Part shown: in pieces, positions 1 through 28,628 of the stretch
How the letters are laid out: each line of letters begins with the position of its first letter
Position numbering within the stretch: position 1 is the first letter of the stretch
Source of the DNA: a virus
Direction: 5' to 3' (one strand)
DNA: 28,628 bases
IMG/VR virus record: IMGVR_UViG_3300010042_000018
Coordinates: 1 to 28,628 of that record
The notes under the pieces: generated by a model
The model's database searches: none
The model's input: the letters and a program-made list of their open reading frames with translations, nothing else
What the model was told of the DNA's origin: nothing
Position numbers and translations under genes: made by a program

Positions 1-77
1 ATGTGAGGGGGTCAGGAGGCGGGAGCCAGACGGCAGTTAGCCGGTGGGGACGCCGATAAACGAAGTAGTCGGGTGGG

Positions 78-797
78 CTAGTAGACGACGACCGCCTGCT
101 GCACGGACAAGGCGCCGGGTGCGCCAGCGCTATTCAGAGGCTCGACGTAGTAGTCGTAGACTCCCTGCGTCATGCAGGTGACGGTCTCGTCGAACAGCAC
201 CAAATCATCTATCGTGGCGGCTGAAACGGCGGTGCAGACAATGCCGAAGTCGGTATTGCCCGAGACTTTTGCCCCCCGGCCCAGCTTTACGCCGGCAGCC
301 GTGGCAGCGGCGATATTGACTGAGGTTCCACCAATAAGGCGCATCGTGGCGGACGCCGACGCGCCGCTGATGGAAGCGGTCGTAATGCCGCTGCGGAAGA
401 ATGCACCGACGCTGGCGGCGCCAAGGGTTGCGACAGCCTGTTGCAGGATAGAACTAGTGCCCGCCGCATGGGTGGCTTGGCCGCTGCCGATCGTCCAGCC
501 CGTGCCCTTGGTCCAGTCCGTGTCCGCGGCAAAACCGGGATTAGTCAGCAGGTTTGTGCGAGTTAGGTCGCCTTCGCTGCCTGACACGGGCTGACCAGGA
601 GATACGCTTCGCGTCTCCAACAGGTGCGCCACCCTGTCAAGGACGGCGCCAGATGTGCATCGATATATGCGGACTGCCTTGGCCTCAGCGGGAGCGGTGA
701 AGTTAAAGGACGCGCTGCCCAGTCCACCAAGGGCGATGAAATCAGTGATGCGGCTTGCAGAGGCCGCAGTTAAGGCGAGCCGGAGCGCTGTACGCAT
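78..797 (-). CDS. putative tail fibre/tip accessory protein
   Basis: A 239-aa protein of unassigned family. Residues about 80-215 contain an LLTNPGF...W pattern followed by many Ser/Thr/Ala/Gly-rich strands, ending in a DDLVLFDE-like segment. This resembles jelly-roll, carbohydrate-binding-like modules often found in phage fibres and tip proteins. It is the last structural gene seen at this end; its ATG overlaps the TGA of the upstream gene by one base (TGATG), so it is translationally coupled. The position after the J-like protein suits a receptor or sugar-binding role, but that is inference. The N-terminus is mildly hydrophobic without a clear signal peptide. Confidence 0.65.
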   Translation of the reverse strand: MRTALRLALTAASASRITDFIALGGLGSASFNFTAPAEAKAVRIYRCTSGAVLDRVAHLLETRSVSPGQPVSGSEGDLTRTNLLTNPGFAADTDWTKGTGWTIGSGQATHAAGTSSILQQAVATLGAASVGAFFRSGITTASISGASASATMRLIGGTSVNIAAATAAGVKLGRGAKVSGNTDFGIVCTAVSAATIDDLVLFDETVTCMTQGVYDYYVEPLNSAGAPGALSVQQAVVVY

Positions 798-1597
798 CAG
801 ACACCCACACCGCGGAGACGCACCTGAATATCGGTCGTTGATGTCAACGTGGTGCCGGTCGCGTCGATGAGCAGGCCGTAAATATCGCGCGTGCCGCTTA
901 CAGGTGCAGCCAGAACATTGATACCGTCGACGCTGATGGAGTTGGGCGTGCCGTGATCGAACCAGCCGGAGCCAAGGGGGATGGATTTGATGACCTTGAA
1001 CGCGTCGGCTGCGGCAAGCGAATACGCCGCGTTGTCCGTTTTCGTGGTCGCAGTCGGGTCGGCGCTGAATAGGACCAGCGTGAGATTAGGCAGAACCGCT
1101 GCCTTGCTGACGATCTGCACACCCGTGACAAGGAACTTCTCGTCTGCCACACGAGCGCAGTTGGAGAATGTCAAAAGCGCTCCGATAATGTCGTTGGCAG
1201 AGTAGGCGCCGCTGGTCACGGTTGGCGTCACCACCACGTCAAACGCCCAGCCGGGGGTTGGGGTCTGATCGCTGGCCAGCACCACGCGCAAGGACTGCGC
1301 CATAGTGCCCTGGCCCAAAGCGGTCGGCAGTAGAGCAATCATGCTGGTGATGCGCTGCGCAATGCGCTGCAGCCTGCCGTTGAGCCCAGATGAAGCGGTA
1401 TCGGAGGCGGGCGCGGTTTCGGCAACCCCGCCCATGGCCGTGATCTGGGTGGCCTGGTTCGTAGAGGTGGCGAGCGGGACGAGGACGTTAGTCTCATCGA
1501 CCACGTTGTGGCGCCAGATGTGGACGCCAGAAACGTCCTTGGCGGCCACTGTTCTGGGCAGGGTGCCGCCATCCTTGATCAAGATATTGTCTGCCAT
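797..1597 (-). CDS. putative tail-tip/fibre structural protein
   Basis: A 266-aa protein. It is low in cysteine and rich in Thr/Ala/Val, as beta-rich virion proteins often are. The central part (about residues 70-110) has a GLNGRLQRIAQRITS helix followed by an LRVVLASDQ strand, an arrangement I associate with phage proteins encoded downstream of the J-like gene. The start is well supported: an AGGAG lies seven bases before the ATG, and the stop codon of the upstream gene (TAG) forms part of that ribosome site. The role is inferred from position only; no enzyme motif is visible. Confidence 0.65.
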   Translation of the reverse strand: MADNILIKDGGTLPRTVAAKDVSGVHIWRHNVVDETNVLVPLATSTNQATQITAMGGVAETAPASDTASSGLNGRLQRIAQRITSMIALLPTALGQGTMAQSLRVVLASDQTPTPGWAFDVVVTPTVTSGAYSANDIIGALLTFSNCARVADEKFLVTGVQIVSKAAVLPNLTLVLFSADPTATTKTDNAAYSLAAADAFKVIKSIPLGSGWFDHGTPNSISVDGINVLAAPVSGTRDIYGLLIDATGTTLTSTTDIQVRLRGVGV

Positions 1598-1606
1598 GGA
1601 TGGCTC

Positions 1607-3616
1607 CTAAATTCCGAGATACTGGCTGTTCGCCGCGACGGAGAAATCGAGCGAGTTGTAGGCGGTCACCGTTATCGAGACCGGCGGATCGCTATATTCT
1701 GAGAAGTCACCCCCCGCCGTGACCGTGCGCCAGACGACCAGATAGGTGCCGGGGGCATCGACAATCGGGGACCGAGCCGTGAGCGCCTGCAAATCGGTCG
1801 CCATGGCGTTCCATGTCTCGCCGTCATTGTCGGAATACAGGAACTCATAAGAGATGTTCGGCGGCGGCTCCGGGAAGCTGGCCTCGATGCGGGCGGCATT
1901 ACTGGCTGTGCCAACGATGGGCACTGACACCACGTTGACATCATCCGGATCGAGAAGCGGCACTTCGTCATCAAGTTCGATGAGGTCGATCGGCGGCTTC
2001 TCTGGCTCTTCGCCCGGCGCCAGGGTGTAGTAGTCCGCCCCCCATGGCACCATCGACACAGCGCCCACGTGATAGCTGGGGTCCATCTCTATTGGATTGT
2101 CGATCTGGTAGAGGCCGGCGAGATCCTCATCCACGTCACCGACCGGGAAGTTCATGGTCACGTAGCGCTCTTCCACCAGCCGGTGGATACGAATGCCGAT
2201 GTTGGATGCCAGCCGTATCGGCGGCTGAGACTTGAGACCGAAAGCTTTCGCCAGCCGGAATGCCTGGTTGTGATTATCGCAGCCCTCGACTGCCAAAACC
2301 TGATAGTTCGGCTGCTTGCCATCTTGGAAAAACGCGGGGTTCTTCCAAGGCGCGGCCGGGATGACCTTGCCGGTGAATGGATCGGTATAGTGCGCGATAA
2401 CCCCGTCTACAGGGGTCTCCCCATCGTTCACATCGGCACTGGCGAGGCTGATGATGTCGCGCTTGCGGCTGAGCGTTACCGGCTCGAAGTCCTCTTCATA
2501 GTGGCCGACGCCGAAGTAGAGCTTGCCCTCTTCGTCATAGTGGACCGTGCCGTCATAGCACCGCAGCAGCTCGCGCTCTCGATCGCCCTTGACCTTGTCC
2601 GACCCGAAGGCCACCGACGCAGCATAATTTGGGGCGGTGTCGCCGTACCGATCCTCTATCGGAATATCGCAAATGTCGGCCGCCGCGGCGATCCTGTCCC
2701 ACTCGAAGCTGTCCATGGGCCGGTTGAAGCCGTGCCGGTCATAGCGGTTCCATGCTGAAACCAGCACCGCGTTGTTCGAGGACGAAGGCCATGTGCTTTC
2801 ATCATCCGGGTCTTGGTCCTCATCGCGCGGGTCGTAAACCCGGCTCCACCAGCCCACCACGACAAGGCTCGGTTCGCCCACACCGATTGCACCCTGTCGC
2901 CAGCTCCGAACCTGCTGCTTCTGCTTGTCATCGCAGGCGTCGATCTTGACGACTGAGAAGGTGGTCCCGACCAGCTTGTGTTCGTCGGTCCACTCTGGGC
3001 ATGCGGCCTTGAATGCTGCAACGCCAGGAGGCACCGGGTCGGCCGGCGAAAATGTGGAAGTCCAAATCGTGTAGAACGGCTGGAGAGTTTGAAACTGGCC
3101 TAGGATGCCGCCTGCCCAGCCCTGAAACTCCTTGGTCGTGACCCGGCGATCCCCGTTGATCGCGACCCGAATGCCGTCGAGCTCGTAGTGGTCGAACTCG
3201 ACCAACTCGCTGTCGCAGTGGACGATGAGATACCAAAGCGCCCCGTTCACGAACTTGAAGAACAGAACGTTGCCACCGATCTTGCGGTAGCCAGCCGCAT
3301 ACCAGCGGAGCGCAGCGGCGATCTTGACGTTGATGGAGCTGCGTGATTGCGGCTGGCTGTTCTGGATAACCTGCAGGGCCAGCGTTGCGGCGGTCAACAG
3401 GATCGTGGGGATGTTGGCCGCAATGAACGAGCCAACGGCTACGCCGGCCCCAAGGGCGCCTAGATAGACCCCTGCCCCTGCCGTACCCGCCAGACCAGCA
3501 CCCAGGCCGATCAGGAACGTCGACACCGGCTCTGCGCGGACCTCGGCAGCGCCCCATGCCCCCGTCATAGCCGTAGCGATGAGGAGTGATCTCAGAATTC
3601 GCTTGTGCAACGCCAC
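1607..3616 (-). CDS. phage tail tip protein (J-like host-specificity protein) with glycine-zipper N-terminus
   Basis: A 669-aa protein, shorter than lambda gpJ (over 1000 aa). Residues 1-28 look like a signal peptide or membrane segment ending in VRA. Residues about 33-85 are a Gly/Ala-rich hydrophobic stretch resembling glycine-zipper membrane segments. The middle (about 90-540) is the acidic, Trp/Tyr-rich body of a tail-tip hub, and the last 110 residues look like a fibronectin-III-type domain (EFLYSDNDGETWN...). It overlaps the 3' end of the NlpC-like gene by 25 bases and follows the order hub, hub, NlpC, J typical of GTA-like tails. It probably contacts the host envelope; the fused hydrophobic region may act in membrane penetration (inference). 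Confidence 0.8.
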   Translation of the reverse strand: MALHKRILRSLLIATAMTGAWGAAEVRAEPVSTFLIGLGAGLAGTAGAGVYLGALGAGVAVGSFIAANIPTILLTAATLALQVIQNSQPQSRSSINVKIAAALRWYAAGYRKIGGNVLFFKFVNGALWYLIVHCDSELVEFDHYELDGIRVAINGDRRVTTKEFQGWAGGILGQFQTLQPFYTIWTSTFSPADPVPPGVAAFKAACPEWTDEHKLVGTTFSVVKIDACDDKQKQQVRSWRQGAIGVGEPSLVVVGWWSRVYDPRDEDQDPDDESTWPSSSNNAVLVSAWNRYDRHGFNRPMDSFEWDRIAAAADICDIPIEDRYGDTAPNYAASVAFGSDKVKGDRERELLRCYDGTVHYDEEGKLYFGVGHYEEDFEPVTLSRKRDIISLASADVNDGETPVDGVIAHYTDPFTGKVIPAAPWKNPAFFQDGKQPNYQVLAVEGCDNHNQAFRLAKAFGLKSQPPIRLASNIGIRIHRLVEERYVTMNFPVGDVDEDLAGLYQIDNPIEMDPSYHVGAVSMVPWGADYYTLAPGEEPEKPPIDLIELDDEVPLLDPDDVNVVSVPIVGTASNAARIEASFPEPPPNISYEFLYSDNDGETWNAMATDLQALTARSPIVDAPGTYLVVWRTVTAGGDFSEYSDPPVSITVTAYNSLDFSVAANSQYLGI

Positions 3617-4008
3617 GCTCCTGAGACCTTGATGAGACGCAGCGGCAACTGCTCAACCCCGCGGGCAATACCCACAGCCACGTCGCCGTCGAGAACGATG
3701 CCGCCGACCTGGGCAGTGCCGAGGTCGACCACGACAGCATCGCCAAAGGCCATTCGATCGACGGGACGGAAATGACCGCTTGCCATCAGCGCCCCGCCCA
3801 AGAGCGGAACAGCCCCGCCGGCGGCCCGGACGATGGCAAGCGCCTCTTCCTCGGTGGAATAAGTGCCGCGCCAGGGCGCTCCGATATCGACGCCGCAAAG
3901 GGACTGCCCGTATCCGGCAACCTTCAGCAGGCAGTCCGAAAGCCCGTAGACATGCCCCGCACGGCGCCAGGTCCGGACGGTTTCAATAGCGATCGTGCGG
4001 ATGCTCAT
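3592..4008 (-). CDS. NlpC/P60-like tail protein (DUF6950-type)
   Basis: A 138-aa protein. The SDC motif (Cys26) near the N-terminus, followed by a hydrophobic helix (LLKVAGYG), resembles the catalytic cysteine of NlpC/P60 peptidases. A FGDAVVVD strand lies at about 108-115, where these folds usually place the strand next to the catalytic histidine. No convincing catalytic His follows, so it may be a degenerate, structural version. It sits between the hub proteins and the J-like protein, where GTA and many siphophages encode a peptidoglycan-acting tip protein. It is coupled to the upstream gene by an ATGA overlap. Confidence 0.7.
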   Translation of the reverse strand: MSIRTIAIETVRTWRRAGHVYGLSDCLLKVAGYGQSLCGVDIGAPWRGTYSTEEEALAIVRAAGGAVPLLGGALMASGHFRPVDRMAFGDAVVVDLGTAQVGGIVLDGDVAVGIARGVEQLPLRLIKVSGAWRCTSEF

Positions 4009-4640
4009 TGCGGCTTGACTGTCACGTTCTCTAGAGCGGCGACAAAATCGCAGCCTCGATCCACGGCGATGCCAAATTCCGCGGCTCGATCCCGCTGTCC
4101 GGTCGACGTGTAGGTGCCCAGGTCAGCAAGTGCGCGGGATTGGTTGCCATCCCGGCCGATAATGGAAACCGAATAGCGCCGGATGAAGCGCACTTCGTCC
4201 CACGTCAGGCCGGAATCGAAGAGCGGCGATATCAGCGTGTATTCCGCTTGAAAGCGCAGCGGCGTTTGCGGACGCAGGCCCTCATTGGGCAGGAGAACGC
4301 AGAGGTAGACCCGCACCGGACGGTCTCGCGACTCTTCCTTGACCAGACGGATTTGGTTGTAGGTTTCCCGGTCGATGTACGGCAGGCCGAAGGTCATCTT
4401 GGCGGAGGTGCCGTCGCGACCATCACGCGGGCCTGGCGCCTGATGGTGGTCAACGCCGGACGAATCCACCGTGCCAAGCCATTTGCGGCCATCGATCGTG
4501 TGCAGTCGGCCAAAGCCTGGCCACATGCGGATTGGTCCGCTGGTGAGGTCGTATTCATAGACCGGTACAAGTGGGCAGGAGATATCCGCGCTGTCCTCAT
4601 CGTCGCCGCGGTATTGGTCAAGGGCCTCGAGGAAGTTCAC
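4005..4640 (-). CDS. distal tail / hub protein
   Basis: A 211-aa protein. I place the start at GTG 4640 because it overlaps the TGA of the upstream gene (GTGA). The frame is open further upstream, but that translation is Arg/His-rich and looks out of frame with the neighbour. Residues about 25-60 contain a YEYDLTSGPIRMWPGFG segment and a GRKWLG turn, as in phage tail proteins next to the NlpC-like protein. A conserved-looking ESRDRPVRVYLC strand follows. It is probably a baseplate or hub component; the exact family was not established. Confidence 0.7.
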   Translation of the reverse strand: MNFLEALDQYRGDDEDSADISCPLVPVYEYDLTSGPIRMWPGFGRLHTIDGRKWLGTVDSSGVDHHQAPGPRDGRDGTSAKMTFGLPYIDRETYNQIRLVKEESRDRPVRVYLCVLLPNEGLRPQTPLRFQAEYTLISPLFDSGLTWDEVRFIRRYSVSIIGRDGNQSRALADLGTYTSTGQRDRAAEFGIAVDRGCDFVAALENVTVKPQ

Positions 4641-5344
4641 AGCAGCGCCTCGAGCAACCTGACCCGGCCCGGCTTGATGATCTCCCCAGCCTCGAACATG
4701 CCGGCGAACTCTTCCGGGTTCTGTACCGTCCCCAACATGGTGGGCTTGAAACGAATGAGGTCGCCTGCTTCGAAGTCTGCCCTTAACGGGAGAGACATGC
4801 TCAACGTGGCGATCAGACCGTTGTACTGGACCCTGCGCACCATGTTCGGAGCGCCGTCGATCTCGGCTCCGATGCCGATCCATTTGCCGAAGGAGAGCAC
4901 CCGCCCATACGGTGTCAGATCAACGGTCAGGGAGACGGAGCCCTCCAGAGCGTCGGCTGTGATTTCCGCCACCGGGTTGAATGCCCAGTTCTGGTCATTG
5001 CTCCACGGCTCGTCATTGCTCCAGGGCAAGCCATCGATATCGATGCTCTCGGTGGCGCCAAGCTCTATTGCGGAGACCGTTTGCGCGCTCCGAGTAACCG
5101 GCATGCGGAATACCCGGCCGGCATAAACCTCCGAGATCAAGCCGCTGATCATGGTCGAGTCGACATCGCCGCCGAAGTTGGAGAACTCAGCCTCCAGCAC
5201 GGCGCGGCCGCCAATCTCAGGATGGCTTTGCTGAACGGTTGCCAGGGTGAACCCGGACCGGACATTGGACCCCGCTGCCCGCAGCATCTGACGATACGGG
5301 ATGACTGCTGATGGCCAGTCGCTGATTTCAACGGCAATGCTCAC
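4637..5344 (-). CDS. distal tail protein, unknown family
   Basis: A 235-aa protein directly after the tape measure gene, the usual position of the distal tail (Dit-like) protein in siphophages and of gp12 in GTA. It is beta-rich with two near-identical tryptophan turns (WSNDEPWSNDQNW, about 128-140). The C-terminal part (FEAGDLIRFKP...) resembles a small barrel. It overlaps both neighbours by four bases. The assignment rests on gene order; no catalytic motif is visible. Confidence 0.65.
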   Translation of the reverse strand: MSIAVEISDWPSAVIPYRQMLRAAGSNVRSGFTLATVQQSHPEIGGRAVLEAEFSNFGGDVDSTMISGLISEVYAGRVFRMPVTRSAQTVSAIELGATESIDIDGLPWSNDEPWSNDQNWAFNPVAEITADALEGSVSLTVDLTPYGRVLSFGKWIGIGAEIDGAPNMVRRVQYNGLIATLSMSLPLRADFEAGDLIRFKPTMLGTVQNPEEFAGMFEAGEIIKPGRVRLLEALL

Positions 5345-7182
5345 GGCCGAACAACCCCGTATTTGGAGCTATCCGATGCCCACTTTGACTGGGCACGGCC
5401 CGCCGTGGAAACAGCCCTTCGTTCGGCAGCACCAGCTTCGCCGCGCGCGACATTCTTGACGTAAGACGAGAAGTTGCCGTTGTCGTCGGCTGCCACGCCG
5501 AAGGTTACGTGCGTGGAGCCACCACCGTCCAGAGCTTGGCCCGGCTTGGTGATGTCGACGCGCTCGTTTGGCGATTTGCGGAAAGTCACCAGCTGGCTGT
5601 CTATGCCGCCGCTTCCGCCTGGCATGATCGACCCGCCGCGGGCGAACCCGAATAGGCTGGACAGGAATGTGGCAATTGGGTTTCCGCCAACGCCGCCGCC
5701 GATACCACCGCCCATGCCTCCAAACAGGTTTTTTAGACCGATTTCCGCGATCGATGCCAGCACATCGCTTATTGCATCTCCGACAGACTTGGAACCGTCG
5801 ATGATGCCTTTGAAGGCGGAGCCAATAGTACTGGCGATGTCGTCAGCGATCGATGTCACGCTGCTGGCCATGTCGGTCATGCCGTTGCCCAAGCCGGTCA
5901 TGATGTGACCGCCAATTTCGTGCATCAATTTCGACGGCGACTGGATCTGAAAAAGGCTGGTGAAGCCGTTCGCAATGTTGCCGGGGATATCCATAATCCC
6001 CTGCTTAACTTCGCCCCACTTCGCGTTAATGCCATCGGCTAGGCCCTGAATAATCTGGCCGCCGATTTCGAGCATCTTGCCAGGCAATGCGGCGAAGGCT
6101 TCCACGATCCAGATCGTGAAGTCGCCAATGACCGCAGTGACTTCAGCCACCTTTGTGGTGATCGAGTCCCAGCCTCGAAGGAAACTGGCCCATTCGTTGA
6201 CGGCGAACGAAGCCAAAATCCCACCGAGATTTACGATTTCAGGCCAGAACAGCACGACAGCCGCGGTCAGCCCGGCGATTGCGGCCGCCGCGGCAACTAC
6301 GGGGAGGCCAAGCGTCCCGACCGCCAACGCGACTGCACCCAGAGGAATGGCAAGGGCGGCGAAGGCAATGGTGAGGCCACCAAGCACGGTGATCGCGTTT
6401 TGTGCCTGGGGAGACAGGTCACGGAACCCGGCCGCGATCGTGACCATCCAGTCGGAAAATGAGGTCAGAGCAGGCAGTAGGTTGGCAGTCAGTTCCGCAG
6501 TTATGCCGGCGAACGCTCCCTGTAACCTTGAGATATTGTCGTTGAACGCCTCGGCGTTGGCGCCCATCTCGGCCGTGAACACTTGGCCAAAGCTGTCAGC
6601 CTCCGCCATCATGGTCTTAAGCGCCTCAGAGCCGCCGTTGAGCAGCGGGATCATGTCGGCGCCAGATCGCCCCATAAGCTCCATGGCAAGGGCGGTCTTC
6701 TCGGCCCCGTCCGGCATACCGGCAAGGGCATCGGCAATCTGTGCCAGGACATCGCTGGACGATTTCAGCGTCCCGTCTTCGTTGGCGATATCGATACCGA
6801 GCTGCGAGAAGGCGGCGCCCGCCGTTCCCGTGCCGCTGGCCGCATCCCTCATGTTGCGCGACAGCCGCCCAATGCTGCCCTGCAGCCCCTCAAATGCCAC
6901 ACCGGACAGGTCAGCGGCATACTTCAGGCGAGAAAGCTCCTCGATCGGCACGCCGATGCTCTGGGCAGCCTTGGACATATCATCGGCAGCATCAATCGTG
7001 CCTTTGACCGCCAGTGTCAGGGCGCCGCCGATGGCCGCAGCAGCGGCGGCCGCAACAACTGCACCTTGCCTGATGGTGGTGCCCAGGTTCTTCATGCCCA
7101 TCTGGGCGTTTCTCAGCCCGGCGGTGAAGCCCGCTGAGTTCAACCCGAGGTCGACCCGGAGCGCGCCGATTACCGCAGCCAT
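5341..7182 (-). CDS. tail tape measure protein
   Basis: A 613-aa Ala/Gly-rich protein. It begins with a beta strand (IGALRVDLGLNSAGF) typical of tape-measure N-termini, then long helices with GLRNAQMGMK-like repeats. A hydrophobic segment at about 260-315 probably contains two membrane-spanning stretches. It ends with a Gly-rich region (GGMGGGIGGGVGG) and a small C-terminal domain. At roughly 0.15 nm per residue it would set a tail of about 90 nm, counted from length alone. The start has GGAG about eight bases upstream. The plus-strand gene at 7237-7533 separates it from the chaperone genes, which is unusual. Confidence 0.9.
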   Translation of the reverse strand: MAAVIGALRVDLGLNSAGFTAGLRNAQMGMKNLGTTIRQGAVVAAAAAAAIGGALTLAVKGTIDAADDMSKAAQSIGVPIEELSRLKYAADLSGVAFEGLQGSIGRLSRNMRDAASGTGTAGAAFSQLGIDIANEDGTLKSSSDVLAQIADALAGMPDGAEKTALAMELMGRSGADMIPLLNGGSEALKTMMAEADSFGQVFTAEMGANAEAFNDNISRLQGAFAGITAELTANLLPALTSFSDWMVTIAAGFRDLSPQAQNAITVLGGLTIAFAALAIPLGAVALAVGTLGLPVVAAAAAIAGLTAAVVLFWPEIVNLGGILASFAVNEWASFLRGWDSITTKVAEVTAVIGDFTIWIVEAFAALPGKMLEIGGQIIQGLADGINAKWGEVKQGIMDIPGNIANGFTSLFQIQSPSKLMHEIGGHIMTGLGNGMTDMASSVTSIADDIASTIGSAFKGIIDGSKSVGDAISDVLASIAEIGLKNLFGGMGGGIGGGVGGNPIATFLSSLFGFARGGSIMPGGSGGIDSQLVTFRKSPNERVDITKPGQALDGGGSTHVTFGVAADDNGNFSSYVKNVARGEAGAAERRAVSTAGRAQSKWASDSSKYGVVRP

Positions 7183-7236
7183 AGTGTTGCTCCGCCGTTA
7201 CATGCGTGGGATCGATGTGGCAAAAGGAGATTCGAG

Positions 7237-7533
7237 ATGCTGAAAATATTGATGGCGATGAGCCTTGCCGTGGCTCCAGCAGCAGCAGCGGAGACAAGTG
7301 CCACCTGCACCACTGCTGCCTCTAGAACGGCAGCTTTTTTGATTGAGGAGGCGAAGGGGACACGTCACGAAGCCCAGATAGCCGGCGCCATTGCAGCGAA
7401 GGGATACGGATCCATCATTGAAACAATCGCGGCAGGTTTGACTGAAGATCAGTGCGCACTACTTTTCGCAGCGCCAGACAGCACGTTGAGAGCCATGGCC
7501 ATCACTATGCTCCCCGAGCGGATGGGCAAATAG
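7237..7533 (+). CDS. small exported protein, candidate moron
   Basis: A 98-aa protein read against the tail operon. An AAGGAGA Shine-Dalgarno at 7224-7230 lies well placed before the ATG. Residues 1-18 form a signal peptide (MLKILMAMSLAVAPAAAA) with an AxA cleavage site. The mature part is about 80 aa, helical, with two cysteines that could form a disulfide in the periplasm. Third codon positions are less GC-rich than in flanking genes by eye. An inserted, oppositely oriented, signal-bearing gene between chaperone and tape measure is typical of prophage morons that alter the lysogen. Function unknown; no clear promoter was recognised in the short upstream gap. Confidence 0.75.
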   Translation: MLKILMAMSLAVAPAAAAETSATCTTAASRTAAFLIEEAKGTRHEAQIAGAIAAKGYGSIIETIAAGLTEDQCALLFAAPDSTLRAMAITMLPERMGK

Positions 7534-7544
7534 GGCCGCCACGG

Positions 7545-7787
7545 CTACCCCTTCCGCCGGGCGGCCATGATGGATTTGAACGCCGCGATCTGCTCGTCGG
7601 TAGTTTGCCCTTGGCTAGTTGCCCTCGGATTTAGGAGCGCTTGGAGCTTCGGCAGCTTTTTGGGCTGGTGGTAGGCGTACGCCGTGAGAGATGCAGCCTG
7701 GTGGGCCAGAAAAACCATGTCGTCGACCTGGCGTTTGCGTGCCGCAATTAGCCCCTCGATGGACAACTGGTATTCCCGGACCGACAT
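7545..7787 (-). CDS. tail assembly chaperone, C-terminal (T) part
   Basis: From the first ATG this is an 80-aa basic helical protein. The same frame continues open upstream of that ATG and encodes SSLLRSWIELGQSPATFWDM, matching the LG.SP..FW.(M/L)(S/T)..E pattern of GTA/phage tail chaperones. The ATG at 7787 therefore cuts the conserved motif and is probably not the true start. This frame lies -1 relative to the preceding gene (7850-8203), as in the lambda G/T pair, so the product may be made as a G-T fusion by ribosomal frameshifting. The upstream part is listed separately. Confidence 0.75.
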   Translation of the reverse strand: MSVREYQLSIEGLIAARKRQVDDMVFLAHQAASLTAYAYHQPKKLPKLQALLNPRATSQGQTTDEQIAAFKSIMAARRKG

Positions 7788-7955
7788 GTCCCAGAACGTC
7801 GCGGGCGACTGGCCGAGTTCGATCCAGCTTCGCAGCAGCGAGGAGAAATCTATCTCTTCGCTACTGCCTTCCGAGGGTTCGGATTTGGCGCCGCCTCCGC
7901 TGAACCGCCACCCATGGCCGCGCCGATGGCCGCCGACCAGATGGGCAGGTCGGTC
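7788..7955 (-). other. cryptic N-terminal extension of the T chaperone / -1 frameshift window
   Basis: On the minus strand the T frame has no stop from about 7955 down to 7788, although it has no convincing ATG or GTG with a ribosome site. It overlaps the 3' end of the G-like gene in the -1 frame. The non-overlapping part (7849-7788) encodes the conserved chaperone motif. No perfect X-XXY-YYZ slippery heptamer is visible; the closest is GCCAAAT (minus strand, plus coordinates 7883-7889). A non-standard start or shift site remains possible. Confidence 0.5.
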
Positions 7956-8203
7956 ATTTCAACCAGGTCGCCAACCTCGTCGGTCGACATTCCCTTGTGG
8001 TGCTTCAGCAGTCCGGCCCAAATGAGCAAGACGAGATCGTCAACAGCATCGGCGCCCTTGGCCTCAAGGCCAGCGAGGAGATCGCTAAGCGGCGCATCGG
8101 GGCGCGCCGCCTTGATGGCGGAGAGCGCGTTCAGCGAGTAGGCAAGCGTGAAAGTGCCGGCCGGAATAGCGACTTGCGCTTCTGCACGCATGGGGTTTGC
8201 CAT
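7850..8203 (-). CDS. tail assembly chaperone, N-terminal (G) part; GTA gp10-like
   Basis: A 117-aa protein resembling GTA gp10/Phage_TAC_11-type chaperones: an N-terminal strand pair (VAIPAGTFTLAYSLNALSAI), a helical core (about 45-100) and a flexible Pro/Asn/Ala tail ending in KAVAKR. It starts at an ATG that directly abuts the TAA of the tail tube gene (TAAATG), just after the tube as expected for the G chaperone. It probably coats the tape measure during tail assembly. The low-complexity tail is where a -1 shift into the T frame would occur. Confidence 0.75.
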   Translation of the reverse strand: MANPMRAEAQVAIPAGTFTLAYSLNALSAIKAARPDAPLSDLLAGLEAKGADAVDDLVLLIWAGLLKHHKGMSTDEVGDLVEMTDLPIWSAAIGAAMGGGSAEAAPNPNPRKAVAKR

Positions 8204-8620
8204 TTACGGGGTGTCATCCCATACTTCTTCGCCCGATACCGCGACCGTGATGGTGGCAGTCATACGGTCATCGATCGGGATGGCTTTGCTGAACCCGGTG
8301 ATCGCCGCGTCGAAGGTCACAGTGACGCCGTTGGGAAAGGTAATGCGGTGCGGCACGGTGAGGCCAGAAGCCAGAAATCCACGCAACAGAACGTCCGTGG
8401 CGTTGCCTGGAACCCAGTTGATCTCGAAGCTGGCCTCGCCAGTGTCGATCAACCCGGCGATATATTCACGGCGCCGGCCGGGGCTCTGCATGTGGGTGGC
8501 GTCAACCCGGTCAGAATTCGCTTCGCCGGGGGTGACGCTGAAAACCTCACCGATCTCAACGAACGCGCTACTGCTGTAAATCTCGTATTTGGTGCCATAG
8601 CCGATCTTGGCGTCTGTCAT
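8204..8620 (-). CDS. major tail tube protein
   Basis: A 138-aa protein with the layout of lambda gpV-type tube proteins: an N-terminal YGTKYEIYSSS strand, an EIGEVFSVTPGEANSDRVDAT loop, a central GEASFEINWVPGN strand and a C-terminal ITGFSKAIPIDDRMTATITVAVSG strand pair. It lies directly before the two chaperone genes and the tape measure, the universal siphophage order. It should polymerise as stacked hexamers to form the tail. Confidence 0.85.
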   Translation of the reverse strand: MTDAKIGYGTKYEIYSSSAFVEIGEVFSVTPGEANSDRVDATHMQSPGRRREYIAGLIDTGEASFEINWVPGNATDVLLRGFLASGLTVPHRITFPNGVTVTFDAAITGFSKAIPIDDRMTATITVAVSGEEVWDDTP

Positions 8621-8653
8621 TTTGATCTCCGGAATTGTGCGCCAGTGGCGCGG

Positions 8654-9067
8654 TTAGAGCGTGACGCCCGGCGTCTGGATATCCACGTCTAGAACGGTGG
8701 TGGATGTTGCGAGGCCAAGGAGGCAGACGCCCTCGCCCGAGCCGACATCGGCAACAGGGCAAATGCCGCCTGCAGTATCGGAAAGGTAATAGGCCACCCC
8801 GGCGGTCATCGTTGCGCCGATAGTGATTGGCCCGCTGGTATGGACCGCGATCGGCTGGTTCAATGCCGCGCCATTGAGCGCGATGCCCTCGGCAATGCGC
8901 AGCGCCGCCGTGGCGTGGTTTGAATCGGCCTTCAAATACTTGCCGGTGCTGGCGTCCTTCACCACGGCCTGGCCGGCGGTGATCGTTTCGCCGGCAAGAG
9001 CGTAACCAGCGCGCGCGCCGCCGGAACCAGCGACCACGCTGGCCGCTGTGACTGATAAATCGGCCAT
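8654..9067 (-). CDS. putative virion decoration protein (capsid-cement/head-fibre-like)
   Basis: A 137-aa Ala/Gly/Thr-rich protein with the pattern GETITAGQAVVKD, GIALNGAALNQPIAV, then YYLSDTAGGICPVAD. I recognise this pattern from small beta-sandwich phage proteins annotated as capsid cement, DUF2190-like or head-fibre proteins. Two Cys lie in the C-terminal half. Its place between tail completion and tail tube genes is unusual for a head decoration protein, so a tube-decorating role is also possible. Assignment by motif resemblance only. Confidence 0.55.
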   Translation of the reverse strand: MADLSVTAASVVAGSGGARAGYALAGETITAGQAVVKDASTGKYLKADSNHATAALRIAEGIALNGAALNQPIAVHTSGPITIGATMTAGVAYYLSDTAGGICPVADVGSGEGVCLLGLATSTTVLDVDIQTPGVTL

Positions 9068-9120
9068 CCGTGGCCTCCATATTTGGGATTGCGCCAGCCC
9101 ACGGCGCGATAGGGGCTAAA

Positions 9121-9513
9121 TCAGGCCAGAGCCCAATGGATCAATGCGTCCCTGCTGTCCGTAAACCAGCTCGTGGCGCCGTCTTTGTCGAAACGTGTGC
9201 GCTGCCCCTGCATAAAGCAGCCTTGAAACTCGAAGCCCTGAAACACGCCACGAAAGCCCGACAGGCGATCTCCCAAGGCATCGGCCACTTCGCGGGCAGC
9301 GGCAGCCGTAGCGCCTCGGCAGTCGAACTGAACGCGGGTTTGAACATAGCCACTGGCACCAGCCATCGTGTAGTCGGTGACGCCGCTAACCGTGAACATG
9401 ACGATCGAGGGATAGATCGACCCTTGAGGCAGGGTGTCCCAGTGAACGCGGTTGCCGACGAGTGTCACTAGTGGCGCATGGGCAAGCAAGAGATTGGCGA
9501 GCTTGGTGTGCAT
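9121..9513 (-). CDS. tail completion protein (DUF3168, GTA gp8-like)
   Basis: A 130-aa protein with the DUF3168 signature: an N-terminal helix then LLLAHAPLVTLVGNRVHWDTLPQG, followed by YPSIVMFTVSG and a VQTRVQFDCRG strand with helix AAAREVADALGDRL. The ATG at 9513 overlaps the TGA of the gp10-like gene (TGATG); a GTG at 9516 is the alternative. It forms the ring joining neck to tail tube. Gene order (head-tail adaptor, gp10, DUF3168, tube) supports it. Confidence 0.85.
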   Translation of the reverse strand: MHTKLANLLLAHAPLVTLVGNRVHWDTLPQGSIYPSIVMFTVSGVTDYTMAGASGYVQTRVQFDCRGATAAAAREVADALGDRLSGFRGVFQGFEFQGCFMQGQRTRFDKDGATSWFTDSRDALIHWALA

Positions 9514-9950
9514 CACTTCGCCTTCAATGCCTTGCGGGCCGCCGCGGTGACGGCATTCTCAACGCCAAGCCACAGTTCGTCACCGATGCGGTCAAGCACT
9601 TGGGTCTTGGTCTGGTCCCATGCTGGCCGCATGAAAGGTTGCGGCGGGTTACCATCGCCGCCGAACTCACGAAGGTGCCCCTGCGGTCGGCTGTCCGGGC
9701 CGATGAACCGTTCCTGCTCTGCGGCTTTGACGTGTTCGCCCCGCTGAGCGCGGGACAGCGTGCCCGAAACGTCGATGCTTTCTGCCAATCCGCCGGTATC
9801 TCGAGGCGCAAGGGCGCGAGCTGCCTTCGCGGTGATCTCGCCCGCTTCATCAAGCGCCTTGCGACCGATGGCCCTGCGCTTCGTCGGAGTGAACTGCGAT
9901 AGTGCGGCGTCCAGTTCGCGGAGGCCGTCGACTTTGACAGTGACCTTCAT
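9513..9950 (-). CDS. HK97 gp10-family neck/tail component
   Basis: A 145-aa protein with the HK97 gp10 pattern: VKVDGLRELDAALSQF at the start, a central helix KALDEAGEITAKAARALAPRDTG followed by LAESI, then the glycine/proline turn HLREFGGDGNPPQPFMRPAWD and a C-terminal basic helix. The HLREFG...PQPFMRPA segment is the family hallmark. Overlaps its upstream neighbour by four bases (ATGA). It acts in the neck between connector and tail. Confidence 0.9.
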   Translation of the reverse strand: MKVTVKVDGLRELDAALSQFTPTKRRAIGRKALDEAGEITAKAARALAPRDTGGLAESIDVSGTLSRAQRGEHVKAAEQERFIGPDSRPQGHLREFGGDGNPPQPFMRPAWDQTKTQVLDRIGDELWLGVENAVTAAARKALKAK

Positions 9951-10279
9951 AGGTCAGCCTGTGCCGCTGCGCTGATCTCGATACCCTCGCGGCGGCCAAG
10001 CTCCTTCACAGCCGCGATGTCGAAGGTCTTGCCCTCATACACAACGCGATCCTTGGGGTTCAGCGTCGACAGGGACGCGGAATACCGGACCTGAAACCGT
10101 ACCGACACCACGGCGCCGACCTGGCCGGCGCGCGCCTTCTCGCCATCGCTGGCGTATTCCACCGATGCCCAAATTTGGTCTGCATCAGGTGTCCAAACCT
10201 CGATCGGCTGATTGTCGCCGTCGAAGCTGCGGCTATACCGCTCAATGGTGATGCGGCGGTCGAGAAGGCCGATATCCAT
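9947..10279 (-). CDS. head-tail adaptor / head closure protein
   Basis: A 110-aa protein matching the phage head-tail joining family (SPP1 gp16-like): LLDRRITIERYSRSFDGDNQP near the start, then W.PDADQIWASVEYASDGEKARAGQVGA, a VSVRFQVRYS strand, and KDRVVYEGKTFDIAAVKELGRREGIEI. I chose ATG 10279, which overlaps the TGA of the connector gene (TGATG), over the GTG twelve bases upstream. It plugs the connector after packaging. Confidence 0.85.
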   Translation of the reverse strand: MDIGLLDRRITIERYSRSFDGDNQPIEVWTPDADQIWASVEYASDGEKARAGQVGAVVSVRFQVRYSASLSTLNPKDRVVYEGKTFDIAAVKELGRREGIEISAAAQADL

Positions 10280-10917
10280 CAGTTGCCCCACCGCATATAA
10301 GGCGAAATGAGGCTCGATACGCCCATCGGCAGCGATGAAACGCCGCTTTCGGCCCCATCGCTGCGGAAGCGATGCCAGTTGCCAACCATCAACAGGATGG
10401 CGGCTTTTAGTGCCGCCGGCACGGTACTGATGGCGGCCGCTGCCTCTACCGGCGGGTCGGCCTCTGGGTCGGCTTCAACGGCGGGCACCGTTGGATATCC
10501 AGCCTTGAATGTTACTGAGACAGGAGCGGTTTCGTGCAGGTTTGAGGGGGATGAATAGTTGGTGTCCCATTCGACATATGCCGAACCGGATCGGTCTGCC
10601 TGCAAGCTGTAATCGGCATCCGAGACGGTGGAAACCTGCCCATCAACGTCACGCCAAGTGATGCTGACAATCTCGGACACCGGCCCTGGTGACAGACACA
10701 TGCGCCCGCCAAACCCGTCGAAGTCCTGCCGCCAGGTCTGCTCGACCAAAGCGCGGCCGAGAACGCCAATTCGGCCGTCCAGATGAGAAACGGCGGCTGC
10801 AATCAGGCCTTGGATAAGGCCGTCTTCTGCGTTGTTTTCGACCTTCAGGTGCAGCTTCGCCTCATCAAGGGACACTGGCATCAAAGCCGGTGGGATAACG
10901 AGGACGGGCGCGTACAT
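10279..10917 (-). CDS. head-tail connector protein (HK97 gp6-like)
   Basis: A 212-aa protein. The N-terminal LDEAKLHLKVENNAEDGLI and following helix (IAAAVSHLDGRIGVLGRALVEQTWRQDFD) are the gp6-type connector signature; the C-terminal ALKAAILLMVGNWHRFR helix with the downstream MGVSSLISPYM is also typical. Between them is an Ala/Glu/Pro-rich insert at about 140-165. The ATG at 10917 overlaps the preceding stop by one base (TAATG). The frame is open much further upstream, but that sequence is unlike a protein and overlaps the neighbouring gene and capsid gene, so it was rejected. Confidence 0.85.
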   Translation of the reverse strand: MYAPVLVIPPALMPVSLDEAKLHLKVENNAEDGLIQGLIAAAVSHLDGRIGVLGRALVEQTWRQDFDGFGGRMCLSPGPVSEIVSITWRDVDGQVSTVSDADYSLQADRSGSAYVEWDTNYSSPSNLHETAPVSVTFKAGYPTVPAVEADPEADPPVEAAAAISTVPAALKAAILLMVGNWHRFRSDGAESGVSSLPMGVSSLISPYMRWGN

Positions 10918-11135
10918 TACTTGACGCCCTTGTTGGCCAGCTTGGGATCTGCCTTGTTGGCGACGACTGCCTCCGCCTTGGCTGCGGGCTTTGGCGCACT
11001 CTTGGACAGATGGTTCGGCAGTGCCTTGAGCAGCTCGGTGCCCTGCGCATCGTTGACCTCGAAGTCCTCGCCAGGACGCAAGGTGTCGGCTTGCACCGAA
11101 CTGATGCTGATCTGGTCGGTCACATAGAGTTTCAT
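10917..11135 (-). CDS. small phage protein of unknown function
   Basis: A 72-aa protein with a short beta-rich N-terminal half (KLYVTDQISISSVQADTLRPGEDFEV) and a Lys/Ala/Pro-rich tail. AAGGAG lies nine bases before the ATG. Small proteins of this kind commonly lie between the major capsid and connector genes in HK97-like phages, and the basic tail suggests contact with DNA or capsid, but no function is known to me. Confidence 0.7.
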   Translation of the reverse strand: MKLYVTDQISISSVQADTLRPGEDFEVNDAQGTELLKALPNHLSKSAPKPAAKAEAVVANKADPKLANKGVK

Positions 11136-11163
11136 GGTTGGCTCTCCTTCGGCTCATAAGAAC

Positions 11164-11183
11164 GGCGGCACCGAAGTGCCGCC
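11164..11183 (-). terminator. stable UUCG-loop hairpin after the capsid gene
   Basis: On the minus-strand transcript GGCGGCAC pairs perfectly with GTGCCGCC around a TTCG loop (eight base pairs, stem closed by C-G, an extra-stable tetraloop). It lies in the 68-base gap between the capsid stop and the next gene. Only a weak U-rich run follows (GUUCUUAU), so it is either a partial terminator or an mRNA-stabilising 3' end that raises capsid over connector expression. Confidence 0.5.
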
Positions 11184-11203
11184 TCTCGTGATCAGCCGAG
11201 TGA

Positions 11204-12430
11204 TTACGAGGTAAGATCGGTGATCGAGGTCGAGAATGTGCCCTTGATGAAGGCTTCAGGACGGTAGACAGCCAGGGCAAGACGCTCTTCAGCCAGGATG
11301 GTGACGAGGTTCTTGCGGAAGTTCTGATCGTCTTCCGTCGAGACTTCGACGCGGGCATCTTCACGGTCGAAGATCTGGGCACCGAGACGGAACGCGCCCG
11401 TCAAGTAGGTGCCGGCAGTCATGGCCTGGGTGGCGACGACTGGCAGGCCCCATAGGGTCGGCTGGATGCTGCCCTGCGGATTGCCGATCAGGTAACGGCC
11501 ATCGGCGTCCTTGAGGGTTTCGATGTTCGCCCAGTCGATCGGGTTCATCACGATGCCGGTCGGAGGAAGCTCGGCAAGAGCGCCCTGCAGCATGGCATAA
11601 CGAATTACGTCGATCTTCTGGGGCGTCACTACAACCGAAGTGCCGGCTGCGAAAGCCGTCGCTTGGGTGTAGATGCCGTTCAGGTCCGTGCCGGTGCCGC
11701 CGCCGTTGAGCAGCTGAGCTTCTTCGACATAGGCCAGGCCGTAGCGCAGGCGCCCGTCGATGTAGCTCTGCAGCATTGGCGCGTCATCAAGGATCTGGCG
11801 AGTTGCCAGCACCCAATGGGCGATCGTGGTGACGGAAGTCGTCACGATATCGAACTTGATTTCCGACTGTGGCTTGGTCGGGCCGGTCTGTTCCGACACG
11901 GTCGCGGCCGAGTTGGTGTAGCCGGTCTCCTTCGGGTACTGGATCGAAGGCTGGCTGGTGCGCCCGGGGGTGAGCAGATCACGGACCGTCATGCGACGGA
12001 CAACTGGATCAACCATCGGGGCGCGCATCGGGACCAACAGATCGCCGGCAGAACCGTTGGCGTCGGTTGTCAGAGACGAGATGATCGCCTTGACTTCCAT
12101 GCCGACACGCCGGCCAGCCTTGGGGTTGGCCATGAACGACTTCACTTCATCGTTCTCGATGAACTTGTAGCCCGCCGACTGGTGGCGCTCGCCTTCGGGG
12201 CCGAAGCTGCGGACCGCCTTCTGCTCAAGTTCATCAAGGCGGGCCTTGGTCTCATTGACCGCGGTAATCGCCTCGTCTGCCTTCTGCTTTGCGCCGGCGG
12301 CCAGCGGCTCACCGCGCTCGGCCTTGCCAAGGGCATCCTGTGCGATTGCCTTCAGCTCATCGAAGCGCGTATCGAACAGCGCTTTGGTCTCGGCAGCCAG
12401 ATCGGCCACCGACTTGGTTTCGGTTGTCAT
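11204..12430 (-). CDS. HK97-type major capsid protein
   Basis: A 408-aa protein. Residues 1-100 form a charged coiled coil (the delta scaffold domain), followed by an HK97 fold with the familiar segments GSAGDLLVPMRAPMVDPVVRRM, PSIQYPKETG, a long W-containing region (VTTIAHWVLATRQILDDAPMLQSYI) and the C-terminal RLGAQIFDREDARVEVS and ERLALAVYRPEAFIKG. The delta domain is expected to be removed by the neighbouring protease. It forms the procapsid shell. It is followed by the stable hairpin at 11164-11183. Confidence 0.95.
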   Translation of the reverse strand: MTTETKSVADLAAETKALFDTRFDELKAIAQDALGKAERGEPLAAGAKQKADEAITAVNETKARLDELEQKAVRSFGPEGERHQSAGYKFIENDEVKSFMANPKAGRRVGMEVKAIISSLTTDANGSAGDLLVPMRAPMVDPVVRRMTVRDLLTPGRTSQPSIQYPKETGYTNSAATVSEQTGPTKPQSEIKFDIVTTSVTTIAHWVLATRQILDDAPMLQSYIDGRLRYGLAYVEEAQLLNGGGTGTDLNGIYTQATAFAAGTSVVVTPQKIDVIRYAMLQGALAELPPTGIVMNPIDWANIETLKDADGRYLIGNPQGSIQPTLWGLPVVATQAMTAGTYLTGAFRLGAQIFDREDARVEVSTEDDQNFRKNLVTILAEERLALAVYRPEAFIKGTFSTSITDLTS

Positions 12431-12463
12431 TTTGGGAAGCCCTTTCGAGGCTAAGAGGGAATG

Positions 12464-13084
12464 TTAGGCCTGGAGCGCCTTCAGGTACTCGGCCAGTTCA
12501 CTCGCCTTGACCTCGGGATCCCCCCGAAGATGCGGCGTTGCCTTGGCCGCAATTGCGGTCGCAAGGCTTTTCGAGAAACCGCCTGCATCCCGCAGGAAGT
12601 CCTCAAATTCACGGACCGTGGGCATGCCGCCGCCGGCCAGGATGTCTTTGACGTTGATCACCCGCGTCCGATCGTTCATCGGGATCGTGACCAGCGAAAT
12701 TTCGTGCAGCGAGACTTCGATGAGCTGGCGCGCCTTGCCCTCGAAGCGATGCTTCAGGGTTTTGAAGCCCATTGAAAGTCCACCCAGGGAGCCGCTGCGA
12801 GCCCGAGCGCGGGCATCCCGGCTTTCCTGGGTGTCATCAAAGCGACCCTTGACGATAAGGCCCTCGCTGACTTCCTTGAAGTCGTTCCAGACGCCGACCG
12901 GGCGCTTGTGGTCGTGGAACAACAGCATTGGGATGGATTTTCGACCCGCCACTGACGCTGAAATAGCGCCTGGCATGACGATATCGCCGCCGTGATCCAT
13001 GTTGCCGTAGCCGACAGCGAGGCCTTCGATGTGGCCGTCATCGTCAATGCTCTTGGCATCGAGGGCAAAATCTAGCTCATCCAT
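12464..13084 (-). CDS. HK97-family prohead protease (peptidase U35)
   Basis: A 206-aa protein. The family pattern is clear: IEGLAVGYGNMDHGGDIVMPGAI, then LLFHDHKRPVG with the catalytic His, and GSLGGLSMGFK with the catalytic Ser, then VSLHEISLVTIPMN. I prefer ATG 13084, which has GGGGAAG upstream, over GTG 13105. Either start overlaps the portal gene. It cleaves the capsid delta domain during head maturation and sits between portal and capsid in the classic order. Confidence 0.9.
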   Translation of the reverse strand: MDELDFALDAKSIDDDGHIEGLAVGYGNMDHGGDIVMPGAISASVAGRKSIPMLLFHDHKRPVGVWNDFKEVSEGLIVKGRFDDTQESRDARARARSGSLGGLSMGFKTLKHRFEGKARQLIEVSLHEISLVTIPMNDRTRVINVKDILAGGGMPTVREFEDFLRDAGGFSKSLATAIAAKATPHLRGDPEVKASELAEYLKALQA

Positions 13085-14354
13085 TGCTTTCTTCCCCGTC
13101 TTCACCCGGAATGACCGGGGGTTGTGAGGTGGTGGGCTGTTGCCCGATTGGAATATTCTGCGACTGCACTGTCAGTTCGTCGGCTGCGCCGCCCTTGGGC
13201 GGCAGGTTTTCCCAGCCGCGCACTTCATCGCGGGTGTAGATGCCGTTCTGAACACCAGTCGCGTAGCCGGTCATGCGGGTAGCACTGTCGGCGCGCAGAA
13301 GGCCTTCGACCTTGAATTCGGCCGTGATCCTGCGCCGCTCGGTGGGCTTGATGAGCGACCGGCGAACTGTCTGCTCTATGCGGGTCAGGTAAGGACGGAG
13401 ACTGTAGGTAAGGAAACCGATGTTTTGCTGCTCAAGGCCAGTGCCCCAGCTTGTTGACTTTTGCGTGTGGCCAACCATGAACGGGGGGACACGAAACCAA
13501 CGGCAGATTTCTTCGATGCTAAACGACAGCATCTCCAGCATCTGCGCGTCCTGGGCGCTCATTGAGAGCGCATTGAACTTCATGCCGGCTTCGAGGATGC
13601 CCGACCCGCCATTGATGATCGGGTCGAGAATATTGGTCCTGGCTAGGGGGCGCTGCTCATCCGAGAGCGTCTTGTCCATTTCGAGGACGCCTTCGCGGCG
13701 CATGTTTTGGCCATAGAGCTTGGCTGCGGCGGCCGTCGCCATACGGGTCGTATAGAGCGTGTGTCGGGCATAGCTGATGGGCGAAAGGCCCTCATCGCCA
13801 CCGTTACCGAAGCCTCGGACGTGGAACATGTCCTCTTCCGCGATCTCGCGTTGGCGCTTGTTGGGCTCCGTGTAACGGTAGCGGCGCGCGCCGCTGGCAG
13901 TGCGAAAGACTTCGACCTGGCCAGCGTTGAGAGGCTGCAGCGCAATGATGCGAGGGTAAGGGTCCGCGGCCGAACGGGGCGTCATGTAAAGTTTCTCGGC
14001 GTATGCGTTACCTGCGACACAAAGTGAAGCGGCAATGCCCTCCCAGAACTCGACGGCAGTGTAATCAAAGTGTGGACTGTCGTGCAGCAGCGCATAGAGC
14101 GAGTGGTCTTTATCGACCTCCCGACCTCCGTCCGATCGCTGGCGGTAGACAAGCATTGGTAGCGTCGAGATCGTTTCCGCAATGAGCCGAATACAGGCCC
14201 AAACGGTCGCAATCTGCAGCGCGGCGTCCGGTCCGAAGTCACGATCGCCGCCATCAGCGGGCCGTCCGCCACTGCTGACGAGCTTCCCATCAGTGCGCGG
14301 CCATCCAAAGAGCCACCGCAATGGCGTCATGAGCGGGGAATTGTATACCGTCAT
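13077..14354 (-). CDS. portal protein, HK97 family
   Basis: A 425-aa protein with the portal signatures ALQIATVWACIRLIAETISTLPM, a YALLHDSPHFDYTAVEFWE segment, GNAYAEKLYM, the MFHVRGFG motif and the C-terminal FRVPPFMVGHTQKSTSWGTGLEQQ. The acidic C-terminal tail is flexible. The ATG overlaps the large terminase stop (ATGA). It forms the dodecameric channel for DNA packaging. Confidence 0.95.
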   Translation of the reverse strand: MTVYNSPLMTPLRWLFGWPRTDGKLVSSGGRPADGGDRDFGPDAALQIATVWACIRLIAETISTLPMLVYRQRSDGGREVDKDHSLYALLHDSPHFDYTAVEFWEGIAASLCVAGNAYAEKLYMTPRSAADPYPRIIALQPLNAGQVEVFRTASGARRYRYTEPNKRQREIAEEDMFHVRGFGNGGDEGLSPISYARHTLYTTRMATAAAAKLYGQNMRREGVLEMDKTLSDEQRPLARTNILDPIINGGSGILEAGMKFNALSMSAQDAQMLEMLSFSIEEICRWFRVPPFMVGHTQKSTSWGTGLEQQNIGFLTYSLRPYLTRIEQTVRRSLIKPTERRRITAEFKVEGLLRADSATRMTGYATGVQNGIYTRDEVRGWENLPPKGGAADELTVQSQNIPIGQQPTTSQPPVIPGEDGEESNG

Positions 14355-16213
14355 GATGCCATCACCGGCCGGGACAGGAAACTTGTCATGTCTTCTGCTT
14401 TCCCTAGCTCATTGTCGGCAGCGCCGGCCGCCATGGCGCATGTAACGAGCCCGTCAATTCGGCCCCGGCTGCGGTCCTTGTCGAATGCCCGGTTTTCCTG
14501 CCCGTCACTCACGACATGCGCGTTTGCTGCGCAGGCTGTGGTCACCGGCGAATCCTCAATGGTGATCGTCTTTGCCAGGATGCGATCCTCGAACCGCTCG
14601 ATCGACCGCGGCATGGTCAGTTGCTTTTCCTCGAACCGGACCATCTTGCCTTGGGCATGGCTGACTAGTTTCAGGCCCTGCCCTTCCGGCTTGTCCGCGC
14701 CCTCGGACTTCCACACCGGGAACCCGATCTGCTCGCAAGCGGCAATGAAGTCGGCAATGCCGGCCGGATCGAAGGCCAGAAACTCAACCTGATGCTCCGA
14801 GCAAATCCGCGCCACTTCGGCGGCAATGAAGCTCTTGTCGATCACCGCGCCATCAACGGCGGTGATCAGCTTGGCCTCTACCCATTCGACATAAGGCGCC
14901 TGGTCGGCAATCGACCGCTCCTTGAGCCGATCGCGCACCGTCCAGTACCAAGTTTTCTGCCAGAGGTGGCCGTTGGCATCGATCCAGGCTGCCGTGAGGG
15001 CGGTCAGATCGTTCTTCTTTGACAAGTCCAGCGACAGCCAGCACTTGCAGCCCTTGAGTTTGGCCGGGTCGACTTCACCCAGCACCGCGAGCCATGCATC
15101 CTCGGCAATCCAGAACTCGCTGGCGCCGACCGGAATGCCGAAATACAGCCTCTTGGTCGACAGCGCCGTCGACAGCATCTGCTTGGCGGTGTTGACCATG
15201 CCGTCGATATTTTCGCGCGGGAACGTGATGCCCAGCGCCGGCAGTGATTTCGTCCAGACCTCGGGTGTCTCGAAAATGGTTTCGTGGTCTTTGGCGTCGA
15301 CACGGGCGATGAAGGCGAACGCCTCGTCATCGAAGAATTTGCCGGTCGCCACTTTCTGGTAGAAGGCAGAATAGTTCGATCCGACGATCTGGTCGACGGC
15401 CGGGGTATTGGTGCCCAGTAGCATCAGCGCATCGCCGGGCATCTTGCCGATTGCGGCTTTCCACACCTCGATCGAGGTATTGGACTTGAACTCGTGGATC
15501 TCATCGGCCGCCACCAGGATGGGCTTTGGGCCGGAGACCGCTTCGCCGTTGGCCAATGCCTGGAACAGAGATCCCGATTCCGGGAACTCCACCTTCCAAG
15601 CGTTATCGCCTTCGCCGCGGATCAGCGCCGCGCCGCGATTAACCAGCGTGTCGCCTTCGTCAACTTCTTCGCCCGGCGCCGGCGGGATAGGCCCTCGGCA
15701 CATCGCGACGGCATCCTTGAACAGCACGTTGGCCGTGTTTCGGTCTTGGCCGATAGCGAATGCCTTGGCGCGCGGGATGCCGTAGAACCCCGCCATGTAG
15801 AGCCCGATGGCCGCCATCAGTGGCGACTTGGCCTGCCCCTTGCCAGTTTCCAGCCACGCCGACCTGAACCGCATCCGGCCCGATGTCTTGCGCCAGCCGA
15901 ACAGCGATCCGACGCAGAACACGTGCCATGGCAGCAACTGAAATGGCTGCCCGACCTTTGCGCCTTCCGAGATCGTCAGCATCGCCGGGAAGAAGCCCAG
16001 CGCATGAGCTGCACGATCTGGCTCCCACCTCAATCCTCGATCCGGCCCATGGGTCAGATCATCCAAATGCCGCCGGCAGGCAGCAATCTCGAACTCGCCA
16101 GGCAGGCTCCCATCTGGTCGGCGGCCCCTTACTACCGCCTGGGCATATTCAGTTGTCGGGTCACTTGACGGCTGAGAGGTAGCCGTCTGCCGCGCGCGGC
16201 GCTCTCTTGCCAT
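14351..16213 (-). CDS. terminase large subunit
   Basis: A 620-aa protein from ATG 16213. Walker A is a variant, ETGKGQAKS (about 122-130), and Walker B is ILVAADEIHE (about 232-241). The RNase-H-like nuclease begins at LSLDLSKKNDLTAL (Asp about 396), followed by EFLAFDPAGIADF and a C-terminal GRIDGLVTCAMA aspartate. It powers packaging and cuts the DNA, with the P27 small subunit. The chosen start overlaps the small subunit gene by 53 bases, with only a weak ribosome site (GGGGAAAG); the frame is open upstream to 16282. Confidence 0.92.
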   Translation of the reverse strand: MARERRARQTATSQPSSDPTTEYAQAVVRGRRPDGSLPGEFEIAACRRHLDDLTHGPDRGLRWEPDRAAHALGFFPAMLTISEGAKVGQPFQLLPWHVFCVGSLFGWRKTSGRMRFRSAWLETGKGQAKSPLMAAIGLYMAGFYGIPRAKAFAIGQDRNTANVLFKDAVAMCRGPIPPAPGEEVDEGDTLVNRGAALIRGEGDNAWKVEFPESGSLFQALANGEAVSGPKPILVAADEIHEFKSNTSIEVWKAAIGKMPGDALMLLGTNTPAVDQIVGSNYSAFYQKVATGKFFDDEAFAFIARVDAKDHETIFETPEVWTKSLPALGITFPRENIDGMVNTAKQMLSTALSTKRLYFGIPVGASEFWIAEDAWLAVLGEVDPAKLKGCKCWLSLDLSKKNDLTALTAAWIDANGHLWQKTWYWTVRDRLKERSIADQAPYVEWVEAKLITAVDGAVIDKSFIAAEVARICSEHQVEFLAFDPAGIADFIAACEQIGFPVWKSEGADKPEGQGLKLVSHAQGKMVRFEEKQLTMPRSIERFEDRILAKTITIEDSPVTTACAANAHVVSDGQENRAFDKDRSRGRIDGLVTCAMAAGAADNELGKAEDMTSFLSRPVMAS

Positions 16214-16592
16214 TCTCGACTTTCCCCGCGGCGGCGCGGCGGCGCGGCGACAGACCAAACTCCGCCTCGAGCGAAGCGGCATCGGACGCGGCTTCGCGCA
16301 TCACAGTGAAATGCGGCGAGGTCCGCGCGATCGCCCGGCTGTTGCCGCGCTTGGGTTTCGTCACCGCCCCGTTTTCCGCGACCTCACGAACGGCCCGGTC
16401 ATAAAGCACATAGGCCACGACAAGCCGCTGCAGCGCATGGGCATTGCCAGGTGCCAGCAACTGACGTTCGCGCAGTTCCGTGGTCAGCACCCGCCAATGT
16501 TCGGACGCAGATGCGATCTCCAGCACGTCGCTGAACAGCGAGACCCAATCCGGTTCGGGAACGATTGCCCCGGCATTATCAACTGGTTTCAT
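16161..16592 (-). CDS. terminase small subunit, P27 family
   Basis: A 143-aa protein with the P27 pattern: PDWVSLFSD near the start, a helix-rich middle (HWRVLTTELRERQLLAPGNAHALQRLVVAYVLYDRAVREVAENG) and a Pro/Asn-rich turn followed by SPHFTVMREAASDAASLEAEFGLSPRRRAA. The SP...A..L..EFGLSP..R element is the family hallmark. It recognises the packaging (probably cos) site for the adjacent large subunit. Its Shine-Dalgarno lies inside a hairpin (16599-16613). Confidence 0.88.
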   Translation of the reverse strand: MKPVDNAGAIVPEPDWVSLFSDVLEIASASEHWRVLTTELRERQLLAPGNAHALQRLVVAYVLYDRAVREVAENGAVTKPKRGNSRAIARTSPHFTVMREAASDAASLEAEFGLSPRRRAAAGKVENGKRAPRAADGYLSAVK

Positions 16593-16598
16593 GCAGGT

Positions 16599-16613
16599 TA
16601 CCCCTTCGGGGTA
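16599..16613 (-). promoter_or_regulatory. hairpin overlapping the small-terminase ribosome site
   Basis: On the minus-strand transcript TACCCC pairs with GGGGTA around a GAA loop. The 3' arm contains AAGGGG, which is the best Shine-Dalgarno for the ATG at 16592, eight bases downstream. Folding would hide it, suggesting translational control. On the opposite strand the same arms are followed by a CAACTTTT run, so it could alternatively act weakly as a terminator there. Confidence 0.4.
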
Positions 16614-16738
16614 GGCTCAACTTTTACTTCTGAAAATGATCTCGGTGCGAACGCAAGGTCGCCACCGGTCTAGTAGACGAGCCCTTTTAGACTTTTGCCC
16701 ACCCCCCGGTAGCTTGCGGGGCCGTGCGGCTGAATGGT

Positions 16739-16957
16739 ATGTCAGTTGCCATGGCAACAGGATCACGACGCGCACATGCATTGATCGCTTCGCATCTGGA
16801 GATCATGCAGCAGGATATTGCAGAGACTACTGATACGCTGCGGCGGGCTTCTGACGCTATAGCTTCAATCGCGACCAAGGCACGTGGCGACAAAGAATTG
16901 AGGGACGCACTGTTGCAAGCGATGGCGGCGGACTTGGCCAGGGTTAGTCGTCTCTAG
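16739..16957 (+). CDS. small helical protein, plus-strand gene beside the terminase
   Basis: About 72 aa from ATG 16739 (a GTG at 16724 and an ATG at 16751 are alternatives; none has a strong ribosome site). The sequence from residue 9 on is one long amphipathic, possibly coiled-coil helix (HALIASHLEIMQQDIAETTD...ATKARGDKELRDALLQAMAADLARV). Third codon positions look less GC-rich than in neighbours, as in the other plus-strand gene at 7237. Either a moron or a regulator; function unknown. The minus-strand frame here is Cys/Arg-rich and less plausible. Confidence 0.5.
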   Translation: MSVAMATGSRRAHALIASHLEIMQQDIAETTDTLRRASDAIASIATKARGDKELRDALLQAMAADLARVSRL

Positions 16958-16960
16958 CCA

Positions 16961-17332
16961 TCAAGCCTTCCTTGCCCATGGGTGCTGTGGGTCTAGGGGC
17001 CTGCCGTCTTGCCCGTTGCCCTTGATGAACCCGACACGCTCTTCGGATTGGACAGGACTATCGTGTACCGACTTGGCGATAGTCTCGATGTTGGCCGGGT
17101 CCCAGAACAATACTGGGTCTCCCTTGTGCGGCTTGATGTGGTTAGCCACTGGGCTATTGGGTGCTGGGTATTTGCCGGCCAGGATGATGCCGGTACGCTG
17201 GCAGGTGAAGTTGTCTCGCACATAGCATGACCAAGCCAGGCGCTGCCAACGTGCGGTCGAATACCACTTGCGGTAGCCTTGGGCCTCTGGACTGCGGCTA
17301 TCGGGCCATTTGGATGGCATTGCGCAATCCAT
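16961..17332 (-). CDS. HNH endonuclease next to the terminase
   Basis: A 123-aa protein from ATG 17332, which is preceded by AGGGAA; the frame opens 12 codons earlier. Residues about 20-45 (YRKWYSTARWQRLAWSCYVRDNFTCQRTG) are the standard lead-in of phage HNH nucleases. The core is VANHIKPHKGDPVLFWDPANIETIAKSVHDS: His65, Asn81 and His90. The usual zinc-binding CxxC pairs are incomplete (CQRT, KSVH). HNH proteins adjacent to terminases assist cos cleavage in HK97-type phages. Its gene lies on the same strand, upstream of the terminase. Confidence 0.85.
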   Translation of the reverse strand: MDCAMPSKWPDSRSPEAQGYRKWYSTARWQRLAWSCYVRDNFTCQRTGIILAGKYPAPNSPVANHIKPHKGDPVLFWDPANIETIAKSVHDSPVQSEERVGFIKGNGQDGRPLDPQHPWARKA

Positions 17333-17389
17333 TCTATTCCCTGTGGTCAATAACAGGCCCACTTTCACGCGTCTCTGCGCAAACCTATG

Positions 17390-17578
17390 CTACGGCAGGG
17401 CGTCCCTGGCCTTGATCTCGACATCCATTTCGATGGTCGCGGGCGCCACACGACCTGCCAGCCATAGCACTGCAGTCAACATGGCCATCCGAATACGGTA
17501 GCCGGATGGCCTTTTGACGATGATGCGCAGGGACACGCCAGGGATGGGCACCGGAATGCTTGGGCTCGTCTGTGCCAT
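17390..17578 (-). CDS. small protein of unknown function
   Basis: A 62-aa protein from ATG 17578; GGAGAG lies six bases upstream. The frame is open further up, but that region runs into the tRNA-like gene. The sequence has a Pro/Ser-rich start, a central helix with GYRIRMAMLTAVLWLAGRVA and an acidic-ending strand (TIEMDVEIKA). The hydrophobic helix could touch the membrane. It lies downstream of the tRNA-like gene on the same strand. Confidence 0.6.
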   Translation of the reverse strand: MAQTSPSIPVPIPGVSLRIIVKRPSGYRIRMAMLTAVLWLAGRVAPATIEMDVEIKARDALP

Positions 17579-17643
17579 CCTGCTCTCCGTCTGTCTTGGG
17601 TGGGGCGAAGCGGGCCGGGCTTGATACCGGCTATGGCGTCCCA

Positions 17644-17714
17644 TCAGTACAGCGGGATTTGAACCCACGGCCTCCGCCCATTGGCAGCGCTCTATCAGCC
17701 TGAGCTATGTACTG
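17644..17714 (-). tRNA. tRNA-like gene with abnormal anticodon arm
   Basis: On the minus strand a perfect seven-base-pair acceptor stem (CAGTACA with TGTACTG), a D arm (GCTC...GAGC, preceded by TA) and a T arm (GTGGG, loop TTCAAAT, CCCGC) are all present. Between D and T arms there are only 20 bases instead of 22-23. The anticodon stem CTGCC/GGAGG has a central mismatch, the loop AATGGGC lacks U33, and the variable loop is two bases. The nearest anticodon reading is TGG (Pro). The 3' CCA is not encoded. It is either a degenerate tRNA or a functional tRNA-like RNA. Confidence 0.6.
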
Positions 17715-17775
17715 GCGCTTCCATCAGCGCCGCCGCTTCGATCTGTTGTTCCCCGTTGGGGGAGGTAGGGCGAAC

Positions 17776-17952
17776 CTAGTCGAGCGCGTCCGCGTTCGGA
17801 AGGACGCTTGCAGGCTCTTCGGGTGGCAGCACTGCAGAGTCGCCCGGCATCAAGCCGCCGAGGTCCAGTGCAAACCAGATGATCAGGGCTATAAGCCCAA
17901 CGACAAAGCCACCGATAATTATCCGAGCTGCGTTGTTGTCTTTTCGTGCCAT
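17776..17952 (-). CDS. small single-pass membrane protein
   Basis: A 58-aa protein (63 aa if the ATG at 17967 is used). A basic N-terminus (ARKDNNAAR) is followed by one hydrophobic helix (IIIGGFVVGLIALIIWFALDLGGL) and an acidic, Pro-rich tail, suggesting an N-in, C-out inner-membrane protein. No strong ribosome site precedes either start. It follows the NusG-like gene and precedes the tRNA-like gene. Function unknown. Confidence 0.6.
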   Translation of the reverse strand: MARKDNNAARIIIGGFVVGLIALIIWFALDLGGLMPGDSAVLPPEEPASVLPNADALD

Positions 17953-18164
17953 GGGGCCCACCAGCATTTAGCTGCTGAACGGCGAAGGGCGAAACGTGTT
18001 GCTGGTTTCAACCTATGCTACATGCCGACTGCCTGGGCAGCTTCAGAATTTAGGGCGCAAAACAGAATGCGCCTGGCACTAGGTGCAGGCTGGGGGCAAA
18101 CCGGCGAAAGTCTCAACCGCAAGGCTGCTTCGCTAACAGTCATCCGCCTCATCCGAGGGTAAAT

Positions 18165-18740
18165 TTATGCTGCTTCGCCCACGGCGTCAAGTTCTGCCCA
18201 CTTGGCCGGAATTTCAACTGGGGACAGATGCCCGAAGATCATGACAAGCGCCTGCAGCTTGCCTTTCGCGGTGACGTTGGTAACCTGGGCGAGGAACTGC
18301 GAGAACGGCCCATCGGTGATCCGGATCGACGCACCGGCGGGGAATCTCATGCGCACGGTGTCCCGCTTAGTCTTGCCAATTTCGCCTCGCCTGATCTTGG
18401 CGGCCCGGGTGCTGTCGAACTGCAGATCGGCCTCTGCCTCCTGAACGGCACGAAGGGCTTTTTCGTCTTTGGCGTCGAGGCGGCAGGGCCGGCCTTCCAC
18501 CCCAAGCACGCTTTCCACGCCCTCGCAGGCCCGCAGCACGTACCAAGGCACTGCACCCTCGATGTCGACAAACAGATACCGCGGCATCAACTGCAGCTGC
18601 GTCTCTACCCACACCTTGCGCCGCTTGTTGAACCGCTCAATGCGGGCCATGGGCGCATACGTGGAGAACCCCGCCCTGCGCAGGTTGCGTTCGGCCTTGT
18701 CTTCGCTCTTGATGTTGGTTCGAACCACGTACCATGCCAT
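18165..18740 (-). CDS. NusG/RfaH-like transcription antitermination factor
   Basis: A 191-aa protein. The N-terminal NGN domain is clear: WYVVRTNIKSEDKAERNLRRAGFSTYAPM...ERFNKRRKVWVETQLQLMPRYLFVDI. The C-terminal KOW segment is FPAGASIRITDGPFSQFLAQVTNV (about 135-158). It would bind RNA polymerase beta-prime clamp helices. It lies on the same strand as, and just upstream of, the terminase and structural genes, so it may be the phage's late-gene antiterminator (inference). A 19-base element containing its ribosome site is repeated before the next upstream gene. Confidence 0.85.
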   Translation of the reverse strand: MAWYVVRTNIKSEDKAERNLRRAGFSTYAPMARIERFNKRRKVWVETQLQLMPRYLFVDIEGAVPWYVLRACEGVESVLGVEGRPCRLDAKDEKALRAVQEAEADLQFDSTRAAKIRRGEIGKTKRDTVRMRFPAGASIRITDGPFSQFLAQVTNVTAKGKLQALVMIFGHLSPVEIPAKWAELDAVGEAA

Positions 18741-18742
18741 AG

Positions 18743-18761
18743 TCTCGGTGCCCCTGTTGAT
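18743..18761 (-). repeat. 19-base direct repeat, copy 1, ribosome-site leader
   Basis: Plus strand tctcggtgcccctgttgat, identical at 19110-19128. On the transcript it reads ATCAACAGGGGCACCGAGA and supplies the AGGGG ribosome site three bases before the ATG of the NusG-like gene. Confidence 0.7.
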
Positions 18762-18767
18762 GAAGTT

Positions 18768-19109
18768 TCAGACCGACCCGAAGGCCTTGAGCCCGGATGC
18801 GTCCGCGTCGTAAATCCGCGTATTCAGGTTCCGAACCGGGATACGCTTCCCATCATGGTCAATGTCGCCGTCTACCGGCATGGGATTGAACTTGTCGGTC
18901 CTCATGGCATAGTGGATTTGGCAGCCGGCAAGGATGGTGTCGCCTATGGCCACATACCAGTTGGTGGACCGGGCATTGGTACGGACGCCAAGGGCCTCAT
19001 GGCTGTCGATGACGCCATGGACGGTGCCGAACACCGCTCTGTAGTGATCCCCATCAGGGGCGTAAAACCAGTTGTCCGCGGTAATCAGGTATTTCTCGCC
19101 AATCTGCAT
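18768..19109 (-). CDS. conserved phage protein of unknown function
   Basis: A 113-aa protein. The N-terminal half is beta-rich with aromatic residues (EKYLITADNWFYAPDGDHYRAVFGTVHGV), then ARSTNWYVAIGDTILAGCQIHYAM, ending in a basic and acidic tail. No catalytic motif is visible. It lies between the NusG-like factor and the exonuclease and shares the 19-base ribosome-site leader with the NusG-like gene, so the two may be translated at similar levels. Confidence 0.7.
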   Translation of the reverse strand: MQIGEKYLITADNWFYAPDGDHYRAVFGTVHGVIDSHEALGVRTNARSTNWYVAIGDTILAGCQIHYAMRTDKFNPMPVDGDIDHDGKRIPVRNLNTRIYDADASGLKAFGSV

Positions 19110-19128
19110 TCTCGGTGCCCCTGTTGAT
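19110..19128 (-). repeat. 19-base direct repeat, copy 2, ribosome-site leader
   Basis: Identical to 18743-18761. It lies immediately before the ATG at 19109 and again provides an AGGGG ribosome site. The repeat covers the gap between the exonuclease stop and this start. Confidence 0.7.
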
Positions 19129-19577
19129 TAGATGGTGGTAGCGCTGGAGCCGAAGGAAATACGGATTGCCCGAGCGTCTGCCAAAGCGTTGTGCGGTACG
19201 GCCGACACGATATCCTCCATGTCCGACGCTAGTTGCGAAGTGCATGGGAAGTTGAGGCTTTCCGAGTGGTCTTTACCGCCAAAACTGCTATAGAAATGGA
19301 CGAGGTCCGTGTACCAGTCAGCAACTATGTTGGGCCGATGGAACTGGCTCAAGAAGTTCGCCAGCGACACGCGAAACTCGGCGCGGGAGTTACAGTAAAT
19401 TGTGGGCTTTTCGGCGCTGATGACGGGCAGCACGTTTTCAAATACCCATGCGTCCCACACGCGGGGTTCAGGCAAAACGGCGTACCATTCCCGGCCATCA
19501 TCCGCCACTAGCGCCATTGATACCAACTCACCGCCGAACCCGTTGAATTCGCAATCGAGAAATAGGTTCGTGCTCAT
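19128..19577 (-). CDS. DEDDh-type 3'-5' exonuclease
   Basis: A 149-aa protein with an RNase-H-like exonuclease pattern: FLDCEFNG (Asp8, Glu10), VADWYTD (Asp87) and the ExoIII motif HNALADA (His129, Asp134). Residues 1-25 form the core beta strands. It is short for the DnaQ fold, and resembles small phage exonucleases of the DnaQ-like type. It probably degrades single strands during replication or recombination. Overlaps the upstream small gene by four bases (ATGA). Confidence 0.8.
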   Translation of the reverse strand: MSTNLFLDCEFNGFGGELVSMALVADDGREWYAVLPEPRVWDAWVFENVLPVISAEKPTIYCNSRAEFRVSLANFLSQFHRPNIVADWYTDLVHFYSSFGGKDHSESLNFPCTSQLASDMEDIVSAVPHNALADARAIRISFGSSATTI

Positions 19578-19762
19578 GCTCTCTCTCCATGTTCCGGGTT
19601 ATGGGATGCGCAGAACCACTGCCCTGCCCGCTTCGCATCCTTGTGGTCGATAGCGGCCGAAAGGTTCGCCCCATGCCCAAAGCTGGCATAGGCACCGCAT
19701 ACCTCGCAGCGCATCACGTATTTCAGGTGGGGGCCGGACTTCTCGAAGGTGCAGGGCATCAT
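19574..19762 (-). CDS. small Cys/His-rich protein, possible zinc binder
   Basis: A 62-aa protein. Cys residues at MPC, RCEVCGAY (a CxxC pair) and FCASHNPEH suggest a small zinc-binding fold. ATGA overlaps on both sides show tight coupling with the exonuclease and the gene before it. Function unknown; possibly a nucleic-acid-binding accessory. Confidence 0.6.
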   Translation of the reverse strand: MMPCTFEKSGPHLKYVMRCEVCGAYASFGHGANLSAAIDHKDAKRAGQWFCASHNPEHGERA

Positions 19763-19980
19763 GCTTGCCGCCTTTGATCGAGAGCGGAACGGCCGGGCAG
19801 AGGATCACCCATCATCGACGCCGTAAGGCTGGTGTGGCGTGCAGCCGGCGGTAAAGCCGACATCTCCGGACCACGCTCCACCACGTTGGCAAAGGGATGC
19901 AGCGATCGGCGGGCGTCGACTCTCCATGTAATGCGATTGGGCTTGCGAGGTGGAGCGCCGCGCTTCTTGGGCTGGGTCAT
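19759..19980 (-). CDS. small basic protein of unknown function
   Basis: A 73-aa protein. The start is strongly basic and Pro-rich (PKKRGAPPRKPNRITWRVDARRS), the rest is undistinguished. It overlaps both neighbours by four bases (ATGA), which supports real translation. The basic start suggests nucleic-acid contact; nothing more can be said. Confidence 0.55.
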   Translation of the reverse strand: MTQPKKRGAPPRKPNRITWRVDARRSLHPFANVVERGPEMSALPPAARHTSLTASMMGDPLPGRSALDQRRQA

Positions 19981-20873
19981 GCTGCCCTCGCCTGTTCGAT
20001 CTCGGCTTTAGTGACGGTGCTGGTGCCCCTGTCGCCAAAGATCACTTTCCGACCTCGAATGCGCTCAATGGCGGGGATTATTGGATCGCCCTCTTGGATC
20101 ACGACGAGGTCAGGTGACGGCTGCGACTGCGCGGGCAACGCTTCAAAAGAGCGCCAAGCCCCATCAGCGATCCACTTGTCGAGAGGCGGGGCGAATGGCA
20201 GGCTATCAGCCATGCTGCGGTTGCGTTTAACCTGCTCGGCAGCCCACCACCTGCCGAAGCGCTCGGCTTTTGAAGCACACGCCTGCTTGTCCGCCGGCGC
20301 CAGTCGCCGCCATGCGCGCTCGGCCTTGGCGTGATTGAAGTGCGGAGACCGGGGAAAACACTTCTCGACATCGGCAAACGACGCGCCCGCTTCGCCCCCT
20401 TGGGGGCTAGGGGGGGTATTTTCTATCTGGTTCTGATCTGTATCTGTCTCTGCTTCTTGGGGCGTCACATGGCCGTCACGTGACGTAACGACGCCGTCAC
20501 CACCTAGGGACCCATTGTCACCGTGACGGTCTTTCCCCTGTTTCCGCTCACGATAACGAGCTTGGCGCTCGGCAGATTTGTCAGACTGATATTGACGGTC
20601 GCTCCACTTGACCACAATGCCGTCAGCCAAACGCCCGGCATTGGTAAGCGCTTGGAAAACAGCAGCCACGTCAGCCTCATCCGTTCGCAGAAAGTAGGCG
20701 ACTTCAATTGGATCGACTTCAAATCGTCCGCCATCATCAATCTCCGATGCGCTTTCGAGGATCACCCCCCAAATCCAGACGACGCGCTCAACCGGCTGCT
20801 TGGAGCGGATAGCAACAGCCACGAGTTTTTCATCGCGCATCATGCCGGTGTAGTGTCGGAACCAGCGACTCAT
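19977..20873 (-). CDS. replication-initiation-like protein (replisome-organiser type)
   Basis: A 298-aa protein. Residues 1-90 look like a winged-helix domain (FRHYTGMMRDEKLVAVAIRSKQPVERVVWIWGVILESA...FEVDPIEVAYFLRTDEADVAAVFQALTNAGRL). A basic ERQARYRERKQG segment follows, then a polar linker with a PPSPQGGEAG turn. The C-terminal third (FNHAKAERAWRRLAPADKQACASKAERFGRWW...PLDKWIADGAWRSF) is a helical domain common in phage replisome organisers. Probably loads the host helicase. It overlaps the DnaA-like gene by four bases. Confidence 0.75.
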   Translation of the reverse strand: MSRWFRHYTGMMRDEKLVAVAIRSKQPVERVVWIWGVILESASEIDDGGRFEVDPIEVAYFLRTDEADVAAVFQALTNAGRLADGIVVKWSDRQYQSDKSAERQARYRERKQGKDRHGDNGSLGGDGVVTSRDGHVTPQEAETDTDQNQIENTPPSPQGGEAGASFADVEKCFPRSPHFNHAKAERAWRRLAPADKQACASKAERFGRWWAAEQVKRNRSMADSLPFAPPLDKWIADGAWRSFEALPAQSQPSPDLVVIQEGDPIIPAIERIRGRKVIFGDRGTSTVTKAEIEQARAA

Positions 20874-21385
20874 AGCCCACCCGCCTCCATACGTTCTTTG
20901 TGCCGGCGGATGCCGTGGATGACGCCGGTATGGTCCTTGCCGCCCATGGCCCTGCCGATCATGGCCAGGCTATAACCAAGCTGTTGCTGCAGAAAGAAAT
21001 AGGCTTCAAAGCGTGCCGCCACGACCGCCTTGTTCCTGGTCTTGCCTTTGATTTCGGCACCGGAAACCCGGTGCTTTGCGCATACCTCTGCTATGATGGC
21101 GTCGGCGGAAGAGTGCTGCCAGCGGGCGCCTGAATTCTTGTATGGCGTGCGGTAGACAAACAGGAAATCGCGCGGCTTGCGCTTCCGCTCTATCTCCGCA
21201 GGATCTGCATCCGCCGCTATTGGTGCCCTATCAACTCGGACGCGCACGACTTCCGCAGGCGGGCGAAGCCGGCCGCGGACCTGGCGAACGTCATCCATCA
21301 GCTCAGCCGCAGAGCTGAACTGCCTCGCTGGCATCATGTAGCCGATCGGATGAGACCGAGGCGAATGGGCAACTAGTCCCGCCAT
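20870..21385 (-). CDS. DnaA domain-IV protein (phage origin-recognition-like)
   Basis: A 171-aa protein. Residues about 93-167 match DnaA domain IV: IIAEVCAKHRVSGAEIKGKTRNKAVVAARFEAYFFL, then the LGYSLAMIGRAMGGKDHTGVIHGIRRH signature that reads the DnaA box. Residues 1-90 are unrelated and polar, with no AAA+ ATPase. AGGAGG six bases before the ATG gives a strong start. It probably binds the phage origin, or competes with host DnaA. Coupled to the winged-helix protein downstream. Confidence 0.85.
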   Translation of the reverse strand: MAGLVAHSPRSHPIGYMMPARQFSSAAELMDDVRQVRGRLRPPAEVVRVRVDRAPIAADADPAEIERKRKPRDFLFVYRTPYKNSGARWQHSSADAIIAEVCAKHRVSGAEIKGKTRNKAVVAARFEAYFFLQQQLGYSLAMIGRAMGGKDHTGVIHGIRRHKERMEAGGL

Positions 21386-21570
21386 GATGGGCCTCCTGTC
21401 TTGGACAGCTTCATCACATCGCGGGGCTTGGCCGCTTCAGCCTGTTCCCGCCACACCTCTGCCAGGCTTCGCGTCAGGTTCAGGTGGGCGTTAGTCCGCT
21501 TGCCCTCACCATTGGTCTGGACTGCCTTGGGTGAGCTCATCACCCTGTCCTCTTGTTGTAGGGAGGTCAT
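21373..21570 (-). CDS. small protein of unknown function
   Basis: A 65-aa protein; start ATG 21570 overlaps the methyltransferase stop (ATGA), with a second ATG at 21540. A mid-protein helix NLTRSLAEVWREQAEAAKPRDVMKLS is polar. It ends 13 bases inside the DnaA-like gene. Unknown family. Confidence 0.55.
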   Translation of the reverse strand: MTSLQQEDRVMSSPKAVQTNGEGKRTNAHLNLTRSLAEVWREQAEAAKPRDVMKLSKTGGPSWRD

Positions 21571-22931
21571 GCTGCCTCAACCATGGCTATGCGTTCGCCA
21601 ATCACGCGCATGACGTTTACCGCCATGCTGTTGCCGAGCGCTTTGTATCGGGGACCATCAGCAGCGGGCTTGCCGCGGTGCAGGATGGCGGTGAAATCGT
21701 CGGGGAAACCTTGAAGGCGCTCGCACTCGCGAGGCGTGAGGCGGCGAACTGCCCAAGCCGCTTGTACGGCCTGAACTTCGGGGCGGGCCTCTAGGGTGTA
21801 GGCAATATCAGCCTGTACACCGATACCGTCTGGGCCGCTGGCCGGGTTCTGGCGCAAAGCGCCGGCTTGGATTGCATGGGCAACAGCAGCCGGTTGCCCG
21901 CCGCCAGTAGGGCTGGGGATGGTAAGTGTTGGCGAAACTTCCACGCCAAATTTGGGTGTGACAGATGTTGCGAGGCCATAGGCAACCGCGCCGACACCCA
22001 GCCCCCCGCGCCCGCCGTTCGGGGTTAGGATCGCGTTTGCTGTGCCGTCCTGGCGGGTTTCGAGGTTTGGACCGTCGCCGCGTCCGCGTTCCACAAGGAC
22101 GATCGGCTGAGGCGCGACGACAAATGTCTCACTCTCAAAGTCCAGCCGACCAGCCGGGCCACCGTGGGCATTGAGGGCAGTAGATGCCTCAATTGGTCCG
22201 CGCGTATCATTACCACCGAACGCCTGGGCAATTAGTCCGCCGTCGCAATCGAAGTCGGTGCCACGTCCGCCACCGCCCTTAGTGCGAGCGCTAATTGTGG
22301 GGGCAACTCTTTGCCCCGCTTCTCGGCGCGGCGCAGAATCCCCGCGCAAGCCCGCGGTGTCAAATAGTACCGCTGCGGCACGTCGCCAGTCTCCAAGATA
22401 TCCGACAACGAACACACGGCGTCGGCGTTGCGGGACGGCCCACTCGTGTCCATGTGCTCGACAGAACTGAGCGTCAAGCACTCGGTAGGCGAACCCATAC
22501 CCGAGTTCCCCCAGCCCTGCGAGGAAGGTTCCAAAATCCCGTCCTCCGTTCGAGGACAGAACGCCGGGGACATTCTCCCAGACCAGCCAGCGGGGCTGAT
22601 ATCGTGCAGCAATGGCAAGATAGGTGAGCATGAGGTTGCCGCGGGGGTCAGCCAATCCGGCTCGGAGCCCAGCGACCGAAAACGACTGGCAGGGGGTGCC
22701 TCCAACAAGAAGTTCAATTGCATAGTCCGGCCACTCCTGAAACTTCGTCATGTCGCCCAGATTGGGGACGCCGTTGGCGGCCGGAGCTTCGCCTGGCAGG
22801 TTGCTGCCGTAGTGGCTGGCCAGCACGGCGCTGGGGAACTTCTCGATTTCCGAGAAGAAAGCCGGCGTCCAGCCGAGCGGATGCCAGGCCATGGTCGCGG
22901 CTTCGATACCACTGCAAACGGACCCGTATCG
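21567..22931 (-). CDS. DNA (cytosine-5) methyltransferase
   Basis: A 454-aa protein from ATG 22931, preceded by GGGGGAG; the frame opens 15 codons earlier, but the ribosome site favours this one. All main motifs are present: I YGSVCSGIEAA, IV GGTPCQSFS with catalytic Cys82, VI WENVPGV, VIII QRRRRVFVVG, and C-terminal RRLTPRECERLQGFPDDF and ALGNSMAVNVM. The target-recognition region is at about 210-410 and rich in Gly. No restriction enzyme lies nearby, so it probably protects phage DNA from the host. Recognition sequence not predictable. Confidence 0.93.
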   Translation of the reverse strand, partial: RYGSVCSGIEAATMAWHPLGWTPAFFSEIEKFPSAVLASHYGSNLPGEAPAANGVPNLGDMTKFQEWPDYAIELLVGGTPCQSFSVAGLRAGLADPRGNLMLTYLAIAARYQPRWLVWENVPGVLSSNGGRDFGTFLAGLGELGYGFAYRVLDAQFCRAHGHEWAVPQRRRRVFVVGYLGDWRRAAAVLFDTAGLRGDSAPRREAGQRVAPTISARTKGGGGRGTDFDCDGGLIAQAFGGNDTRGPIEASTALNAHGGPAGRLDFESETFVVAPQPIVLVERGRGDGPNLETRQDGTANAILTPNGGRGGLGVGAVAYGLATSVTPKFGVEVSPTLTIPSPTGGGQPAAVAHAIQAGALRQNPASGPDGIGVQADIAYTLEARPEVQAVQAAWAVRRLTPRECERLQGFPDDFTAILHRGKPAADGPRYKALGNSMAVNVMRVIGERIAMVEAA

Positions 22932-22935
22932 CATG

Positions 22936-23097
22936 CTACTCCCCCACTCTATTGGAACGGGGGCCGGCGATCGCACGAAGCAGCCGGTTTGTGGTCGGGT
23001 TGAACTCTGCCAGGATGCGGCTAGAGGCGGGGCGGCGGAACGTTACCTTGCCAATGCGGACGCGGTGAATGGTGGTGAAGCTGCGGGGATTGCCCAT
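22936..23097 (-). CDS. small basic protein of unknown function
   Basis: A 53-aa protein from ATG 23097, strongly basic (TTIHRVRIGKVTFRRPASSR...TTNRLLRAIAGPRSNR). It begins two bases after the stop of the 36-aa membrane protein and ends five bases before the methyltransferase start, so it sits snugly in the operon. Possible nucleic-acid binder; unproven. Confidence 0.5.
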   Translation of the reverse strand: MGNPRSFTTIHRVRIGKVTFRRPASSRILAEFNPTTNRLLRAIAGPRSNRVGE

Positions 23098-23099
23098 GG

Positions 23100-23210
23100 C
23101 TATAGAGCCCCAGTGACATAGAGCAGGCCAACGGTCGGCAGAAACACGACCCAAGCGAACACGGCTGCGGTGATAAGCAGAGCGCCTGCGACGGCGGCGA
23201 AGGTATCCAT
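23100..23210 (-). CDS. 36-aa membrane micro-protein
   Basis: Translated from the minus strand: MDTFAAVAGALLITAAVFAW then VVFLPTVGLLYVTGAL, stop TAG. Almost the whole protein is hydrophobic, enough for one membrane helix. A GGAG lies about ten bases upstream in the end of the preceding gene, and the next gene begins two bases after its stop. Such tiny hydrophobic genes are easily missed. Function unknown. Confidence 0.55.
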   Translation of the reverse strand: MDTFAAVAGALLITAAVFAWVVFLPTVGLLYVTGAL

Positions 23211-23216
23211 GGCCCG

Positions 23217-23609
23217 TTACTCCGCTGCCGAGGTGGCGGCTACGGCGGCCTCAAGCCCCGCGATCACGGCGTCCTGGTTGGCCTGTCGGCGCTGCAAGCC
23301 CTCAATTGCGGCGGCGCACAGACGGTCGGCGTCAGCAATCGCCCGGTCCTTTGCAAGCTCGGCAATGTGTAGCGCGGCATCGAAAACGCGCTGGGCCTCT
23401 TCGTCCGTGGCATTGCGGATGCGGCGGGCGCTCTCGATCTGCTCATCAACAAAGCCGCGTTCGTCTAGCGCGTTGTCGATTTCCCGGCGCCACTGGACAA
23501 CCTGCACATTGCTTTCGACCAATACGGGCATGGTGGCGGGCAACTCCGCAGCCGAGGCGGAAGCGGCCATGGCCTTCATGTCGATGATCGTTGCGGTCTT
23601 TCGAGCCAT
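23217..23609 (-). CDS. coiled-coil protein of unknown function
   Basis: A 130-aa Ala-rich protein. GGGAG lies eight bases upstream of the ATG. Residues about 40-130 are one long charged helix (EIDNALDERGFVDEQIESARRIRNATDEEAQRVFDAALHIAELAKDRAIADADR), probably a coiled coil. No known family recognised. Confidence 0.65.
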   Translation of the reverse strand: MARKTATIIDMKAMAASASAAELPATMPVLVESNVQVVQWRREIDNALDERGFVDEQIESARRIRNATDEEAQRVFDAALHIAELAKDRAIADADRLCAAAIEGLQRRQANQDAVIAGLEAAVAATSAAE

Positions 23610-23611
23610 GT

Positions 23612-23821
23612 TTAGTCTCCCTGGTGTGGATTGGTGGTTTCAGCCCCAGTCGCGGGACTGGTCGTTTTCGTGGTCGGCGTCGGTGCCGCGGCTTCCGGAC
23701 AAATCTTGTCGGCCAGATCCCCAGCCCATGCGTTCAGGCGCCTCGCGATGGTCGCGCGGACTGACAGCGGCAATAAGCGCTGCCAAACGTTCCTCACGGG
23801 CGCGGTTTCTTGCGCGTTCAA
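23612..23821 (-). CDS. small overlapping protein with TTG start
   Basis: A 69-aa protein in a different frame over the 3' end of the 146-aa gene at 23640-24080. An exact AGGAGG lies six bases before a TTG at 23821. The translation is protein-like: a basic amphipathic helix (VRNVWQRLLPLSVRATIARRLNAWAGDLADKI), then a Pro/Thr-rich tail. It ends two bases before the ATG of the next gene. The AGGAGG also reads as Glu-Glu-Ala in the overlapped gene, so coincidence is possible. Confidence 0.5.
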   Translation of the reverse strand: MNAQETAPVRNVWQRLLPLSVRATIARRLNAWAGDLADKICPEAAAPTPTTKTTSPATGAETTNPHQGD

Positions 23822-24080
23822 TTCGGGCCTCCTCTACGGCTACTGCCGCCAAGTCTTGGATTTCGTAGTGGTCAATCCGGCGGGCTTCCTTGCTCACCAG
23901 GGCCTTGACCCGCCTCTCCGTCCACCGTCTCTGGCGCTCCGCAAGCACCTCTTTCGGCAGCCGCTTCTCGTGCGATTTGAGCGCGTCGAACACGTCGCCA
24001 ATCACACCAGCCACGTTCCGGCCCGTGCGAACTGGAAAGGCTTCAAGGATCAAATCGCGGGCAACATTGGCGTCAGTCAT
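23640..24080 (-). CDS. helical protein of unknown function
   Basis: About 146 aa from ATG 24080, preceded by AGGGGC (an ATG at 24155 and TTG at 24170 are upstream alternatives). The first 100 residues are helical and charged (LILEAFPVRTGRNVAGVIGDVFDALKSHEKRLPKEVLAERQRRWTERRVKALVSKEARRID). The last 40 residues (APERMGWGSGRQDLSG...) look like an overlap reading of the smaller gene at 23612-23821. Function unknown. Confidence 0.6.
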   Translation of the reverse strand: MTDANVARDLILEAFPVRTGRNVAGVIGDVFDALKSHEKRLPKEVLAERQRRWTERRVKALVSKEARRIDHYEIQDLAAVAVEEARIERARNRAREERLAALIAAVSPRDHREAPERMGWGSGRQDLSGSRGTDADHENDQSRDWG

Positions 24081-24522
24081 GATGCCCCTGCCCTCGTCTG
24101 AAGTTTCCGCGTCCTTGGATGAGTTTTCCACGACCTTGTCCTGACTTGCTGGCATTTGTTGAACCAGCAAGTGAACAGCGCTTGGAAAGGGACAGACGAT
24201 TATGGAAACGACGCAGAGCCAGAGCTTGATCGAGTTGCTCGTGCGTCAAGGTATCGAGGCCGGGCGCACTGGACATGCGCGAGGCCACGCAATTGGTGAT
24301 GGCGGGCACGCTGGCAAAAGCGCGCCGCGCCACCAACCGGCAAGGGAGGGAGGAACAACCCTGCCGATCTTGGTATGGACGAACATGACGTTGACGAAGC
24401 GGACGAAGCCCATGGGCCGCGTCTGCTTGGTAAGCGCCACGTGACGACCGTGCACAAAGGCTGGCCTTGGCTAAAGCCGCCAGGGGCACGACCGGCATGG
24501 ATGCGGGAAATTCGCGTCCCAT
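24073..24522 (-). CDS. uncertain reading frame over a poorly coding stretch
   Basis: Up to 149 aa. The ATG at 24522 overlaps the stop of the 42-aa membrane protein (TGATG), which argues for translation, and the part near the end (LDTLTHEQLDQALALRRFHN) looks like a real helix. The middle is Arg/Cys/Ser-rich and shadow-like, and an alternative minus frame (24246-24455) and a plus-strand frame (24202-24444, with AAAGGGA upstream) also read through. About 350 bases here therefore have no certain gene. Confidence 0.3.
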   Translation of the reverse strand: MGREFPASMPVVPLAALAKASLCARSSRGAYQADAAHGLRPLRQRHVRPYQDRQGCSSLPCRLVARRAFASVPAITNCVASRMSSAPGLDTLTHEQLDQALALRRFHNRLSLSKRCSLAGSTNASKSGQGRGKLIQGRGNFRRGQGHHD

Positions 24523-24650
24523 CACGGCAACCAAAGCCCAATGACCACGGCGCTACCGGCAACAAGGATAAGCCATGCAAAGGCGCGGAGAGTTGCAGCG
24601 GTTGAAGCTGGTGGCAGCGTGGTCGGCGTGTGAGTGCGAGGTGAGGTCAT
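24522..24650 (-). CDS. 42-aa membrane micro-protein
   Basis: Translated from the minus strand: a polar Thr/Pro/Ser start (MTSPRTHTPTTLPPASTAAT) followed by a single membrane helix ending LILVAGSAVVIGLWLP. The ATG at 24650 overlaps the stop of the upstream gene (ATGA), giving strong coupling evidence. Unknown function; the second micro membrane protein of this operon. Confidence 0.55.
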   Translation of the reverse strand: MTSPRTHTPTTLPPASTAATLRAFAWLILVAGSAVVIGLWLP

Positions 24651-24964
24651 GCCGCCAACTCCCCTGTGACGGGGTCGTGTGCAGGTGCACGCGTAGCAAG
24701 CCCCATGCCAGTTATCTCTGTCAGGATTTCATCTTCGAGATCGTCAAGCTCTATGACCGCATCCCGGTCGATCCGGAGCTTGCGGCGCTTGGTGATGGCC
24801 GAACGCGTGGCGGTCAGGTGCGCTTTGGCGCGATCCTTGTTCATTTCGCCTTCGAGCTGCAGCTTGTATTCTTTGATCAGCGCAGACTTGGCGGCGTTGA
24901 GTTCGGCAATCTGGTCGTCCAGATCGTCTATGGCGTTGGCGAATTGCTTCCGGGTGAAGGTCAT
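24647..24964 (-). CDS. coiled-coil protein, possibly nucleic-acid binding
   Basis: A 105-aa protein from ATG 24964 (TGATG overlap with the upstream gene; a GTG at 24967 is possible). Residues 1-70 are a long charged helix (KQFANAIDDLDDQIAELNAAKSALIKEYKLQLEGEMNKDRAKAHLTATRSAITKRRKLRID) with Lys/Arg-rich ends. It recalls GapR-like coiled-coil proteins of alphaproteobacteria and their phages, but I could not confirm membership. Ends in a short Ala-Pro tail. Confidence 0.6.
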   Translation of the reverse strand: MTFTRKQFANAIDDLDDQIAELNAAKSALIKEYKLQLEGEMNKDRAKAHLTATRSAITKRRKLRIDRDAVIELDDLEDEILTEITGMGLATRAPAHDPVTGELAA

Positions 24965-25215
24965 CACGCTCTCGCTGTTTTTGTTGAGGGCGTGGCCTTG
25001 CAGCCCACAGCAGCGTCAAACGTCCGCCGGCATGCCCGCGCCTGCTCAATGGTCCCGATCCACGCATGATCGCGATTGTCTGTCAGGAACCCGCCGGAGA
25101 AGTGCAGGTACTGGCGCCCTGCCCGAAGGTGGACCTTGCCTGCATGGACCGAGAGAGATTGCCCAACGTCAGTGCCGCGAATACCGGGGCGGTGCTTTGT
25201 GTTGGAGATGGTCAC
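24964..25215 (-). CDS. small protein of unknown function
   Basis: An 83-aa protein from a GTG at 25215 that overlaps the preceding stop (GTGA). Contains several His and aromatic residues (VHLRAGRQYLHFSGGFLTDNRDHAWIG) in a beta-like middle. Tightly coupled both sides. No family recognised. Confidence 0.55.
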   Translation of the reverse strand: MTISNTKHRPGIRGTDVGQSLSVHAGKVHLRAGRQYLHFSGGFLTDNRDHAWIGTIEQARACRRTFDAAVGCKATPSTKTARA

Positions 25216-25478
25216 AGGAACGGCTCCACGTTTATAGAGGCGCGGATTTGCTGAGCGGCGGTAGACTGCCCATTCACAAATTCACTGTCGGAAGCGGGCG
25301 CGTCGAAAACGTCGCAAAGGCTGGCGCATCGCTGGCGCTCGATTGTCACGAGCGCGCAGACGAACAGCAGAAGGCCCTCATATTGCCGGGCGTCCTTCAC
25401 CGAAATTTTGAGTTGTGGGATGGCCTCATTAAACGCCAGCCCGCTGGAAATCAGAACGTCGTCTGGGATGTCGCTCAT
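25212..25478 (-). CDS. small protein of unknown function
   Basis: An 88-aa acidic protein with one hydrophobic helix (YEGLLLFVCALVTIERQRCASLCDVF) and four-base overlaps at both ends. Directly follows the Cro-like gene, so it is among the first early genes made. Three Cys cluster in the middle. Function unknown. Confidence 0.6.
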   Translation of the reverse strand: MSDIPDDVLISSGLAFNEAIPQLKISVKDARQYEGLLLFVCALVTIERQRCASLCDVFDAPASDSEFVNGQSTAAQQIRASINVEPFL

Positions 25479-25675
25479 GCGGCCACCCGCGCGGGCTTCC
25501 GCTTCAGGAAGTCAGCGACCTTCTTATACGTCTTGATCTGGATCGAACTGCCGTCGCGCAGTCGCTGGACGAACTTGCCATCGTTCACTGCCCGCAGGCC
25601 GAACGTGGTCTCTTCAATCCCATGACGAGCGCAGTAGGTTTCGATCTGCTTGATGAGTGCGGCGATTTCAATCAT
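25475..25675 (-). CDS. Cro-like helix-turn-helix regulator
   Basis: A 66-aa protein from ATG 25675. The segment IETYCARHGIEETTFGLRAVNDGKFVQRLRDGSSIQIKTYKKVADFL fits a short lambda-repressor-type helix-turn-helix seen in many alphaproteobacterial small regulators. It starts at the edge of the operator cluster and diverges from the CI-like gene. The frame is open upstream, but that would cross the operators and the repressor start. First gene of the leftward early operon; role as Cro is inferred from position and fold. Confidence 0.75.
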   Translation of the reverse strand: MIEIAALIKQIETYCARHGIEETTFGLRAVNDGKFVQRLRDGSSIQIKTYKKVADFLKRKPARVAA

Positions 25676-25687
25676 GCCACTACTCTG

Positions 25688-25744
25688 ATGGGCTTCTGCC
25701 CATTTGTCAATGGGCAAGAACCCAAGTGCAATGGGCGGCCCATT
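25688..25744. promoter_or_regulatory. operator cluster between cro-like and repressor genes
   Basis: Three palindromes of the same half-site: ATGGGC-ttct-GCCCAT (25688-25703), GCCCATT-tgtc-AATGGGC (25698-25715, sharing a half with the first) and AATGGGC-g-GCCCATT (25730-25744). They overlap both divergent promoters. Very likely the binding sites of the repressor and Cro-like protein. Confidence 0.8.
25704..25732 (+). promoter_or_regulatory. promoter for the repressor gene
   Basis: TTGTCA (25704-25709), 17-base spacer, TGCAAT (25727-25732), about 28 bases before the ATG at 25761. Both boxes lie in or next to the operators, so the repressor can control itself. A leftward TTGACA (25710 to 25705, minus strand) points toward the cro-like gene; its -10 is weak. 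Confidence 0.55.
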
Positions 25745-25760
25745 TTGAAATGCTTGCGCC

Positions 25761-26423
25761 ATGGCCAGTGAAGAAATCGAGCGCGTGCGCAAGCTTGTCG
25801 AGAGCAACAACCTTCAGATGAAGGCGGTGTCCCTAGCTGCCGATTTGAACGAGACGTTTGTTCGCGACATGCTAAAGCGCGGGCGTGAGCCCTCTGCTGA
25901 AAACCTGAAGCGAGTGCTGGACGCCATCGCGCGGCTCACGGGGCGTGTAGCCCTCAATGCCGAGCCCGCGGTGCGGCCGGCGGATGTCGAGATGGTCAAC
26001 CCGAACGTCATGGCCCGCGACGTGGACGTGCTGGGCGCCGCGGCAGGTTCAGAGGTTGGGCGCGGCTCGTTTCACTTCTCTCTTGACCCGATCGACCGTG
26101 CCTATCGTCCGCCAGGCTTGTTAGGCGTCAAAGGCGTCTACGCCCTGTATGTGGAAAACGACTCTATGTGGCCGATGTTCGCGCCGGGGCAATTGGTCTT
26201 CGTCAGTCGCACCCGGTCCCCTGCCCCCGGCGATGCCGTAGTTATCCAGTTTCCAGGGGAAGTCGAGGGCGACGAGAGCGGCTTTATCAAGCTGCTGCAG
26301 CGCCGGACAGCGGAATGGATCGAGTGTAAGCAGTTCAACCCCGAAGGCCCGGTCAAGTACCGAAACTCGAAAGGCCTGATCCTGCATCGGGTCTATACGA
26401 ACAATGAGCTGTTCGGAATCTAG
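25761..26423 (+). CDS. CI/LexA-type phage repressor with S24 peptidase domain
   Basis: A 220-aa protein. Residues 1-60 are a helix-turn-helix domain (MKAVSLAADLNETFVRDMLKRGREPSAENLKRVLDAIARL). A hinge carries an Ala95-Gly96 self-cleavage site (LGAAAGSEVG). The C-terminal S24 peptidase has VENDSMWPMFAPGQ with nucleophile Ser135 and GFIKLLQRR with Lys177. RecA-stimulated self-cleavage should induce the prophage. Its ATG has no strong ribosome site, suggesting low expression. The stop overlaps that of the opposite gene in a shared CTAG. Confidence 0.93.
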   Translation: MASEEIERVRKLVESNNLQMKAVSLAADLNETFVRDMLKRGREPSAENLKRVLDAIARLTGRVALNAEPAVRPADVEMVNPNVMARDVDVLGAAAGSEVGRGSFHFSLDPIDRAYRPPGLLGVKGVYALYVENDSMWPMFAPGQLVFVSRTRSPAPGDAVVIQFPGEVEGDESGFIKLLQRRTAEWIECKQFNPEGPVKYRNSKGLILHRVYTNNELFGI

Positions 26424-26704
26424 TGCATCGTCGCGGGTCTGAACGCCTCTAGCGCCGCCCTGATCTGGTCTATCACCGTGTAGTCTGTACTCGCGAAGTT
26501 GGCGTGATCGTCGCCGCCGACAGTGCCCACGACAGGCACGACGACAAAACCCATTCCCTCGCATTCTTGGCTCACCAGGCTGAACCGGTACTGCGGAAAC
26601 GACGTGGCAAGGTAGCTGCGGAGCTGGGCACGGATCACCACGAGAAAATCGTGCACCTCCGGCCCGCTCATTATCACAAACTCCGTAACCATCACGCGCA
26701 CCAT
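26420..26704 (-). CDS. conserved phage protein of unknown function
   Basis: A 94-aa protein convergent with the repressor. An AGGCAAC lies before the ATG. Hydrophobic strands (VTEFVIM, GMGFVVVPVVGTVGG) alternate with a helix (HDFLVVIRAQLRSYLA) and a C-terminal helix (TVIDQIRAALEAF). It lies alone on the minus strand between the repressor and the right operator, so it may be made in the lysogen. Function unknown. Confidence 0.6.
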   Translation of the reverse strand: MVRVMVTEFVIMSGPEVHDFLVVIRAQLRSYLATSFPQYRFSLVSQECEGMGFVVVPVVGTVGGDDHANFASTDYTVIDQIRAALEAFRPATMH

Positions 26705-26775
26705 GTTGCCTGTTTGTTCCCCTATTGATTCCAGAGAACGAAGCCGGAGTCGAGTCGGTCGTTAAGATTTGCCCT

Positions 26776-26824
26776 GCCCATTTAATTGGGTTATTGCCCA
26801 TTGACACGATGGGCAGTTGCCCAT
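26776..26824. promoter_or_regulatory. second operator cluster, right operon
   Basis: The same half-site as at 25688-25744: GCCCAT-tgacacg-ATGGGC (26796-26814), ATGGGC-agtt-GCCCAT (26809-26824), and an imperfect copy GCCCATtTAATTGGG (26776-26790). The second has the same arms and spacer length as the first site of the switch region. Confidence 0.75.
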
Positions 26825-26830
26825 TACATT
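26801..26830 (+). promoter_or_regulatory. rightward early promoter under operator control
   Basis: Consensus TTGACA (26801-26806), 18-base spacer and TACATT (26825-26830), ahead of the ATG at 26857. The operators cover the whole spacer, so bound repressor should block it. Confidence 0.6.
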
Positions 26831-26856
26831 GATCCCAACAACCGGGGGGTCACCCG

Positions 26857-27195
26857 ATGGCAAGCCGCACCTTCAGCCAGAACAGTCGCGTCACAGCGTC
26901 CGGCTCGATTGACATGCTCGGAGACGAGTTTCCGAGCCTCACCATGGGCAAGGAGCGCCCGGCCATTACTGAGGCCGATATCGTCGCCTACTGCACTCAG
27001 GGCCCGAACCTGCCCCGTCCGACTGTGACCGCATGGGAGGGCGCCGACATCGACGCGTTCTGGTTCGACAAAGGAACGTGGCGTCATTGCCAGACCGGCA
27101 AGGCGTGGGAAGGGCACCCGGTCAACCTCCTGGAAGCCGCCCGACGCGCTGAACACATCGCCATGGCCAACAACTTCATGTCCGAGGTGGCGTGA
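26857..27195 (+). CDS. early right-operon protein of unknown function
   Basis: A 112-aa protein, first gene behind the rightward promoter. GGGGGG lies about 11 bases upstream of the ATG. Sequence is mixed helical, with FWFDKGTWRHCQTGKAWEGHPVNLL in the C-terminal half. No family recognised. Followed by a TGATG-coupled gene. Confidence 0.65.
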   Translation: MASRTFSQNSRVTASGSIDMLGDEFPSLTMGKERPAITEADIVAYCTQGPNLPRPTVTAWEGADIDAFWFDKGTWRHCQTGKAWEGHPVNLLEAARRAEHIAMANNFMSEVA

Positions 27196-27377
27196 TGGAT
27201 ATCATAATCCTCTCCGTCACCATCGTTCCCAGCCGCAAGTTCGGCTGCGCCTATGTCGTCACCATGTCGGATAGCTCGACCTATTCGACCCCGGTCTGGT
27301 CTCGGCAGTTCATCCCGTTCCTGTCCACCCCCTCTATCGCAGAGAGCAATGCTCCTGCTGGGGAGGTCGCAGCATGA
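27195..27377 (+). CDS. small protein of unknown function
   Basis: A 60-aa protein (ATG 27195 overlaps the preceding stop as TGATG; a GTG three bases earlier is possible). Beta-rich start (DIIILSVTIVPSRKFGCAYVVTMSD), then Ser/Pro-rich. Overlaps the methyltransferase start by four bases (ATGA). Confidence 0.6.
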   Translation: MDIIILSVTIVPSRKFGCAYVVTMSDSSTYSTPVWSRQFIPFLSTPSIAESNAPAGEVAA

Positions 27378-28108
27378 GTGTCGCGTGGATCGCTTTGGGC
27401 GACTGTCTTCATGAAATGCAGCACCTCGCTCCGCAAAGCGTCGACCTGGTGCTGGTGGATCTGCCGTATGGCTCTACACAGAACGCATGGGACGCTGTTA
27501 TCCCCTTCGCACCGATGTGGGAACAGGTCTGGCGCGTCTGTCGCGGCCCGGCTGTGTTCACCGCCATGCAACCGTTCTCGTCGGCACTTGTGACCAGCCA
27601 ACTGCAGTGCTTCCGCCACGAGTGGGTGTGGGAGAAGAACAAGGCCACGGGCCACCTCAATGCCAAGAAGGCGCCCATGCGGGCCCACGAGGTTGCACTG
27701 GCATTCTCTCGCGGCCCCTGTGTCTACAACCCCCAGATGACCGAAGGACATCGGCCGGGCAACTACGCCATGCGCCGAACCTACACGCCGAACTATGGTG
27801 CGCAGACGCCGACCGAGTACGGCGGGTCGACAAAGCGATACCCGCGATCCGTCCAGCAGTTTGCGGTCGTTAACAATGACAGCCCCGACCGCCATCACTC
27901 CACGCAGAAGCCCGTCGAATGGATGGAATATCTCATCCGGACCTACAGCAGTCCCGGCGACCTCGTTTTGGATTTCGCCATGGGTTCCGGAACCACAGGC
28001 GTGGCTGCACTAAAAGCCGGGCGCCGGTTCGCTGGCATCGAGAAAGAACCTGAGTTCTTCGAGATCGCCCGCCGACGCTTGGATGATGCCGGTCGGGTGG
28101 CGGCATGA
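27374..28108 (+). CDS. site-specific DNA methyltransferase (adenine N6 or cytosine N4), beta class
   Basis: A 244-aa protein. Motif IV LVLVDLPYG (29-33; DLPY in place of DPPY, a variant I know from phage enzymes) precedes a WEQVWRVCRGPAVFTAMQPF segment, then WVWEKNKATGHLNAKK, a recognition region, and motif I LVLDFAMGSGTTGVAALKAGRRFAGIEK at the C-terminal end, the order of beta-class enzymes. Probably modifies phage DNA against restriction or at the origin. Target not predictable. Confidence 0.9.
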   Translation: MSVAWIALGDCLHEMQHLAPQSVDLVLVDLPYGSTQNAWDAVIPFAPMWEQVWRVCRGPAVFTAMQPFSSALVTSQLQCFRHEWVWEKNKATGHLNAKKAPMRAHEVALAFSRGPCVYNPQMTEGHRPGNYAMRRTYTPNYGAQTPTEYGGSTKRYPRSVQQFAVVNNDSPDRHHSTQKPVEWMEYLIRTYSSPGDLVLDFAMGSGTTGVAALKAGRRFAGIEKEPEFFEIARRRLDDAGRVAA

Positions 28109-28269
28109 TGAGCAGCCCCTCATCACCCCTGCCCGTCACTCCCCACGACATTGCGCAGCTTGCCGAAACGCGCCGTCGCGATCCCGAGCTTGCTCTGAAA
28201 CTGGCAGCCCAGTCCGCAGATCAATACGCGGCTCCACCGGCTCCAAAGAACATGCAGAGAGGAAAATAG
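28105..28269 (+). CDS. 54-aa protein of unknown function
   Basis: Translated start MMSSPSSPLPVTPHDIAQLA, then a charged helix (ETRRRDPELALKLAAQSADQ) and a basic tail, stop TAG. The ATG at 28105 overlaps the methyltransferase stop (ATGA), so it is coupled. Easily missed because of its size. Function unknown. Confidence 0.6.
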   Translation: MMSSPSSPLPVTPHDIAQLAETRRRDPELALKLAAQSADQYAAPPAPKNMQRGK

Positions 28270-28271
28270 AG

Positions 28272-28532
28272 ATGGCCGAAGAACTGCTTCTCAAGTGGGG
28301 AACGCTCAAGGGCTGGAGGCTTGAGAGCGAGGCCAGCAAGGCGGCAATGCAGCGGTATATCGACGGCGGCGATGTGTCGATGGGTGCGATGCAGCAGAGT
28401 GATACCGATGCTCAAAAGCAGGCTATTTACGACCTGATCGACGCGGTTGACGGGCCAATCCAAAACGACTGGTCAGGCGAGATGATGACCAAGGATCAGG
28501 CCAAGCAATACGTCCGGGAGTACCGGCGTTGA
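28272..28532 (+). CDS. 86-aa protein of unknown function
   Basis: From ATG 28272 with AGAGGA about ten bases upstream. An acidic helical protein (EELLLKWGTLKGWRLESEASKAAMQRYIDGGD) with a C-terminal KDQAKQYVREYRR helix. It resembles phage early proteins of unknown role. The in-frame sequence before this ATG belongs to the previous gene's region read in another frame. Confidence 0.65.
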   Translation: MAEELLLKWGTLKGWRLESEASKAAMQRYIDGGDVSMGAMQQSDTDAQKQAIYDLIDAVDGPIQNDWSGEMMTKDQAKQYVREYRR

Positions 28533-28628
28533 TCCCCCTCACCACAATAGAACAACTCACTGAAGCCGCCATGATCCTTCTTACGCTGGTGGTGGTGTTG
28601 GCTGTGAGTTTCACCTTTGGCGACCTCA
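28529..28628 (+). CDS. partial small membrane protein, cut by the window end
   Basis: A TTG at 28529 overlaps the preceding stop (TTGA). It reads MIPLTTIEQLTEAAMILLTL then VVVLAVSFTFGDL, a short polar start and a membrane helix, still open at the window end. A later ATG at 28571 is possible. It could be a signal-anchor or holin-like protein, which cannot be judged from this part. Confidence 0.45.
   Translation, partial: MIPLTTIEQLTEAAMILLTLVVVLAVSFTFGDL

Follow-up and report, generated by a model that had tools for sequence, protein, structure and literature searches.

A conserved C_CCY tetramer as the putative −1 frameshift site of a tail assembly chaperone gene pair in a phage and its relatives

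Organisation of the tail module

The window, that is, the whole stretch of DNA analysed (28,628 nt, the viral record IMGVR_UViG_3300010042_000018), carries on its minus strand a siphophage-like tail module in the order major tail protein, G, T frame and tape measure protein; the coordinates below refer to this strand unless stated otherwise. The gene for the major tail (tube) protein (8204-8620; PF16461, E = 9e-42) lies upstream of G (7850-8203), which encodes an upstream tail assembly chaperone of 117 aa of the GTA-gp10 type (PHROG 2115, tail protein, E = 8.5e-9), and the gene for the tape measure protein (5341-7182; PHROG 8462, E = 1e-114) lies downstream of T. The T reading frame (7545-7958) is −1 relative to G, overlaps its last 109 nt and is open to a TAG at 7547-7545, so that two overlapping ORFs are found between the tube and tape measure genes, as in known G-GT pairs.

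The G protein of the window matched PF11836 (Phage_TAC_11, GTA-gp10) with E = 7e-4 and 20 bits, below the curated cut-off of 27.8 bits, which was passed by the G proteins of two relatives, L034 (30.5 bits) and L045 (28.8 bits). When T was read from the conserved CCC described below, it matched PHROG 19318 (E = 1.4e-16), and its match to PF09550 (Phage_TAC_6; E = 0.017, 16.0 bits) was below the cut-off of 23.4 bits, the best relative reaching 20.7 bits. G and T are in or near the families of gp10 and gp10.1 of RcGTA (PF11836/PF09550), a likeness by family only.

The interval separating T from the tape measure gene holds, on the opposite strand, an ORF of 98 aa with a signal-peptide-like start (7237-7533, plus strand). 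Opposite-strand genes occupy the same slot in the Paracoccus phage Pthi1 (L003, 3832-4161) and in a Devosia plasmid prophage (L069), and this slot may collect cargo genes. In five relatives (L009, L010, L022, L042 and L045), the major tail protein apparently continues in frame into an extra Ig-like domain of about 90-100 aa before G, which is absent from the window and from most relatives. Elsewhere in the window, ARAGORN detected a tRNA-like gene (17644-17714) whose anticodon it did not resolve.

The T frame is conserved upstream of any standard start codon

In the window, the motif LGQSPATFW of T (7791-7817) is encoded ahead of the first ATG of its frame (7787); the frame is open for 171 nt upstream of this ATG and contains no ATG, GTG or TTG before the motif. 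The earlier note on this DNA had described an LG.SP..FW motif upstream of the only ATG of T, in a −1 frame open for more than 150 bases; the frame and the position of the motif were as described, but the ATG is not the only one, as further in-frame ATGs are present downstream of 7787.

The comparison with related phages that the same note had proposed was carried out on two sets. A scan of viral contigs with the major tail protein gave 47 contigs, and the set was completed with the Agrobacterium phage Rivra and with phages of Paracoccus. Of its members, 35 non-redundant ones were used for the statistics; being relatives, they are not independent observations. Two further scans provided 26 more contigs in which the pair could be tested, which are partly redundant and in many cases closely related, and so do not represent 26 independent events. 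The sole match of a scan of genome contigs was a spurious one from Streptomyces.

Wherever a relative had both genes, T lay in the −1 frame with respect to G; this was so throughout the first set, including its 35 non-redundant members, and in all of the 26 further contigs. The FW pair of the motif was nearly invariant among 37 T proteins, and the protein sequence of the T frame was conserved in the relatives back to the CCC, whereas the ATG at 7787 was not found in them and is peculiar to the window. Sequence comparison thus reveals a T gene that keeps its −1 relation and its FW motif in the homologues but has no conserved start of its own.

A C_CCY tetramer is conserved in the G frame

As already pointed out in the earlier note, the G/T overlap of the window contains no canonical X_XXY_YYZ heptamer in the G frame, which is the usual mark of a G-GT pair, although not strictly required. 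The putative shift site is G_AAC_CCT (7874-7880), the conserved core of which is C_CCT at 7877-7874. A C_CCY in the G frame (codons NNC CCY) was present in all 35 non-redundant relatives, as CCT in 30 and as CCC in five; where the overlap held more than one T-frame CCC, the homologous one was chosen by alignment. CCT accounts for 16% of the proline codons in the G bodies of the relatives, in which CCG is the commonest, and the binomial chance of finding at least 30 CCT is 3e-19, and that of finding CCY in all of them 7e-12, both calculated ignoring relatedness. In the second set, C_CCY was found in 25 of the 26 contigs. The exception, L133, is the only member with C_CCG, and its close relative L134 has C_CCT; its C_CCG may be a genuine but weak site, or else the result of drift or of an error in sequencing.

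In an alignment of the G proteins built blind to the shift site, the matching proline (P110) was nearly invariant. A canonical heptamer was present in 11 of the 35 relatives (AAACCCT in ten and GGGCCCT in one), and the other 24, including the window (GAACCCT), are non-canonical and keep the C_CCY alone. On a tree of G plus T from which the shift region was left out, at least 18 changes were required in the three leading bases of the heptamer and at least six switches between canonical and non-canonical sites, with no change in the CCC. The conserved motif is of the Z_ZZN type and would permit cognate re-pairing in the A site.

Three relatives delimit the position further. In L011 and L035, the T frame is closed by a stop one codon ahead of the CCC, and G of the Sphingomonas prophage L071 ends directly after CCT CAG; since these stops bracket the site, a shift would be confined to the C_CCY spot, provided that the site is homologous among them. 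As judged from these sequences, the association of a −1 T frame, the FW motif and C_CCY in 35 relatives, with C_CCY in 25 of 26 more, is beyond chance, although conservation of the site could come in part from the double coding of this stretch.

Putative stimulatory elements flank the site

A putative 3' stimulatory hairpin (7832-7867; −22.9 kcal/mol) is located downstream of the shift site, with a stem of 10 bp, an A.C mismatch, 4 bp more and a loop of 6 nt, separated from the site by the 6-nt spacer CGGAAG (7868-7873). Upstream, a Shine-Dalgarno-like GGAGG (7894-7898) is found 13 nt from the heptamer. Strong anti-SD pairing 3-16 nt upstream of the heptamer was detected in 71% of the relatives, compared to 0-17% in control windows.

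The hairpin region of the window folds moderately better than its shuffles (z = −2.2). Most relatives have equivalent hairpins, with a different register of the 3' arm in some of them, and the base of the stem peaks across the relatives at exactly +6 nt: an uninterrupted Watson-Crick stem of at least 7 bp started there in 51% of the 35, whereas the background, taken at the other offsets outside the immediate site, averaged 0.7% and did not exceed 8.6%. About half of the relatives lack such a stem at +6, and the subgroups of L006, L015, L017 and L029 apparently use other structures. The 5' boundary remained at +6 while its 3' partner moved from alignment column C43, in most relatives, to C46 in L035 and L045 and to C49 in the window and L043, and it was likewise at +6 in the 63-nt hairpin of the subgroup rich in AAACCCT. 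Across the alignment, 93.8% of the stem cells were paired in the correct register. Because the pair-by-pair covariation within subgroups was slight, this constancy of position is the stronger argument for the hairpin. The spacing lies within the 4-10 nt 3' of the motif looked for in Z_ZZN sites and within the usual 5-9 nt between slip site and structure (PMC5009743), and would fit the presence of C_CCY in the A site as the hairpin meets the ribosome.

The possibility that non-canonical sites carry the stronger hairpins was also considered and rejected, as the opposite was found (median −21.1 vs. −30.5 kcal/mol at canonical sites, p = 0.03, uncorrected for relatedness).

Canonical sites in distant phages

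In phages and prophages that are more distant but share the gene order, the overlap contains GGGAAAC, GGGAAAG, AAAAAAG, CCCAAAG or AAACCCT, and the annotation of the Streptomyces phage phiSASD1 joins the two genes into one. Given these outgroup sites and phiSASD1, the pair is naturally read as a −1 frameshift of the known G-GT kind, of which the C_CCY form is, on comparative grounds, a variant. The lambda-like G-T fusion put forward in the earlier note gains support in the same way, from the motif in the homologues, the −1 relation and the canonical sites at the equivalent place in the outgroups. The Devosia plasmid relative L069 combines a canonical GGGAAAG with a CCGCCCT located 12 nt further downstream, and possibly represents a transition from one type of site to the other.

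Proposed mechanism and alternative explanations

These data make it very probable that a G-T fusion is produced at low level by −1 programmed frameshifting, through slippage of tRNA-Pro at C_CCU. A ribosome translating G would reach ...AAC CCU with tRNA-Pro in the A site and would be held there by the SD-like GGAGG behind it and by the hairpin 6 nt ahead; tRNA-Pro would then slip back by one base, exchanging its pairing with CCU for one with the overlapping CCC, after which the T frame would be read as UCG GAA GGC... The fusion would consist of residues 1-110 of G followed by about 109 residues of T (around 219 aa), with the predicted junction peptide ...NPNP-SEGSSEEIDFSSLLR. Re-pairing of the P-site tRNA need not be perfect, in such a way that the tetramer C_CCY would be the functional unit, with AAACCCY and GGGCCCY as stronger heptamer versions in some relatives. 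The roles of both proteins would be those of lambda: G would bind the tape measure protein, and the tail tube protein would be recruited by the T portion of the fusion.

Production of T as a separate protein, by termination-reinitiation at a non-AUG codon over the G stop (ATA in ATAG) aided by the upstream purine-rich sequence, appears quite improbable. This codon is ATA or CTG in the window and in several relatives, and the T gene of Pthi1 is annotated from such a CTG, but among the 35 relatives it is CTA in 12, CTG in nine, ATA in seven, GTA in six and TTA in one, and CTA, GTA and TTA are not initiators. ATA/CTG reinitiation was rejected on this lack of conservation. In addition, the G stop of L006 is downstream of the FW motif, so that reinitiation would be unable to make the motif there, and the C_CCY, the fixed spacing of 6 nt and the canonical heptamers of the outgroups would be left unexplained. 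It is extremely improbable that the ATG at 7787 gives rise to a short T protein and that the frame upstream is open by chance: an ORF of 80 aa does start at this ATG, and the T gene of Rivra is likewise annotated from downstream of the FW motif, but this start is missing in the relatives and would leave out the best conserved portion of T, and the protein sequence of the frame upstream of it is conserved back to the CCC.

A shift at another sequence of the overlap, or a two-tRNA slip elsewhere, is very improbable as well. The earlier note had singled out GCCAAAT (7889-7883), the YYY core of which is in the correct frame, as the best candidate; it was rejected here, as it is not conserved and falls outside the bracket set by L011 and L035, whose T-frame stops would force the shift to occur at or after C_CCY, G of L071 ending right after it. 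The conserved site is GAACCCT (7880-7874) instead. Of the unusual shift signal or start that the note had envisaged, the signal is retained, as the SD-like sequence, C_CCY and hairpin between 7898 and 7832, but an unusual start found no support.

Comparison with known frameshift systems

The arrangement resembles that of lambda G/GT and its conserved phage relatives in the order of tube protein, G, −1 T and tape measure protein and in a fusion near the end of G, but the sites of the lambda type are heptamers of the form X_XXY_YYZ, for example GGGAAAG, whereas the clade of the window conserves only the A-site part, C_CCY. With the Z_ZZN tetramers of the IS1 and IS3 families (PMC4066793), it shares a single-tRNA A-site motif that needs a strong 3' structure and the preference for C_CCU and C_CCC over C_CCA and C_CCG, although the tetramers reported as naturally common are A_AAG, U_UUY and A_AAA rather than C_CCY in phage tail genes. 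With the IS3 pseudoknot as stimulator, the order of efficiency in E. coli was A_AAG >> U_UUC > U_UUU > C_CCU = C_CCC > A_AAA; C_CCU and C_CCC were the only C-tetramers clearly above background, C_CCA and C_CCG being among the motifs merely 1.8- to 3.6-fold over it, and the tetramers required a strong stimulator (PMC4066793). By analogy, the use of CCU or CCC instead of CCG in the clade, together with the strong hairpin, matches these rules. Escherichia coli dnaX and IS911 also combine an SD-like stimulator upstream with a structure downstream, but slip on A_AAA_AAG and not on C_CCT. The Listeria phages PSA, A118 and A500 also show slippage of tRNA-Pro at CCC codons in phage structural genes, but their shifts are +1 and in other genes. 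Other non-canonical motif patterns were described in actinobacteriophages with PRFect (PMC10885494). A narrow text search of the open-licence literature found no paper on an AAACCCT phage frameshift signal, and priority is not claimed.

C_CCY was weak in this assay of E. coli ribosomes and tRNAs, whereas those relevant to the clade would be alphaproteobacterial. The G and GT products of lambda are made in a molar ratio of 30:1 (PMC5009743), and given this ratio a weak shift site could suffice. It seems fairly likely that, in this clade of mostly alphaproteobacterial phages and prophages, slippage of a single tRNA-Pro at C_CCY without P-site re-pairing replaced the canonical heptamer, with compensation by the stimulators, a fixed 6-nt geometry and a changing hairpin partner. 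If confirmed, this would be a conserved natural use of a tetramer measured earlier in E. coli constructs, and the presence of canonical and tetramer sites within one clade would offer an evolutionary test of the roles of P-site re-pairing and of the stimulators.

As predictors and annotators mainly seek X_XXY_YYZ heptamers, G/T pairs of this kind are missed, for example in Rivra. The annotated T gene of this phage (gp13; L002, 3612-3866) begins after the conserved FW motif and the deposited protein appears truncated; several other annotated relatives look alike.
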